A stretch of 64,000 nt of DNA. Origin: Streptomyces sp. G-G2 (lineage in GTDB: Bacteria > Actinomycetota > Actinomycetes > Streptomycetales > Streptomycetaceae). The stretch is taken from assembly GCF_030063135.1 (NCBI RefSeq), contig NZ_JASISO010000001.1:82977-146976 (forward strand), read 5' to 3'. Below are positions 1 to 64,000 of this stretch, piece by piece. The position numbers were made by a program, and so were the translations under genes. Positions within the stretch are counted from its first letter, which is position 1. Every line of letters starts with the position of its first letter. A model generated the notes under the pieces. It was not told the origin of the DNA and did no database searches. It saw only the letters and a program-made list of their open reading frames with translations.

Positions 1-150
1 CCCCTGACCCGGCGTTCCGTGCCGTCCGGGGGCGCCTCGAACGCCGGCGGGGCCCGCGGCCCGGGCGGAGCCCCGGGTCAGGCCGACGGCCCGGCCACCG
101 CCGCCGGCAACGTCAGCACCCCCACCCCCCCCCCCCCCCCCCCCGCCCCC
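1..150. repeat. Direct duplicate of 11850-11999 at the window edge
   Basis: Bases 1-120 are identical to 11850-11969, in the same orientation. That second copy spans the end of a small gene and the 3' end of a histidine kinase gene. From 121 to about 150 the match continues, but most G and T positions have become C. Beyond 150 the two diverge and conservon kinase sequence begins. The copy has no gene context of its own here. A chimeric read or contig-edge artefact is the simplest explanation; a true 120-bp duplication is the alternative. Confidence 0.9.
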
Positions 151-160
151 CCCCGCCCCC
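121..160. other. Degenerate poly-C tract at the duplication junction
   Basis: This stretch is almost all C, with one A and two G. It sits exactly where the copied segment gives way to conservon sequence. Aligned to 11970-12009 it looks like the same sequence with G and T replaced by C up to about 150, which suggests poor base calling at a chimeric junction rather than a biological tract. Confidence 0.7.
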
Positions 161-487
161 CGGCCGGAGCCCGCCGCGGCGGCGCCCGCCCACGCGCAGG
201 CACCCGACGCCCACGGCGACTGGGTGCCCCGCCAGGGCAGCCACCCCGACGAGGCCGTCACCGACAAGGGCCTGCCCAAGCGGACCCCGCGCACCGTCGC
301 GGCCCCCGCCCGGGGGGAGGCCGCCGACTCCGCGCGCCCCGAGCCCAAGCCGGTGGACGCGGAGGAACTCCGGCGCCGGCTCGGCGGTTTCTACCAGGGG
401 GCCCGGGACGGGCGGCGCGTCGTAGAGGCCGAGCTCGCCGAGGGGCAGACCGATCCGGGGGACACCGCACAGGAGGCACGCACATGA
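161..487 (+). CDS. cvnA: Conservon sensor histidine kinase, C-terminal fragment
   Basis: This is the 3' end of a CvnA-type membrane kinase, the sensor partner of the conservon proteins that follow. Only the last 108 or so residues are present. The frame reads through WVPRQG and LPKRTPR to a tail with LGGFYQGARDGRR, typical of the disordered C-terminus of these kinases; the kinase domain itself is absent. The stop codon overlaps the cvnB start (ATGA at 484-487), as expected for a conservon operon. The 5' boundary at 161 is where the C tract ends, so the gene is truncated by the junction and not by a natural start. Confidence 0.75.
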   Translation, partial: RPEPAAAAPAHAQAPDAHGDWVPRQGSHPDEAVTDKGLPKRTPRTVAAPARGEAADSARPEPKPVDAEELRRRLGGFYQGARDGRRVVEAELAEGQTDPGDTAQEART

Positions 488-996
488 CCGCGCCCAGTAC
501 GTACGGACCGAGCACCCAGGCCCGCAACCTGCAGTGGCTGCTGACCGACCTGGTCGAGGAGGTACCCGGCATCGTGTCCGTCGCCGTCGTCTCCTCCGAC
601 GGCCTGCTCCTGCTCTCCTCCGAGACGGAGCCGGGGGCCGCACCGGCCGGGGAGGACGCGCAGGACCCGGCGCCCGCACCCCTGGCCCGGCTCAAGGGCC
701 CCCGCGGCGCCTCGGCCGACCTGGCCACCATCGTGTCCGGGCTCGGCAGCCTGACCACCGGAGCCGCCCAGCTGATGGACGGCGGCTCCGTCAAGCAGAC
801 GATGGTGGCGATGGAGCACGGCTCCGTCTTCGTCACCGCCATCAGCGACGGCTCCCTGCTCGGCGTGCACGCCACGCCCGACTGCGACATGAGCGTCGTC
901 GCCTACCACATGGCGCTCTTCGTCGGCCGCGCCGGCCACGTCCTGACCCCCGAAGTCCGCAGTGAGCTGCGCCAGTCGATGGAGAACACCCCGTGA
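484..996 (+). CDS. cvnB: Roadblock/LC7 domain protein, conservon CvnB
   Basis: A 170-residue protein of the bacterial roadblock/LC7 family. It is expected to work with the CvnD GTPase in a membrane-associated signalling complex resembling a eukaryotic G-protein unit. The N-terminus (NLQWLLTDLVEEVPG followed by VAVVSSDGLLLL) is the family signature, and a later block contains SLTTGAAQLMDGG and a strand with VFVTAISDGSLLGV. An Ala/Pro/Glu-rich insert at about residues 40-60 is longer than in many homologues. The ATG at 484 overlaps the upstream stop and the stop at 994-996 overlaps the cvnC GTG, so the genes are translationally coupled. Confidence 0.93.
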   Translation: MTAPSTYGPSTQARNLQWLLTDLVEEVPGIVSVAVVSSDGLLLLSSETEPGAAPAGEDAQDPAPAPLARLKGPRGASADLATIVSGLGSLTTGAAQLMDGGSVKQTMVAMEHGSVFVTAISDGSLLGVHATPDCDMSVVAYHMALFVGRAGHVLTPEVRSELRQSMENTP

Positions 997-1385
997 GGAG
1001 TCCGGCCTCCGACCGGCTGCCGATACGCGGCGCCGACCGGCGCCCCGCGCGCGTCCGCCCGTACTCGCTGACGGGCGGGCGCACCCGCTTCGCGCACGTC
1101 CTGCTCGTCGAGTCATTCGTCGCCACCCTCGACCCGAGCGCCAAGGTCCCGGCGGCCCGGCCCGACCGGGTGCCCGAGATGCGGGCCATCGTCGAGCTGT
1201 GCCGCCGCATGCGCACGGTCGCCGAGATCGCCGCGCTGCTGAGGCTGCCGCTCGGGGTGGTCCGCGTACTCGTCAGCGACCTCGCCGACCAGGGAAGGAT
1301 CCGCGTCTACGGGACGGGGCACGGCATCGGCCGCCCCGACCGCGCGCTGCTCGAAAGGGTGCTCAGTGGGCTCCGCCGTCTTTGA
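993..1385 (+). CDS. cvnC: DUF742 protein, conservon CvnC
   Basis: A 130-residue DUF742 protein, the third conservon component. The start is GTG at 993 inside the GTGA overlap with cvnB. Its middle carries the winged-helix-like block typical of the family: ELCRRMRTVAEIAALLRLPLG, then VRVLVSDLADQGRI. These proteins are thought to bridge the kinase and GTPase, but no activity is established. The 3' end overlaps cvnD by 20 bases. Confidence 0.92.
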   Translation: MRSPASDRLPIRGADRRPARVRPYSLTGGRTRFAHVLLVESFVATLDPSAKVPAARPDRVPEMRAIVELCRRMRTVAEIAALLRLPLGVVRVLVSDLADQGRIRVYGTGHGIGRPDRALLERVLSGLRRL

Positions 1386-2004
1386 CCCGTCCCCTCCCTC
1401 GGACCTTCCGAGTGCCGCGGACGAACCCGTCCAGCCCTGGCAGTACGACCGGTCCCGTGCCCCCGTCGCCGTCAAGGTGCTGGTCGCGGGCGGCTTCGGC
1501 GTGGGCAAGACCACCTTCGTATCGTCGGTTTCGGAGATCACTCCGCTGCGTACCGAGGCGCTGATGACCCAGGCGAGCGCGCCGACCGACGACCTGACCG
1601 GGACCCCGGACAAGAACACCACCACGGTGGCGATGGACTTCGGCCGGGTCACGCTCGACGACGACCTCGTGCTGTACGTGTACGGCACCCCCGGCCAGAA
1701 GCGCTTCTGGTTCATGTGGGACGACCTCGTCCGCGGGGCCATCGGCGGCATCGTGCTCGCCGACACCCGCCGCCTGCGCGACTGCTTCCCCGCCCTCGAC
1801 TACTTCGAGAGCTGCGGACTGCCGTACGTCGTGGCCGTCAACCACTTCGAGGGCTCCGCCTCCTACGAGCCCGAGGACGTACGGGAGGCGCTGACCATCG
1901 CCGACCACGTACCGGTCGTGATCATGGACGCGCGCAGCCGGGCCACGGTCGTGGAATCCCTGCTGGCACTGGTCGGCCACGCCCTGGACGCCACCCCCGC
2001 ATAG
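1366..2004 (+). CDS. cvnD: Ras-like GTP-binding protein, conservon CvnD
   Basis: A 212-residue small GTPase and the output component of the conservon. A P-loop (GGFGVGKTT) lies at about residues 42-50, a switch II/G3-like YGTPGQKRFWFMW follows, and the expected NKxD is replaced by VNHFEG, as is usual in this family. The first 30 residues are Pro/Ser/Asp-rich and probably disordered. The GTG at 1366 lies inside cvnC, so translation is coupled. The oxygenase gene starts 64 bases downstream and may share the transcript. Confidence 0.92.
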   Translation: MGSAVFDPSPPSDLPSAADEPVQPWQYDRSRAPVAVKVLVAGGFGVGKTTFVSSVSEITPLRTEALMTQASAPTDDLTGTPDKNTTTVAMDFGRVTLDDDLVLYVYGTPGQKRFWFMWDDLVRGAIGGIVLADTRRLRDCFPALDYFESCGLPYVVAVNHFEGSASYEPEDVREALTIADHVPVVIMDARSRATVVESLLALVGHALDATPA

Positions 2005-2068
2005 CGGCCCGCGGCGCACCGCCCGTACCGCCCCCGTACCGCCCCGCCCCGCCCGGAAAGAGACCGCC

Positions 2069-3358
2069 ATGCGCAAGATACTGATCGTCGGAGCCGGGCA
2101 GTCCGGTCTCCAGCTCGCCCTCGGCCTCCTGTCGAAGGGGTACGAGGTCACCCTCATGTCCAACCGCACGCCGGACGAGATCCGGGGCGGCCGGGTCATG
2201 TCCACGCAGTGCATGTTCGACACGGCACTCCAGCACGAGCGCGATCTCCAGCTGGACTTCTGGGCGGACCGGGCCCCGAAGATCCAGGGCGTCGGCGTCT
2301 CGGTCGCCGCCCCCGACGGCGCCCGGGCGATCGACTGGCTGGGCCGCCTCAAGGGCTACGCGCAGTCCGTGGACCAGCGCGTGAAGATGGCGGGCTGGCT
2401 CGACACCTTCACCCAGCGCGGCGGGCAGCTGGTCATCCACGGCGCCTCGGTCGCCGACCTCGACTTCTTCTCCCGTACGTACGACCTCGTCCTCGTCGCG
2501 GCGGGCAAGGGCGAGCTGGTCTCGATGTTCGAGCGGGACGCGGCGCGTTCGCCGTACGACGCCCCGCAGCGGGCCCTCGCCGTCTCCTACGTGCACGGTC
2601 TGGGCCCCCGCCCCGAGCACCCGGACACCGAGGCCGTCCGCTGCAACCTGGTCCCGGGCGTCGGCGAGCTGTTCGTCATGCCCACCCTGACCACCTCGGG
2701 GCGCGCCGACATCCTGTTCTGGGAGGGCGTACCGGGCGGCCCGCTCGACGCCTTCGCCGGGATCAAGGACCCGGCGGAGCACCTCGCGCTCACGCGGGAA
2801 CTGATGGAGAAGTTCACCCCCTGGGAGTACGCGCGGACGACCGAGGTGGAGCTGACGGACGCGGGCGCCACCCTGGCCGGGCGGTACGCGCCCGTGGTCC
2901 GCAAGCCCGTCGGGCGGCTGCCCGGCGGCGGCCTGGTGCTGGGCGTCGCGGACGTGGTCGTGGCGAACGACCCGATCACGGGCCAGGGTTCCAACTCGGC
3001 CGCCAAGTGCGCCGCGTCCTACCTGTCCTCGATCCTGATGCACGGGGACAACCCGTTCGACGAGGCGTGGATGAAGGCGACCTTCGACACGTACTGGTTC
3101 ACCAGCGGCAAGCCGGTGACGCAGTGGACGAACGCGATGCTGGGCGTCCCGCCGGAGCACGTGCTGAACCTGATCGGCGCGGCCGGTCAGCTCCAGCCCG
3201 TGGCGGATCGTTTCGCCAATGGTTTCGACAACCCGGCCGACTTCGACGCGTACTTCTACGACCCCGAGGACGCGGCGGACTACCTCGCGGAGGTGGCGTC
3301 GGCCGCCGCCCCGGCCGCCCCCGTCGACGCTTCCGCGGGCGCCTCCTCGGCGGAGTAG
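2069..3358 (+). CDS. StyA-like FAD-dependent monooxygenase
   Basis: A 429-residue flavoprotein of the styrene/indole monooxygenase (StyA) group. It opens with a Rossmann dinucleotide-binding motif (VGAGQSG, residues 7-13) and carries NDPITGQGSNSAA near the C-terminal third, as in group E flavin monooxygenases that take reduced FAD from a separate reductase. No StyB-like flavin reductase is next to it, so any reductase must be elsewhere. ATG start at 2069 follows GGAAAGAGA. It may be the fifth gene of the conservon operon, which in Streptomyces sometimes carries an oxygenase. The last 79 bases overlap the end of the opposite-strand hydrolase gene. Confidence 0.88.
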   Translation: MRKILIVGAGQSGLQLALGLLSKGYEVTLMSNRTPDEIRGGRVMSTQCMFDTALQHERDLQLDFWADRAPKIQGVGVSVAAPDGARAIDWLGRLKGYAQSVDQRVKMAGWLDTFTQRGGQLVIHGASVADLDFFSRTYDLVLVAAGKGELVSMFERDAARSPYDAPQRALAVSYVHGLGPRPEHPDTEAVRCNLVPGVGELFVMPTLTTSGRADILFWEGVPGGPLDAFAGIKDPAEHLALTRELMEKFTPWEYARTTEVELTDAGATLAGRYAPVVRKPVGRLPGGGLVLGVADVVVANDPITGQGSNSAAKCAASYLSSILMHGDNPFDEAWMKATFDTYWFTSGKPVTQWTNAMLGVPPEHVLNLIGAAGQLQPVADRFANGFDNPADFDAYFYDPEDAADYLAEVASAAAPAAPVDASAGASSAE

Positions 3359-4623
3359 CCGCTGTCGTCACCCGCCGTTCCCGTCGCGCTCTGCGGCAGG
3401 GGCGGCGGGCTGTACGACGCGAGCGCGACCCCGTCGGGATCCGGACGTACGGCCCCCAGCAGCGGGTTCGCGGCGATCGGTGAGACCTTCACCTCGGCCC
3501 CTGGGCGGGGCGCCTGGATCACCTTGCCGTTCCCGGCGTAGATGGCCACGTGGGTGGCCTTGGGGAAATAGACCACCAGGTCACCGGGCCGCAACTGGTC
3601 CAGCGGCACCTTCGGGAGCGACGCCCACTGCTCCTGGCTGGTGCGCGGGATCGCGCGCCCGGCGTGCGCCCAGGCCTGCGAGGTGAGCCCGGAGCAGTCG
3701 AAGGACGCGGGCCCCTCAGCGCCCCACACATAAGGTTTGCCGAGCTGCGCGCTCGCGTAGGTCAGCGCGGCGCCGCCCTCGGCGCTCGGCGTACGGGCCG
3801 CGGCGGCTCCCGGGCTGCCCATCCGCCCCGAACCCACCAGCGCCCGCTGCGCGTCCGCGGTCTGCGTCCGCTCCCGGTCGCCGAGCTGGGTCAGCTGCGT
3901 CGCGGTCAGCGAGGCCAGCAGCTTCTCGACCTCCTTGAGCCGCGCCGCGGCCTCGTCCTTGTGCCGCTTGCGCTCCGCGGTCAGGGCCTGCTGGGCGTCC
4001 AGGGCCTTGCGGGCCGCGGTCGCCAGGGCGCCCGCCCGCTGCTCGCCCCGCGCGAGCCCGGCCAGCGTCCGCGCCCGCCGGGCGCCCTCGCGGGCCGCCA
4101 GCATCCGCTCGTCCAGGGCGGCCTGCGGGTCCCCGGACATCAGCATCCGGGCGTACGGGGAGAACCCGCGCGCCCCCTGGTACTGCTCCCGGGCCAGCCG
4201 CCCGGCCAGCGCCTGCTGCGCGCCGACCTCCGTACGGGCCTTGCCGAGGTCACCGCTGAGCCGCCGCTCCTCCGCGCGCCGGGCCGTGAGGGCGGCCTCG
4301 GTGGCCTTGTACGCCTCGGTGGCCTCCTCGGCCTGCTGGTAGAGCCCCTGGAGCCGGGCGAGCAACGGCCCGACGGTCAACGCCCCTGGCGCCTGCGGAG
4401 CCTCGGGAGCCTCGGGCATCTCCGGAGTCTCGGGAGTCTCGGGTGCTTCGGGCGTCTCCGGAGCCCCGGGTGTCGCAGGGGCCTCCGCCGCCGCCGGGGC
4501 CCCGACGGCGCTCACGGGTCCGACCGGCGGCCCGACAAGCGGCGCGGCGACGGCGGTGGACAGCGGAACGGCCGCGACCAGGGTCGAGGCGATACAGGCG
4601 GCACGCAGGAGCCGACGTGACAT
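3280..4623 (-). CDS. Secreted NlpC/P60 peptidoglycan hydrolase
   Basis: A 447-residue secreted endopeptidase-type cell-wall hydrolase. The start at 4623 follows a GGAG site and gives a signal peptide (MSRRLLRAACIAS, hydrophobic core, A-x-A). A longer frame to 4719 exists but lacks a signal sequence. After the signal comes a Pro/Glu-rich repeat (ETPEAPETPE type, about residues 50-80), then a long charged coiled coil (about 90-280), then the NlpC/P60 domain with catalytic Cys in FDCSGLTSQAW and His in THVAIYAGNG. A Gly/Ala/Ser-rich tail of about 45 residues ends the protein and overlaps the monooxygenase gene on the other strand. Confidence 0.9.
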   Translation of the reverse strand: MSRRLLRAACIASTLVAAVPLSTAVAAPLVGPPVGPVSAVGAPAAAEAPATPGAPETPEAPETPETPEMPEAPEAPQAPGALTVGPLLARLQGLYQQAEEATEAYKATEAALTARRAEERRLSGDLGKARTEVGAQQALAGRLAREQYQGARGFSPYARMLMSGDPQAALDERMLAAREGARRARTLAGLARGEQRAGALATAARKALDAQQALTAERKRHKDEAAARLKEVEKLLASLTATQLTQLGDRERTQTADAQRALVGSGRMGSPGAAAARTPSAEGGAALTYASAQLGKPYVWGAEGPASFDCSGLTSQAWAHAGRAIPRTSQEQWASLPKVPLDQLRPGDLVVYFPKATHVAIYAGNGKVIQAPRPGAEVKVSPIAANPLLGAVRPDPDGVALASYSPPPLPQSATGTAGDDSGYSAEEAPAEASTGAAGAAADATSAR

Positions 4624-4767
4624 GGGACCACTCCGGGGGAGCGAGGGCGTGGGGTGTGAGGCCGCGATCGTGCCACGCCCGGTATGACAAATCGCCCACC
4701 CGAGTCGGCCGCGTCCCACCTCTCACCCGTCCGGCGGGTACCCGGCGGACGGGCGCGCGCAGACGCC

Positions 4768-5025
4768 CTACCCCTCCAGCAACCGGGCCTTCGCCGCCGT
4801 GAACTCCTCCGGGGTCAGCAGCCCCTCCCGGGCCAGGGACGCCAGCCGGTCCAGGCGTCCCGCCAGGGCGGCGGCCGCGGGGGACAGGGGAGGGGCGGGC
4901 AGCCCGCGCGCGGGCTCGCCGCCCTCCCAGACGTACGCGCCGCGCGCCAGCAGCCCCCGCAGCAGCGGGCGGCCCGGGGGGCGTTCGGCGGGACGGGCCA
5001 CCGCGTGCACCGGCCGGATGAACAT
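4768..5025 (-). CDS. SHOCT-domain protein
   Basis: An 85-residue protein ending in a SHOCT domain (LDRLASLAREGLLTPEEF, then AKARLLEG), a short helical module found at the C-terminus of many small bacterial proteins, probably for oligomerisation. The ATG at 5025 overlaps the stop of the DUF6325 gene (TGATG), so the two are coupled. The N-terminal part contains AYVWEGG and a Pro-rich linker. Function unknown. Confidence 0.85.
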   Translation of the reverse strand: MFIRPVHAVARPAERPPGRPLLRGLLARGAYVWEGGEPARGLPAPPLSPAAAALAGRLDRLASLAREGLLTPEEFTAAKARLLEG

Positions 5026-5414
5026 CAGGCCACCCCCAGCCGGTCCGCGGGGATCCGGACCGACCCGGCGATCCGGCCGCCCGCGGCCCGTACGGCGATC
5101 GCCGCGTCCTCGGCCCACACGTGCTCGACCAGCACCAGCAGCGCGCAACTGCCCCGGTCCAGCAGGTCGGCGGCCTCCCGTACGTCCTCCGGGCCGATCA
5201 GCCGGGCCGCCTCGCGTCCGTTCAGCAGGCCGCTCAGTTCCTTGAACTCGTCGAACTCCGCGGCCAGTACCTCGCCCGCCGCCGTCTTCGTGGCCACGAG
5301 ACCGTCGATCAGCCGGACGTTGCCGCTCTTGCGCAGCCCCATGACGGCCGCGACCGCGGGCACCCGCAGCTGCTCCTCCGGGAAGGCGAGGACGATGAAC
5401 TCCACAGGCCCCAT
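5025..5414 (-). CDS. DUF6325 family protein
   Basis: A 129-residue protein beginning MGPVEFIVLAFPEEQ, a pattern I associate with DUF6325 (DUF1269-like) proteins. It contains LRKSGNVRLIDGLVATKT, FDEFKELSGLLNGREAARL and a C-terminal AALLVLVEHVWAEDA-type segment. Homologous proteins are usually paired with a SHOCT protein, as here. An in-frame extension to 5519 is possible, but the ATG at 5414 matches the family N-terminus. It is transcribed divergently from the cell-wall gene pair. Confidence 0.82.
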   Translation of the reverse strand: MGPVEFIVLAFPEEQLRVPAVAAVMGLRKSGNVRLIDGLVATKTAAGEVLAAEFDEFKELSGLLNGREAARLIGPEDVREAADLLDRGSCALLVLVEHVWAEDAAIAVRAAGGRIAGSVRIPADRLGVA

Positions 5415-5536
5415 GACCCGACTCCTCGGCTCCCGGCCGTTCCTGACGACCACTGGCGACGATCGCTTCTGGCGACCACTTCTGACGACTCTTCGGCACA
5501 CTATGACATAAAGGGACATAAGCTACCGACGCTTGC

Positions 5537-5549
5537 TACGTTGCCCCCA
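5537..5549 (+). promoter_or_regulatory. Possible -10 element giving a leaderless start
   Basis: TACGTT at 5537-5542 lies six bases before the ATG at 5549, and there is no purine-rich ribosome site. This spacing fits a transcript that starts at or next to the start codon, which is common in Streptomyces. The -35 region is not recognisable. Confidence 0.4.
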
Positions 5550-6973
5550 TGACCGCTCTGACGGCACAGGTGACGGAACCCGCCCCGCCCCCCGGCGCGC
5601 CCCACGCCCGCCGTCGCGGAGTCGAGCTGACCCTCCTCCTGGGCGCCGTCCTGATCTCCGTCCTCGGCTACCTCTACGTAGGCCTCGCGACCGTCGGCCA
5701 CCTCCCGCCGCAGGCCTCCCGGCACGCCGCCGGACTCGCCGTCGCCGCGCTGCTCGCGCACCTGGCCGTCCGCTTCCGCGCCCCCTACGCCGACCCGCTG
5801 CTCCTGCCCGTCGCCGTCCTGCTCAACGGCCTCGGCCTGGTCCTCATCCAGCGCCTCGACCTCACCACCCCCGCCCACCTCACGGCGGGCGACCAGCTGC
5901 TGTGGTCCGGGCTCGGCGTGGCGCTCTTCGTGGTCGTGGTGGGCGCCCTGCGGGACCACCGGGCACTCCAGCGGTACGCCTACCTCGCCGTCACCACCGC
6001 CCTCGTGCTGATGCTGGTCCCGGTCTTCTTCCCGGCCGTCAACGGCGCCCACATCTGGGTCCGGTTCGCCGGGCTGTCCTTCCAGCCGGGGGAGTTCGCC
6101 AAGATCCTGCTCGCCGTCTTCTTCGCTTCCTACCTGGCCGCGAACCGCACCGCCCTCGCGCTCACCGGCCGCCGGATCTGGAAGCTGCGGATGCTGCCCG
6201 GGCGGGTGCTGGGGCCGATCCTGGCGATCTGGCTGCTGAGCGTCGGCGTCCTGGTCCTGGAACGCGACCTCGGCACCTCACTGCTCTTCTTCGGGCTGTT
6301 CGTGATCATGCTGTTCACGGCCACCGGCCGGATCGGCTGGATCGCGATGGGACTGCTGCTGGCGGGTCTGGGGGCGTACGCCGTCGGGACGTTCGAACCG
6401 CACGTCCACGGCCGCGTGGAGGACTGGCTGAATCCTTTCGCCTCCATCGAGCAGGGCCGTGGACCCGGCCAGCTCGCCCAGTCCCTCTTCGCCTTCGGCG
6501 CGGGCGGGCTGCTGGGCGCCGGACTCGGCCACGGCCAGTCCTTCCTCATCGGCTTCGCCGCCAAGTCGGACTTCATCCTCGCCACCGCGGGCGAGGAACT
6601 GGGCCTCGCCGGGCTGCTGGCGATCCTCGTCCTCTACGCGCTGCTGGTCGCCCGCGGTTTCCACGCCGGGCTCGCCCTGCGCGACCCCTTCGGGCGGCTG
6701 CTCGCCACCGGGCTCGCCTCCATCGTGGCCCTCCAGGTCTTCGTCATCGCGGGCGGGGTCACCGGGCTGATCCCGCTCACCGGCATGGCCATGCCGTTCC
6801 TCGCCCAGGGCGGCTCCTCGGTGGTCACCAACTGGGTGATCGTGGCCCTGCTGGTCCGGCTCAGCGACAGCGCCCGAAAACCACGCCCCGAGGACGGGAA
6901 CGGCGACGGGGGCGGGCCGGGGCGCGGCCGAGCCGGGTCCGGGAACGGCCGGGACGGGGGCGGGGCCGCGTGA
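5549..6973 (+). CDS. SEDS-family peptidoglycan glycosyltransferase (FtsW/RodA/SpoVE)
   Basis: A 474-residue polytopic membrane protein with about ten hydrophobic segments. It polymerises lipid II together with a class B PBP. SEDS hallmarks are visible: FQPGEFAKILLAVFFASYL, a large extracytoplasmic loop with HVHGRVEDWLNPF, FILATAGEELGLAG, and a terminal GMAMPFLAQGGSS. The last 35 residues are Gly/Arg/Asp-rich and cytoplasmic. The stop overlaps the PBP gene start (GTGA at 6970-6973), so the two partners are translationally coupled. No pknA/pknB genes are adjacent, so this may be a sporulation or accessory SEDS pair rather than the main one. Confidence 0.93.
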   Translation: MTALTAQVTEPAPPPGAPHARRRGVELTLLLGAVLISVLGYLYVGLATVGHLPPQASRHAAGLAVAALLAHLAVRFRAPYADPLLLPVAVLLNGLGLVLIQRLDLTTPAHLTAGDQLLWSGLGVALFVVVVGALRDHRALQRYAYLAVTTALVLMLVPVFFPAVNGAHIWVRFAGLSFQPGEFAKILLAVFFASYLAANRTALALTGRRIWKLRMLPGRVLGPILAIWLLSVGVLVLERDLGTSLLFFGLFVIMLFTATGRIGWIAMGLLLAGLGAYAVGTFEPHVHGRVEDWLNPFASIEQGRGPGQLAQSLFAFGAGGLLGAGLGHGQSFLIGFAAKSDFILATAGEELGLAGLLAILVLYALLVARGFHAGLALRDPFGRLLATGLASIVALQVFVIAGGVTGLIPLTGMAMPFLAQGGSSVVTNWVIVALLVRLSDSARKPRPEDGNGDGGGPGRGRAGSGNGRDGGGAA

Positions 6974-8445
6974 TCCGCTACATCCGCTGGTGCGGCTACT
7001 TCTGCGCGGCCCTCTTCCTCGCCCTCCTCGCGGGCGTGGCCCGGGTCCAGCTCTGGGACGCCCGCTCCCTCGCCGAGAACCCCGCGAACAAACGCCAGGT
7101 CATCGAGCGGTACGCGCAGCCGCGCGGGAACATCCTGGTCGACGGGCGGCCCGTCACCGGGTCCCGGGACAGCCGCCAGCTCCTGCGCTACGAACGGACG
7201 TACGCCAACGGCCCGCTGTACGCGCCCGTCACCGGCTACTCCTCGCAGACGTACGGCACCAGCCTCGTCGAGCACGCCGAGGACGCGGTCCTCGCCGGGA
7301 CCGACCCCGGGCTGACCGCCTTCCCGCTCTGGCACGACCTGGCCCGGGGCCGTCCCGACGGCGGCAACGCGGTGCTCACCCTGCGGGCGGGCCCCCAGCT
7401 CGCCGCCTACGCCGGTCTCGGCGGCAAGCGCGGTGCGGTGGCCGCCGTCGAGCCCGCCACCGGGAAGATCCTGGCGCTGGTCAGCAGCCCCTCGTACGAT
7501 CCGGGCGTACTCTCCGGCACGGGCGCGGCGGTCAAGAGCGCCTGGGCGAAGCTGAACGCCGATCCGGCCAAGCCGATGCTCAACCGGGCGCTGCGCGAGA
7601 CCTATCCGCCCGGCTCCACCTTCAAGATCGTGACGGCGGCGGCAGCGCTGGACGCGGGGGTTGTCAAGGACGTGGACGCCCCGACGGAGACCCCCGACCC
7701 CTATCCGCTGCCCGGCACCTCCACCCTGCTGCCGAACGCGTCCGGCGGCTGCCTGGACGCCAGCATGGCGGAGGCCGTGCAGTTCTCCTGCAACACGGTC
7801 ATGGCGAAGATCGGGGTCCAGGTCGGGCTGCGCGGGATGGTGGACGCCGCGCGCCGGTTCGGGTTCAACGACGCGGGACTGCGCGTACCGGCCTGGGTGT
7901 CGCCCTCGACCTTCGACACCGACATGAGCCAGGACCAGCTGGCCCTGTCGGCGATCGGCCAGTTCAACACCAAGGCGACGCCGTTGCAGATGGCGATGGT
8001 CGCGGCGGCCGTCGCCAACGGCGGGGAGATGCGCACCCCCTACCTGATCGACCGCACCACCCAGAGCGACGGCGACCAGATCCGGCGCGGCGAACCCGCC
8101 GGGAGCGGTGACCGGCGCGGCCCGGGCCGCGCCATGAGCCCGGCCACCGCGCAGCGGCTCCAGCAGCTGATGGTCAAGGTCGTCGAGGACGGCACCGGCA
8201 AGAACGCGGCGATCCCGGGCGCCCGGGTCGGCGGCAAGACGGGCACGGCGCAGCACGGGGTGGGCAACGCGGGCACTCCGTACGCCTGGTTCATCGCCTG
8301 GGCCCAGGACGAGAAGGCGGGCCGCCCGGCGGTGGCGGTGGCGGTGGTCGTGGAGGACGCGGCGGCGGACCGGGGCGACATCAGCGGCAACAGCGCCGCC
8401 GCGCCGATCGCCCGCGCGGTGATGCGGGCGGCGCTGGCGCCGTGA
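6970..8445 (+). CDS. pbpA: Class B penicillin-binding protein (PbpA type)
   Basis: A 491-residue transpeptidase that crosslinks peptidoglycan outside the membrane. One N-terminal membrane helix (about residues 9-24) is followed by the dimerisation module with QPRGNI and a transpeptidase domain. The three active-site motifs are present: STFK (Ser about 216), SCN (about 273-275) and KTGTAQ near residue 416. GTG start at 6970 overlaps the SEDS stop. At about 490 residues without extra PASTA domains it fits the PbpA/PBP2 class. Partner: the SEDS protein just upstream. Confidence 0.93.
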   Translation: MIRYIRWCGYFCAALFLALLAGVARVQLWDARSLAENPANKRQVIERYAQPRGNILVDGRPVTGSRDSRQLLRYERTYANGPLYAPVTGYSSQTYGTSLVEHAEDAVLAGTDPGLTAFPLWHDLARGRPDGGNAVLTLRAGPQLAAYAGLGGKRGAVAAVEPATGKILALVSSPSYDPGVLSGTGAAVKSAWAKLNADPAKPMLNRALRETYPPGSTFKIVTAAAALDAGVVKDVDAPTETPDPYPLPGTSTLLPNASGGCLDASMAEAVQFSCNTVMAKIGVQVGLRGMVDAARRFGFNDAGLRVPAWVSPSTFDTDMSQDQLALSAIGQFNTKATPLQMAMVAAAVANGGEMRTPYLIDRTTQSDGDQIRRGEPAGSGDRRGPGRAMSPATAQRLQQLMVKVVEDGTGKNAAIPGARVGGKTGTAQHGVGNAGTPYAWFIAWAQDEKAGRPAVAVAVVVEDAAADRGDISGNSAAAPIARAVMRAALAP

Positions 8446-8525
8446 ATCCCTGACGGGCGGGGCGCTGTCCCGCCGCCCGGAACCCGCGGCGGGCACGCGC
8501 CGGCGTCGGGGCGGGGCGGCCGCGC

Positions 8526-9626
8526 TCAGGCGCCGTCGGCGATCGCCGCCTCCACCTCCGCGACCCGCTGCCGCTCCTCCTGCGCGAACCGCTCGCGGTC
8601 CAGGGCCTCCGCGATCTCCTCGTCCTGGGCCATCAGCAGGTCCAGGTTGGAGTCGCCCATGTCGAAGACGCCCATGTCGAGGTAGGCCTTCTGGAGCCGT
8701 TCCCCCCACAGCCCGATGTCCTTCACGCACGGCACGATCCGGCTGAACAGCAGCTTGCGGAACAGGTGCAGGAACTCCGACTGCTCGCTCAGTTCGGCCG
8801 CCTCCGCCTTGGGGATGCCGAAGTTCTCCAGCACCTCCACCCCGCGCAGCCGGTCCCGCATCAGGTAGCAGCCCTCGATCACGAACTCCTCGCGCTCGCG
8901 CAGTTCGGCGTCCGTCAGCTGCTTGTAGTAGTCGCGCAGCGCCATCCGTCCGAAGGCCACGTGCCGTGCCTCGTCCTGCATGACGTAGGCGAGGATCTGC
9001 TTGGGCAGCGGCTTGTCCGTCGTGTCGCGGATCATGCCGAAGGCGGCGAGCGCGAGCCCTTCGATGAGTACCTGCATGCCCAGGTAGGGCATGTCCCAGC
9101 GGGAGTCGCGCAGGGTGTCGCCGAGCAGTCCCCGCAAGTTGTCGTTGACCGGGTAGAGCATGCCGATCTTCTCATGCAGGAAGCGGCTGTAGATCTCGGC
9201 GTGCCGGGCCTCGTCCATGGTCTGGGTGGCGGAGTAGAACTTCGCGTCCAGGTCCGGGACCGCCTCCACGATCCGCGCCGCGCAGACCATCGCGCCCTGC
9301 TCGCCGTGCAGGAACTGGCTGAACTGCCACGCGGTGTAGTGCCTGCGCAGGTCACCCTTGTCGCGCTCGCTCATCTTGGCCCAGTGCCGGGTGCCGTAGA
9401 GGGTCAGTACGTCGTCGGGCGTGCCCAGCGGGTCGTACGGTTCGACCTCCAGGTCCCAGGCGATCCGGGTGGCCCCGTCCCACTGCTTGTCCTTGCCCTT
9501 CTGGTAGAGCGCGAGGAGGCGGGCGCGCCCCTCGTCGTACTCCCAGCTGAAGCGGGCCGAGCCGGTGGCGGGAACCTGCCATACGGAGTCGCCCGGGTCC
9601 GTGGTGTAGAGCTGGTGTGTCGACAT
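8526..9626 (-). CDS. Ferritin-like diiron protein
   Basis: A 366-residue helical diiron protein. Two DEARH motifs (about residues 138-142 and 218-222) plus Glu at about 109 and 189 give the four-Glu/two-His set of a ferritin/ribonucleotide-reductase-like diiron centre. Such proteins act as oxygenases, desaturases or oxidases; the substrate is unknown. The start at 9626 follows AGGGGG; an upstream in-frame start at 9689 is less likely. It is transcribed away from a second diiron gene (9814) whose regulator follows, so the three probably form one functional unit. Confidence 0.85.
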   Translation of the reverse strand: MSTHQLYTTDPGDSVWQVPATGSARFSWEYDEGRARLLALYQKGKDKQWDGATRIAWDLEVEPYDPLGTPDDVLTLYGTRHWAKMSERDKGDLRRHYTAWQFSQFLHGEQGAMVCAARIVEAVPDLDAKFYSATQTMDEARHAEIYSRFLHEKIGMLYPVNDNLRGLLGDTLRDSRWDMPYLGMQVLIEGLALAAFGMIRDTTDKPLPKQILAYVMQDEARHVAFGRMALRDYYKQLTDAELREREEFVIEGCYLMRDRLRGVEVLENFGIPKAEAAELSEQSEFLHLFRKLLFSRIVPCVKDIGLWGERLQKAYLDMGVFDMGDSNLDLLMAQDEEIAEALDRERFAQEERQRVAEVEAAIADGA

Positions 9627-9691
9627 GGACGCCCCCTGGGTGCGCGTGGTGTGGACTGCCGGACGGGACTGGACAGTTGGCAGCGTCACAC

Positions 9692-9712
9692 GTTGGTAGA
9701 CAGCGGGTCAAC
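9692..9712. promoter_or_regulatory. Imperfect dyad between the divergent diiron genes
   Basis: GTTGGTAGACAGCGGGTCAAC has GTTG and CAAC ends around a less symmetrical centre. It lies between the two divergent genes and upstream of a TetR gene, so it could be an operator. The symmetry is weak. Confidence 0.3.
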
Positions 9713-9813
9713 AAGTCGCGCGCAGGGGATTGACGACCTTGCTGACAAGCAGTCTCATAAGAGGTGACCGCTGGTAACCCACCCGCGTGCTCCCTCTGAG
9801 AGGTGTCCGAGCC

Positions 9814-10743
9814 ATGACGACCGTGACCGACCGGGCGGAGCTGCGCGACGCCCTCGGCCTGCTCAAGGACCGGGAACAAGTCGCCGAACGACTGCTCGAA
9901 TCCTCGGCCAAGCACTCCTTCGACCCGGACGGGGAACTCGACTGGGACGCCCCGATGATCGAGGGCAAGTACTACTGGCCGCCCGAACTGCTCTCCCTCT
10001 ACGACACCCCGCTGTGGAAGAAGATGGGCGAGGAGCAGCGCATCGAGCTCTCCCGGCACGAGGCCGCGTCCCTGGCCTCGCTGGGCATCTGGTTCGAGAT
10101 CATCCTCATGCAGCTGCTCACCCGGCACATCTACGACAAGCCGCTGACCAGCAGTCATGTCCGCTACGCCCTCACCGAGATCGCGGACGAGTGCCGCCAC
10201 TCGATGATGTTCGCCCGGATGATCAAGACGGGCGGCGCCCCCGAGTACCCCGTCTCCCGCTTCAACCACAACCTCGCGCGCGTCCTCAAGACCGTCTCCA
10301 CCACCCCCGGATCCTTCGCCTGCACCCTCCTCGGCGAGGAGATCCTCGACTGGATGCAGCGCCTCACCTTCCCGGACGAGCGCGTCCAGCCGCTGGTGCG
10401 CGGGGTCACCCGGATCCACGTGATCGAGGAGGCCCGGCACGTCCGGTACGCCCGCGAGGAACTCCGCCGCCAGATGATGACCGCCCCCCGCTGGGAGCGC
10501 GAACTCACCCGGATCAGCTGCGGCGAGGCCGCCCGCGTCTTCTCCCTCGCCTTCGTCAACGGCCAGGTGTACGAGAACATGGGCCTCGACCGCCACGAGG
10601 CGACGGCCCAGGTGAAGGCGAGCGGCCACCGCCGCGAGGTCATGCAGGCCGGGGCCAAGCGGCTCACCGACTTCCTCGACGACATCGGCGTACTGCGCGG
10701 AGTCGGCCGGAAGCTGTGGCAGAGCTCGGGGCTGCTGGCCTGA
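9814..10743 (+). CDS. AurF-like diiron oxygenase
   Basis: A 309-residue protein resembling the p-aminobenzoate N-oxygenase (AurF) family, which oxidises amines or related groups with a diiron centre. Iron-ligand motifs are visible: ADECRHSMMFARMI, GEEILDWM and IEEARHVRYAREEL. ATG at 9814 gives MTTVTDRAEL; an earlier in-frame start at 9787 adds nine residues without a better ribosome site. A possible promoter (TTGACG near 9730, CATAAG-like -10) lies upstream. The TetR gene follows 77 bases downstream on the same strand. Confidence 0.82.
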   Translation: MTTVTDRAELRDALGLLKDREQVAERLLESSAKHSFDPDGELDWDAPMIEGKYYWPPELLSLYDTPLWKKMGEEQRIELSRHEAASLASLGIWFEIILMQLLTRHIYDKPLTSSHVRYALTEIADECRHSMMFARMIKTGGAPEYPVSRFNHNLARVLKTVSTTPGSFACTLLGEEILDWMQRLTFPDERVQPLVRGVTRIHVIEEARHVRYAREELRRQMMTAPRWERELTRISCGEAARVFSLAFVNGQVYENMGLDRHEATAQVKASGHRREVMQAGAKRLTDFLDDIGVLRGVGRKLWQSSGLLA

Positions 10744-10820
10744 CGCCGTTCCCCGCCGCCGGTCCGGCCGGGTTCCCCGGCCGGGGCCGGGGCCGCCTGC
10801 CGTGGGGTTACCCTGCGGAC

Positions 10821-11570
10821 ATGACCCGGACCCCGCAGGCAGCACCGGCCCAGGCCCCGGCCCCGCGTGCCTACCGCCGCCTGAGCGTCGAGGAACGCCG
10901 GGCCCAGATCATCGAGGCGGCCCTGTCGCTGTTCGCGCACCGGGCCCCCGAGGAGATCTCCCTCGACGACGTCGCGGAGGCCGCCGGGGTCTCCCGCCCC
11001 CTGGTCTACCGGTACTTCCCCGGCGGCAAGCAGCAGCTCTACGAGGCCGCGCTGCGCTCGGCGGCCGACGTCCTCGGCCTGTGCTTCGCCGAAGCGCAGG
11101 CGGGACCGCTGACCCGGCGGCTGTCCCGGGCCCTGGACCGCTACCTCGCCTTCGTCGACGAGCACGACGCGGGCTTCAGCGCGCTGCTCCAGGGCGGCAG
11201 CGTGGTGGAGACCTCCCGTACGACGGCCACCGTGGACGGCATCCGCCGCACCGCGGCGGGCCAGATCCTCTACCACCTGAACGTATCCGAACCCGGGCCG
11301 CGGCTGCGGATGATGGTCCGCACCTGGATCACGGCGGTCGAGGCCGCGTCCCTGATCTGGCTGGACGAGGGCAAACAGCCGCCGGTGGGGGAGCTGCGGG
11401 ACTGGCTGGTGGACCAGTTCATCGCCCTGCTGACCGCCACGGCCGCCACCGACCCGGAGACGGCGGCCGCGGCGCGGGCCGCGCTGGCCCTGGAGTCCGC
11501 GGACGGTCCGGTGGGCGTACTGGCCCGCCGGGTGGCGCCCGTGGTCTCCGAGGCGGCCCACCTGCTGTGA
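10821..11570 (+). CDS. TetR/AcrR-family transcriptional regulator
   Basis: A 249-residue repressor-type regulator. The N-terminal HTH domain (about residues 20-70) has the classic order RRAQIIEAALSLF, ISLDDVAEAAGVSRPLVYR, YFPGGKQQLYEAAL. The rest is an all-helical ligand domain. The ATG at 10821 is six bases after TACCCT, suggesting a leaderless transcript. Its place after the diiron oxygenase suggests it controls that gene and the divergent ferritin-like gene; the ligand is unknown. Confidence 0.9.
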   Translation: MTRTPQAAPAQAPAPRAYRRLSVEERRAQIIEAALSLFAHRAPEEISLDDVAEAAGVSRPLVYRYFPGGKQQLYEAALRSAADVLGLCFAEAQAGPLTRRLSRALDRYLAFVDEHDAGFSALLQGGSVVETSRTTATVDGIRRTAAGQILYHLNVSEPGPRLRMMVRTWITAVEAASLIWLDEGKQPPVGELRDWLVDQFIALLTATAATDPETAAAARAALALESADGPVGVLARRVAPVVSEAAHLL

Positions 11571-11580
11571 CACTGGAAGG

Positions 11581-11856
11581 GTGAGAAGCGAACCGACCCC
11601 CTTCGAGGGCGGCCCGATGGACGGCCGAGTCCTGCCGATCCTGCTCGGCCCGACCGGCCACCCGCCGAAGTGGTACGAGATCCCCGTCCCCGACGCGGCG
11701 GGCGGCCCCCCGGTGGTCCTGCTGTACGAGCGCGTCCCGGCGGGCCACACCAAGCGGCTCCACCTCCAGAAGGGCTGGAAGTACGCCTACGAGCCCACGG
11801 GCACGAAGCCGAAACTCCGCTGGCCCTGGACCAAGCCCCCCCGCCCCACCCCCTGA
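11581..11856 (+). CDS. Small conserved hypothetical protein
   Basis: A 91-residue protein whose core reads PPKWYEIPVPDAAGG, VVLLYERVPAGHTKRLHLQ, then GWKYAYEPTG and a basic, Trp/Pro-rich end. I recall similar small Streptomyces proteins but no function. GTG at 11581 follows a GGAAGGG site placed right after the regulator stop; ATG at 11617 is an alternative. Its 3' end is where the segment copied to the window edge begins. Confidence 0.7.
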   Translation: MRSEPTPFEGGPMDGRVLPILLGPTGHPPKWYEIPVPDAAGGPPVVLLYERVPAGHTKRLHLQKGWKYAYEPTGTKPKLRWPWTKPPRPTP

Positions 11857-11969
11857 CCCGGCGTTCCGTGCCGTCCGGGGGCGCCTCGAACGCCGGCGGG
11901 GCCCGCGGCCCGGGCGGAGCCCCGGGTCAGGCCGACGGCCCGGCCACCGCCGCCGGCAACGTCAGCACC
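11850..11969. repeat. Source copy of the 120-bp edge duplication
   Basis: Identical to bases 1-120. It covers the stop of the small gene, the convergent intergenic region and the end of the kinase gene, so this copy is in natural context. It contains a 10-bp inverted repeat (cctgacccgg at 11852-11861 and its complement at 11922-11931) enclosing further GC-rich hairpins, likely a two-way terminator. Strong secondary structure may have caused template switching or misassembly. Confidence 0.85.
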
Positions 11970-13264
11970 GCCACCGCCCCGCCGCCCCCTTCCGCCCCCG
12001 CGTTGCGGAACACCAGCGCCGCCCCCAGCACCTCCGCCTGCCCGACGGCGATCGTCAGCCCCAGCCCGTGCCCCTTGGCCCCGCCTGCGCCACCGCCACC
12101 GGCCGCCCCCGAACGGAACCGCTGCGGCCCGTGCGCCACCAGGTACTCCGGATACCCGTCCCCGTGGTCCCGTACCGTCACCACCGGCCCGTCCACCGTC
12201 AGCACCACCGGCTGCCGCCCGTGCTTGTGCGCGTTCGCGATCAGGTTCCCCAGCACCCGTTCCATCCGCCGCCGGTCCGTCTCGACGTACAGGTCACGTA
12301 CGACCACCACCTCCGTCGCCGTCCCGGACGCCCGTACCGCCCGCCGCGCCACCGCCCCCAGCTGGTGCAGGTCCGTCTCCACCCGCTCGCTGCCCGAGTC
12401 CAGCCGGGAGATCTCCAGCAGGTCCTCCGTCAGCTGCCGCATCGTCCGTACCCGTTCCCGCACGAGCTCCGTCGGCCGCCCCTCCGGCAGCAGTTCGGAG
12501 GCGGCCTGCAGACCGGTCAGCGGAGTACGCAGCTCGTGCGCGACGTCCGCCGTGAACCGCTGCTCGCTCAGCAGCTTCGACTGAAGGCTCCCCGCCATCG
12601 TGTCGAGCGCCGCCGCCACCGTCGCCACCTCGTCCTGCCGCCGTGACGGATCCTTCGTCCGCGCGTCCCCGACCCGGGCGTCCAGGTCCCCCTGGGTGAT
12701 CCGCCGGGCGACGGTCGCGGTCTGGTGCAGCCGACGGGTGATCCGGGTGACGGCGAAGGCGCCGACCAGCAGGGTCCCGCCGATGGCCAGCACCGAGGAC
12801 CCGATGATCGCGTTGTCCAGGCCGCTGATCGTGCGCGCGCTCTGGCTGTAGTCGATGGCGGTGGCCAGCGCCCGCCCGTCGGCGGGCGCCGCCGCCCACA
12901 TGATCGGGCGGCCGTCGTACTCGCTGACGATGGTGCCGCGGTGCCCGGAGACCGCCAGCTCGCGCAGCGAGTGCGGCAGGCCCGCCGGGTCGATGCCGGA
13001 GTCGGGCGGCAGGTTCTCGCCCGCCTCGTAGGACCGGGACGCGTCGTGCAGCTTGCCGAGCGCCTTCTCGCGGGCGGTGGACACCGTCTGCCGGGTCACC
13101 TCGACGTGCACGAGCGCGCCGACCATCGCGGCCAGCGAGCAGCACATCACCACGATGAAGCACGCCGACTTCCAGGTCAGGGTGGCGGTCCAGGCGGGCA
13201 GCCGCAGCCGCAGCCACGCGGGCAACCGGAGTCTCGGGGGGCGCCTCTTGACCGGGCCCGTCAC
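11927..13264 (-). CDS. Membrane sensor histidine kinase (HAMP, HisKA, HATPase)
   Basis: A 445-residue sensor kinase. Two membrane helices (about 33-52 and 153-173) flank a roughly 100-residue extracytoplasmic sensor. HAMP follows, then the H-box VAHELRTPLTGL with phospho-acceptor His about 243, the N-box NLIANAHKHG, DHGDGYP and a G-rich GHGLGLTIAVGQ. A Gly-rich insert precedes the last motif. The ATG overlaps the stop of the lipoprotein gene upstream (13261-13264). No response regulator gene is adjacent, so the partner is encoded elsewhere. The lipoprotein-kinase pairing recalls CseA/CseC and AfsQ-type envelope-stress systems. Confidence 0.92.
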   Translation of the reverse strand: MTGPVKRRPPRLRLPAWLRLRLPAWTATLTWKSACFIVVMCCSLAAMVGALVHVEVTRQTVSTAREKALGKLHDASRSYEAGENLPPDSGIDPAGLPHSLRELAVSGHRGTIVSEYDGRPIMWAAAPADGRALATAIDYSQSARTISGLDNAIIGSSVLAIGGTLLVGAFAVTRITRRLHQTATVARRITQGDLDARVGDARTKDPSRRQDEVATVAAALDTMAGSLQSKLLSEQRFTADVAHELRTPLTGLQAASELLPEGRPTELVRERVRTMRQLTEDLLEISRLDSGSERVETDLHQLGAVARRAVRASGTATEVVVVRDLYVETDRRRMERVLGNLIANAHKHGRQPVVLTVDGPVVTVRDHGDGYPEYLVAHGPQRFRSGAAGGGGAGGAKGHGLGLTIAVGQAEVLGAALVFRNAGAEGGGGAVAVLTLPAAVAGPSA

Positions 13265-14202
13265 GACAGGCCGCCGCCGTCGAGCCCGTCACTGACCCCG
13301 GCGCCCACGCCACCGCCCGCCCCGGCGCCCACGCCACCGCCCGCCCCGGCGCCCACGCCACCGCCCGCCCCGGCGCCCACACCACCGTTCACACCGCCGC
13401 CGCGCCGCGGCCGCAGCGGCTGGGGGCTCTGCCCGTCCCCGCGCGGCCGCTGCGGCACCCGGATGATCTGCTCCCGCGTCGGCAGCATGGTCCGCTGCTT
13501 CTCGTCCCAGGACCAGGCGGTGTTCAGCTCGTAGCCGGGATTGGCGCTCGGCACGTGCAGGACGACGTCCCGCCCGGCCAGCTCCACGCTGATCACGGAT
13601 TCGGTGGTGGCCATGATCCGGTTGAGTCGGCCGTCCGCGTCGGCGGTGTAGACCCGTACGGACATCTGGTGTGCGGGCAGCTCGAAGCCGACGATCAGCT
13701 CGTCGACGTTGTTGCCGGTCAGATCGCGGTAGTACGGAGTGAGCACCGGGCACTTCGCGGGCTTCGAGGCCCCCGGCTCGGCGGCCTGCGCCCCGGTCGG
13801 GCACGCGAGGATCGCCGCGGCGGTCTCCGACGGCATGCCGTCGGGTCCGACGTCGGCGCCCTTGTGGTTCCCGACCTCGGCCTGGATGAGCGCGACGGGA
13901 TCCACCTCGTGCACGTTCTGGTCCCGCACCGGGGGGATGCCCTTGACGTACTCGGGCGGCGCTCCGCCCGGGTCCGCGGGCGGGACGGTCGCGCCCTTGC
14001 GGTCGGGCCACAGGTGCACCGGACCGTTCGCGGTCGGCGTGGCGCCCGCGTTGGCCAGCCCGCCGGTGTCGTCGCAGCCGGTGGCCAGCGGGGTGGCCGC
14101 GAGGAGGGCGGCCGCACCGAGCAGCGAGGAGATCCGCACGGCGCGACGCGTACGGGAGCGGGCACCGGAACGGCTGGGGACGGCGGTACGGAACGTCTTC
14201 AC
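13261..14202 (-). CDS. Lipoprotein paired with the sensor kinase
   Basis: A 313-residue predicted lipoprotein. A basic N-terminus and hydrophobic stretch end in the lipobox LATGC (Cys about 43). GTG start at 14202 lies about nine bases after AGGAGG. The mature part (about 60-250) includes YYRDLTGNNVDELIVGFEL, an FG-GAP-like calcium/repeat motif, and HQMSVRVYT. The C-terminus is a Gly/Ala/Val repeat encoded by the 24-bp tandem repeat. The 4-bp overlap with the kinase suggests it modulates signal input at the membrane. Confidence 0.85.
   Translation of the reverse strand: MKTFRTAVPSRSGARSRTRRAVRISSLLGAAALLAATPLATGCDDTGGLANAGATPTANGPVHLWPDRKGATVPPADPGGAPPEYVKGIPPVRDQNVHEVDPVALIQAEVGNHKGADVGPDGMPSETAAAILACPTGAQAAEPGASKPAKCPVLTPYYRDLTGNNVDELIVGFELPAHQMSVRVYTADADGRLNRIMATTESVISVELAGRDVVLHVPSANPGYELNTAWSWDEKQRTMLPTREQIIRVPQRPRGDGQSPQPLRPRRGGGVNGGVGAGAGGGVGAGAGGGVGAGAGGGVGAGVSDGLDGGGLS
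13296..13391. repeat. 24-bp tandem repeat, three perfect copies plus one imperfect
   Basis: Units start at 13296, 13320 and 13344, with a fourth, altered copy from 13368. Read on the minus strand each unit encodes GAGAGGGV in the C-terminal tail of the lipoprotein. Being a multiple of three, the copy number could change without breaking the frame. Confidence 0.9.
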
Positions 14203-14350
14203 GGACCCCTGCGTCCTCCTGTCCCCTGCGCGGACCGGTGCGGTGTGCGGTACGACGGGTGATCCTGTCCCGTCAACCTTATGCAGAGGTACGCCCTTTT
14301 TGCGCGGCCGTCCGGCCTGCGGACCCCACCGAAACCCCGGCGGGACCCGG

Positions 14351-14968
14351 TCAGACCGTGGTACGGCCCCTGCGCAGCATCGCGAAACCGAGCCCGGCGG
14401 CGCCGACCGCCGCCATGCCGCCGCCCGCGGCGATCAGCAGGACGCCGTCGTCGGGCCCGTCGGTGAGCGTACCGAGCCGCATCGCGACGGTGTTGTCCGA
14501 GGTCGCTTTCGCGGGGGAGGTGGCCGCCTCGGCGAAACCGGTCCGCCGGGCGGTCTTGTGCCCGTCGGCGGCGGAGGAGAGCGCGGCCGGCACGACGCCG
14601 TCCCCGGCGGCGGACCAGGAGGAGATCCGCCCGTCGGGCTGGAGCGCCAGGTGCATCCCGTCCGTGCGGCCGAGGCCCTGGACGCCGTCGTGACTGCTCA
14701 GGGAGGAGACCTTGGCCCCGCCGCGCATGATGTCGGCCTGGTACGCGCCCCCGGCGACCCGGTAGACCTGCGCGGTGGACACGCCGTCCGCGAGGGTCAC
14801 GCTCTTGACCAGGATCCGCTGCGGCGCGACGGCCCGCGCGGACGCCCGCGCGGACGCCGCGGCGGGCAGCCCGTCGGCGAGGGCGGCGGCAGCGGGCAGC
14901 GCCAGGAGGCTTCCGGCGCAGGCGGTCACGGCGGTGGCGCGAACGATGGTGCGGCGGACGCTGCTCAC
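14351..14968 (-). CDS. Secreted, C-terminally membrane-anchored protein
   Basis: A 205-residue protein. GTG at 14968 follows AGAGGG and starts a signal peptide (VSSVRRTIVRATAV, then a Leu/Ala core ending near ALADG). The middle contains VKSVTLADGVSTAQVY, MHLALQPDGRIS and other beta-type segments. A C-terminal hydrophobic helix (about 175-195) and basic end MLRRGRTTV suggest a type I membrane anchor; there is no clear LPXTG sortase site. Longer in-frame starts up to 15202 lack signal features. Function unknown. Confidence 0.78.
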   Translation of the reverse strand: MSSVRRTIVRATAVTACAGSLLALPAAAALADGLPAAASARASARAVAPQRILVKSVTLADGVSTAQVYRVAGGAYQADIMRGGAKVSSLSSHDGVQGLGRTDGMHLALQPDGRISSWSAAGDGVVPAALSSAADGHKTARRTGFAEAATSPAKATSDNTVAMRLGTLTDGPDDGVLLIAAGGGMAAVGAAGLGFAMLRRGRTTV

Positions 14969-15158
14969 GGGAATCCCTCTTGGTGGTGGCTGGTCAGGTG
15001 CTGGGGTGTCCAGGTGACATAAACGTAGGCGGCCGCCGTTGCGGTTCGACGGTGGCTTTGTAACAGCGAGGCGGCAGGGTTCCGGCGGAGTCGTTACACC
15101 ACCAGGGGATTGCCGCGCGCGGCAACGCCTGCTCCCATGGACGGCGGGGGTGAGGGCG

Positions 15159-15977
15159 ATGCGTGATCGTGAACGGGAACACGGCCTCGGACGGGGACTC
15201 AAGGTGCTGCCCGACCGCGGCAGGCTGTGGGTGAACCTGCCCGACGGGCGCAGCGTGGCCTGGTACGACCGGGAAGCGGGCCGGGTGAGCGTGCTCTCGG
15301 CGGTGCACCGGGACGCCGCGCTGGCGGTGTTACGTCCCTACCTGAGCGGCGCCTGGACCGTCGGGCCGCCCGCCGTGCCCAGCGCCGCGGACCTGGTCCG
15401 GCTGTCCCTCCACCCGGACGACGACCTGGCCCCGAACCGCCCCGGCGAGGCGCTGCTGGGCGAACTGGAACACGGCGCCGCCGGAGCCCGCACCCGGCAC
15501 CGGCTGCGCCCCGACCTGCTGGCCCAGGAACGGGTGGGCGCCGAACTGGACGCCCTGGAAGGCGCGGGCTGGCGGGTGCTGCACGCCGTACCGCTGCCCG
15601 GCGCGGGGCGCGTCGACCACCTGCTGATCGGGCCGGGCGGGGTGTGGTGCGTGCGGACGGTCGCGGGGCGCCGCCAGCGGGTCCAGGTGGGCGACCTGCT
15701 CGTCACCGTCGGCCGGGCCGCACCCCGCCCGGACGTCCGCTGGGCCCGGCGGGCCGCCGAACGGGCCACCCACGCCCTGGTCACGGCGGTGACCCCGGCC
15801 CTGGCGGTGTCCGACGCGACCCGCCTGGACGTGGCCCCGAGCCTGCGCGACGTCGAGATCCTCGAACCGGGCACGGCCGCCGCCCGCCTCACCCGCGCCC
15901 CGGCCACCCTGAAGCCGTCGGACGTGGACACCCTCTACACCACCGCCCGCAACCTCCGCACGTGGACGGCGGTCTAG
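15159..15977 (+). CDS. NERD-domain (nuclease-related) protein
   Basis: A 272-residue protein with a nuclease-related NERD domain in the C-terminal half: ELDALEGAGWRVLHAV, GRVDHLLIGPGGVWCVRTV. The DHLLIGPGG core is typical, but the basic residue expected after the next strand (as in DTK) is replaced in VRTVAGRRQ, so nuclease activity is doubtful. ATG at 15159 follows GGGGGTGAGGG. It ends 135 bases before the convergent DNA-repair ligase gene. Confidence 0.78.
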   Translation: MRDREREHGLGRGLKVLPDRGRLWVNLPDGRSVAWYDREAGRVSVLSAVHRDAALAVLRPYLSGAWTVGPPAVPSAADLVRLSLHPDDDLAPNRPGEALLGELEHGAAGARTRHRLRPDLLAQERVGAELDALEGAGWRVLHAVPLPGAGRVDHLLIGPGGVWCVRTVAGRRQRVQVGDLLVTVGRAAPRPDVRWARRAAERATHALVTAVTPALAVSDATRLDVAPSLRDVEILEPGTAAARLTRAPATLKPSDVDTLYTTARNLRTWTAV

Positions 15978-16049
15978 CGCCGGGCGCCGCGACCGCGCCG
16001 GTACGTCCCGTACGCGCCGTTTCCGGATCGTGCCGACTGGGCCCGCGCC

Positions 16050-16082
16050 CCGTCCCGAACCCGTCCCGAACCCGTCCCGAAC
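16050..16082. repeat. Three tandem copies of an 11-bp unit
   Basis: CCGTCCCGAAC occurs three times in tandem, with a degenerate fourth, in the gap between the convergent NERD and ligase genes. Confidence 0.85.
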
Positions 16083-16112
16083 CCGACCCGGGCCCGGCGG
16101 GGCGCCGCCGGG

Positions 16113-17078
16113 TCACCACGGCGGGCGCAGGCGCAGGACCTCCGGGGGTGGGTGGCGGCCCGAGGAGTGGCGGACCTCCGCCGTCAGCGGGGGGTCCAGC
16201 ACCCGGTAGGGGACCTCGCCGAGCCCGATCGCGGTGACCGTGCCGCCGCCCGTCCCGGCCGGGGAGGGGCCGGCGGCCAGAGCAGCCGCCACCTCCGCCC
16301 GTACCGCGCTGCCCAGCGGGCTCGACACCATCGGTTCGTCCACCTCGGCCACCTCCGCCACGGCGTCCTCGACGCCCCCGGCACCGGGCCGCGGCTCCCC
16401 GCCTCCGCCTCCGTCCCCGTCCCCCGACAGGATCAGTACCAGCGCCACCGGCCGCCCCGCCGTCCCCGTGTACCCGATCACCGCCGCGTCCCGGGTCTCG
16501 GTGTGCCGCAGCTTGCGCCAGCCCCGCCGCCCCGTCGGGTAGGCCTGTTCCAGCCGCTTGATCACCAGGCCCTCGATCCCACTGGCGGGCAGCGTCTCGT
16601 ACCAGGTCACCGCCAGCCCCGGGTCCGTGGTCATCGGCACCGGCTGCAGCGGCGGCCCCAGCGGGAGCAGCAGGTCGACCAGCAGCGCCCGCCGCCGCTC
16701 GTACGACCGCCCGCGCAGGTCCAGCCCGGCCAGTTCCAGGACGTCGAAGGCCGCGTACGACGCGGGCAGGGTCCGGGCCAGGGCCGCCGCCCGGGTGGCG
16801 GTCGCGGCGGCCCGGCGCTGGACGAGCGCGAAGTCCGTGCGGCCCTCGTGCCACACCACCACCTCCCCGTCGAGCGTGGTCCCGGTGGGCAACTCCCCTG
16901 CCGCGGCGACCAGATCGGGGAACGCCGCGGTCACCACGCGGCCCGACCGGGCCTGGAGCACCACGCCCTCGCCGGTCCGCCGGACCACCAGCCGGTGCCC
17001 GTCGAACTTCGGCTCGTAGGCCAGCCCCGCGCCCCGCGGCAGCTCCCGCACGGACGCGGCCAGCGCGACCCGGATCAC
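16113..17078 (-). CDS. ATP-dependent DNA ligase (NHEJ, LigD ligase-domain type)
   Basis: A 321-residue stand-alone ligase that seals breaks in non-homologous end joining. The adenylation motif is YEPKFDGHRLVV, with the nucleotide-accepting Lys near residue 24. Later motifs include TLDGEVVVW, AAFDVLELAG, EGLVIKR and WRKLRH. A Gly/Asp/Glu-rich insert (about 225-260) interrupts the C-terminal OB part. GTG start overlaps the stop of the polymerase gene (GTGA at 17075-17078). In mycobacteria these modules are fused in one LigD; here they are separate, coupled genes next to ku. Confidence 0.92.
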   Translation of the reverse strand: MIRVALAASVRELPRGAGLAYEPKFDGHRLVVRRTGEGVVLQARSGRVVTAAFPDLVAAAGELPTGTTLDGEVVVWHEGRTDFALVQRRAAATATRAAALARTLPASYAAFDVLELAGLDLRGRSYERRRALLVDLLLPLGPPLQPVPMTTDPGLAVTWYETLPASGIEGLVIKRLEQAYPTGRRGWRKLRHTETRDAAVIGYTGTAGRPVALVLILSGDGDGGGGGEPRPGAGGVEDAVAEVAEVDEPMVSSPLGSAVRAEVAAALAAGPSPAGTGGGTVTAIGLGEVPYRVLDPPLTAEVRHSSGRHPPPEVLRLRPPW

Positions 17079-17998
17079 GACGCACCCTCGGTACGGGCCC
17101 CGCCCCCCGGCAGTGAACCCGCCCGCCCGGGGTCGGTCAGCGGCGCGAACAGGTCCCCGTCCCGGGCCAGCCGCGCCACCACCTCGTCGGCGAGGAACAC
17201 CATCGCGGCGGGGTCCCCCTCCTCCCGGCAGCCCGCCACCTCGGCCCACGACACCGGCGCCGACACCGTCGGCAACCGGCGCGCCCGCAAGGTGTAGGGC
17301 GCGGCCGTGGTCTTGGCGGCGGCGTTCTGGCTGTGGTCCACGAACACCTTCCCCGGCCGCAGCGCCTTCGCCATCCGGTGCACCACCAGCCCCGGAAGCT
17401 CGTTCTCCGCCTCCTGCGCGAGCGCCTTCGCGTACGCCGACACCTGCTCCGACGCCGTCGGCTCCAGCGCCACCGCCAGGTGCATCCCCTTGGAGCCGGA
17501 GGTCTTCGCGTACGCCTCCAGCCCGTCCGCCGCCAGCCGCTCCCGCAGCCACAGCGCGACGGCGCAGCACTCCACCGCGGTGGCCGTCGGCCCGGGGTCG
17601 AGGTCGAGGACCAGCCGGTCCGCCACCGCGGGCCGGTCGGTGGTCCACTGCGGAGTGTGGAACTCGACGACCAGGTTCGCGGCCCACATCAAGGTCGCCA
17701 GGTCGGCCACCACCACCTGCTCGGCACTCTGGTCCTCGGAGCGGGGCACCCGTACGGTCTTCACCCACCCGGGCGTGCCCGGCGGCGGATTCTTGGTGAA
17801 GAACAGCTGCCCGTCCGGCCCGTCCGGATAGCGCAGGAACGAGACCGGCCGGTCGTGGACGTGCGGCAGCAGGGCCTGCGCGACGGTGGCGTAGTAGTGC
17901 AGTACCTCGCCCTTGGTGAAGCCGCTCTCCGGATAGAGGACCTTCTCCAGATTGCTCAGCGCGAGGCGCCGCCCCTCCACCGATGTGATCGGCGTCAT
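17075..17998 (-). CDS. ligD: LigD-type DNA polymerase/primase domain protein
   Basis: A 307-residue archaeo-eukaryotic primase-type polymerase for end joining. Motifs seen: GRRLALSNLEKVLYP at the start, VSFLRYPDG, LVLDLDPG with catalytic Asp pair, KTSGSKGMHLAV, VFVDHSQNAAAKTT. ATG at 17998 follows a weak site; frames starting further upstream run into the ku promoter and are unlikely. Transcribed divergently from ku with only 31 bases between starts, and coupled to the ligase gene downstream. Confidence 0.93.
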   Translation of the reverse strand: MTPITSVEGRRLALSNLEKVLYPESGFTKGEVLHYYATVAQALLPHVHDRPVSFLRYPDGPDGQLFFTKNPPPGTPGWVKTVRVPRSEDQSAEQVVVADLATLMWAANLVVEFHTPQWTTDRPAVADRLVLDLDPGPTATAVECCAVALWLRERLAADGLEAYAKTSGSKGMHLAVALEPTASEQVSAYAKALAQEAENELPGLVVHRMAKALRPGKVFVDHSQNAAAKTTAAPYTLRARRLPTVSAPVSWAEVAGCREEGDPAAMVFLADEVVARLARDGDLFAPLTDPGRAGSLPGGGARTEGAS

Positions 17999-18029
17999 AC
18001 CATGAGACTGCCACGAATCAGGAGGAACA

Positions 18030-19166
18030 GTGCGATCCATATGGAACGGGGCAATCTCCTTCGGCCTGGTCAGCATCCCGATCAAGCTGGTGAACGCCAC
18101 CGAGAACCACTCGATCTCCTTCCGCCAGATCCACACCGCCGACGGCGGTCGCATCCGCTACCGCAAGGTGTGCGAGCTGGACGGTGAGGAGGTGTCCTCG
18201 GCCGAGATCGGCAAGGGGTACGAGGAGGCGGACGGATCGGTCATCCCGATCACGGACGAGGACCTGTCGACGCTGCCGCTGCCCACCGCCAAGACGATCG
18301 AGATCGTGACGTTCGTACCCGCCGCGCAGATCGATCCGCTCCAGATGGACGCCGCGTACTACCTCGCGGCGAACGGTGTCCCGGCCGCCAAGCCCTACAC
18401 CCTCCTGCGCGAGGCGCTCAAGCGGAGCGACCGCGTGGCCATCGCCAAGTTCGCCCTGCGGGGGCGCGAGCGGCTCGGGATGCTGCGCGTGGTGGACGAC
18501 GTCATCGCCATGCACGGACTGCTGTGGCCGGACGAGATCCGGGCCCCGGAGGGCGTCGCACCGGAGACCCGGGTGACGATCCGCGAAGCGGAACTCGACC
18601 TGGCGGACGCCCTGATGGCCACCCTGGGCGAGGTGGAGGAGGTGGCCTCGCTGCACGACGACTACCGCTCGGCCGTCGAGACCATGATCGCGGCGAAGTC
18701 GGAGTCGGGGGAAGGGGCGGCGCCGACGGAGGCCCCGGCTCCGAGCGGGGGTGCGCAGGTGATCGATCTGATGGCGGCCCTCGAAAAGAGCGTACGGGCG
18801 GCCAAGGCTTCCCGCGGCGAGAGCGGGAGCGGGAACGCGGGCGAGACGGCGGAGGTCACCCCGATCCGCCGCCCGGCGGCCCGCACGTCGGCCCCGAAGT
18901 CGGCGGCGGCCCCCAAGCCCGCCACGGGCAAGAAGTCGGTGGCGTCGACCACGAAGAAGACGGCGGCCAGGGCGACGAAGACGGCGAAGTCGACGGCGCG
19001 GACCGCCCAGCCCGCGAAGAGCGCGAAGAAGACACCCGCGAAGTCGACGTCGAAGACGGCTACGAAGGCGGCTGCGACGGCGGCGGCCAAGACGACGAAG
19101 TCGACGTCGAAGGCCTCCTCGAAGTCCGCGTCCTCGCCCACCCCGCGCAAGCGCACCTCGGCCTGA
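18030..19166 (+). CDS. ku: Ku DNA end-binding protein
   Basis: A 378-residue homodimeric Ku that binds double-strand ends and recruits LigD-type enzymes. The first 260 residues are the Ku beta-barrel core (SIWNGAISFGLVSIPIKL, YRKVCELDGEEV, KPYTLLREAL, ELDLADALM). The last 110 or so residues are a Lys/Ala/Ser/Thr-rich tail like a histone H1 tail, which probably adds DNA affinity. GTG at 18030 follows AGGAGG with six bases between. Confidence 0.95.
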   Translation: MRSIWNGAISFGLVSIPIKLVNATENHSISFRQIHTADGGRIRYRKVCELDGEEVSSAEIGKGYEEADGSVIPITDEDLSTLPLPTAKTIEIVTFVPAAQIDPLQMDAAYYLAANGVPAAKPYTLLREALKRSDRVAIAKFALRGRERLGMLRVVDDVIAMHGLLWPDEIRAPEGVAPETRVTIREAELDLADALMATLGEVEEVASLHDDYRSAVETMIAAKSESGEGAAPTEAPAPSGGAQVIDLMAALEKSVRAAKASRGESGSGNAGETAEVTPIRRPAARTSAPKSAAAPKPATGKKSVASTTKKTAARATKTAKSTARTAQPAKSAKKTPAKSTSKTATKAAATAAAKTTKSTSKASSKSASSPTPRKRTSA

Positions 19167-19177
19167 TGGGCACGGCA

Positions 19178-19211
19178 ACGGGGTGGAGGCCCGGCCGGGC
19201 CTCCACCCCGT
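19178..19211. terminator. Bidirectional terminator: perfect 34-bp palindrome
   Basis: ACGGGGTGGAGGCCCGG and its exact complement abut with no spacer, giving a 17-bp stem. It lies between the convergent ku and DUF6479-like genes and can serve both. Confidence 0.85.
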
Positions 19212-19224
19212 CGTCGTGCGGCCG

Positions 19225-19599
19225 TCAGGTCGGCCGCACCGCGCCCCCCATCGGCGGACCCGCGGGCGGCTTGGCCGCCGGGCGGTGCCACGTCGTGTAC
19301 TCGGCGTCCCGGGCCGCCTGTACGTCGTCGGGATGGCTGGCCGTGGTAGAGCCGAAGTTTCCGTACCCCTGCATGTCGTGCGGCCGGAGGCCACCGTCGG
19401 GAATTTCTACCGGTTCCCGCTCTTCGAGCAGCTCGTACACCGCTCCGCCTTCGGGCAGGTGCGGCTGGCTTTCGCGGGTGGGGGGCGCGGGCTCACGTGC
19501 CCGGACCCGCTTGCCCAGCCAGAACGAGCCGAGCAGGAATCCGACCACAGCGATTCCGACGACCAGGAACCACGCGATGTCGCTCAGGGTCGTGTCCAT
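19225..19599 (-). CDS. Small single-pass membrane protein (DUF6479-like)
   Basis: A 124-residue protein with one N-terminal membrane helix (IAWFLVVGIAVVGFLLGSFW), a basic stop-transfer segment and a hydrophilic tail containing GYGNFGSTTA. The pattern matches Streptomyces DUF6479 proteins. GAGGC lies just before the ATG. Function unknown; its position downstream of ku is convergent and gives no functional hint. Confidence 0.8.
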   Translation of the reverse strand: MDTTLSDIAWFLVVGIAVVGFLLGSFWLGKRVRAREPAPPTRESQPHLPEGGAVYELLEEREPVEIPDGGLRPHDMQGYGNFGSTTASHPDDVQAARDAEYTTWHRPAAKPPAGPPMGGAVRPT

Positions 19600-19703
19600 G
19601 CCTCATCTTTACCCCTGGCTCGATCACGGTATGCCCAGAACACTGCCAAATCTCCCTATTGTCACATTGAGGTAAGGAAAGAGACCGGGCGACAGGTCAG
19701 GAA

Positions 19704-20695
19704 TTGATGGGGCCGTCGGTGTCCCGCAGCGCCCCCGCGGCCCGCACCGCGCTGCCGTGCGAGCCCAGTACGCCGAGGATCTCGGCGCAGATCGCCAGCG
19801 CCGTCTCGGCAGGCGTACGCGCCCCCAGGTCCAGCCCGATCGGCCCGTGCACCCGCGCCAGCTGCGCCTCGCCCACCCCGTCCGCGAGCAGCCCCTCGCG
19901 CCGCCGGGCCTGGGTCTTGCGGGAGCCGAGCGCGCCGACGTACGGGATCCCGTCCGCGAGCGCGGCCCGCAGCGTCGGGACGTCGAAGTCGGGCTCGTGG
20001 CTCAGCATCACCAGGCACGCGCCGTCGCGGCGGGCGGCCAGCGCCTCGCCCGCCTCGGCGGCGTTCGCGACCACCACGGCGTCCCAGTCCAGCAGCCGGG
20101 CCTGCCGCTCGATGATCCGGGCCAGCTCCCCGCCGCCACCGATCACCAGACAGGGAGCGGAGGGGCAGGCCTCGACCAGGACCAGCCCGGACTCCCCGTA
20201 GAGCGCGTCCCGCCCGGCCCGGTGCGTCCCCAGCAGCTCCGCCGCCCGCCGCTCGGCGTCGGTGCCGGGCGCGTCGAGCGCCCGTACGACCTCACTCACC
20301 GCCTGGTCGGCGCCCTCGCTGAGCCGCGTCACCAACGCCACCCCGGCCCCCCGCGCCAGCAGCTCCCACCACTCGCCCGGCACCGCCGACAGCGGTTGGA
20401 GCAGGATCTCCGCCTGCCCGCCGCAGGTCAGCCGGGCCTCGATGACCTCGGGCCCGTGCACGGAGACCTCGCACACCCGCGCACTCACCCCGGCCGGGAC
20501 CGCTCCCGCCTCCGCGATCAGCTCGGCGTCGAACACCCCCCGGTACAGGGCCCCGACGCACTCCCCCCGGGGATCGACGAGCACCGCCCCACCGGCGTCC
20601 CGAGGTCCGAACCCCTGCTCGGTGATGGGCCGTGCGAGAAACCCGGCCCGCCCCTCCGAGATCCACTGCTGTGCGGTCTCCGCCAGCTCACGCAT
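19704..20695 (-). CDS. XdhC/CoxI-family protein
   Basis: A 330-residue protein of the XdhC/CoxI family, which helps mature molybdenum hydroxylases such as xanthine dehydrogenase. The N-terminal XdhC domain is followed by a Rossmann domain (LVIGGGGELARII), then GALGSRKTQARR and HGPIGLDLGARTPAETAL, all family landmarks. I chose ATG 20695 (GGGGTGG upstream); the frame opens to 20734. No molybdenum hydroxylase structural genes are adjacent, so its client is elsewhere. The reading frame continues to an in-frame stop near 19704. Confidence 0.85.
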
Positions 20696-20877
20696 CTGTG
20701 CCACCCCGATCGCCGTCACCCTCACGATCCACAAAGCGCCAGGTCAGCGGCACAATGCGGCCTCCTCAAAGCGTAGCCACCCCACCGCGCCGCCCCCAAC
20801 CCGCAAATCCGCCGATCCGAGCCCCACCCCACTCGTACGTCCCGCTAGTACGCGCTCGTCCCTCGTGCATCCCGCTC

Positions 20878-21129
20878 CTACGGCGCCTCCGGGACTTCGG
20901 CGTCCTGCGGTCCGGATCCCTGCGGTCCGGAGTCGTGGTGGACGTGCATGTCGCCGTTCGTGACGGCGTAGACGGTCCCGTGGTCCTTCGCCGTGTTGGT
21001 CTGGGACGGACCGGCCGGGCCGGGCGCCGGGTTGCCGAGCCCGACGTGGTTGCCGTTGCCGACGATGACGGGGCCGGACACGTCACCGCCGATCCGGATC
21101 TCGACCGGGTTGTCCGATGCGGCTGTCAC
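20878..21129 (-). CDS. 83-residue two-motif peptide, candidate adaptor
   Basis: A short, low-complexity protein. Residues 9-29 (VEIRIGGDVSGPVIVGNGNH) form a beta-type motif with VIVGNGN, close to the RHIM core pattern and to residues 16-36 of the NTPase encoded just upstream. Residues 44-65 (TNTAKDHGTVYAVTNGDMHV, then HH) form a second motif that recurs at the C-termini of the cyclase-like and helical proteins at 24765 and 25501. Pro/Gly linkers separate the motifs. GTG at 21129 has AAGGAG upstream. I infer an adaptor or seed that joins proteins carrying either motif. Confidence 0.72.
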   Translation of the reverse strand: MTAASDNPVEIRIGGDVSGPVIVGNGNHVGLGNPAPGPAGPSQTNTAKDHGTVYAVTNGDMHVHHDSGPQGSGPQDAEVPEAP

Positions 21130-21144
21130 CGTGGACGCTCCTTC

Positions 21145-21168
21145 GGGTGCGGGTGCGGGTGCGGGTGC
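21145..21168. repeat. GGGTGC tandem repeat (four copies)
   Basis: Four perfect hexamers, with degenerate copies after, in the 86-base gap between the NTPase stop and the two-motif peptide start. Confidence 0.85.
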
Positions 21169-21215
21169 GGGCGGGTGCGGTCGGGGGCGGGCGTACGGGC
21201 CGGCCCCCGCCCACG

Positions 21216-23612
21216 TCATGACGTGCGGACCAGCGTGGCCGTTTCACAGCTGTAGGCGCAGGCCGGCCCACCGGGTGTGGATCCCTTGACGACCGTCGCG
21301 GTGGACCCGTCGGAGGAGAGGGTGATCTTCATGGAGAGGCGCCCGATCACCCCCTGCCCGTCGCAGCTGCCGTCCGGGAGGTACCCGTAGGCGGTCTGCG
21401 TCCCGCTGTAACTGTCGCCGCTGCCCGTGAGTTCCACGTCGATGGGACCGCACTGCGTCGACACCCGCCCCGAGTACGAACCGGTCCCCGCGTCGGCGAA
21501 GTGGATGCTGGTGCCCTCGCCGTCCCGCCAGGTTCCGGCGAGCCCGGTGGCCGACGGCGGATCGTCCTGGAGCTGGTTGAGGGCGACCCCGCCGACGGCG
21601 ATCGCCACGATGACGGCGATCAGGGTGGCGACGAGGCTCGCCATGGAGGTGCCGGCGGCCGCCGCGCCACCGGCGGCGGCAGCCGCCCCCGCGCCGCCCG
21701 CGCCCGCGGTCCCCATGGTCCCGACCGTCCCCGCGGTCCCCAGGTGCGCCCCTCCGGCGGCGCCCAGGTGCGCGGTGCCCGCCGTGCCCACGTGAGCGGT
21801 TCCGGCGGTTCCCACATGTGCCGTGCCCGCATGTGCCGCGCCCACATGTGCCGTGCCCGCGTGCGCGGTGCCGACATGGGCGGTTCCCACGTGGGCGGTT
21901 CCCGCATGGGCCCCACCCGTGGTGCCCAGGTGCGCGGTGCCCGCGTGAGCCCCGCCGGCCGTGCCGAGGTGTGCGCCGCCCGCCGTACCCGCGTGCGCCG
22001 TGCCGCCGTTCCCCGCCAGGTTCCCCATGTGGGCGGCCACGCTCTGGGCAGGTGTGGCGGCGGCCCCGCTGTGCGCGGCCGCGACGTGGGCCGAGGCCGT
22101 CGCCCCACTGGGCAGCAGCGGAGCCGTCGGCGCCACCGGGATCGCCGCGAACTGGTGGAGCTGCAGCGCGGCGGCCGCGCCGTGACTGTTGCTCAGCGCC
22201 TGCCACAGCATCAGCGCCTCGGCCGCGAGGGCCACGAACAGGACGCGCTGGCCGGTCAGCAGCGCCCGGATGGCTTCCTCATGGGTGAAGTACGCCTCGG
22301 CCTGCCGGTCACCCGTCGCCCGGGCCGAAACCCAGCCACGGCCCAGCAGTCGCCCCCACACACCGAACCGCAAGGAACGGGCCAGCGCCGGTGAGGCCGC
22401 CCGCGCCACCCGTACGGCGAGCTCCGGCCGCCCGTCCCGCTCGGCCAGCTCGGCCGCCAGCTCCAGGGCCCTGCCCAGCCCGGCGACCTGCGCGGGCGTC
22501 GTGTCCGCACGCTCCGCCCACTGGACGAAGTACTCGCACAGCCGCTCGGCCGGGAAGGGGCTCGGGCACTTCTGCCGTACCGCCGGACCGACATCCGTGG
22601 TGAACAGGTACCCGTGCTCCACGGCCACGACCAGCCCGAGACCGGCCAGGCGGTCGCAGACCCCCGCCGCGTCCGGTACGTCGGTCAGCGCGCCGATGTG
22701 CACCGGATCCAGCACCGCGCCGTACAGGGTCGCCATCAGGTGCAGCACGTTCAGCTCCGCCGTACCGAGCTGCTCCAGCAACTCCGGGAGGAGCGAGGCC
22801 ACTTCACCCGGCAGGGGCAGCCGGGCCTCGCCCGCCGGACCGAGCCGGGCCAGCCCGGCCGCGCGCAGCAGCGGAAGGGGGAGGCCCGCCGCCGCCTGCC
22901 ACAGGTCGGTCGCGCCACCGAGTTCGCCCTCCCGCAGCGGGCGCCGCAGCTCCCGGGCGAGCAGTTCCAGCCCCGCGGCCCGGTCCAGGCCCTTGATCTC
23001 CAGCGCGGTGCCGTCGTTCCACAGCGACCGGTCGGAGGCGGCGAAGACGAAGGTCGCGTCCGGGGCCGCGTCCGCGAGGTCCAGCAGCTGCCCGTAGGTC
23101 AGGTCGGCGTCGTCGAGGTAGACGGTCACCGGTATCCCCGCCATCAGCCGCCGCAGCTCGGCGCGCGACGGGGCGTAGCCCGGGGCCTCGTAACAGGCCT
23201 CGAACAGCTCTTGGGCCAGGTCCGCGACCTCGCGGTACGCCGCCGTCAGGAACACCACACCGGCCGGACCCGGCTCCAACTGGCGTGCCGCATGCCGGAG
23301 CAGCGTGCTCTTGCCGACGCCGGGCGGACCCCACAACTGGACCAGGCCGCCCGCCCGGACGGCGTCGGCGAGCGCGGCGCTCTCGCTGCTCCGGCCCACC
23401 GGCTCCGGCACCCGCCGCGGCAGCAGTTCGACCCGCTCACGGCGAACCGGCCGCGGCCGCTCCCGTTCCATGACCACCGTCACGGTCGACCCGTGCTGGG
23501 CGTCGACGACCATGTTGTGGTCGCCCACGATCACGGCTCCCGCGTTCCCCTCGACGCTGATCCGGTGACCGGCCCGTGGTCCGGCCGGCTGCCCCTCGTC
23601 CGTCTCTTCCAT
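21216..23612 (-). CDS. STAND-like NTPase with membrane anchor and N-terminal RHIM-like motif
   Basis: A 798-residue protein. Residues 16-36 carry a short motif (ISVEGNAGAVIVGDHNMVV) like that in the small peptide downstream. The NTPase domain has a P-loop GPPGVGKS at about 95-102 and Walker B-like VTVYLDDAD at about 162-170, followed by a winged-helix-like and helical region to about 480. Residues 536-630 are an Ala/Gly/Thr/His repeat (GTAHVG type). A membrane helix lies at about 657-679. The last 115 residues hold four Cys and look like a small beta domain outside the cell. ATG at 23612 follows GGGAAGG. The layout resembles a signal-sensing STAND ATPase. It has no recognised effector domain. 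Confidence 0.78.
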   Translation of the reverse strand: MEETDEGQPAGPRAGHRISVEGNAGAVIVGDHNMVVDAQHGSTVTVVMERERPRPVRRERVELLPRRVPEPVGRSSESAALADAVRAGGLVQLWGPPGVGKSTLLRHAARQLEPGPAGVVFLTAAYREVADLAQELFEACYEAPGYAPSRAELRRLMAGIPVTVYLDDADLTYGQLLDLADAAPDATFVFAASDRSLWNDGTALEIKGLDRAAGLELLARELRRPLREGELGGATDLWQAAAGLPLPLLRAAGLARLGPAGEARLPLPGEVASLLPELLEQLGTAELNVLHLMATLYGAVLDPVHIGALTDVPDAAGVCDRLAGLGLVVAVEHGYLFTTDVGPAVRQKCPSPFPAERLCEYFVQWAERADTTPAQVAGLGRALELAAELAERDGRPELAVRVARAASPALARSLRFGVWGRLLGRGWVSARATGDRQAEAYFTHEEAIRALLTGQRVLFVALAAEALMLWQALSNSHGAAAALQLHQFAAIPVAPTAPLLPSGATASAHVAAAHSGAAATPAQSVAAHMGNLAGNGGTAHAGTAGGAHLGTAGGAHAGTAHLGTTGGAHAGTAHVGTAHVGTAHAGTAHVGAAHAGTAHVGTAGTAHVGTAGTAHLGAAGGAHLGTAGTVGTMGTAGAGGAGAAAAAGGAAAAGTSMASLVATLIAVIVAIAVGGVALNQLQDDPPSATGLAGTWRDGEGTSIHFADAGTGSYSGRVSTQCGPIDVELTGSGDSYSGTQTAYGYLPDGSCDGQGVIGRLSMKITLSSDGSTATVVKGSTPGGPACAYSCETATLVRTS
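21723..22007. repeat. Coding repeat for an AH(V/A/L)GT pentapeptide array
   Basis: On the minus strand this stretch encodes about 95 residues made of Gly-Thr-Ala-His-(Val/Ala/Leu) units, so His recurs about every five residues. It joins the cytoplasmic NTPase part to the membrane helix. Confidence 0.85.
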
Positions 23613-23746
23613 CGCCCCCGCCTTCCCGGCCGCGGAAACACGGCCGCGCTCTGGTTGGCCCGCTTACCGCCACGCTAGCGACGAGTCGGCGCGGCAATAC
23701 CGTCATACGACTGTTTCCCGCACCGCTGCCCACCCGCGTCCGGCCG

Positions 23747-24466
23747 TCAGGTGAACGCGATGCTGTTCAGGAGGGCGAGGTTCTCGATCCGGATGCTGCG
23801 GTAGCCCGTGGAGACCACCCCCGTCTCGCGCAGTCCGCGCAGTGCCTTGTGCACGGTGGGTTCCGACGCGCCCGACAGCGTGGCGAGTTCGGGCTGGGTG
23901 ATGGGCCAGCGGATCACGGCTCCGGCGCCGTCGCGTTCCCCGTAGGACAGGGCGATCTGATGCAGTACCCGGGCCAGCCGCGTGGCGGCTCCGCAACCGG
24001 TGAAGTCGACCCGGTGGTTGTTGGCCACGCGCAGTTTGGCCACGATCGACTCGTTCACCGCGTGCGCGATGCGGGCGTCCCGTCGCATGCAGTCGAGGAA
24101 GTCCTCCCGGGTCACCATCCGGGCGACGGCGGCTCCGCAGGTGGTGACCGTCGCCGACCTGGGCTGCCCGTCCACCGCGGCGAGTTCGCCGACCAGGTCC
24201 CCACCCATCCGGACGGCCAGCAGGGCGTCCCGGTGGTCCTGGGTGCGCGCGGTCGCCTTGACCACCCCGTCCAGCAGGACCAGTACGAAAGTGGTCCGCT
24301 CCGACTCGCGCATGAGCACCCGGTCGGCCGGGTAGCGGGCGCGCGCGCCGAGCGCCAGCAGGCGCTCCCGCGAGGCCCGGCCGAGGCCGCCGAGCAGGCT
24401 CGCCGACGGCCAGGCCCACTCCTCGCGCGGCCACCGCCCGCTCCGGCCCGGAACTCTGTCATCCAT
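23747..24466 (-). CDS. Crp/Fnr-type regulator with intact cyclic-nucleotide cassette
   Basis: A 239-residue regulator. The N-terminal cNMP-binding domain has the phosphate-binding cassette GDLVGELAAVDGQPRSATV (about 89-107), with Glu94 and Arg103 in the positions that hold the ribose and phosphate of cyclic nucleotides. The C-terminal winged helix (about 186-225) includes WPITQPELATLSGASEPTVH. ATG at 24466 follows AAGGGAG; an extension to 24508 is possible. It is divergent from a cyclase-like gene and is the first gene upstream of the NTPase and small peptide. Confidence 0.88.
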   Translation of the reverse strand: MDDRVPGRSGRWPREEWAWPSASLLGGLGRASRERLLALGARARYPADRVLMRESERTTFVLVLLDGVVKATARTQDHRDALLAVRMGGDLVGELAAVDGQPRSATVTTCGAAVARMVTREDFLDCMRRDARIAHAVNESIVAKLRVANNHRVDFTGCGAATRLARVLHQIALSYGERDGAGAVIRWPITQPELATLSGASEPTVHKALRGLRETGVVSTGYRSIRIENLALLNSIAFT

Positions 24467-24559
24467 GCCGCCCCGCTCCCTTCGCGTCCCGGCGCCCGCG
24501 CGCGCCACTCAGTGTGCGTCCCGGGCGTACGGCGAGCACCGACCGTACGCCCGGCTGTC

Positions 24560-24587
24560 TTGAAACGTTCGGTGGATCCCGTATCAC
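24560..24587 (+). promoter_or_regulatory. Predicted promoter for the cyclase-like gene
   Basis: TTGAAA (24560-24565) and TATCAC (24582-24587) are spaced by 16 bases, a good match to a housekeeping promoter. It is directed towards the gene at 24765, leaving a leader of about 170 bases. Confidence 0.5.
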
Positions 24588-24596
24588 GACGGGATC
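24575..24596. promoter_or_regulatory. Palindromic operator candidate over the -10 region
   Basis: GATCCCGT and its complement ACGGGATC flank a 6-base centre. Total length is 22 bp, the size of a Crp-type site, and the palindrome overlaps the predicted -10. The neighbouring Crp-type protein is the obvious candidate ligand. Inference only. Confidence 0.45.
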
Positions 24597-24647
24597 TCCG
24601 CCGCGGGTCCGTGTCACCGTGGGGTACGCGCACGAGGGCGAGCGTAG

Positions 24648-24716
24648 GAACGAGAACGAGAACGAGAACGAGGCGCGCGAACGAGGCGCGAGAACGAGAA
24701 CGAGCCACGAGAACGG
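24648..24716. repeat. GAACGA hexamer repeats in the leader of the cyclase-like gene
   Basis: Four perfect tandem GAACGA units (24648-24671) are followed by several dispersed copies, making a purine-rich strand just before the start at 24765. The stretch 24467-24764 otherwise holds only the promoter and palindrome. Confidence 0.85.
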
Positions 24717-24764
24717 GGGCGGACACTCGAACCACGTCATGCCACTACTCCCCAAGAGAGCCGT

Positions 24765-25490
24765 ATGGACCACGAGTTGGAATACCGGGCCGTGCTGGCC
24801 GTCGACATCGAACGCTCTTCCGGCCGCGGCAACGTGGCGCTCCTGCGAATCCGCGAGGTGCTCGCGACGGCGCTGCGCGCCTCGTTCGAGGAGAGCGGGA
24901 TCGACTGGAACGCCTGCCTGCGGGACGACCTCGGCGACGGCATGCGGGTGACCGCGCCGAGCGGCGTACGGAAGACCAGACTGCTGCACCCGTTGATCCA
25001 CGAACTCTCGGTCCGCCTGCGCGCCCACAACCGCACGGCGGGCCCCGCGACGCAGGTCCGCGTCAGGGCCGCCCTGCACGCGGGCGACGTCTTCGTCGGC
25101 CGGGGCGGGGAGGTCACGGGACGGCCGCTCGAAGTCCTCGCCCGCCTACTGGACGCGCCCCCGGCCCGCGCGGCCCTGGCCGCGGCGCCGGAGACCGTGA
25201 CGGCCTCGGTCCTCGTCTCCCAGCACTTCCACGAGGAGACGGTGCGGCACGGCTACCCGGGAATCGACCCGGACACCTTCCGCGAGGTCACCTTCACGGT
25301 GAAGGAACACACCGCGCGCGCCTGGCTCCATCTGCCGGGCCTCACCGCGGCAGTGACCCCGCTCCCGCTCCCGCAGGATCCCGCTGCGGCCTCGGAGCCC
25401 TCACACATGACCAACCGGGCGTCCGGCCACGGCGTCGTCTACGCGACCCAGAACGGCAGCCAGCACATCCACATCAACGGACAGAAGTGA
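24765..25490 (+). CDS. Degenerate class III nucleotidyl cyclase-like protein with C-terminal motif
   Basis: A 241-residue protein. Residues 7-190 follow a class III cyclase layout: AVLAVDIERSS with the first metal Asp (D14), LRDDLGDGMRV with the second (D58), then VRAALHAGDVFV and GRPLEVLARLLDA. In active enzymes the last motif is VNxAARL; here the Asn is Glu123 while Arg127 is kept, so activity or substrate is uncertain. Residues 215-241 (TNRASGHGVVYATQNGSQHI and on) repeat the motif of the small peptide at 20878 and of the next gene. ATG at 24765; the next gene starts ten bases after the stop. Confidence 0.75.
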   Translation: MDHELEYRAVLAVDIERSSGRGNVALLRIREVLATALRASFEESGIDWNACLRDDLGDGMRVTAPSGVRKTRLLHPLIHELSVRLRAHNRTAGPATQVRVRAALHAGDVFVGRGGEVTGRPLEVLARLLDAPPARAALAAAPETVTASVLVSQHFHEETVRHGYPGIDPDTFREVTFTVKEHTARAWLHLPGLTAAVTPLPLPQDPAAASEPSHMTNRASGHGVVYATQNGSQHIHINGQK

Positions 25491-25500
25491 AGGGGGACAG

Positions 25501-25932
25501 GTGGACGACATGACCGCACTGGCGGAAGCGGGAGCCGCCGCCCTGGTCACGGCGATGGCCACGGACCTGTGGCAGGACACGCGCACCGCCGCCATCGCCC
25601 TCTTCCGCCGCTCCGACCGCACCCGCGGGGCCGCGATCGAAGCCCAACTCGACGGCAACGAAGCCCTCGTCCGCGAGGCCGACACCCCGGACACGGCCCG
25701 CCGGGCCCTGCTGGACTACTGGACCCTGGAACTGGCGGCCCTCCTGCGCCGCCACCCCGCCGCCCACGCCCCCCTCACCCACCTGACCGCCACCGTCACC
25801 GCCTCCCTCCCCGAAGCCCAACGCCCCCTCACCCTCCACCAGACGAACACGGCCCACGACTCCGCCACGATCTACGCGGTCCAACACGGCACCCTCCCCA
25901 TCCACCACCACCCGGAGGCCGGCGACATGTGA
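25501..25932 (+). CDS. Small helical protein with the shared C-terminal motif
   Basis: A 143-residue protein. Residues 1-110 are Ala-rich and helical (LAEAGAAALVTAMATDLWQD, RRALLDYWTLELAALLRRHP). Residues 115-137 (TNTAHDSATIYAVQHGTLPI, then HHH) match the motif in the cyclase-like protein and the two-motif peptide. GTG at 25501, with AAGGGGGACAG before it, sits ten bases after the cyclase stop, so the two form an operon. I know of similar Streptomyces proteins in this arrangement but not their function. Confidence 0.75.
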   Translation: MDDMTALAEAGAAALVTAMATDLWQDTRTAAIALFRRSDRTRGAAIEAQLDGNEALVREADTPDTARRALLDYWTLELAALLRRHPAAHAPLTHLTATVTASLPEAQRPLTLHQTNTAHDSATIYAVQHGTLPIHHHPEAGDM

Positions 25933-25989
25933 CCCCGCCCCACGACGCACCCAGCGCCCACCACGGCCCTCCGGGCACACGCGGAACCC

Positions 25990-26206
25990 GTACACGGCGA
26001 ATGTGCGTCCAGGGTTGCGGCTCGGCGCTCCCCGATCAGCTTGTCGACGTCCTGCCATGCCTGACCGGTGTCCTGGGCGAGCTGGTCCAGGCGTGTCTCC
26101 CACGCCTGACGGACCTCCAGGACCCGCGCCCGCGCGACCGTGGCCTTCCCCTCCGCCAGCCGCCACCCCCGCAACCCCCGCGTGGGCGCGATGACCTGGG
26201 TGCGGC
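25990..26206 (-). other. Possible small gene or gene remnant
   Basis: The minus strand reads QVIAPTRGLRGWRLAEGKAT, then VARARVLEVRQAWETRLDQL and AWQDVDKLIGERR, which has normal Streptomyces coding bias and a helical pattern. The only good start is TTG at 26174, and the frame then runs into poor-looking sequence. It may be the tail of a decayed gene at the island edge. The interval 25933-26206 holds nothing else I can recognise. Confidence 0.3.
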
Positions 26207-28276
26207 CTACCGGCGGCGCCCACGCCCCGGCTTTCCTCCGCGCGCGGGCCGGCCCGTCGTGCCCGGTCGCCGTCCGGCGCGTGCCATAGGCGTGCGCGGC
26301 AGCCGGGCTGCGGCATCGCGCAGATCCTGGAGCGCGGCGTGGTCGGGGTGCGAGGCGGTCAGAGCGACGTCGAGGGCCTCGCGGAAGTCGGCTCCCTGCG
26401 CGCGGACGGCATCGGTGAAGCCGTCCGCGCCGGCGACCTCCAGGAACTGGAGCATGCCTTCCGCGACCATGACCAGGCTCTCCGCCTCGGTCAGGTCCTC
26501 GGGGGCGAGGAGGCCCCGGCTGACGAGAACACCGATGGCGAGCGGTGCCACCTGTGGGTCGCGGCGCAGGCGCAGGGCGAACCGGTCGCCTTCATCCTGT
26601 GGCAGCGCGGCGCATAGCGTTTCGAGCATGGCCTGTCCACGGGTGCGGTAGGGCGTGGTGCGGATGGCGTCCAGGAGGAGGGGGAGAGCGCGGTCGGGGC
26701 CGTCGTGGGACTGGACCCACCGGTCCAGTTCGAGGCGCGCCGAGTCAGTGTCGTAGTGCTCGGCGAGGATGCCCAGGAGGCCGGCGGCGGGCGCGTGGGC
26801 GAGTTCCCCGACGAGGGGGGCGTCGCGGCCCGCGTCGAGCAGGCGGCCGCGTACCGCCCAGGTGCCCAGGGCGGTCAGGCGGATCAGCTCCACGGGACCG
26901 TCGGACGGTTCGCCGGTGTCCGATGCGGCGTCAGGGCTCCGGCCGTCCGGGAGCGCGGCGCTTCCGGCGGCCCTGCCGGGAACCGGGGGCACGGCGCCCG
27001 CGGGGAGCGGGAACGACCGGTAGACGGGGTCCGCGAGGCCCACCGGCCTTTCGACGGCGCCGAGTTCCTCCAGCAGGTCCAGCACCACGCGCAGGTCGCG
27101 GTGCGCGTCGTCGAACCACATCCGGTCAGCGGCCCCGCCGAGCTGGAACCGGACCCGGTAGGCGTGGTCGACGGAGTCGCGCAGCCGGGGCCAGGGCATG
27201 GGGTGGGGCAGGCTGTAGAGGGTGTTGAGGACGTCGGGGAGGATGTCCTCGTAGGCGTCGAAGAGCATCGACTCGGCATGCCAGCCGCTCTTCGCACCGA
27301 GCAGCGGCCGCCGCATACCGAACACGGCGTCGAACGCGCGCCGCCACAGAGCGAGCGGGTCCTTCAGGTCACCAACGGCCTTCCCGACCGCGTACAGGCG
27401 GCCCTTGACGACCCGTACCAGGAGGGCCGCCCTGGCCAGTTCGAAGACCAGGCTCAGGCGCGGCAGGTCGTCGACGGAGCGCACGGCGGCGGGCGGGGTG
27501 TCCCCGGTGCCGAGCCGCTCGGCGAGCTCGCGTGCGTCAGCGGTCTTCAGCCGCCCGGTGGCCGTGAGGGGCCGGCCTTCCCTGCCCGCCCATTCTGTGA
27601 GCCCCTGAAGCATGCCGAGCAGCGTCACCCGCCCCGCCTCGGCCCTCAACGTCTCCGGTGGCGGGAGGGTGACGGGCAACTGCGGCTCGGCGCGCAGGGA
27701 CCCCGGCGGTCCCTCGGTCATGTGCCGTGCGGCGATCGCCTGCAGTACGTCCTCGTCGTACGGGATGTCTCCGCGTCGGGCGCGTTCGGTGAAGCGGGCC
27801 AGCGCCGCGGGACTGCCCAGGTCGACGCCTTGTTCGGCCGCGAGAGTGGTCCAGAACTTCGCGAGCCCCCAGCGGGTCCGGTCGGCCATCGCCTGTGGAT
27901 AGCCGGCCGCCGTGTCGTCGACGGCGCCGAGCAGGGTGTCCAGGTCCGTCCCGCGCGGGTCCGCCAGCCCGGTGGCCTCCAGGTAGCGCAGCAGCAGCCG
28001 CAGTGCCTCCGGCGCCTCGGGCAGTTCTTCGCCTGGCAGGACCGTGAGCGTTCGGGGCGCCCAGTCGAGCAGGAACGCCTGGACGTGCCGCGGCTCCCAC
28101 AGCCCCAGCCGTCCGTCGACGGTGGCACCGTGCCGGTAGTCGAGCGCGACGGCCACGGCGAAGGCGTCCACCGCGTCCGAGCCCTGGACCTGTACGGCCC
28201 ACCGCTCCAGCCGCCCGACGAACACGTCACGGGCTGTCTCGAATCCGTCGTCATCGGGCTCGTAGTGCATGCGCAT
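26207..28276 (-). CDS. Large hypothetical protein
   Basis: A 689-residue protein that I cannot assign. The N-terminal third contains ALDYRHGATVDGRLGLWEPR and VQAFLLDWAPRTLTVLPGEE, a pattern seen in uncharacterised large Streptomyces proteins. The middle has LVFELARAALLVRVVKGRLY and WRRAFDAVFGMRRPLLG, the C-terminal part is helical, and the end is Gly/Arg-rich. There is no signal peptide, membrane helix or clear catalytic motif. ATG at 28276; a second ATG two codons later is equally possible. It opens the accessory region. Confidence 0.7.
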   Translation of the reverse strand: MRMHYEPDDDGFETARDVFVGRLERWAVQVQGSDAVDAFAVAVALDYRHGATVDGRLGLWEPRHVQAFLLDWAPRTLTVLPGEELPEAPEALRLLLRYLEATGLADPRGTDLDTLLGAVDDTAAGYPQAMADRTRWGLAKFWTTLAAEQGVDLGSPAALARFTERARRGDIPYDEDVLQAIAARHMTEGPPGSLRAEPQLPVTLPPPETLRAEAGRVTLLGMLQGLTEWAGREGRPLTATGRLKTADARELAERLGTGDTPPAAVRSVDDLPRLSLVFELARAALLVRVVKGRLYAVGKAVGDLKDPLALWRRAFDAVFGMRRPLLGAKSGWHAESMLFDAYEDILPDVLNTLYSLPHPMPWPRLRDSVDHAYRVRFQLGGAADRMWFDDAHRDLRVVLDLLEELGAVERPVGLADPVYRSFPLPAGAVPPVPGRAAGSAALPDGRSPDAASDTGEPSDGPVELIRLTALGTWAVRGRLLDAGRDAPLVGELAHAPAAGLLGILAEHYDTDSARLELDRWVQSHDGPDRALPLLLDAIRTTPYRTRGQAMLETLCAALPQDEGDRFALRLRRDPQVAPLAIGVLVSRGLLAPEDLTEAESLVMVAEGMLQFLEVAGADGFTDAVRAQGADFREALDVALTASHPDHAALQDLRDAAARLPRTPMARAGRRPGTTGRPARGGKPGRGRRR

Positions 28277-28446
28277 GGGGACTGTCTGCTCCGTTCCGGG
28301 GGACCTGTCGGCTCCCGGACTACGCTACCGACCCCGCTCCTCACCCGTGGGCGGTTGGTGGTGACCGGCGGAGGCCCGCGCCCGTGGGCGGGCGCACCGT
28401 CACGCGGGTTCCTGCGCGGGGTGGGGGCGGGCGTCACGGACACGGC

Positions 28447-28663
28447 TCAGGCGCTGGTGTCCGGGGACGGAATGGCGGCCACCGCCACGTCGACGCCCTG
28501 CGCGCGCAGCGCGCGGGCCGCCTGCAGCAGGGACACCTGGGAGAAGGTGAACAGGTTCTTGGTCGTCAGGGCTTTGCCGCTCTTGAGCGAGATGGCGTAG
28601 ACGACCTTCCGCGGGGTGAAGTCCTCGCCGAGCAGGTCCGCGGCCTCGTGGAGACACACATGA
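28447..28663 (-). pseudogene. Fragment of an unknown gene
   Basis: The minus strand encodes VCLHEAADLLGEDF, TPRKVVYAISLKSGKALTTK and VSLLQAARALRAQGVDVAVA, with good codon bias and a stop at 28447. The likely beginning is missing, as the frame overlaps the start of an opposite-strand frame at 28660. I read it as the C-terminal remnant of a larger gene. Confidence 0.35.
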
Positions 28664-28974
28664 ATCGTCTGAAGGACGTCAAGGCATCCCATCCCACCCT
28701 CACCCAAGAAGAGTTGGATCAAGAGTGCCAAGCCGCCGTCGATCGGGCTGAGGGCATCTGGAAGAGGATCTGTGGCGACGCCTCATGGGACGGCGAGGAC
28801 GAGCGGAACCGACACCTCGCGGACCACCTTCACGAGGCGAGGCAGGAGGCCATCTCCGACCGCGCGGTGGGCTATGGGCGAACAGTTGATGGCGTTCGAA
28901 TCATGGCTTGGCCATCAGAACAAGGGATGACCGTCGGCGACATTCCGACGCCGTCCGGTCTGGTCACATCTTGA
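28660..28974 (+). CDS. Small hypothetical protein, uncertain
   Basis: A possible 104-residue protein (MNRLKDVKASHPTLTQEELD, AAVDRAEGIWKRICGDASWD). It is charged and helical to about residue 75, after which the sequence looks less natural and runs into the end of the vapC-like gene. No strong ribosome site is visible. It could be an intact small gene or a remnant. Confidence 0.35.
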   Translation: MNRLKDVKASHPTLTQEELDQECQAAVDRAEGIWKRICGDASWDGEDERNRHLADHLHEARQEAISDRAVGYGRTVDGVRIMAWPSEQGMTVGDIPTPSGLVTS

Positions 28975-29344
28975 TGACGGTGACGCGTCCGCCGCATAGC
29001 GTAGTGAGGTCTTCGGGATCCGAAGTGAGGATCGTGGTCGGCCCCGCGGCGGCCAGGGCCGTGGCGGCGGGCATGGCGTCGATGGCGTACGTGTGGCCGT
29101 GCAGGCCGGCGTCGGCGAGGAGAGTGGCGGCGTGCCGGGCGATCGGCTCCGTGACCGGTTCGACGACGACCCGCGAGAGCGTCCACTCCAAGGCCGGGCG
29201 GTTGATGCGTGGGTGGACGGCCTCGACCAGGGTGGCAGCCGAAGTGATCACGCGTAGATCGTCGGCACGAGCCAAGGCGAGCCAGGCGGTGACCGTGCGG
29301 TCGTGAAGGACGGCTTTGGCGAGCCCCTCGCTGTCGGCGGGGCT
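28964..29344 (-). pseudogene. PIN-domain ribonuclease (VapC type), start lost
   Basis: The frame reads ADSEGLAKAVLHDRTV, DLRVITSAATLVEAVHP, INRPALEWTLSRVVVEP, GHTYAIDAMPAATALA and TSDPEDLTTLCGGRVTV, a nearly full PIN-domain toxin with all four acidic active-site positions. An in-frame stop (29345-29347) sits three codons before the first catalytic Asp, exactly where integrase-like sequence joins, so the normal start is gone. A rescue start inside (TTG at 29275) would remove the first catalytic Asp. No antitoxin gene is adjacent. Confidence 0.65.
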
Positions 29345-29418
29345 TCAACACGGCCATGGAGTACGCGATCGAGTCGGGCTACCTGGACATGAACCCACTC
29401 GCGAACGACAAAGGCCCG
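29335..29418 (+). pseudogene. Tyrosine recombinase fragment
   Basis: About 25 residues (GFNTAMEYAIESGYLDMNPL) match the end of the core-binding domain of phage-type integrases, which precedes the catalytic domain. Nothing of the catalytic domain remains. It abuts the truncated vapC gene, marking a recombination junction. Confidence 0.5.
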
Positions 29419-29442
29419 GACTCGGTTGGACTGAGTTCGGGC
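29414..29442. terminator. Hairpin between the integrase scrap and second vapC remnant
   Basis: GCCCGGACTC and GAGTTCGGGC pair with one mismatch around a 9-base loop. It resembles an intrinsic terminator. Confidence 0.5.
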
Positions 29443-29499
29443 ATGTCCCATGACTTGGAAATGGTCCCGGATGCCCTGCAGTGCGAAGTGCCGGATCTT

Positions 29500-29585
29500 G
29501 ATGACGGTGACCCGACCGCCGCGCAGCGCGGTAAGGGTGGCCGCGGATGTGATGGCCCGTAGGCATCGGCCCGGGCGAATGTATG
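29500..29585 (-). pseudogene. Second vapC remnant with internal deletion
   Basis: The minus strand reads ARADAY, then after a one-base shift AITSAATLTALRGGRVTVIK. These are the two ends of the PIN gene found at 28964 (ARADDLRVITSAATL and LTTLCGGRVTVIK) joined with about 60 codons missing. So the region once held two related toxin genes. The rest of 29443-29797 shows no gene. Confidence 0.55.
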
Positions 29586-29769
29586 AGTCACTCCTCGGAT
29601 ACTCTGTGTCACTGACCTTCGGGGCGGGCTGTCCGAGCTCCCAGGGGTGGATCCGCGGCGGCGCTCGTTGGTGAGTGTGGGGCTGAGGCGCAGGCGCGCG
29701 ACGCCTTCCCCGCCGTCCCGGCGTCGCCGACGTAAACGTCAAAAGCGAGCTAGCATCTAAGTAAGATTC

Positions 29770-29794
29770 AATCTACGTAATATCGAATCTACGT
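29770..29794. promoter_or_regulatory. Direct repeats AATCTACGT in an AT-rich promoter region
   Basis: AATCTACGT occurs at 29770-29778 and 29786-29794, 16 bases apart, just before the ATPase start codon. The surrounding 60 bases are far more AT-rich than the rest of the window. Probably a promoter with a regulator site. Confidence 0.5.
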
Positions 29795-29797
29795 TTA

Positions 29798-31255
29798 ATG
29801 GATGCTGGGGATGTGGCGCTGATGGAGTTCAAGGGCAGGTCTGCTGACCTGGATCAGCTGGCGCGGCAGCTGGGCCTGGTAGCCGATGGTACGGGCGCCA
29901 CCCGTGGTCAGGCTGTGATCGTGACGGGGCGGCGCCGGGTGGGCAAGTCTCGTCTGGTCCAGGAGTTCTGCGACCGTTCCGGGCTTCCGTACGTGGTCTT
30001 CCAGGCGACCCGGGGACGCAACGCCGTGGCCGAGCGGGCGGACTTCGCCGCGACGCTGGCGCATTCCGCTCTGCCCGGGGCCGAGCTGGTGGCCGGGCTG
30101 CAGGCCGCCGACTGGAACCAGGCACTGCGTTCCCTGGCGGTCGCGGTTCCGGACGATGCCCCGAGCATTGCGGTGGTCGACGAGGTGCCGTGGCTGGTGG
30201 AACAGGACGGGGAGTTCGAGGGGGCGCTGCAGACGGTCTGGGACCGGCACCTGTCCGCCAAGCCGGTCCTGTTGATCCTGGTCGGCAGTGACATGTCGGT
30301 GATGGAGGCGCTGCAGTCCTATGGCCGCCCGTTCTTCGGCCGGGCGGCCAAGATGACCGTACAGCCGCTGCATCTGGCCGATGTGCAGGCGATGACCGGT
30401 CTTGACGCGGCGGAAGCGGTGGACGCGCTGCTGATCACCGGAGGGTTCCCGGAGATCGTTCAGTCCTGGCGGCCGGGGATGGGCCGCAGAGACTTCCTGC
30501 GCGAGGCTGTGTCCAACCCGCTTGCGCCGCTGTTGGTGGCGGGCGAACTGTCGCTGCTGGGGGAGTTTCCCGAGGCGTCCCACTCGCGCGCGATCCTGGA
30601 AGCGGTCGGCAGTGGCGAGCGGACCTTCTCCACCATTGCCGCACAAGCCGGCGGTGCGGGCGTGCTGCCCTCGGGCACGCTGTCTCCGCTGTTGAGCACG
30701 CTGCTGGCCAAGCGGGTCCTGGCCGCTGACCTGCCCCTCTCGATCAAGGCGGACAGCAAGAACAAGCGCTATCGCATCGCCGATCCGTACCTCCGGTTCT
30801 GGCTGGCTTTCCTCCAGCGCGGGATCCCGCTCATCGAGCGCGGTCGCGGTGATCTGGCGCTGGAGCGCATCGAGCGGTCGTGGACGACCTGGCGGGGCCG
30901 GGCCGTCGAGCCGGTCGTCCGGGAATCGCTGCTGCGCCTGCTGCCCGATGAGAGGTGGCCGCAGGCGGAGGCGGTCGGGGGTTGGTGGAACCGGCAGAAC
31001 AACCCGGAGATCGACCTGATCGGCGCCGACCGTGAACCCGTCGCGGGGCGGGTTCACTTCATCGGCTCGGTGAAGTGGCTGGAGGCGCAGCCGTTCGGCC
31101 GCCGTGAGTACGACGCCCTGGTGCGGGACATGCTCGCCGTGCCCGGCGCCGAGCCGGGCACGGCGCTGGTGGCGGTGTCCCGTTGCGGTGTTGAGGACGA
31201 TCTGCCTCTTGCGGCGCACTGGGGTCCGGAAGACCTTGTTCGTGCCTGGCGGTAG
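29798..31255 (+). CDS. AAA ATPase with DUF234-like C-terminal domain
   Basis: A 485-residue ATPase of the type often called archaeal ATPase plus DUF234. The P-loop is GRRRVGKS (about 44-51) and Walker B is IAVVDEVPWL. A winged helix follows, then RYRIADPYLRFWLAFLQ and a C-terminal nuclease-like fold with EIDLIGAD and FIGSVKW. In related proteins the last motif is usually GECKW, so the catalytic Glu appears replaced by Ser. Family members often sit in mobile regions. The start could be ATG 29798 or ATG 29822 (MEFKGR), which matches homologues better. Confidence 0.82.
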   Translation: MDAGDVALMEFKGRSADLDQLARQLGLVADGTGATRGQAVIVTGRRRVGKSRLVQEFCDRSGLPYVVFQATRGRNAVAERADFAATLAHSALPGAELVAGLQAADWNQALRSLAVAVPDDAPSIAVVDEVPWLVEQDGEFEGALQTVWDRHLSAKPVLLILVGSDMSVMEALQSYGRPFFGRAAKMTVQPLHLADVQAMTGLDAAEAVDALLITGGFPEIVQSWRPGMGRRDFLREAVSNPLAPLLVAGELSLLGEFPEASHSRAILEAVGSGERTFSTIAAQAGGAGVLPSGTLSPLLSTLLAKRVLAADLPLSIKADSKNKRYRIADPYLRFWLAFLQRGIPLIERGRGDLALERIERSWTTWRGRAVEPVVRESLLRLLPDERWPQAEAVGGWWNRQNNPEIDLIGADREPVAGRVHFIGSVKWLEAQPFGRREYDALVRDMLAVPGAEPGTALVAVSRCGVEDDLPLAAHWGPEDLVRAWR

Positions 31256-31481
31256 TCAGGGAAACCGCCAGGGTGGTCATGGTGGTGTACCTACCTCGGG
31301 CGCCCGGTGGCAGTAGGCATCGACCGTCCGCTGAGAACCGTCTGGGCATCGAAGCCCCTACGAGCGGCGGCAAGGTGGTGGGCCCGGAGGCGGGAGCCCG
31401 TGCCGGTGCTGAGCACGGCGGTCCGAGTGGACGCGTCCGGTTCACCTCCGCGGGGTGACCGGACGGCGCTAGCCTGGCCAG

Positions 31482-33962
31482 GTGAACGCGCGTACCGCCC
31501 TCGCGAAATGGCTGGGCACCTTGGATCCCGAGCGGCTGACCGCTTTGCTGGAGGAGCGGGATCTGCCGCTCGCCGCCGAGTACCGACGGATCACCACCCT
31601 GCTCGACCTCGCCGAACACCTGCTCACCGACGAGTCGGTGGGCCAGGGCCTGCTGGCGGGCACCGCCGGAGAACTGGAGTTGCTCGCCTCCATCGCCGCC
31701 CTCGCCCTGGAGCGGCACGGCCCCGTGGCTGGTGGCGAGGCCGAGGACGGGCCCCGGTATCCCTGGCAACAGCGCAAGCCCGTTGCCGCGGTGGAGCCGG
31801 CGGACCGACTGGTGCCCGAGCGGGACGTACTGGCCTGGTTCGAGCCGGGGGAGAAGCGGCGGCGGGCGGAGCACACGCTCGCCCGACTGCGGGAGCGCGC
31901 GCTGTTGCTCCCCGCGCCCAAGGGGAAACTGGCGCTGCCGCCGCTGCTGCATGTCCGGGCCACGGGGTTCGACGGCTACGGGCGCACCGCCACCCGGCTG
32001 CTGACCTACGCCTACAACGCCCCCGAGGTCAAACGGATCGCCGTGAACCTCTTCGGCGAGGGCGCGGCCCGTACCCGCGACCAGGCCCAGGAGCTGATCA
32101 TCGCTCTGCTCGCCGATCCCGCCCGGGTGCGGGCACTGGTGGCGGACGCCCCGGTCCGGGCGCTGGAGCTGCTGGACCACCTGGTACCCGGCCCGCCGCT
32201 GCTGCGCACCCACTGCTTCGTCGGCCGCTATGGGGCGCAGTACGCGGGCCCGGACGCCAAGTACGTCTTCCGGGAGGGCGGCAGCGGCGACGAGGGCACC
32301 GACTGGCTGGCGGAGCGCGGACTGCTGGTCCCCATCGGTCTCGACCTGGTGGAGCTTCCGTACGAGGTCGCCCGTGCGCTCCGTGACGGGGGCGCGGCAC
32401 CCAGCCCCCGGCTGGAACCGGAACCGTTCACCGCCACCGCGCCGCTGCCGTCCGGCTGGGAGGGTGAGGGCGGCACGGCCGCCGCGGCGGCCGCCTGGCG
32501 GGCCGAACTGGTCCTGCGGGCGCTGGCCGCCCAGCCGGTCGCGATCCGCAAGGCGGGCGGGATCGCCGTACGGGACACCCGGCGGCTGGCCAAGGCGGCC
32601 GGGGCCGATGAGGCCGACACCCGGCTGTGGCTGGACCTCGCGGTCAACGCCGGCCTGGCCGCGCCTCAGGACGACGAACCGGCCCCCGCTCCCCGCGGCC
32701 GCCGGAACTCCAAGGGCCCCAAGCCCCCCGCCCGGCTGCTGCCGAGCGACCGCTATGACGCGTGGGCGGCCGCCCCCGCAGCGGGCAAGCTGCTGCCGCT
32801 GCTGGCCGCCTGGGCTGTGGTCCCCGCAGTGCTCAGCCACTGGCCGGACCCCGACGAGACCCCGGTCGCGCTCGTCAGCCCGCAGGACGAGGACGCCGTG
32901 ACCCTGCGCACCGGGGTCCTACGAGCGCTCGCCGTCCTCCCCGACGGACACGGGTTGACCGGGGACGCGCGGGGATACACCGAACTGCTGTCCCTGGCCG
33001 CGTGGTTCCAGCCCGCCCTGCGAGGCCACCTGGCCGCAGACGGCGCCGGGGAGCTGACCGGACTGGACGGAGTGCTCGACCGCCTGGCGGCCACGCTGAC
33101 AGAGGCGGCCCTGCTCGGCGTGGTCGCTCACGGCGCGCTCACCCCCGCCGGGCGGGCCCTGTGCCGACTGCTGGAGGCGGGAGCCGCCCACCACTACCCG
33201 GCAGTGCCCGGCGCGGGCACGGACCCGTCCGCCCGCGGCTCCGAGGGCCTGGGCGAGGACCTGTCCCTGCGCCCTGCCCTGGCGCGGGCGGTGACCGCGC
33301 TGCGCGAGGACCTGTACGCGGCGCTGCCCGAGCCCAGCGAGAGGGCCCGGTTCCAGAGCGACCTGACCGCCACCGTCACCGGTGCGCCCGCGCCCGCCCT
33401 CGCAGACCTGCTCTCCGCTGTCGGCGACATCGAGTCCGAAGGGCACGCCGTGGTCTGGCGGATCACCGCGGCCTCCGTACGCCGGGCCCTGGACGCCGGC
33501 TGGAGCGCGGACGAACTGCTCGACCGCCTCACCACCGCGAGCGAGCGCGGCACCCCGCTGCCACAACCGCTCGCCTACACGATCAAGGACACCGCCCGCA
33601 CCCACGGACAACTCAAAGTCGTCCGCTCCGCCTGCTGCATCCGCTCGGACGACACCGCACTGATCGCCGAGGTGGCCCAGGCCCGCGGCCTGGCCAAACT
33701 CCGCTTGCGCCGGATCGCCCCCACGGTCCTGATCTCCACAGCACCCCCCGAGGAGACCCTCACCGCCCTGCGCGCCGCCGGCTACGCCCCCACTCAGGAA
33801 GCCGAGACCGGCACCACGCTCCTCGACCGCGCCCCCACCGACCGCGCACCGAACTTCTTGCCCACCCTGGACCAGGCTCACGCCCTGTACGGCGAACCGG
33901 TCCACGGTGTCCCGGCGAGCGCCCGTGCGCTGGCGGCCCGGCTCCTCAGCACACCTGGGTGA
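31482..33962 (+). CDS. Helicase-associated (XPB/Ssl2-like C-terminal) protein
   Basis: An 826-residue protein resembling Streptomyces proteins annotated as helicase C-terminal (Helicase_C_3) proteins. It starts LAKWLGTLDPERLTALLEER and has the typical C-terminal block: DLLSAVGDIESEGHAVVWRI, PLPQPLAYTIKDTARTHGQL and CCIRSDDTALIAEV. No Walker A motif is present, so it is not a complete helicase. GTG at 31482. The final 17 bases overlap the DUF397 gene on the other strand. Confidence 0.82.
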   Translation: MNARTALAKWLGTLDPERLTALLEERDLPLAAEYRRITTLLDLAEHLLTDESVGQGLLAGTAGELELLASIAALALERHGPVAGGEAEDGPRYPWQQRKPVAAVEPADRLVPERDVLAWFEPGEKRRRAEHTLARLRERALLLPAPKGKLALPPLLHVRATGFDGYGRTATRLLTYAYNAPEVKRIAVNLFGEGAARTRDQAQELIIALLADPARVRALVADAPVRALELLDHLVPGPPLLRTHCFVGRYGAQYAGPDAKYVFREGGSGDEGTDWLAERGLLVPIGLDLVELPYEVARALRDGGAAPSPRLEPEPFTATAPLPSGWEGEGGTAAAAAAWRAELVLRALAAQPVAIRKAGGIAVRDTRRLAKAAGADEADTRLWLDLAVNAGLAAPQDDEPAPAPRGRRNSKGPKPPARLLPSDRYDAWAAAPAAGKLLPLLAAWAVVPAVLSHWPDPDETPVALVSPQDEDAVTLRTGVLRALAVLPDGHGLTGDARGYTELLSLAAWFQPALRGHLAADGAGELTGLDGVLDRLAATLTEAALLGVVAHGALTPAGRALCRLLEAGAAHHYPAVPGAGTDPSARGSEGLGEDLSLRPALARAVTALREDLYAALPEPSERARFQSDLTATVTGAPAPALADLLSAVGDIESEGHAVVWRITAASVRRALDAGWSADELLDRLTTASERGTPLPQPLAYTIKDTARTHGQLKVVRSACCIRSDDTALIAEVAQARGLAKLRLRRIAPTVLISTAPPEETLTALRAAGYAPTQEAETGTTLLDRAPTDRAPNFLPTLDQAHALYGEPVHGVPASARALAARLLSTPG

Positions 33963-34149
33963 CGAACACCTGCCAAGCGCCGGGCCCGAACCCGATCACG
34001 GGCCCGGCGGGCCGCTTGCTGTCGCGGACGGGCACAATGCCGGGGACGCCGTCGGCGACCTCGACGCACTCGCCCTGGCCGCCGCTGTAACTGCTGCTGC
34101 GCCACGCCGCTTCGGTGAGGTCGGGTACGGGAGAGTGGGCCTGGTTCAT
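33946..34149 (-). CDS. DUF397 protein
   Basis: A 67-residue protein with the DUF397 signature: WRSSSYSGGQGECVEVAD, then VRDSKRPAGPV. These proteins occur beside XRE/DUF5753 regulators in Streptomyces (as in the WhiJ/AbaA-type loci) and probably bind or antagonise them. ATG at 34149 follows AAGGAG and overlaps the regulator stop (ATGA). Confidence 0.93.
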   Translation of the reverse strand: MNQAHSPVPDLTEAAWRSSSYSGGQGECVEVADGVPGIVPVRDSKRPAGPVIGFGPGAWQVFVTQVC

Positions 34150-35018
34150 GGTCTGTGCTCCTTGGCGATGTGGCGAATCAGCCCGAGCGATTCCGTGGGT
34201 GGCAACGCGGACGTACGGGCATCGTCGAAGAGCTCCCGGTACCGGGCGACCTCGGACTCCTGTTCCATCCAAATGTTGCCCGTCGGAGTCTCCGTCAGTA
34301 CGAGGCTCTGCGCCGCGATCCGCGGAAAGCTCATCAGCAGGTATGGCCCGAACATACCGGAGTGCGCCCCACGCGAGAACGGCAGCACCTGGACAGTGAT
34401 GTTGGGCTGTTCCGCCATGTCTGCCAAGTGTTCCAGCTGGTCACGCATCACGGTCGGGCCGCCCACCTGCTGGCGGAGCACGCCTTCGGCGAGGATGGCC
34501 CAGAGTTCGACTTTCCTCTCACCGGCGAGTCGTTCCTGCCGAGCCAGTCGCACCTGTACGAACTGGTCGACCTCCTCCGCGCTGTGCCACGCGCGTGAGG
34601 CGACGGTGACGGCCCGACCGTACTCGGCGGTCTGGAGCAGCCCCGGTACCAACTGGGCCTGGAAGGTCCTGATGCTGTCGCAGATGTCTTCCATCTCGAT
34701 GTAGTCGCGGTAGGCGTCGGCGAGAACCGATCCGTACTGATGCCACCAGCCCTCTCGCCGACGGCGGTTGGCCCTTCGGGCCAGGGCGCCCAGGCGCTCG
34801 CGAGTTTCTGGGGCGCTCACGCCGTACGCGTCCATGAGTGCGACGAGATCAGGTGTCCGAACCGGCACATGGCCGTTCTCGATCCGGCTGATCTTGCCGC
34901 CAGTGCAGTCGAGGGCCTTCGCCGCTGCGGCGGTGGTGAGACCCGCCGCCTCGCGCAGGCGGCGGAGTTCGTCGCCGAGTTGACGACCGAGGACAGTGGA
35001 TGGCTTCACGTTCGGCAT
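34146..35018 (-). CDS. XRE-family regulator with DUF5753 domain
   Basis: A 290-residue DNA-binding protein. The N-terminal HTH (LGDELRRLREAAGLTTAAAA, ISRIENGHVPVRTPDL) is followed by a DUF5753 sensor domain with LVPGLLQTAEYGRAV and QLEHLADMAEQPNITVQVLP. ATG at 35018 (MPNVKPSTVLG); an earlier in-frame start at 35099 is unlikely. It forms an operon with the DUF397 gene and is divergent from an HATPase gene, the usual three-gene layout in Streptomyces developmental loci. Confidence 0.92.
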   Translation of the reverse strand: MPNVKPSTVLGRQLGDELRRLREAAGLTTAAAAKALDCTGGKISRIENGHVPVRTPDLVALMDAYGVSAPETRERLGALARRANRRRREGWWHQYGSVLADAYRDYIEMEDICDSIRTFQAQLVPGLLQTAEYGRAVTVASRAWHSAEEVDQFVQVRLARQERLAGERKVELWAILAEGVLRQQVGGPTVMRDQLEHLADMAEQPNITVQVLPFSRGAHSGMFGPYLLMSFPRIAAQSLVLTETPTGNIWMEQESEVARYRELFDDARTSALPPTESLGLIRHIAKEHRP

Positions 35019-35202
35019 GGACAACTCCCTATCAGAGCAGCGCCCTTCGCGTCGGCGCTTTGCTCGTAGGAGTGAATGAGGCGATTCTGCTGCATTCAAT
35101 ATTGCACGAATCCCATGGAGTGCGGCACGCTCGTCGGGCCGGGGCCAACCCGGCCCCTGTCGACGTGACTTGATCGCCAGCCATCAACCTCAAGGGGCTG
35201 CT

Positions 35203-35817
35203 GTGACCGCACTGAACGAAGCCGCGTTCCGTCTCTCCCGCCACGCGCGCAGCGCGCCAAGGGCCCGCGCGGCACTGCACGCCGTACTCGTGGACTGGGG
35301 CGCGGGGGACGACATCCTCCACACCGCCGAACTCGTCCTCTCCGAGCTTGTGTCCAACGCGCTCCGCGCACCGGCGCCCAGTGACCGCCAGGTCCGCGTC
35401 CGCATCGCACACTCCTCGGCGGAAGGGCTGCTGCGCCTGGAGGTCAGCGACGCCGGCTCCGGCCGACCCGAGGTCAGGCGTCCAGAAACGGACGACGAGC
35501 ACGGCCGTGGGCTGGCGGTAGTGGACGCGCTCAGCCACCGCTGGGGCGTCAGCGACCGCGCGGGCGGCATCGGCAAGACGGTCTGGTCCGAGCTGAAGGC
35601 CGCAGACCTCGTCCCCACCCCCTCAACGAGGGAGATCGCGGCGATCGCGGTCCGCCCCGGCCAGCACATCCGCATCTGGGGCACTTGGCGCGCGGTCCGC
35701 AGCGTGCGAACCGCCCACCACGCCACCGGCGGCCTGTCGGTCGTCCTCGTCCTGACCGAGGGCCCACCCCTGCACCTCCCCCCGGCGGAGCCAGTGGCGG
35801 TACGGGGGCTGCCGTAA
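35203..35817 (+). CDS. HATPase-domain (anti-sigma/regulatory kinase) protein
   Basis: A 204-residue protein. The first 130 residues are a GHKL ATPase domain: TAELVLSELVSNALRAP (N-box), LEVSDAGSGRPEV and EHGRGLAVVDALSHRWG. A basic, less conserved C-terminal part follows. Proteins of this kind phosphorylate anti-anti-sigma factors or partner with XRE/DUF397 pairs, as the divergent neighbours suggest. GTG at 35203 follows AAGGGGCTGCT. Confidence 0.88.
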   Translation: MTALNEAAFRLSRHARSAPRARAALHAVLVDWGAGDDILHTAELVLSELVSNALRAPAPSDRQVRVRIAHSSAEGLLRLEVSDAGSGRPEVRRPETDDEHGRGLAVVDALSHRWGVSDRAGGIGKTVWSELKAADLVPTPSTREIAAIAVRPGQHIRIWGTWRAVRSVRTAHHATGGLSVVLVLTEGPPLHLPPAEPVAVRGLP

Positions 35818-35898
35818 GGTGAAACGCGCCGTGCGCGTGCCGAGGCCCCCGTACACCTGGGCCTCGCACTCACTTTCCGCAGGCAAGGAGGCGACACC

Positions 35899-36498
35899 GT
35901 GGCGGACCCCGCCCACCACCCCATCCCCGTGCGCCGTGGCCACCTGCGGGACGCCGCTGAGCGGATCGAACAGGCCACCGGACTGCGTGTGGAGATCATC
36001 GGGGGCACTCTCATGATGTCCCCGAGCCCGAGCGGCAAGCACGCCGGGACGGTCATCGACCTCCGCGACGCGATCCGACCCAGCCTCGCCGCCGCATATG
36101 AGGCGTACGAGAACGTGTCCGTTCCGATGCCCGACGATCCGGACGACTACGCGACTCCGGATCTGACCATCGGACCGCGCGCCTTCAAGGAGGACGACGC
36201 CTGGCTGCTGGACGCGGACGCGATCGCCCTCGCGGTGGAGGTCATCTCGCCGAACGAGCGGCTGAGGGGGATCAACGAGAAGACCGCGTGGTACGCGGCG
36301 GCACGCGTCCCCCGCCTCCTCCAGATCGATCCCCGCACCGGTACGTGGTCCCTGTTCACCCGCCCGTCAGAAGCCGAGTACAAGGGCGTCGTCCACGGAA
36401 AGTACGGCGAGCCCATCCCTCTCCCCGCCGACCTCGGCGGAGACCTGCCCACCTCCGGCCTCCCCATGTATGGCGATGGCAGGTCGCCGGGCTCTTGA
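35899..36498 (+). CDS. Uma2-family PD-(D/E)XK nuclease-like protein
   Basis: A 199-residue Uma2 (DUF820) protein. Landmarks: EIIGGTLMMSPSPSGKHAG, YATPDLTIG, LAVEVISPNERLRGIN and KTAWYAAARVPRLLQIDP. The PDL and EVISP positions correspond to the acidic residues of the restriction-endonuclease fold. Role unknown; these proteins are abundant and mobile in Streptomyces. GTG at 35899 follows AAGGAGG. Confidence 0.88.
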   Translation: MADPAHHPIPVRRGHLRDAAERIEQATGLRVEIIGGTLMMSPSPSGKHAGTVIDLRDAIRPSLAAAYEAYENVSVPMPDDPDDYATPDLTIGPRAFKEDDAWLLDADAIALAVEVISPNERLRGINEKTAWYAAARVPRLLQIDPRTGTWSLFTRPSEAEYKGVVHGKYGEPIPLPADLGGDLPTSGLPMYGDGRSPGS

Positions 36499-36542
36499 GA
36501 AGCTCAGGGCACTACGGACACCAGTCCGCAGCGCCCGGAGGT

Positions 36543-37193
36543 TCAGCCCAGCACCTTGGCGATCGCGAGAGCGATCCGCTCGATCCAGTCGATCGCGTCG
36601 GTGACGTCCGCGTCAGAGATCGGCCGTCGCCGCTTCAGGTCGCCGTCCAGCAAGTCGGCGTCATGGGCGATCTTGTTGCGACGGTCGGTGATCGAGATGT
36701 ACTGCTTCTTGAGGGTCTGGTCGGTCATCCCCGTGCGGCCGTGGTTCCACTCGTTGATTTGAACTGCGGCCTTGCCCCAGATGTTCTCCTCCGTGACCAG
36801 CTTCAGCGCCTCGCTGATCTTGCGCGGGTTCTGGAGGGAGGCATTCGCCCACTTCGTCTTGACGTGCTCTGATACGGCGTCGGCGAGCGTGGTCGTACCC
36901 CGTCGGACCTCCTCGACCTTCTCCAGCGGCAGCTCGAACTTGGTCAGCTGGTAGGGCATGCCGGGACTGTCTTCGGCGGCGAGGTCGGCCACCCGCCGGT
37001 ACAGCTCCTCGTGGAACCAGTGGTCGATGGCACTGACCGCCTGCACCCAGGCGGCGCGGTAGAAGTCGCCGATGTCGAAGACGGGGGACTGGAAGGCCGC
37101 CAGGCTCTGGCCGGCGAGGACCATCTTCCGGGCGTACTCGATATTGGTCTTGAACGCCTGGAACTCGCGCGTCTGCGGCTGCGGAACGGCCAT
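36543..37193 (-). CDS. HEPN-domain protein (candidate ribonuclease)
   Basis: A 216-residue all-helical protein. The C-terminal DRRNKIAHDADL (about 170-181) is the R-x(4-6)-H motif of HEPN ribonucleases, and the N-terminal part (YRAAWVQAVSAIDHWFHEEL) matches RiboL-PSP-type HEPN proteins. Such proteins are common in antiphage and toxin loci. It lies on the same strand as, and just downstream of, the type I restriction relic, so it may have been part of that defence island. ATG at 37193. Confidence 0.8.
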   Translation of the reverse strand: MAVPQPQTREFQAFKTNIEYARKMVLAGQSLAAFQSPVFDIGDFYRAAWVQAVSAIDHWFHEELYRRVADLAAEDSPGMPYQLTKFELPLEKVEEVRRGTTTLADAVSEHVKTKWANASLQNPRKISEALKLVTEENIWGKAAVQINEWNHGRTGMTDQTLKKQYISITDRRNKIAHDADLLDGDLKRRRPISDADVTDAIDWIERIALAIAKVLG

Positions 37194-37268
37194 GGAATGC
37201 CCCCGTCTCGCTGATTGAACGAGATCAAGACTTCCGGCGGGACGGGGGCGGGTCAACTCACTTGCGGA

Positions 37269-37522
37269 TTAAGCACCTTCCCCTGGCTGGATCTCGTCAG
37301 TGTCGGCCGAGATCTCGCCACCGAGCGCCTCCGCGATCGCGGCGAACTCGCTGAGCGCGGCCTGCAAGTCCTCCACGATCTCCTGCGCGATCACCTCGGG
37401 AGGCAGCAGGCTGTCGGCGTCGTCGAGCGCCGGGTCCTTCATCCAGGTGATGTCGAGGTTCACTTTGTCGCGGGCGATGAGTTCGTCGTACTCGAAGCAC
37501 TTGAAGCGCTCGGTTTCGCGGT
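37269..37522 (-). pseudogene. HsdM (type I methylase) C-terminal remnant
   Basis: The frame reads ETERFKCFEYDELIARDKVN, LDITWMKDPALDDADSL and PEVIAQEIVEDLQAAL, the usual end of a type I restriction-modification M subunit. It has no start of its own and joins the hsdR fragment at about 37523, out of frame. Catalytic NPPF and SAM motifs are absent. Confidence 0.75.
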
Positions 37523-37849
37523 GTCGAAGAGGTGGCTGTGCGCGGCCTTGTTCCGGTCACGGCGCACCCGGTCGAAGTCGTCACGGATCTCGGGGACGAG
37601 GACCCCGGCACGCGTCAACGCCGTCAGCCGGTCGATCTGGCGGTCGCCCTCGACCCGCATGCCGATGCGGGTGATCAGCTCCTCCGCGAGGACCTCGCCG
37701 AACTGTCCTGCCTGCACCAGGGATGAGTTGGGGTGGGTGAACACCGTGGCCTCAGCTGAGGCGCCGTACAGAGAGAGCAGAGGCTGATGTTGGTAGAGGA
37801 CCCCGAAGTTCGGTGATCCCTTCGCGAAATCGCGAAGCCTGTCGTCCAC
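37523..37849 (-). pseudogene. HsdR (type I restriction subunit) N-terminal remnant
   Basis: From GTG 37849, behind a GGGGGG site, the frame encodes DDRLRDFAKGSPNFGVLYQH, LYGASAEATVFTHPNSSLVQ, FGEVLAEELITRIGMRVEGD and VRRDRNKAAHSHLFDTAK. This is the DUF4145-type N-terminal domain of HsdR. The nuclease and helicase parts are missing; sequence jumps to the end of hsdM, implying one large deletion from inside hsdR to inside hsdM. Confidence 0.75.
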
Positions 37850-37904
37850 GGTGTTGTCCCCCCGAAAATCTGGTCTGCGGGTATCCACGGTGCGAAATAC
37901 AAGA

Positions 37905-37942
37905 AGACCCTCCGAACAGCACTGACACTGTTTGGAGGGTCT
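37905..37942 (-). terminator. tRNA-Arg terminator
   Basis: AGACCCTCCGAACAG (37905-37919) pairs with CTGTTTGGAGGGTCT (37928-37942) with one mismatch. It lies 20 bases beyond the tRNA 3' end and on the minus strand is followed by a T-rich run, as in an intrinsic terminator. Confidence 0.8.
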
Positions 37943-37962
37943 CTCTGGCACTTCCTGCGAAG

Positions 37963-38034
37963 TGCCCCCGGCAGGATTCGAACCTGCGCACACGGCTCCG
38001 GAGGCCGTTGCTCTATCCCCTGAGCTACGGGGGC
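37963..38034 (-). tRNA. tRNA-Arg (anticodon CCG)
   Basis: The minus strand folds into a standard cloverleaf: acceptor GCCCCCG/CGGGGGC, D arm GCTCAGGGGATAGAGC, anticodon stem ACGGC/GCCGT with loop CTCCGGA (anticodon CCG), and T arm with GGTTCGAATCC. The CCA end is not fully encoded. Its 3' side faces the accessory region 25990-37900, the usual side for integration of actinomycete elements; I found no second copy of the tRNA 3' end in the window. Confidence 0.95.
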
Positions 38035-38176
38035 GTGTCATCCGCTGTGCGGCGACGGGTTGAACACTACCAGCATCCGCGGGGTGATCAGGAACCCGTT
38101 TGCGGGTCGTGGAGGGGCGGGTCGCCCGGAGGGGGTGGAAGTGGCAAAAACCCGGACGCGGGGGCTTAGGGCGACC

Positions 38177-38189
38177 TACTCTCGAGTTG
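38177..38189 (+). promoter_or_regulatory. -10 element and leaderless start of the receiver gene
   Basis: TACTCT (38177-38182) lies six bases before GTG 38189, and no ribosome site is present. This supports the GTG as both transcription and translation start. A similar TAGGGT (38633-38638) sits seven bases before the GTG of the next gene at 38646. Confidence 0.5.
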
Positions 38190-38635
38190 TGTCAGGCACC
38201 TCGGGCCGGGTGCTTGTTGTCGACGACAACAAGGTCATCCGGCAGCTGATCAAGGTCAATCTCGAGCTGGAGGGCTTCGAGGTCGTGACCGCGAACGATG
38301 GTGCCGAGTGCCTGGACGTCGTCCACCGGGTGTGCCCCGATGTGATCACCCTCGATGTCGTCATGCCGCGCCTCGACGGGTTCGGGACCGTCGCCCGGCT
38401 GCGGGCCGATCCGCGGACGCGGACGCTGCCCGTCGCGATCGTCAGCGCCTGCACGCAGTACGAGGTGGAGTCCGGCACCGTCGCCGAGGTGGACGCGTTT
38501 CTCGCCAAGCCCTTCGAACCCGCCGAGCTGGTGCGCGTCGTGCGGCGGCTCGTCGAGCGCAAGCGCGGCGATGGTGGCGGGCGGGGCGTTCACATGGCGA
38601 AACCGGTTCGCGTCCGGGGGGACCTTCTCCCCTAG
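38189..38635 (+). CDS. Stand-alone response-regulator receiver protein
   Basis: A 148-residue CheY-like receiver: VLVVDDNKVIRQL with the acidic pair at 12-13, VITLDVVMP with the phospho-acceptor Asp56, and FLAKPFEP with Lys107. There is no output domain; about 25 basic, low-complexity residues end the protein. GTG 38189 is supported by the -10 spacing. No kinase gene is adjacent. It is the first conserved core gene beyond the tRNA. Confidence 0.88.
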   Translation: MSGTSGRVLVVDDNKVIRQLIKVNLELEGFEVVTANDGAECLDVVHRVCPDVITLDVVMPRLDGFGTVARLRADPRTRTLPVAIVSACTQYEVESGTVAEVDAFLAKPFEPAELVRVVRRLVERKRGDGGGRGVHMAKPVRVRGDLLP

Positions 38636-38645
38636 GGTGGGTCCC

Positions 38646-39641
38646 GTGACCCCCGCTGACCTCTCCCGTACCGTCGTGCGCGCCGTGCGCTGCGCCGTCG
38701 AGGACGGGGAGCTGGGCGCCGGGGCCGCCGTGCCCGAGCGGGTCGTCGTCGAGCGGACCCGGCCCGGGGGAGCGGGGGAGTACGCCAGCCCCGTCGCCCT
38801 CCAGCTGGCCAAGGCGAGCGGACGGCCTCCCGCCGAGGTCGCCGCCCTGCTGGCCCTGCGGCTGCGCGCGGTCGAAGGGATCGAGCGCGTGGAGATCACC
38901 GGTCCCGGGTTCCTGAACTTCACTCTGCGCCGCGGCGCCGACGACCTGGCCGAGCTGGTGCGGCGCCTGCGGATCCGCCAGCGGTACGGAGCCGACGCCC
39001 CCGACCCTGCCGACGCCCCCGGCCTAGACCTCCGCGCCCGCGCCGTGCGCGAAGCCGTCGTACGGATCCTGCGCGCCCATGACGGGAGCGGCGAGGGCGT
39101 GAGCGCCGCCGCCGAGCCGTCCCGCGTCGCGCCCGTGGCCCCCGCCGACGGGGATGTCGTACGCCGCTTCGGGCGCGACGCCGCCCGCTGGGCCATGCTC
39201 GCCACCGACCCCGAGCAGCCCCCCTTCTTCGACGGCGTCCTGCTCGTCCAGGGCGAGGCCAGCGAGTTCTTCCGCGTCCGGTACGCCGTCAGCCGCGCCC
39301 GGGCCCTGGCGCGCGGCGGGGCCCTGCTCGGGGTGCTGCCCGGCCCCCTGACGGACGTGACCGGCCTGAGCGACGGCCGCGCACCCGCGCTGCTGGCCGC
39401 GCTCGCCGACTATCCCCTCGCCCTCGAAGCCGCCGCGCACCACCGGGCGCCCGAGCGGCTCGCCCGCCACCTGGTCACGCTCGCCGACGCCCTCCTGGAC
39501 TTCCAGTACGAGGTCCTGCCCATGGGGGACGAGAAACCCTCGGCCGCCCACCGTTCCCGGCTCGCAGTCGCCGAAGCCGCCGGGACGGTGCTGGCCGGTG
39601 GCCTGACCCTGCTCGGTGTCGATATTCCTGAAGTGGTTTAG
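38646..39641 (+). CDS. nrtL: ArgS-related anticodon-binding protein NrtL
   Basis: A 331-residue paralogue of arginyl-tRNA synthetase lacking the catalytic Rossmann domain. The N-terminal part resembles the ArgS additional domain (YASPVALQLAKASGRPPAEV, ITGPGFLNF). The C-terminal DALR-type anticodon-binding domain has EFFRVRYAVSRARALA, RLARHLVTLADALLDF and RLAVAEAAGTVL. It precedes lysA in actinobacteria, as here (18 bases apart), so it may link tRNA binding to lysine synthesis; this is inference. Confidence 0.88.
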   Translation: MTPADLSRTVVRAVRCAVEDGELGAGAAVPERVVVERTRPGGAGEYASPVALQLAKASGRPPAEVAALLALRLRAVEGIERVEITGPGFLNFTLRRGADDLAELVRRLRIRQRYGADAPDPADAPGLDLRARAVREAVVRILRAHDGSGEGVSAAAEPSRVAPVAPADGDVVRRFGRDAARWAMLATDPEQPPFFDGVLLVQGEASEFFRVRYAVSRARALARGGALLGVLPGPLTDVTGLSDGRAPALLAALADYPLALEAAAHHRAPERLARHLVTLADALLDFQYEVLPMGDEKPSAAHRSRLAVAEAAGTVLAGGLTLLGVDIPEVV

Positions 39642-39659
39642 AGGAGAAAGAGAAGCGTC

Positions 39660-41051
39660 ATGAGCCGCTCCGCACATCCCGCCGGTCCCCGTCACGCCGA
39701 CGTCATGCCCGAGGGGCACTACGCCCCTCCGGCCGCCGACCTCAACCTGCTCCCCGAGAAGGTGTGGTCCCGGACCGTCACCCGCGGCGGCGACGGTGTG
39801 GTCAGCGTCGGCGGGGTCGAAGTGACCCGGCTCGCCGAGGAGTTCGGCACTCCTGCCTACTTCCTCGACGAGGAGGACTTCCGGGCCCGCTGCCGCGCCT
39901 GGGCGACCGCCTTCGGGCCCGGCGCCGACGTCTTCTACGCCGGCAAGGCCTTCCTCTCCAAGGCCGTCGTGCGCTGGCTCAAGGAGGAGGGGCTCAACCT
40001 CGACGTGTGCTCCAGCGGTGAGCTGGCCACCGCGCTCGCCGCCGAGATGCCCGCCGCGCGGATCGCCTACCACGGCAACAACAAGTCCCTCCCCGAGATC
40101 CGCCGCGCCGTCGAGGCGGGGGTCGGGCGGATCGTCCTCGACTCCTTCCAGGAGATCGTCCGCGTCGCGCACGTCGCCGCCGAGCTGGGGGTCCGTCAGC
40201 GCGTGCAGATCCGCGTCACGGTCGGCGTCGAGGCACACACCCACGAGTTCATCGCGACCGCGCACGAGGACCAGAAGTTCGGCATCGCCGTCGCCGACGG
40301 ACAGGCCGCGGAGGCCGTACGCCGCGCCCTCGGGCACGACAGCCTGGAGCTGATCGGGATCCACTCCCACATCGGCTCGCAGATCTTCGACATGGCCGGT
40401 TTCGAGGTGTCCGCCAAGCGCGTGGTGCAGCTGCTGGCCGCCGTACGCGACGAGCACGGCGTCGAGCTGCCCGAGATCGACCTCGGCGGCGGCCTCGGCA
40501 TCGCCTACACGGACAGCGACGACCCGCGCGAGCCGCACGAGATCGCCAAGGCGCTGACCGAGATCGTCGGGCGCGAGTGCGAGAGCGCCGGACTGGCCGC
40601 GCCGCGGATCTCCGTCGAGCCGGGCCGCGCCATCGTCGGGCCCACCGCCTTCACGCTCTACGAGGTCGGCACGATCAAGCCGCTGGCCGGGCTGCGGACG
40701 TACGTCAGCGTCGACGGCGGGATGTCGGACAACATCCGCACCTCCCTCTACGACGCCGAATACAGCGTGGCACTGGTCTCGCGCAGCTCCGACGCCGAGC
40801 CCATGCTCTGCCGCGTCGTCGGCAAGCACTGCGAGAGCGGTGACATCGTGGTGCGGGACGCCTTCCTGCCCGCCGACCTGGCGCCCGGCGACCTCATCGC
40901 GGTGCCCGCCACCGGCGCGTACTGCCGTTCCATGGCGAGCAACTACAACCACGCGCTGCGTCCGCCGGTCGTCGCCGTGCGTGACGGAGCGGGCCGGGTG
41001 ATCGTCCGACGTGACACAGAGGAAGATCTCCTGCGTCTCGACGTCGGATAA
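39660..41051 (+). CDS. lysA: Diaminopimelate decarboxylase
   Basis: A 463-residue PLP enzyme that makes L-lysine from meso-diaminopimelate, the last step of the pathway. PLP-Lys lies in [10 protein letters not shown] (about residue 96). Other landmarks are [20 protein letters not shown] [30 protein letters not shown] and the Cys-containing [15 protein letters not shown]. An N-terminal extension of about 45 residues is normal for actinobacteria. GAGGAGAAAGAGAAGC precedes the ATG. Confidence 0.97.
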
Positions 41052-41061
41052 TGAAATTGCC

Positions 41062-41110
41062 GTCTCACTCAATGGACCAAGGATGGAAACTCCTGTCCAT
41101 TGAGTGAGAC
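41062..41110. promoter_or_regulatory. Perfect 16-bp inverted repeat between lysA and hom
   Basis: GTCTCACTCAATGGAC (41062-41077) and its exact complement (41095-41110) flank a 17-base centre. Only 50% GC, it stands out from its surroundings. It starts ten bases after the lysA stop and ends 77 bases before hom. It could be a terminator, an attenuator-like structure or a protein site. Confidence 0.8.
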
Positions 41111-41187
41111 TGGTTCAAACCCCGCGCGCACGTCCGCGCGCCGGGGCTGGTCGAAGATCGATTCGTGGATCGAAAGGCTTGGGTCGA

Positions 41188-42492
41188 ATGATGCGTACGC
41201 GTCCGCTGAAGGTGGCGCTGCTGGGCTGTGGAGTCGTCGGCTCAGAGGTGGCGCGCATCATGACGACGCACGCCGACGATCTGGCGGCGAGGATCGGCGC
41301 GCCGGTCGAGCTGGCCGGCGTCGCCGTGCGACGGCCCTCCAAGGTGCGCGAGGGCATTGATCCCGCGCTCATCACCACCGACGCGACCGCCCTGCTCAAA
41401 CGGGGCGACATCGACGTCGCGATCGAGGTCATCGGCGGCATCGAGCCCGCCCGCACCCTGATCACCACCGCCTTCGAGCACGGCATCTCCGTGGTGTCGG
41501 CAAACAAGGCGCTCCTCGCCCAGGACGGCGCCGCCCTGCACGCCGCGGCCGACCAGCACGGGCGGGACCTCTACTACGAGGCCGCCGTGGCCGGCGCCAT
41601 CCCGCTGGTCCGCCCGATGCGCGAGTCCCTCGCCGGCGACAAGATCAACCGCGTGATGGGCATCGTCAACGGCACGACGAACTTCATCCTCGACAAGATG
41701 GACTCCACCGGCGCCGGGTACCAGGAGGCGCTCGACGAGGCCACCGCCCTCGGGTACGCCGAGGCCGACCCGACCGCCGACGTCGAGGGCTACGACGCCG
41801 CCGCGAAGGCCGCGATCCTCGCGGGCATCGCCTTCCACACCCGGGTCCGCCTCGACGACGTCTACCGCGAGGGCATGACCGAGGTCAGCGCCGCGGACTT
41901 CGCCTCGGCCAAGCGGATGGGCTGCACCATCAAGCTGCTCGCCATCCTGGAGCGCGCCGCGGACGGCCAGTCCGTCACCGCCCGCGTCCACCCGGCGATG
42001 ATCCCGCTCAGCCACCCCCTCGCCTCGGTCCGGGAGGCGTACAACGCCGTCTTCGTCGAGGCCGAGGCCGCCGGGCGTTTGATGTTCTACGGTCCCGGCG
42101 CGGGCGGCGCGCCGACCGCGTCCGCGGTCCTCGGCGACCTGGTGGCCGTCTGCCGCAACAAGCTCGCCGAGGTGACGGGGCCCGGCGAGTCGGCGTACAC
42201 CCAGCTGCCGGTCAGCCCCATGGGCGACGTCGTCACGCGGTACCACATCAGCCTCGACGTGGCCGACAAGCCGGGCGTGCTCGCCCAGGTGGCGACCACG
42301 TTCGCAGAACACGGTGTCTCCATCGATACCGTTAGGCAGCAAGGACGTCCGGACGGGGTCGGCAACGAAGCCTCCCTCGTGGTCGTCACCCACCGCGCTC
42401 CCGACGCCGCCCTCTCCGGGACCGTCGAGGCGCTGCGGAAGCTGGACACCGTTCGCGGTGTCGCCAGCATCATGCGTGTTGAAGGGGAGTAA
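41188..42492 (+). CDS. hom: Homoserine dehydrogenase
   Basis: A 434-residue NAD(P)-dependent enzyme turning aspartate semialdehyde into homoserine, at the branch to threonine and methionine. The Rossmann motif is [11 protein letters not shown] (GCGVVG at 13-18). Catalytic-domain landmarks are [19 protein letters not shown] and [18 protein letters not shown]-terminal ACT domain (about 355-434, starting [12 protein letters not shown]) gives feedback control by threonine. ATG 41188 follows GAAAGG; the longer frame from 41104 would place coding sequence in the inverted repeat region. Confidence 0.96.
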
Positions 42493-42499
42493 GGGACCC

Positions 42500-43570
42500 A
42501 TGACCGACAACGGCACCCACCAGTGGCGCGGCATCATCGAGGAGTACCGGCACCGGCTTCCGGTGACGGCCGCCACCCCGGTGGTCACGCTCCGCGAGGG
42601 CGGTACGCCCCTCGTCCCCGCCCAGGTGCTCTCCGAGCGCACCGGCTGTGAAGTCCACCTCAAGGTCGAGGGTGCGAACCCGACCGGGTCCTTCAAGGAC
42701 CGCGGTATGACCATGGCGATCTCCAAGGCCAAGGAGGAAGGCGCGAAGGCGGTCATCTGCGCCTCCACAGGCAACACCTCCGCCTCCGCCGCCGCCTACG
42801 CGGTGCGCGCGGGCATGGTCTGCGCCGTCCTCGTGCCGCAGGGCAAGATCGCCCTCGGCAAGATGGGTCAGGCGCTCATCCACGGCGCCAAGATCCTGCA
42901 GGTCGACGGCAACTTCGACGACTGCCTCTCGCTGGCCCGCGCGCTGGCCGACAACTACCCGGTCGCGCTGGTCAATTCCGTCAACCCGGTCCGCATCGAG
43001 GGCCAGAAGACGGCGGCGTTCGAGATCGTCGACGCGCTCGGCGACGCGCCCGACATCCACGTCCTCCCGGTGGGCAACGCGGGCAACATCACCGCGTACT
43101 GGAAGGGGTTCAAGGAGTACAAGGCCGACGGCCTCGCCTCCCGCACCCCCCGCGTCTGGGGCTTCCAGGCCTCCGGCTCCGCGCCCATCGTGCGCGGCGA
43201 GGTCGTCAAGGAGCCGCACACCATCGCCACCGCGATCCGGATCGGCAACCCGGCCTCCTGGGAGTACGCCCTCCAGGCCCGGGAGGAGTCCGGCGGCCTC
43301 ATCGACGAGGTGACGGACCGCCAGATCCTGGCCGCCTACCGCCTGTTGGCCGCACAGGAGGGCGTCTTCGTCGAGCCCGCCTCGGCCGCGTCCGTCGCCG
43401 GTCTGCTCAAGGCCGCCGAGCTGGGCCTGGTCGACCCGGGGCAGAAGATCGTCTGCACCGTCACCGGCAACGGCCTCAAGGACCCCGACTGGGCGGTCGC
43501 CGGCGCTCCGCAGCCGGTCACCGTCCCGGTGGACGCCGAGGCCGCCGCCGTACGCCTCGGTCTGGTCTGA
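42500..43570 (+). CDS. thrC: Threonine synthase
   Basis: A 356-residue PLP enzyme that converts phosphohomoserine to threonine. PLP-Lys66 lies in [26 protein letters not shown] binds phosphate, and LPVGNAGNI and [11 protein letters not shown] are family blocks. It is the short bacterial type. ATG 42500 is seven bases after the hom stop, so the two are co-transcribed. Confidence 0.97.
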
Positions 43571-43600
43571 CCCTCCGGGGGCCGGTCCCGCCACGCCGTC

Positions 43601-43644
43601 GCCGGATTCCTGGAATGCTCCCCGGAGCACTCCAGGAATCCGGC
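43601..43644 (+). terminator. thrC terminator
   Basis: Two 21-base arms (GCCGGATTCCTGGAATGCTC plus C, and its complement) pair with one mismatch around two bases. It separates thrC from thrB, which therefore has its own promoter in 43645-43894. That interval also holds a small dyad, CACCGCG/CGCGGTG at 43761-43781, and no gene. Confidence 0.85.
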
Positions 43645-43894
43645 AACTCGGCCCGTACGACCACAAAAGCGTGACGGAACACCGCGACACGCATCGTGCG
43701 CCTCCTGTGCGCCCTATGTCGGAGGAGAACCTTCCTTCGATACGCTGTACTTACATCCGCCACCGCGCATATGACGCGGTGCTGCCCCAAGGGCCTTCGG
43801 GTGTCGTACGTTCTCCAGTACATTCACAGCGAAGATTCCCAGCTCGCAGATTCACGGCAAAGATCTCGCACAGTCACAAGGAGTGTCATCGAGC

Positions 43895-44821
43895 GTGGCC
43901 GGTCCAGCATTCCGCGCCGCCGCCGTACGGGTGCGCGTTCCCGCCAGCAGTGCCAACCTCGGCCCGGGCTTCGACGCCTTCGGACTGGCCCTGGGTCTGT
44001 ACGACGACGTGGTCGTCCGCGTCGCCGACTCCGGCCTGAACGTCGACATCGCGGGTGAGGGCGCCGACAACCTGCCGCGCGACGAGAGCCACCTGCTCGT
44101 ACGCTCCATGCGCACCGCCTTCGACCTGCTGGGCGGCCAGCCGCGCGGCCTCGAGGTGGTCTGCGCCAACCGCATCCCGCACGGCCGCGGCCTCGGCTCC
44201 TCCTCCGCCGCCATCTGCGCCGGCATCGTCGCCGCCCGCGCCGTGACCATAGGCGGAGAGGCACGCCTCGACGACACCGCGCTGCTGGAACTGGCCACCG
44301 AGATCGAGGGCCACCCCGACAACGTCGCCGCCTGCCTGCTCGGCGGCTTCACCCTGGCCTGGATGGACGGCGGCAGCGCCAAGGCCATCCGGATGGAGCC
44401 CTCGGATTCCATCGTTCCGGTGGTCTTCGTCCCCTCCAGGCCGGTACTGACCGAAACCGCGCGCGGCCTCCTGCCGCGCCACGTCCCGCACGTGGACGCC
44501 GCCGCCAACGCGGGCCGCGCGGCCCTGCTCGTCGAAGCCCTGACCAGGCGTCCCGAGTTGCTGCTCCCCGCCACCGAGGACCGGCTCCACCAGGAGTACC
44601 GCTCCCCGGCGATGCCCGAGAGCGTGGCACTGGTCAACAGGCTGCGGGCGGACGGCATCCCCGCGGTCATCTCCGGCGCCGGACCCACGGTCCTCGCGCT
44701 GGTCGACAACGACGCGGCCGACAAGGTCGCGCAGCTCGCGGGCGAAGGGTGGGCGGCCAACCGGCTCGCCCTCGACGCGGCGGGCGCGAGCGTACTTCCG
44801 CTGGGCAGCCAGGGCGGCTAG
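43895..44821 (+). CDS. thrB: Homoserine kinase
   Basis: A 308-residue GHMP kinase that phosphorylates homoserine. Motifs: VPASSANLGPGFDAFGLAL, the ATP loop PHGRGLGSSSAAICAG, GHPDNVAACLLGG and the C-terminal ISGAGPTVLAL. I chose GTG 43895, which has AAGGAG (43878-43883) at good spacing; GTG 43883 in the same frame would overlap that site. Confidence 0.95.
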   Translation: MAGPAFRAAAVRVRVPASSANLGPGFDAFGLALGLYDDVVVRVADSGLNVDIAGEGADNLPRDESHLLVRSMRTAFDLLGGQPRGLEVVCANRIPHGRGLGSSSAAICAGIVAARAVTIGGEARLDDTALLELATEIEGHPDNVAACLLGGFTLAWMDGGSAKAIRMEPSDSIVPVVFVPSRPVLTETARGLLPRHVPHVDAAANAGRAALLVEALTRRPELLLPATEDRLHQEYRSPAMPESVALVNRLRADGIPAVISGAGPTVLALVDNDAADKVAQLAGEGWAANRLALDAAGASVLPLGSQGG

Positions 44822-45249
44822 ACGAAAGCCGCCAGGGGCGGGGCGGCCGGGCAGGCCGCCCCCGCGGACGGGCGCGATTGCCGGTGACTGAGAGGGGGAA
44901 TGTCTGTTGGATCCGGTAGTGTTAGTCTCAAGTGCGCATCCGAAGCCGCCATGGCTCGGTGCTCAGTGTCCCCATTCGGGACCACCTTTCCTCCGGGAGC
45001 CTCCCCAACTGCTTTGATCACTGCCAAGCAGTTTCGAGCACGCTCCGGAATCGGCGTGACATTCCCACGCTTCCAGCTCTGGGGCTTCTCGCCGGAACCC
45101 ATGCACGTTTCCCTCCGCCGCGGTATCTCTGCCGGCGGACCACCGCCCGGGCTGCGGTCCACGACCCATCAAGTCAAGGACCGCGATCGGACAGCACAAC
45201 CGGTCGCCGAGCCAGACAGGCCGACGTCCGCTCCAGGGAAGGACCCTTC
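44822..45249 (+). other. 428-base leader region of rho
   Basis: No conserved gene is visible between thrB and rho. A chance frame (44900-45253) ends in a GTGA overlap with the rho start, which could couple translation, but its composition is not convincing. TAGTGT/TAGTCT near 44917-44928 may be -10 elements. Long leaders are common for rho because it regulates its own transcription. Confidence 0.5.
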
Positions 45250-47436
45250 GTGAGCGACACCACCGATCTGATGGGCGCTGCCGACACCAGTGTCGACACC
45301 AGTGCCTCCGCCGCGGGCGCCGCACCCAAGCGTCGCCGCTCCGGCACCGGCCTCGAGGGCATGGTCCTGGCCGAGCTGCAGCAGGTCGCGTCGGGCCTCG
45401 GTATCAGGGGCACCGCGCGGATGCGCAAGAGCCAGCTGATCGAGGTCATCAAGGAGACGCAGGCCGGTGGCTCCGCCGCCAAGGCCAAGGCCTCCGCCCC
45501 CGCCGACGACGCCGAGGCCAAGCCGAAGCGTCGCGCCACCAGCAAGGCCCGCACGGGCGAGGCCGCCGCCGAGGCGCCCGCCGAGAAGCCCGCCGCGCAG
45601 GCCCAGATCGACATCCCCGGCCAGCCGGCCAGCGAGGACCAGCCCGTCGGCGAGCGTCGCCGCCGCCGCGCCACGGCCCCCTCCGGCAGCCCGGAGTCCG
45701 CGGCGCCCGCCGCGGCCGTGCAGGTCGAGCAGAAGCCCGACACCGCGACCGCGACCGCCACCGCGCAGCCCGACGTCAAGGCCGAGGCCGCGACCGCCGT
45801 TTCCGGTCAGGAGGCCACCGAGGGCCGCACCCGCCGGGACCGCCGTGACCGCGGCGAGCGCGGCGAGCGCGGCGAGCGGGGCGACCGTACGGAGCGCCAG
45901 CGCGACCGCCGTGACCGCGGCAAGGGCGACGACCAGGGCCAGAACCAGGGCCAGGGTCAGGGCGGCCAGGGTCAGGCCCAGAGCCAGGGCCAGGGTCAGC
46001 AGCAGGGCGGCCAGGGCCAGCAGCAGGGCGGCGCCGAGCGCGCCGACCGCGGCGACCGCGGCGACCGCCAGGACCGTCAGGGCCGCCAGGGCAACCGGGG
46101 TCAGGGCCAGGGCGGCCAGCAGCAGGGCGGCCAGGGTCAGGGCCAGAGCCAGGGCCGTCAGGACCGTCAGGACAACGGCCCGCAGGACGACTTCGACGAG
46201 GACGGCCGCCGCGGCCGCCGCGGCCGCTACCGCGACCGCCGGGGCCGTCGTGGGCGCGACGAGTTCACCCCGAACGAGCCGCAGGTCGCCGACGACGACG
46301 TACTGATTCCCGTCGCGGGCATCCTCGACATCCTCGACAACTACGCGTTCATCCGGACCTCGGGCTACCTGCCCGGCCCGAACGACGTGTACGTCTCCCT
46401 CGCCCAGGTCCGCAAGGCCGGTCTGCGCAAGGGTGACCACGTCACCGGCGCCGTGCGCCAGCCCAAGGACGGCGAGCGCCGCGAGAAGTTCAACGCGCTC
46501 GTGCGCCTGGACTCGTCCAACGGCATGGGGCCCGAATCGGGCCGCGGCCGCCCCGAGTTCCAGAAGCTGACCCCGCTGTACCCCCAGGACCGGCTCCGTC
46601 TGGAGACCGACCCGGGTGTGCTGACGACCCGCATCATCGACCTCGTCGCGCCGATCGGCAAGGGCCAGCGCGGTCTGATCGTGGCCCCGCCGAAGACCGG
46701 CAAGACCATGATCATGCAGGCCATCGCCAACGCGATCACGGTCAACAACCCCGAGTGCCACCTGATGGTCGTCCTGGTCGACGAGCGTCCGGAAGAGGTC
46801 ACCGACATGCAGCGGTCGGTGAAGGGCGAGGTCATCTCCTCGACCTTCGACCGTCCGGCCGAGGACCACACCACCGTCGCCGAGCTGGCCATCGAGCGCG
46901 CCAAGCGTCTCGTCGAGCTGGGTCACGACGTGGTCGTCCTGCTGGACTCGATCACCCGTCTGGGACGCGCGTACAACCTCGCGGCCCCGGCCTCCGGCCG
47001 CATCCTGTCCGGTGGTGTCGACTCGACCGCGCTCTACCCGCCGAAGCGCTTCTTCGGTGCCGCGCGCAACATCGAGGACGGCGGCTCGCTGACCATCCTG
47101 GCCACCGCGCTGGTCGACACCGGCTCGCGCATGGACGAGGTGATCTTCGAGGAGTTCAAGGGCACCGGCAACATGGAGCTGAAGCTCGACCGCAAGCTCG
47201 CGGACAAGCGGATCTTCCCCGCCGTCGACGTCGACCCCTCGGGCACCCGCAAGGAGGAGATCCTCCTCAACAGCGAGGAACTCGCGATCGTCTGGAAGCT
47301 GCGCCGAGTGCTGCACGCGCTCGACTCGCAGCAGGCGATCGAGCTGCTGCTCGACAAGATGAAGCAGACCAAGTCGAACGCCGAGTTCCTGATGCAGATC
47401 GCGAAGACTACCCCGTCGGGCAAGAACGACGACTGA
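45250..47436 (+). CDS. rho: Transcription termination factor Rho with long Q/G/R-rich insert
   Basis: A 728-residue RNA helicase that terminates transcription. Residues about 35-70 are the Rho N-terminal helical domain ([20 protein letters not shown]). Residues about 71-345 are disordered: first Ala/Lys/Glu-rich, then [11 protein letters not shown] and Gln/Gly repeats ([15 protein letters not shown]) and Arg/Gly/Asp stretches. The RNA-binding cold-shock domain begins near 347 ([20 protein letters not shown]). The ATPase core has the P-loop [15 protein letters not shown] near 475, the Q-loop VDERPEEV and the R-loop block [23 protein letters not shown] start at 45250. Confidence 0.97.
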
Positions 47437-47466
47437 TCTCCGCGCCGCGCACCAGCGACGACGCCC

Positions 47467-47494
47467 CGCCCCCGCCGGTCCTCCGGCGGGGGCG
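47467..47494 (+). terminator. rho terminator
   Basis: CGCCCCCGCCGG and its complement flank a TCCT loop 30 bases after the rho stop. Perfect 12-bp stem. Confidence 0.85.
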
Positions 47495-47597
47495 GCGGCG
47501 TTCCGCGGGTGCGACGTTCGCCACAGCCGGAGCGGTGCGCACCCGCACGGGCCTGGGCGGGGAACGCCGGGTAGCCCTTCCGTCACCCGCTGTCCAT

Positions 47598-47622
47598 TGA
47601 CGTACGTCCTCCGTACGTTCAT
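47598..47622. promoter_or_regulatory. Promoter/operator candidate for the LCP gene
   Basis: TTGACG (47598-47603) overlaps a dyad, ACGTACG-TCCTC-CGTACGT (47600-47618), followed by ATCACT as a possible -10. The gene starts at 47743. The rest of 47437-47742 holds only the rho terminator. Confidence 0.4.
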
Positions 47623-47742
47623 CACTGAATGGTCACGTTGGCATGGAACCCTGGGATCCGCCCCGCCGTCTGACACTGAAGACAACGGGGATCAGGGGAG
47701 GCGTCCGGACCGGGCCGCCGGTACACCGGGACTGAGGAGAGC

Positions 47743-48849
47743 ATGAGTCAGGACAGCAGGGCCAGCCGCAGGCGTGCCGCGAGGCCCAGCCGCCGCAAAC
47801 CGCCGAGCGGCGGCCGTAAAGCCCTGCGCGTCACCGCGTGGACCGCGGCCGGCGTGCTGGTGCTGGGCGGAGCCGGACTGGGCTACTTCTACGTCAAGTA
47901 CAACAGCAACCTGAAGAGCGTGGACATCGACGCCGCGCTCGGCAAGGACCGCCCGCAGAACGTGGACAACGGCTCGATGGACATCCTCGTCCTCGGCTCC
48001 GACTCGCGCCGCGGCGGCGACAACGCCCAGTACGGCGCCGACGACGGCGGCTCGGCACGCTCCGACACCGCGATGGTCGTCCACCTGTACGACGGCCACA
48101 AGCAGGCCAGTATCGTCTCGATCCCGCGCGACACCATGATCAACCGGCCGGCCTGCACGACGAGCGGCGGGAAGACCTCGAAGGCCACCTTCGAGCAGTT
48201 CAACGAGGCCTACACCGTCGGTGGGGCCGCCTGCGCGGTCACGACCGTCGAGAAGATGTCGGGGATCCGGATGGACCACTACATCGAGGTCGACTTCACC
48301 GGCTTCAAGAAGATCGTCGACAGTCTGGGCGGCGTCCCGCTGACCACCACCAAGCCGATCAAGGACGACAAAGGCAGCCACCTCGACCTCCCGGCCGGCT
48401 CCCACAAGCTCAACGGCGAACAGGCCCTCGGCCTCGTCCGTACCCGCAAGAGCGTCGGCGTCGGCAGCGACCTCGGCCGAATACAGCTCCAGCAGGCCTT
48501 CATCAAGGCGCTGATCAAGCAGGTCAAGAGCATCGGGGTGTTCGACAACCCCAAGCGGCTCCTGTCCGTCGCGGACACCGCCACCAAGGCGATCACCACC
48601 GACAAGGGCCTCGGCGACGTGAAGTCCCTCATGGGTTTCGCCTCGGGCCTCCAGGGCCTCGGGGCCGAGAACATGCACATGATCACCCTGCCGGTGATGG
48701 ACTACCCCAAGGACAAGGACCGCGTCGTACCGCTGGAGCAGGAGTCCAAGCTCGTCTGGGACGCCCTGCGCGGAGACCAGCCGATACCCGCCGAGGCCCT
48801 GCAGAACTCCGCCAATGACCGGAGCGGCGCGGGTTCGATCGTCCAGTAG
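47743..48849 (+). CDS. LytR-CpsA-Psr (LCP) family cell-wall glycopolymer transferase
   Basis: A 368-residue membrane-anchored enzyme that attaches glycopolymers such as teichoic acids to peptidoglycan. A basic N-terminal tail and one membrane helix (about 28-50) precede the LCP domain: MDILVLGSDSRRG, SDTAMVVHL, ASIVSIPRDTMI, EVDFTGFKKIVDSLGGV and the Arg-rich GLVRTRKSVGVGSDLGRIQL. ATG 47743 follows GGAGAGC. Confidence 0.93.
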   Translation: MSQDSRASRRRAARPSRRKPPSGGRKALRVTAWTAAGVLVLGGAGLGYFYVKYNSNLKSVDIDAALGKDRPQNVDNGSMDILVLGSDSRRGGDNAQYGADDGGSARSDTAMVVHLYDGHKQASIVSIPRDTMINRPACTTSGGKTSKATFEQFNEAYTVGGAACAVTTVEKMSGIRMDHYIEVDFTGFKKIVDSLGGVPLTTTKPIKDDKGSHLDLPAGSHKLNGEQALGLVRTRKSVGVGSDLGRIQLQQAFIKALIKQVKSIGVFDNPKRLLSVADTATKAITTDKGLGDVKSLMGFASGLQGLGAENMHMITLPVMDYPKDKDRVVPLEQESKLVWDALRGDQPIPAEALQNSANDRSGAGSIVQ

Positions 48850-48893
48850 GAATACCCGGAGCCCCCTCCCCGTTATGTGAGGCGTCCTGAATT

Positions 48894-48921
48894 TTGACAG
48901 GCGGTCCGGTCCTGGCAGACT
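48894..48921 (+). promoter_or_regulatory. rpmE: rpmE promoter
   Basis: TTGACA (48894-48899) and CAGACT (48916-48921) are 16 bases apart, close to the housekeeping consensus, about 75 bases before the gene. Confidence 0.55.
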
Positions 48922-48996
48922 GGTCCGTCGGCCCCGGTTCACGCAGCGCGCAATTCGGCCCCTGCGACCCGGTGCCCTCCCGATCTAGGAGACACC

Positions 48997-49215
48997 TTGA
49001 AGAGCGACATCCACCCCCAGTACGTCGAGACCCAGGTCAGCTGCACCTGTGGCGCGTCGTTCACCACCCGTAGCACCCTGACCGAGGGCGCCATCCGCGC
49101 CGAGGTCTGCTCCGAGTGCCACCCGTTCTACACGGGCAAGCAGAAGATCCTCGACACCGGTGGCCGCGTGGCCCGCTTCGAGGCCCGCTTCGGCAAGGCT
49201 GCCGGCTCGAAGTAG
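48997..49215 (+). CDS. rpmE: 50S ribosomal protein L31 (zinc-binding form)
   Basis: A 72-residue ribosomal protein. Cys residues in VSCTCG and [11 protein letters not shown] make the zinc-binding (C+) type rather than the zinc-independent one. TTG is the start at 48997, nine bases after AGGAGA; no ATG or GTG fits. Confidence 0.97.
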
Positions 49216-49224
49216 CGAGCCCAC

Positions 49225-49278
49225 GGCGCCGGTCAGCGGCCGCCCCCCAGTCCACTCGGGGGCGGCCGGACCGGCGCC
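49225..49278 (+). terminator. rpmE terminator
   Basis: GGCGCCGGT and GGCCGCCCCC arms pair with GGGGGCGGCC and ACCGGCGCC around a short loop, followed by TTTGT. Strong intrinsic-type hairpin. Confidence 0.85.
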
Positions 49279-49356
49279 TTTGTCGTCCTGGCCCCCTCGT
49301 GGGCGCCGTACAGCCCTCCCGCAGCCCGTTCGTACTTTTCACCCCAGGAGCCCCCG

Positions 49357-50436
49357 ATGTTCGAGGCGGTCGAGGACCTGATCGGCGAGCACGCCGATCT
49401 TGAGAAGAAGCTCGCCGACCCGTCGGTCCACTCCGATCAGGCCAACGCGCGCAAGCTCAACAAGCGCTACGCGGAGCTGACGCCGATCGTGGCCACGTTC
49501 CGGGCGTGGAAGCAGACGGGCGAGGACATCGAGACGGCCAAGGAGTACGCCGCCATCGACCCCGACTTCGCCGCGGAGGCCAAGGAACTGAGCGCCCAGC
49601 GCGTCGAGCTGACCGAAAAGCTCCGCCTGCTGCTCGTTCCGCGCGACCCCAGCGACGACAAGGACGTGCTCCTGGAGGTCAAGGCGGGCGCGGGCGGCGA
49701 CGAGTCCGCCCTGTTCGCCGGTGACCTGCTGCGCATGTACCTGCGCTACGCCGAGCGCGTCGGCTGGAAGACCGAGATCATCGACGCCACCGAGTCCGAG
49801 CTGGGCGGCTACAAGGACGTCCAGGTCTCCGTGCGCACCAAGGGCGGCAACGGCGCCACGGAGCCCGGCCAGGGCGTCTGGGCGCGGCTGAAGTACGAGG
49901 GCGGAGTGCACCGCGTACAGCGCGTGCCCGCCACCGAGTCGCAGGGCCGCATCCACACCTCCGCCGCCGGCGTGCTCGTCACCCCGGAGGCCGAGGAGGT
50001 CGAGGTCGAGGTCAACATGAACGACCTCCGCATCGACGTGTACCGCTCCTCGGGCCCCGGCGGCCAGTCCGTCAACACCACCGACTCCGCCGTGCGCATC
50101 ACGCACGTGCCGACCGGTGTGGTCGCCTCCTGCCAGAACGAGAAGAGCCAGCTCCAGAACAAGGAGCAGGCCATGCGCATCCTGCGCTCGCGGCTCCTCG
50201 CCGCCGCCCAGGAGGCCGCCGAGCAGGAGGCCTCCGACGTGCGCCGCAGCCAGGTGCGCACCGTCGACCGGTCCGAGAAGATCCGTACGTACAACTTCCC
50301 GGAAAACCGGATCTCCGACCACCGGACCGGGTTCAAGGCGTACAACTTGGACCAGGTGCTCGACGGCGACCTCGATTCGGTCATCCAGGCCTGCGTCGAC
50401 ACCGACTCCGCCGCCAAGCTCGCGGCCGCGCAGTAA
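49357..50436 (+). CDS. prfA: Peptide chain release factor 1
   Basis: A 359-residue release factor that reads UAA and UAG stops. The codon-recognition tripeptide is in [13 protein letters not shown] (PAT, RF1 type), and the GGQ motif that triggers peptide release is in [18 protein letters not shown] 49357. The gene for its methylase follows 62 bases downstream. Confidence 0.97.
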
Positions 50437-50498
50437 ACCTGCCGCGCAGCAACCCTTCCGTCCGTCCCGCCCGTACGACAGCAGCCCGGAGGACCAGC

Positions 50499-51380
50499 GT
50501 GCAGCCACAATCTGGGGGGCGACCCCCAGGCCCTCGCAGTTTGCTGCTTGCCGAGGTGGCCCAGGCCACTCAGCGGCTGGCCGCCGCAGGCGTACCCTCT
50601 CCGCGCTTCGACGCGGAGGAACTCGCGGCCTTCGTGCACGGCGTCAAGCGCGGGGAGCTGCACCTGGTCAAGGACGTCGACTTCGACGCCCGCTACTGGG
50701 AGACCATCGCCCGCCGCGAGGCCCGCGAACCCCTCCAGCACATCACCGGACGCGCCTTCTTCCGCTACCTGGAGCTCCAGGTGGGACCGGGCGTCTTCGT
50801 ACCGCGCCCGGAGACCGAGTCCGTCGTGGACTGGGCCATACAGGCCGTTCGGGCGATGGACGTGGTCGAGCCGCTGATCGTGGACCTCTGCACCGGCTCG
50901 GGCGCCATCGCGCTCGCCATGGCGCAGGAGGTGCCGCGCTCGCGCGTGCACGCGGTGGAGCTGTCCGAGGACGCCCTGCGGTGGACCCGCAAGAACGCCG
51001 ACGGGTCCCGGGTCTCCGTCCACCAGGGCGACGCGCTCAGCGCGCTGCCGGAGCTGGACGGCCAGGTCGACCTGGTGATCTCCAATCCGCCGTACATCCC
51101 GCTCACCGAGTGGGAGTACGTCGCCCCCGAGGCCCGCGACCACGATCCGGAGATGGCGCTCTTCTCCGGCGAGGACGGCCTCGACACCATCCGCGGCATC
51201 GAACGCACCGCCCACCGGCTGCTGCGGCCCGGCGGGATCGTCGTCATCGAGCACGCCGACACCCAGGGCGGCCAGGTCCCGTGGATCTTCGCCGAGGAGC
51301 GGGGCTGGGCCGACGCCGCCGACCACCCCGACCTGAACAACCGCCCGCGCTTCGCGACCGCCCGCAAGGCCATGCCGTGA
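50499..51380 (+). CDS. prmC: Release factor glutamine methyltransferase
   Basis: A 293-residue SAM-dependent enzyme (PrmC/HemK) that methylates the Gln of the GGQ motif of release factors. SAM motif [15 protein letters not shown] and active-site [13 protein letters not shown] are present. GTG 50499. Placed directly after its substrate gene prfA. Confidence 0.95.
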
Positions 51381-51441
51381 TGAGCGCGACGCGCCCTGTG
51401 CACACCCCTGCCACGATCACCCCGCACGAGGAGGCCCCCTG

Positions 51442-52089
51442 ATGGCCCGGCGATACGACTGCAACGACGCGACGGACCGTAAGACGGGCCTGCGTGAAGC
51501 CGCATCCGCCGTGCGCCGCGGAGAGCTCGTCGTGCTGCCCACGGACACGCTGTACGGCATCGGCGCGGACGCCTTCAGCGCGGAGGCCGTCGGCGACCTG
51601 CTGGCCGCCAAGGGCCGGGGCCGCAACATGCCCACCCCCGTGCTCATCGGCTCCCCGAACACCCTGCACGGCCTGGTCACGGACTTCACCGAGCAGGCCT
51701 GGGAGCTGGTCGACGCCTTCTGGCCCGGCGCCCTGACCCTGGTCGCCAAGCACCAGCCGTCGCTGGCCTGGGACCTCGGTGAGACCCGCGGCACGGTGGC
51801 CGTCCGCATGCCCCTGCACCCCGTCGCGATCGAGCTGCTGACCGAGGTCGGCCCGATGGCCGTCTCCTCGGCGAACCTGACCGGGCACCCGGCGCCGGAG
51901 GACTGCGACGCCGCCCGCGAGATGCTCGGCGACTCCGTGTCCGTGTACCTGGACGGCGGCCCCACCCCGGGCATCCAGCCGTCCTCGATCGTCGACGTCA
52001 CCGGGAAGGTTCCCGTCCTGCTGCGCGAGGGGGCACTGACCGCGGACCAGCTGCGCGAGGTCGTACCCGACCTCGAGGTGGCTCCGTGA
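51442..52089 (+). CDS. tsaC: L-threonylcarbamoyladenylate synthase (Sua5/YrdC)
   Basis: A 215-residue enzyme for the first step of tRNA t6A37 formation. Landmarks: VLPTDTLYGIGADAFS, KGRGRNMPTPVLIGS, WPGALTLVAK and MAVSSANLTGHP. Near 210 residues it is the YrdC-type length. ATG 51442 follows GAGGAGGCCCCCTG. The stop overlaps the next gene start (GTGA). Confidence 0.95.
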   Translation: MARRYDCNDATDRKTGLREAASAVRRGELVVLPTDTLYGIGADAFSAEAVGDLLAAKGRGRNMPTPVLIGSPNTLHGLVTDFTEQAWELVDAFWPGALTLVAKHQPSLAWDLGETRGTVAVRMPLHPVAIELLTEVGPMAVSSANLTGHPAPEDCDAAREMLGDSVSVYLDGGPTPGIQPSSIVDVTGKVPVLLREGALTADQLREVVPDLEVAP

Positions 52090-52724
52090 GCCCTCAGGGG
52101 CGTGGCATAGCAACGGCCGGGGGGGACGCCTTCCGCATACTCCACGTCAGCACCGGCAACGTCTGCCGCTCGCCCATCACCGAGCGGCTGACCCGCCACG
52201 CCCTGACCCACCGCCTCGGCGGGACGCCCGCGGGCGGCCTGATCGTCGAGAGCGCGGGCACCTGGGGGCACGAGGGCGCGCCCATGGAGGCCAACGCGGC
52301 GGCCGTCCTCGCGGACTTCGGCGCGGACGCGAGCGGGTTCATCGGGCGCGAGCTGCTGGACGAGCACGTGATACGCGCCGACCTGGTGCTCACCGCGACC
52401 CGCGACCACCGGGCGCAGGTCATCTCCATGGGGCACTCGGCCGGGCTGCGGACCTTCACCCTGAAGGAGTTCACCCGGCTGGTGCGGGCCATAGACCCCG
52501 CGACGCTGCCGCCGCTCGACGACGGCATGGCGGAGCGGGCGCGCGCGCTGGTGCGGGCCGCCGCGGCCCTGCGCGGCTGGCTGCTGGCCCCGTCGCCCGA
52601 CGCGGACGAGGTGTACGACCCGTACGGCGCCCCGATCACCTTCTTCCGCTCCATCGGCGACGAGATCCAGCAGGCGCTGGACCCGGTCGTCGCGGCCCTG
52701 ACGGGCGTCGACGGCCGACGCTGA
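52086..52724 (+). CDS. Low-molecular-weight phosphatase-like protein lacking the nucleophile Cys
   Basis: A 212-residue protein of the LMW protein tyrosine phosphatase family. The P-loop reads HVSTGNVCRSP; in active enzymes it is C-x-G-N-x-C-R-S, so the nucleophilic first Cys is Ser22 here while the second Cys (27) and Arg28 remain. The general-acid motif DPYGAP is kept. It may bind phosphotyrosine-like ligands or act without the usual thiol. I recall the same STGN in other Streptomyces, so a sequencing error is unlikely. GTG overlaps the tsaC stop. Confidence 0.85.
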   Translation: MSPQGRGIATAGGDAFRILHVSTGNVCRSPITERLTRHALTHRLGGTPAGGLIVESAGTWGHEGAPMEANAAAVLADFGADASGFIGRELLDEHVIRADLVLTATRDHRAQVISMGHSAGLRTFTLKEFTRLVRAIDPATLPPLDDGMAERARALVRAAAALRGWLLAPSPDADEVYDPYGAPITFFRSIGDEIQQALDPVVAALTGVDGRR

Positions 52725-52812
52725 GCGGCGCCCGAGCGGCCCGCGGGGCGGGATCCGCGGCGCGGGCCTACAGTGGCGGTATCCGGTCCATCCACCGCGT
52801 CGGAGCCGCGCC

Positions 52813-54045
52813 ATGAGCGTCATCACCCAGCCGACGAACACCCTGCGCCGCCAGGATCCGCAGATGGCCGACGTGCTGGCCGGCGAGACGCGGCGGCAGG
52901 CCGAGACCCTCCAGCTGATCGCCGCCGAGAACTTCACCTCCGCCGCCGTCCTGGCGGCCCTCGGCTCCGCCCTCGCCAACAAGTACGCCGAGGGCTACCC
53001 CGGCGCCCGCCACCACGGTGGCTGCGAGTACGCCGACCAGGCCGAACGGGTCGCCGTCGAACGGGCCCGCGCACTGTTCGGCGCGGAGCACGCCAACGTC
53101 CAGCCGCATTCCGGCTCCGCCGCCGTGCTCGCCGCGTACGCCGCCCTGCTGCGGCCCGGCGACACCGTGCTGGCCATGGGGCTCGCGTACGGCGGACACC
53201 TGACCCACGGCTCCCCGGCGAACTTCTCCGGCCGCTGGTTCGACTTCGTCCCCTACGGCGTCGACGCCGTGACCGGCCTCATCGACTACCTCCAGGTGCA
53301 GGAGCTGGCCAGGACCCACCGGCCCAGGGCCATCGTCTGCGGCTCGATCTCCTACCCCCGCCACCCCGAGTACTCCGCCTTCCGCGAGATCGCCGACGAG
53401 GTCGGGGCCCACCTGATCGTGGACGCCGCCCACCCCATCGGGCTGGTCGCGGGCGGGGCCGCCCCGAGCCCCGTCCCGTACGCGGACGTCGTCTGCGCCA
53501 CCACGCACAAGGTGCTGCGCGGCCCGCGCGGCGGGATGATCCTGTGCGGCGCGGAGTTCGCGGAGCGGATCGACCGGGCCGTCTTCCCCTTCACCCAGGG
53601 CGGCGCCCAGATGCACACCATCGCCGCCAAGGCCGTCGCCTTCGGCGAGGCCGCGACCCCCGCCTTCACCACCTACGCGCACCGGGTCGTCGCCAACGCC
53701 CGCGCCCTCGCCGAGGCCCTCGGCAGCAGGGGCTTCGCGGTCACCACCGGCGGCACCGACACCCACCTGATCACCGCGGATCCCGCCCCCCTCGGCGTGG
53801 ACGGCCCGGCCGCCCGCGGCCGCCTGGCGGCGGCGGGAATGGTGCTGGACACCTGCGCCCTGCCGTACGGGGACCAGCGCGGCCTGCGCCTCGGTACCGC
53901 GGCGGTGACCACCCAGGGCATGGGGGAGCCCGAGATGGCCCGGATCGCGGCGCTGTTCACGGCGGCTCTGACGGGCGGGGACGCGGGCCGGATCAGGGCG
54001 GAAGCCGCCGAGCTGGCCCTCGGATTTCCCCCGTACGGGGAGTGA
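52813..54045 (+). CDS. Serine hydroxymethyltransferase paralogue
   Basis: A 410-residue PLP enzyme of the GlyA family. PLP-Lys233 is in CATTHKVLRGPRGG, and NKYAEGYPG and NVQPHSGS are retained. However, the normally invariant YYGG is HHGG (His67-His68), and the DMAHFAGL block is DAAHPIGL. So this is probably a divergent paralogue rather than the housekeeping enzyme; it may use another amino acid or aldehyde. ATG 52813. Confidence 0.88.
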   Translation: MSVITQPTNTLRRQDPQMADVLAGETRRQAETLQLIAAENFTSAAVLAALGSALANKYAEGYPGARHHGGCEYADQAERVAVERARALFGAEHANVQPHSGSAAVLAAYAALLRPGDTVLAMGLAYGGHLTHGSPANFSGRWFDFVPYGVDAVTGLIDYLQVQELARTHRPRAIVCGSISYPRHPEYSAFREIADEVGAHLIVDAAHPIGLVAGGAAPSPVPYADVVCATTHKVLRGPRGGMILCGAEFAERIDRAVFPFTQGGAQMHTIAAKAVAFGEAATPAFTTYAHRVVANARALAEALGSRGFAVTTGGTDTHLITADPAPLGVDGPAARGRLAAAGMVLDTCALPYGDQRGLRLGTAAVTTQGMGEPEMARIAALFTAALTGGDAGRIRAEAAELALGFPPYGE

Positions 54046-54161
54046 CGAAGGCAAGTGGCGGCCCCCGCAACCGCTTCGGGGCGACCTCGCGTCCTCTTCC
54101 ATGGGGACATCGCGGCTAATGTGTGGGGCTGAGATGGCCGGCGATACATCTGGGGCAGCCC

Positions 54162-55481
54162 GTGCGTGAATATCTGCTGACGCTCTGCGTCACGGCGGCG
54201 GTGACGTACCTGCTGACCGGGCCGGTACGGAAGTTCGCGATCGCGGTCGGCGCGATGCCGGCGATCCGCGCCCGCGACGTGCACCGCGAGCCCACACCGC
54301 GGCTCGGCGGCATCGCGATGTTCGGCGGACTGTGCGCGGGCCTGCTGGTCGCCGACCACCTGCCGAACCTCAACGGCGTCTTCGAGCTGTCGAACGAACC
54401 GCGGGCGCTGCTCTCCGGAGCGGCGCTGATCTGGCTGGTCGGCGTCCTCGACGACAAGTTCGAGATCGACGCCCTGATCAAGCTCGGCGCGCAGATGATC
54501 TCCGCCGGCGTGATGGTCATGCAGGGGCTGACGATCCTGTTCATCCCGGTCCCCGGAGTCGGCACGGTCTCGCTCACCCAGTGGCAGGGCAACCTGCTCA
54601 CGGTCGCGCTCGTCGTGATCACCATCAACGCCGTGAACTTCGTGGACGGCCTCGACGGTCTCGCCGCCGGTCTGGTCTGCATCGCCGCCGCCGCGTTCTT
54701 CCTGTACTCCTACCGGATCTGGTACGGCTACGCGATCGAGGCGGCCGCGCCCGCGACCCTGTTCGCCGCGATCCTGATGGGCATGTGCATCGGCTTCCTG
54801 CCGCACAACATGCACCCGGCGCGCATCTTCATGGGCGACTCCGGGTCGATGCTGATCGGTCTCGTGCTGGCCGCCTCCGCCATCTCCATCACCGGCCAGG
54901 TGGACCCGGACGCGCTGGCGCTGTTCGCGGGTGGTGAGCGCAACGCGACGCACGCGATGCTGCCCGTCTTCATCCCGCTGCTGCTGCCGCTGACGATCAT
55001 CGCGGTCCCGGTGGCGGACCTGGTGCTGGCGATCGTGCGGCGCACCTGGAACGGGCAGTCGCCGTTCGCCGCCGACCGCGGGCACCTGCACCACCGGCTG
55101 CTGGAGATCGGACATTCCCACAGCCGGGCCGTCCTGATCATGTACTTCTGGTCGGCGCTGATCGCCTTCGGCGCCGTGGCGTACTCGGTGAGCTCCGCCT
55201 CCATGTGGATCGTGCTGGCCATCGTCGCGCTGAGCGCGGTGGGGCTCGTACTGCTCCTGCTGCCGCGGTTCACCCCGCGGGCCCCGCGGTGGGCCGAGGG
55301 ACTGGTGCCGCCGCGCTACCGGCATTCCGAGCGCGCGGCCGAGGCCGCGGCGGAGGCCGCGGTCCAGGACACCTCGGGCGAGGAGCCCGAGCCCGCACCG
55401 GACGGAGCGCCCAAGGTGGTCGCCGGGGTCTCCGGCGTCAACGGGGCGACCGCCGTAGGCCCTCGTTCGCGGCTCCGGTAA
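54162..55481 (+). CDS. MraY/WecA-family undecaprenyl-phosphate sugar-1-phosphate transferase
   Basis: A 439-residue polytopic membrane enzyme (about eleven helices) that starts a cell-envelope glycopolymer by placing a sugar phosphate, probably GlcNAc-1-P, on undecaprenyl phosphate. Motifs: PTPRLGGIAMF, GVLDDKFEID, NAVNFVDGLDGLAAG, RIFMGDSGSM and ADRGHLHHRLLEIGHS. A hydrophilic Glu/Ala-rich tail ends it. GTG 54162 (VREYLLTLC) matches the family start; TAATGT at 54117 may be its -10. Confidence 0.92.
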   Translation: MREYLLTLCVTAAVTYLLTGPVRKFAIAVGAMPAIRARDVHREPTPRLGGIAMFGGLCAGLLVADHLPNLNGVFELSNEPRALLSGAALIWLVGVLDDKFEIDALIKLGAQMISAGVMVMQGLTILFIPVPGVGTVSLTQWQGNLLTVALVVITINAVNFVDGLDGLAAGLVCIAAAAFFLYSYRIWYGYAIEAAAPATLFAAILMGMCIGFLPHNMHPARIFMGDSGSMLIGLVLAASAISITGQVDPDALALFAGGERNATHAMLPVFIPLLLPLTIIAVPVADLVLAIVRRTWNGQSPFAADRGHLHHRLLEIGHSHSRAVLIMYFWSALIAFGAVAYSVSSASMWIVLAIVALSAVGLVLLLLPRFTPRAPRWAEGLVPPRYRHSERAAEAAAEAAVQDTSGEEPEPAPDGAPKVVAGVSGVNGATAVGPRSRLR

Positions 55482-55741
55482 TAGGACTGAACGCCCTATA
55501 TCAGACAGAACAGTTGGCTGTCCTGCACACACGGGCGGGTTAGCTCTCATGTGTGACAGTGAGCACACCACCCAGGTAAAGCTCTCATCAAATAGTTTGT
55601 GATACCGTTCACTAAACCCGGCGACAGAGCCGAAGGACCGTAGTGCGACGGTCCATTGGCCCGAGGCTCTCTCTCGGACCGGGCTTACGCTCGTCTCGTA
55701 CGAGTCCCGAAAACCCCCACCACCACGCGGAGCCATGCGCC
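55482..55741 (+). other. Upstream region of the ATP synthase operon
   Basis: No gene is seen. The stretch 55482-55620 is clearly more AT-rich than its surroundings and contains several promoter-like words (TTGGCT near 55513, TTGTGA near 55599), which I could not resolve into one clear promoter. Confidence 0.5.
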
Positions 55742-56188
55742 ATGCGGTCTGATGACGCCCGATCCCTTCTGCATACCGCGGTACCCACCGCTGCTGTCGG
55801 CGCGATTGCCGCCATCGTCAGCGGTGTTGTCGTGGGCGGCAAGGGAGCCGTCGGCGCCGTCGTCGCCACCCTGGTCGTTATTCTCTTCATGGGTATCGGC
55901 TCCGTCGTTCTGCAACGCACGGCGCGATCGATGCCCCACCTGTTCCAGATGATGGGTCTGGTCCTTTACACGACCCAGATTCTGTTGCTCTTCGTCTTCG
56001 TCGCCGTGTTCAGAGACACGACGCTGTTCCATCCCAAGGCATTCGCGATCACACTCGTCGCGGCGACCCTCGCTTGGATCGGCGCGCAGACCCGCGCGCA
56101 CATGAAGGCCAAGATCCTTTACGTCGAGCCCGAAGCCTCCAAGGGCGGCAAGGGTGAGAAGCCCGAAAACACGGGGTCCTCGTCGTGA
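55742..56188 (+). CDS. atpI: ATP synthase-associated membrane protein AtpI
   Basis: A 148-residue protein with four predicted membrane helices and a hydrophilic, Lys/Gly-rich tail. It is the first gene of the operon, where AtpI, an assembly factor for the c-ring, is expected. Sequence conservation is low, so the call rests mainly on position and topology. ATG 55742. Confidence 0.8.
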   Translation: MRSDDARSLLHTAVPTAAVGAIAAIVSGVVVGGKGAVGAVVATLVVILFMGIGSVVLQRTARSMPHLFQMMGLVLYTTQILLLFVFVAVFRDTTLFHPKAFAITLVAATLAWIGAQTRAHMKAKILYVEPEASKGGKGEKPENTGSSS

Positions 56189-56416
56189 ACGGTAGGGGCG
56201 GAATAAGTGCTCGTTCGAGATGCTGCTATCGTCCGGTGCCAACTGCGGCATCGCGGGCGCGGGCATCTGAGCTGACGCCTGCTCAATCGCGAGGCTCAAT
56301 GCCTGCAAGCCGCCGCCCCCACATCCGTAAGACCAGTCCCGTGCCGAACCGCGGCTGTGCGCCGCGCCGACACAACGAGGTTGCCGTACCTATGCGCCAC
56401 GCTGAAGGAGCCCGCG

Positions 56417-57563
<1,147 letters not shown>

Positions 57564-57603
57564 TCTCGGTAGCGAACAGACCCTTTAGACGGAAGGCACT
57601 GAT

Positions 57604-58149
57604 GTGAACCCTCTGGTTCAGCTCGCGGCCGAAGAGGCGGAAAACCCCCTCATCCCGCCGATTCCCGAGCTTGTCATCGGCCTGATCGCCTTTGTCATCG
57701 TCTTCGGTTTCCTCGCGAAGAAGCTCCTCCCGAACATCAACAAGGTTCTGGAAGAGCGTCGCGAGGCCATCGAGGGTGGCATCGAGAAGGCCGACGCGGC
57801 CCAGACCGAGGCCCAGAGCGTGCTGGAGCAGTACAAGGCCCAGCTCGCCGAAGCCCGGCACGAGGCCGCGCGCCTGCGCCAGGAGGCACAGGAGCAGGGC
57901 GCCTCGCTCATCGCAGAAATGCGTGCCGAGGGCCAGCGGCAGCGTGAGGAGATCATCGCTGCCGGTCACGCCCAGATCGAGGCCGACCGCAAGGCCGCGT
58001 CTCACGCGCTGCGTCAGGACGTGGGCAAGCTCGCCACCGACCTGGCCGGCAAGCTCGTCGGCGAGTCCCTCGAGGACCACGCCCGGCAGAGCCGCACCAT
58101 CGACCGTTTCCTCGGCGAGCTCGAGGAGAAGGCCGAGGCGGCCCGATGA
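57604..58149 (+). CDS. atpF: ATP synthase F0 subunit b
   Basis: A 181-residue peripheral-stalk subunit: one membrane helix (ELVIGLIAFVIVFGFLAKKL) and a long charged coiled coil. GTG 57604. Its stop overlaps the atpH start (ATGA). Confidence 0.96.
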   Translation: MNPLVQLAAEEAENPLIPPIPELVIGLIAFVIVFGFLAKKLLPNINKVLEERREAIEGGIEKADAAQTEAQSVLEQYKAQLAEARHEAARLRQEAQEQGASLIAEMRAEGQRQREEIIAAGHAQIEADRKAASHALRQDVGKLATDLAGKLVGESLEDHARQSRTIDRFLGELEEKAEAAR

Positions 58150-58961
58150 ACGGAGCGAGCCGCGAGGCACTGGCCGCCGCACGCGAGCGTCTCGACGCGC
58201 TGACGGACAACACGTCCGTCGACGCGGCGAAGCTCGGCGGCGAGCTGGCTGCCGTCACCGCGCTGCTCGACCGTGAGGTCTCGCTGCGTCGGGTCCTCAC
58301 CGACCCGTCGAAGGCCGGCGAGGCCAAGGCCGAGCTGGCCGGTCGCCTGCTGGGCGGCCAGGTGGGCGGGGAGACCCTCGACCTGGTGTCCGGCATGGTC
58401 CGGTCCCGCTGGTCGCGGTCGCGTGCCCTGGTGGACGCACTGGAGGAGCTGGCGGACACGTCCGACCTCACCGGTGCCCAGCAGGCGGGCGCGCTCGACG
58501 AGGTCGAGGACGAGGTGTTCCGGTTCGGCCGGATCGTCTCCTCGAGCACCGAGCTGCGCTCCGCGCTGACCGACCGCGCGGCCTCGGCCGCCGCCAAGAG
58601 CGAGCTGCTCCGCAGCCTGCTCGGCGGCAAGGCCAACCCGGTCACCGAGCGTCTGGTCGTACGCCTCGTCACGCACCCGCGTGGCCGCGGCCTGGAGGCG
58701 GGACTCGAGTCCCTCTCCAAGCTCGCAGCCGAGCGCCGCAGCCGCATGGTCGCCACGGTGACCACGGCGGTTCCGCTCAGCGACGTGCAGAAGCAGCGCC
58801 TCGGCGGGGTGCTGGCGAAGATCTACGGCCGCCAGATGCACCTGAACCTCGACGTGGACCCCGCGGTCCTCGGCGGGATCGTGGTGCGGGTCGGCGACGA
58901 GGTCATCGACGGCACCATCGCGGACCGCCTCAGTGAGGCGTCCCGCCGCATGGCCGGCTGA
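58146..58961 (+). CDS. atpH: ATP synthase F1 subunit delta
   Basis: A 271-residue stalk subunit, about 90 residues longer than in E. coli, as usual in actinobacteria. The C-terminal block LNLDVDPAVLGGIVVRVGDE is the family signature. ATG 58146 overlaps the atpF stop. Confidence 0.95.
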   Translation: MNGASREALAAARERLDALTDNTSVDAAKLGGELAAVTALLDREVSLRRVLTDPSKAGEAKAELAGRLLGGQVGGETLDLVSGMVRSRWSRSRALVDALEELADTSDLTGAQQAGALDEVEDEVFRFGRIVSSSTELRSALTDRAASAAAKSELLRSLLGGKANPVTERLVVRLVTHPRGRGLEAGLESLSKLAAERRSRMVATVTTAVPLSDVQKQRLGGVLAKIYGRQMHLNLDVDPAVLGGIVVRVGDEVIDGTIADRLSEASRRMAG

Positions 58962-59090
58962 CCGGCCACCCACCACATACAGCATGTCCAGCGGCCCGGT
59001 TGGGCCGTGCAGAACTTGCAGAAGATTCCTGGGGGTCGCCCCCAGACCCCTAAGAAGCTTCAGGCCCAACAAGGAGAGCAGGGAACCCAG

Positions 59091-60686
59091 ATGGCGGAGC
59101 TCACGATCCGGCCGGAGGAGATCCGGGACGCACTGGAGACTTTTGTCCAGTCGTACCAGCCGGACGCGGCCTCGCGCGAGGAGGTCGGAACGGTCAGCGT
59201 TGCCGGCGACGGCATCGCGAAGGTGGAGGGTCTGCCCTCCGCCATGGCGAACGAACTGCTGAAGTTCGAGGACGGAACCCTTGGTCTCGCCCTCAACCTC
59301 GACGAGCGCGAGATCGGTGCGGTCGTCCTCGGCGAGTTCAGCGGTATCGAGGAGGGCCAGCCGGTGCAGCGCACCGGTGAGGTGCTCTCCGTCGGCGTCG
59401 GCGAGGGTTACCTCGGCCGCGTTGTCGACCCGCTCGGCAACCCGATCGACGGTCTCGGCGAGATCGCGACCGAGGGCCGCCGCGCCCTCGAACTGCAGGC
59501 CCCCGGCGTCATGGTCCGCAAGTCGGTCCACGAGCCGATGCAGACCGGCTACAAGGCCATCGACGCGATGGTGCCGATCGGCCGCGGCCAGCGTCAGCTG
59601 GTCATCGGTGACCGTCAGACCGGCAAGACCGCTCTGGCCGTCGACACGATCATCAACCAGCGTGACAACTGGCGCTCCGGCGACGTGAACAAGCAGGTCC
59701 GCTGCATCTACGTCGCCATCGGCCAGAAGGGCTCGACCATCGCGTCCGTTCGCGGCGCCCTGGAAGAGGCCGGCGCGCTCGAGTACACGACGATCGTCGC
59801 CGCCCCGGCGTCCGACCCGGCCGGCTTCAAGTACCTGGCGCCGTACACCGGCTCGGCCATCGGCCAGCACTGGATGTACGCCGGCAAGCACGTCCTGATC
59901 ATCTTCGACGACCTGTCGAAGCAGGCCGACGCCTACCGCGCCGTGTCGCTGCTGCTGCGCCGCCCGCCGGGCCGTGAGGCCTACCCGGGCGACGTCTTCT
60001 ACTTGCACTCGCGTCTGCTCGAGCGCTGCGCGAAGCTCTCCGACGAGATGGGCGCCGGTTCGATGACCGGTCTGCCGATCGTCGAGACCAAGGCGAACGA
60101 CGTGTCGGCGTTCATCCCGACCAACGTCATCTCCATCACCGACGGTCAGTGCTTCCTTGAGTCCGACCTGTTCAACGCGGGCCAGCGCCCGGCGCTGAAC
60201 GTCGGTATCTCGGTCTCCCGCGTCGGTGGTTCGGCCCAGCACAAGGCCATGCGCCAGGTGTCCGGCCGTCTGCGTCTGGACCTGGCCCAGTACCGCGAGC
60301 TGGAGGCGTTCGCCGCCTTCGGTTCCGACCTGGACGCCGCGTCGAAGGCTTCGCTGGAGCGCGGCAAGCGTCTGGTCGAGCTGCTGAAGCAGGGCCAGTA
60401 CCAGCCGATGCCCGTCGAGGAGCAGGTCGTCTCCGTCTGGGCCGGTACCACCGGCAAGATGGACGACGTCCCGGTCAACGACATCCGTCGCTTCGAGACG
60501 GAGCTGCTGGAGCACCTGCGCCGCGAGCGCAAGGACCTCCTCACCTCCATCGCCGAGGGCGCGAAGATGTCGAACGACACCCTCACCTCGATCGGTGACG
60601 CCATCGCCAACTTCAAGCGGCAGTTCGAGACCTCGGACGGCAAGCTGCTGGGCGAGGACGCACCGGCCGTCAACGTCTCCAAGTGA
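59091..60686 (+). CDS. atpA: ATP synthase F1 subunit alpha
   Basis: A 531-residue non-catalytic nucleotide-binding subunit. P-loop [10 protein letters not shown] (near residue 173), [11 protein letters not shown], and the signature [17 protein letters not shown] region are present. AAGGAG lies 15 bases before ATG 59091; the in-frame extension to 59007 is not used by the family. Confidence 0.98.
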
Positions 60687-60706
60687 CGACGGAAGGGACC
60701 TGACTC

Positions 60707-63066
<2,360 letters not shown>

Positions 63067-63194
63067 AGCCGGGCTCCTCGTGAGCACAGCTGATTGACGG
63101 AGAGGGGCGGGTGCGTCCTGTCCCTCTCCCCACGCCCATTAGAATTTGACCCAACACCCGGCTTTCCCGCCGGGTGGTGACCCGAGGAGCCACC

Positions 63195-63569
63195 TTGGCT
63201 GCTGAGCTGCACGTCGAGCTGGTCGCGGCGGACCGTAGTGTCTGGTCCGGCGAGGCCACCCTGGTTGTTGCCCGCACCACGTCCGGCGACATCGGCGTCA
63301 TGCCCGGTCACCAGCCGCTTCTCGGAGTGCTGGAATCGGGCCCGGTGACCATCCGCACCAGCGACGGCAACACCGTTGTCGCCGCGGTGCACGGCGGTTT
63401 CATCTCGTTCGCGGACAACAAGTTGTCCCTGCTGGCCGAGATCGCCGAGCTTGCCGACGAGATTGACGTCGAGCGGGCGGAGCGGGCACTGGAGCGCGCG
63501 AAGTCGGAGGCCGATGGCCTTTCCGAGCGTCGCGCCGATGTCCGGCTGCGCGCGGTGACGGGGCACTGA
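63195..63569 (+). CDS. atpC: ATP synthase F1 subunit epsilon
   Basis: A 124-residue subunit that couples and restrains rotation. The N-terminal beta-sandwich (VELVAADRSVWSGEAT, GDIGVMPGHQPLLGVL) is followed by two C-terminal helices. The start is TTG 63195 with GAGGAG eight bases before; an upstream frame start at 63174 overlaps that site. Confidence 0.95.
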   Translation: MAAELHVELVAADRSVWSGEATLVVARTTSGDIGVMPGHQPLLGVLESGPVTIRTSDGNTVVAAVHGGFISFADNKLSLLAEIAELADEIDVERAERALERAKSEADGLSERRADVRLRAVTGH

Positions 63570-63593
63570 CCCCAGTACCGCAAGAGTGTGATT

Positions 63594-63643
63594 CCTCAGC
63601 CGCGGCCCGTTCCGGAATTTTCCGGACCGGGTCGCGGCTGAGG
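63594..63643 (+). terminator. Terminator of the ATP synthase operon
   Basis: CCTCAGCCGCGGCCCG pairs with CGGGTCGCGGCTGAGG (one mismatch) and encloses the smaller palindrome TCCGGAATTTTCCGGA. It lies 24 bases after the atpC stop. Confidence 0.85.
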
Positions 63644-63698
63644 CGATGCGGGTCCGTTTTTGGTTTTCCGAATTCGATGAGCGAGGAGGTCGGTGAAG

Positions 63699-64000
63699 AT
63701 GCTCCTCGCTCTGCTTGTGAGCGGCGTGGTCGTAGCCCTGGTGGTGATCGGGCTGTTTGTGTTCGGGCTGCGCCGGAGGCTCATCCAGCGGTCCGGCGGC
63801 ACCTTCGACTGCAGCGTGCGCTGGGGCGTGTCCGACGCCCCGGACGTCTCCGGCAAGGGCTGGGTGTACGGGGTCGCGCGCTACGGCGGTGACCGGATCG
63901 AGTGGTTCCGGGTGTTCTCGTACTCGCCCCGGCCGCGCCGGATCCTGGAGCGTTCCGCCATCGAGGTGCTGTCCCGCCGCGCCCCGGAGGGCGAGGAGGA
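63699..64000 (+). CDS. DUF2550 membrane protein, 3' truncated by the window
   Basis: The first 100 residues of a small protein with one N-terminal membrane helix (LLVSGVVVALVVIGLFVFGL) followed by RRRLIQRSGGTFDCSVRWG, the DUF2550 pattern. In actinobacteria this gene follows atpC. ATG 63699 is nine bases after GAGGAGG; GTG 63693 is too close. Function unknown. Confidence 0.88.
   Translation, partial: MLLALLVSGVVVALVVIGLFVFGLRRRLIQRSGGTFDCSVRWGVSDAPDVSGKGWVYGVARYGGDRIEWFRVFSYSPRPRRILERSAIEVLSRRAPEGEE

Follow-up and report, generated by a model that had tools for sequence, protein, structure and literature searches.

A conserved actinobacterial gene cassette in which a two-motif peptide likely plugs a STAND-type receptor into a cyclase-fold protein

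A five-gene cassette in the window (the whole analysed stretch of 64,000 nucleotides from Streptomyces sp. G-G2), which many filamentous bacteria of the soil encode, is read here as a probable variant of the NLR/amyloid-motif type of signalosome with a cyclase as putative effector and an exchangeable bivalent adaptor, for which we infer a mechanism below. The preliminary description had placed five genes in two divergent units at this locus, and all of them are present there: on the minus strand an adaptor peptide (83 aa, 20878-21129), a STAND-type NTPase receptor (798 aa, 21216-23612) and a Crp-type regulator (239 aa, 23747-24466), and divergently on the plus strand a class III-fold cyclase (241 aa, 24765-25490) and a small helical protein (143 aa, 25501-25932, or 140 aa if translated from the ATG at 25510). 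Pfam gave no match at E ≤ 1 for the peptide, the cyclase or the helical protein, and PADLOC gave no clear match for these three or for the STAND protein.

Two short motifs run through the four non-regulator proteins, and the chain that had been read in them from the sequence proved real. M1, with a consensus of about I-x-I-G-G-D-A-x-G-P-V-V-A-G-x-x-N-x-V-E, lies at the N-termini of the STAND protein (23496-23567, minus strand, residues 16-39, HRISVEGNAGAVIVGDHNMVVDAQ; E 8.9e-10 with the M1 model) and of the peptide (21034-21102, minus strand, EIRIGGDVSGPVIVGNGNHVGLG; E 4.4e-9). M2, about Q-T-N-T-A-x-D-H-G-T-V-Y-A-V-x-N-G-D-x-H-I-H, lies in the C-terminal parts of the peptide (20932-21003, minus strand, QTNTAKDHGTVYAVTNGDMHVHHD; E 2.4e-15 with the M2 model), the cyclase (25404-25478, plus strand, HMTNRASGHGVVYATQNGSQHIHIN; E 1.4e-13) and the helical protein (25837-25911, plus strand, HQTNTAHDSATIYAVQHGTLPIHHH; E 7.3e-13). 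Searched against the whole 8.19-Mb genome, the M2 model matched three places, all in the cassette (E ≤ 7.3e-13; next match E 2.4), and the M1 model two, both in the cassette (E ≤ 4.4e-9; next match E 0.73). Since window sequences are among the rows of both models (3 of 13 for M2, 2 of 14 for M1), the matches in the cassette are expected and the absence of other matches is the result.

Both models, built from core-cassette proteins, were also run on the 1,804 genes called across the fetched loci, a set that contains some loci twice. M2 gave 132 matches at E ≤ 1e-3, of which 129 fell in the three families and the remaining three beside a cyclase; without the repeated short loci L001-L020, 114 matches remained, the same three extras included. 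The 61 matches of M1 comprised 35 STAND proteins, 25 peptides and 1 cyclase, where the family label of the short peptide rests partly on the motifs themselves. A first M1 pattern had caught 4 sequences only and was redone, and the M1 model omits 12 genes for peptides or STAND proteins that the pattern did not match. By model, M2 was present in 118 of the 119 cyclases listed (of 190 matches) and, M2 being part of the query, in 114 of the 120 helical proteins listed (of 200); both motifs, again part of the query, were present in 117 of the 120 peptides listed (from a family of 210 proteins), and the other three carry the variant M1 of loci L079/L080.

The neighbourhood itself is conserved. A pattern scan over a genome collection returned 50 loci, every one from actinobacteria, and 23 of them contained all five genes (six-frame ORFs, E ≤ 1e-3), or 27 of 61 when the window and ten wider loci were added. 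Some of the missing genes reflect contig ends (e.g. L022, L025, L031 and L052), and L060-L070 hold distant cyclases only, the cassette being absent. Gene order was constant across loci with the exception of L079/L080. Complete loci were found in Streptomyces, Kitasatospora, Nocardia and Wenjunlia; in Saccharomonospora (L034) and Streptomonospora (L041) the helical protein was the sole cassette gene not found, and in L041 a 115-aa protein with hydrophobic stretches has an M2. The interpretation in the preliminary description, which stood or fell with a conserved neighbourhood and with motifs that are more than generic low-complexity sequence, is supported, as both points were tested and neither turned out against it. 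The cassette has a patchy distribution, as cyclases of at least 60% identity were present in 4 of 61 genomes from the genus; within the class, the wider cyclase family occurred in 37 of 197 genomes and 13 of 90 genera. Among 50,697 phage records there was no match to the cyclase, and the plasmid collection contained matches in 7 records only, all distant (28-34% identity), one of which, at 11.9 Mb, looks like a chromosome.

Several features beside the cassette or within related loci were recorded separately. Genes for the LigD primase-polymerase and Ku of bacterial NHEJ lie divergently at 17075-19166. A 689-aa protein that neither Pfam nor PADLOC matched (26207-28276, minus strand) adjoins the cassette; a 94-aa ORF (28450-28731, minus strand) that matches the last 49 positions of DUF6119 only (E 7.3e-12) is possibly a remnant; and a 480-aa ATPase (DUF234/ATPase_2; 29813-31255, plus strand), about 4 kb from the cassette, matches PADLOC PDC-S27, a candidate phage-defence family (E 4.5e-22). 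Loci L073-L075 have two helical proteins each, and a 173-193-aa protein with a weak match to the cyclase profile adjoins their cyclase. Identity with the peptide-processing systems described in section 24 of Kaur et al. (PMC7159879) was set aside, because the five genes include neither a zincin peptidase nor a radical-SAM gene.

The peptide is read from a GTG start with the ribosome-binding site AAGGAG; translation from an ATG further upstream would yield 113 aa, and 113 of the 120 homologues listed are 66-100 aa long. Its match in PADLOC was at chance level (Cas56g, E 0.017). Its role as a link between the two motifs, proposed in the preliminary description, is strengthened by natural replacements of its M1 half that are mirrored in the neighbouring receptor-like protein. 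In L071/L072 the peptide keeps M2 but has SGGNQYAxVVQSGEITNL as its first half, for which there is a match at the N-terminus of the neighbouring 743/754-aa protein (AGGTSYGPLVQAGKIES); the 754-aa member belongs to the NACHT proteins (E 1.9e-9). The first half of the L036 peptide closely matches the C-terminus of a 588-aa neighbour (score 107), and in L079/L080 a variant M1 (IGRDxNGxxVVAxxA) is common to peptide and STAND protein. Own pairs scored above pairings with receptors of other types in each case (mean 53.5 vs 24.1 for L071/L072, 107 vs 22.3 for L036, mean 59 vs 29.2 for L079/L080). For 31 canonical M1 pairs, two of which are cyclase/STAND pairs (L056 and L057), the own sum of 1,894 compared with 1,673 ± 39 and was reached by 0 of 20,000 permutations, a test inflated by shared ancestry. 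A single non-own receptor scored higher for each of L072, L079 and L056, and four did so for the L057 cyclase. The M1 pair of the window is weak, with a score of 31 against a canonical mean of 61 and 31 of 37 receptors scoring higher. Further strength comes from L056 and L057 (Actinomadura), in which no peptide was found and the cyclase itself has an N-terminal M1 (E 1.7e-6 and 0.0031) beside a STAND protein with M1. These alignments show matched, exchangeable motif pairs between peptide and receptors at the level of sequence, and the peptide is likely to couple the receptor to the cyclase. Pro/Ala-rich linkers and the fifteen AHxG repeats of the window STAND protein would suit an accidental neighbourhood of five genes with low-complexity motifs, a reading that the conserved cassette, the private motifs and the paired motif swaps refute and that we consider extremely improbable.

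How the motifs pair is a separate matter. M1 and M2 are rich in Gly, Asn and hydrophobic residues and lie close to the chain ends. The RHIM core is G-(I,V)-Q-(I,V)-G (PMC7885112), and identity of M1 with a canonical RHIM, BASS3 or PP motif was rejected because the central Gln is missing from all 49 canonical M1 sequences, which have V (32), I (16) or F (1) at this position. The absent Gln also speaks for ordinary docking tails, in which beta-strand addition or other short linear motifs would build a stoichiometric scaffold and so position the cyclase next to the receptor in the membrane, and so do the low-confidence M2 tails, without predicted structure in the models of both the cyclase and the helical protein; moreover, motif matching shows the partners and not their mode of pairing. 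The composition and terminal position of the motifs argue against docking tails, as does the occurrence of M2 in three kinds of protein otherwise without likeness, as expected of a homotypic motif, and the pairing of an NLR-type N-terminus with effector C-termini is the layout of bacterial amyloid signalling as described in the part of PMC7889193 used here. On balance we regard docking tails as unlikely and keep amyloid-type templating as the working model.

The receptor was correctly recognised in the earlier reading as a STAND-like NTPase with a membrane anchor, the latter by prediction. AAA_16 of Pfam matched with E 1.8e-8 and 35.5 bits, above the cut-off of 32.6, and the P-loop GPPGVGKS starts at residue 95; the score against nSTAND_NTPase5 (PF25199) was 18.1 bits, below the gathering score of 34. 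PADLOC matches to mad8 and two others (E 0.0023-0.016) were rejected as they span the P-loop region only. The predicted transmembrane segment (21579-21638, minus strand), at about residues 660-678, has a mean hydropathy of 2.81 over 19 aa from residue 660. The C-terminal 120 aa contain 4 Cys, and 4 Cys behind the most hydrophobic segment were found in 30 of 39 STAND proteins, three of the remaining nine (L022, L025 and L052) ending at contig ends; a disulphide-bearing sensor outside the membrane is therefore possible. The linker at residues 527-625 contains the AHxG repeats, and each of the other STAND-labelled genes from the fetched loci has fewer than five.

The label cyclase-like was borne out by a structure model, in which the cyclase homology fold of a class III nucleotidyl cyclase is predicted, followed by a linker and the C-terminal M2; linkers are Pro/Ala rich. 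The fold was assigned from this model because the sequence profile gave no clear relative in the PDB (best E 0.28), and neither Pfam, NCBIfam nor PADLOC contained a match at E ≤ 1. At the positions that we take, by class III motifs, to be those of the metal-binding Asp and transition-state Asn/Arg residues, the core cyclases have the metal-binding Asp (D14 in 46 of 48, D58 in 47 of 48) and the Arg (48 of 48), and the Asn is replaced, by Glu in 40 of 48; a purine-specifying Lys was present in 0 of 48. Owing to the replaced Asn and the missing Lys, the enzyme could be inactive or make another product. A catalytically dead cyclase, acting as a nucleotide-binding or dominant-negative module while Crp answers another ligand, would explain both substitutions, and inactive cyclase domains are reported in related conflict systems (PMC7159879, in part). 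We nevertheless find this doubtful: both metal Asp and the Arg are conserved in the core and in 77-80 of 82 distant cyclases, the Asn is kept in 37 of these 82, the linked Crp with its intact phosphate-binding cassette argues for a cNMP that is made and sensed, and PycC enzymes use different residues for pyrimidine substrates (PMC11224242, in part). A putatively active cyclase is the reading that we prefer.

In the regulator (Pfam cNMP_binding E 4.5e-15, HTH_Crp_2 E 1.1e-12) we confirmed the complete cNMP cassette of the preliminary description, with Glu and Arg phosphate-binding residues and a winged HTH; Glu95 and Arg104 (numbering of the 240-residue P0003) were present in 48 of 48 aligned rows, 43 of them distinct. 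PADLOC PycTIR (E 2.8e-12) and a PycC model (E 3.1e-5) matched over the CNBD only. The crp/cyclase intergenic region contains a predicted operator, ATCCCGT-N6-ACGGGAT (24576-24595), a perfect palindrome with 7-bp halves and the sole perfect site in the genome. With at most 2 mismatches the pattern had 55 genomic sites against 9 for the reversed control pattern, and with at most 3 mismatches it occurred in 28 of 35 crp/cyclase regions, the same regions from which it was derived, compared with 9 of the 205 remaining intergenic regions in these loci and 0.9% of regions after shuffling. A CANN(C/G)TG element (24615-24622, plus strand) starts 19 bp after the operator, as it does in 15 of the 28 sites, with 18 or 20 bp in one each (17 of 28 in total), and was found nowhere else in the 35 bp scanned after the sites. 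If this weak element, a possible -10, is taken as such, the operator centre falls at -41.5, the position of a class II Crp activator, and product-driven positive feedback is predicted. Direct repeats of the GAACGA type lie at about 24650-24710, within the 5' leader predicted for the cyclase gene. Crp-like genes were also adjacent to 33 of 55 distant cyclase representatives, compared with 5 of 270 control genes.

The second protein with M2 at its C-terminus on the plus strand was modelled with a five-helix domain and a disordered tail, in agreement with its description as a small helical protein, and its first helix is mildly hydrophobic (mean hydropathy 1.18). Foldseek and VIA-align found no significant fold match in the PDB, and Pfam, NCBIfam and PADLOC no sequence match. 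By layout it resembles Bell effectors, which are described as homologous to HeLo and MLKL and as forming pores at the membrane in the portion of the literature at hand.

Distant members of the cyclase family have a wide variety of C-terminal tails, in which Gly, Asn and hydrophobic residues are often abundant. For 24 representatives with less than 60% mutual identity and a co-directional downstream gene of at least 550 aa, the masked cyclase tail was aligned with the downstream N-terminus in one fixed pairing. The own sum was 641 against a permuted mean of 459 (SD 22.5, maximum 613; 20,000 permutations), and for the 17 loci fetched after the idea had been formed it was 381 against a maximum of 377. 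With each of four other masks the own sum of the 24 loci exceeded all 20,000 permutations; that of the late 17 was reached by 0, 0, 3 and 23 of 20,000, the settings with 3 and 23 being those without entropy masking. The own partner was the single best match in 8 of the 24 divergent loci and not in 16. The masked test took the place of an unmasked comparison of tails with neighbours, in which the own partner ranked first in 8 of 55 cases and Pro/Ala linkers dominated the outcome. Direct sharing of a motif between cyclase and partner is present in some divergent loci, e.g. GSLVGGDQHGVSGGQVTGDVI in L108 and SFGGHAAGRDV in L081, each in the cyclase tail and the downstream N-terminus. A strict Walker A was found in 2 of the 24 downstream partners, and a Walker A or degenerate form (e.g. 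GSPGSGRT) in 13 of 24 by reading; the window STAND protein had no phmmer match among them, and we call them receptor-like rather than proven STAND proteins. Streptomonospora locus L041 has a second, divergent cyclase (L041:685-1758) with its own Crp, and the partner downstream of it has the same tail, which differs from that of the cassette.

We favour a relay of the five proteins, in which the receptor nucleates the peptide via M1 and the peptide gathers the effectors via M2, as the probable mechanism. The STAND protein with its predicted anchor would sense an envelope event and oligomerise, and its Cys-bearing C-terminal domain may lie outside the membrane. Its M1 would template the M1 of the peptide, probably into an amyloid-type cross-beta stack, and the M2 of the peptide would recruit the M2 that the cyclase and the helical protein share with it. 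Crowding would pair cyclase protomers and switch on second-messenger synthesis, as cyclases isolated as monomers can gain activity as dimers (PMC11224242, in part). Crp would bind the product and, from its site near -41.5, activate the cyclase/helical promoter in a positive feedback; damage, or an action on the membrane, would fall to the helical protein. As an extension, to which we give slightly less than even weight, exchangeable peptides, in which one half suits a particular receptor and the other, constant half the effectors, would let different STAND or NACHT receptors command one cyclase through templated polymerisation in a plug-and-play amyloid relay, and the class II Crp loop would lead to a self-sustaining, memory-like hyphal state. 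Instead of acting in conflict or cell death, the same parts could form a developmental or envelope-stress switch, with a receptor that senses the surface and a feedback that sets hyphae on a programme. The receptor with its predicted transmembrane segment and Cys-bearing tail, the Crp site and the restriction of all 50 loci to actinobacteria are in line with such a switch, which we hold to be somewhat unlikely given the patchy distribution within the genus, unlike that of core developmental genes, and the NACHT protein that can take the place of the receptor. NACHT proteins are typical of conflict systems.

If the relay operates as proposed, a cell-surface event would become a second-messenger signal, and terminal-motif templating would be joined with cyclic-nucleotide messengers, two principles treated apart in the portions of the literature considered here. 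The peptide would be a bacterial counterpart of the bipartite adaptors in animal innate immunity, and there would be a reason for the short, diverse motifs that end many actinobacterial class III-type cyclases. The receptor-motif swaps mirrored in the adaptor would constitute a testable natural code, and, thanks to the dedicated operator, a simple reporter would suffice to measure the output.

Among known systems, the cassette is like NLR-Bell amyloid signalling (PMC7889193, PMC8086366, PMC9815663, PMC12261475), in which, in the parts of these papers used here, an NLR-type NTPase has an N-terminal motif, neighbouring effectors end in a matching short motif, and several motif families (BASS1-10) occur in multicellular actinobacteria. 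BASS receptors and adjacent effector C-termini bear the same motif, whereas in the cassette the receptor motif M1 differs from the effector motif M2 and a bivalent peptide stands between them; a class III-fold cyclase would serve as effector, and a Crp with its own predicted site belongs to the cassette. The partners named in those parts of the four papers are Bell, CHAT and TIR and not cyclases, and a literature search did not find, among the matches listed, a cyclase as effector of bacterial amyloid-motif signalling. As in Pycsar, according to the part of PMC11224242 considered, a class III-type cyclase is encoded beside a cyclic-nucleotide-binding protein; unlike in Pycsar, this protein has a Crp-type HTH and lacks the TIR or TM effector domain, and the cyclase has no PycC match in PADLOC and is connected with a receptor through motifs. 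The systems of Kaur et al. 2020/2021 (PMC7159879, PMC8195603) likewise combine cNMP cyclases, CRP-like factors and STAND/AP-ATPases in actinobacterial multi-gene systems, and the cyclases of the sections considered are fusions with modules of ternary systems such as VMAP, vWA or EAD; the words RHIM and amyloid are absent from the main text of PMC7159879, and amyloid appears once in PMC8195603, in its reference list. Finally, the cassette is like the RIPK1/RIPK3 RHIM necrosome, as presented in the part of PMC7885112 used here, in relying on short homotypic motifs in receptor-adaptor-effector signalling, and canonical M1, without the central Gln, has a phi-x-phi-G core in common with the RHIM.
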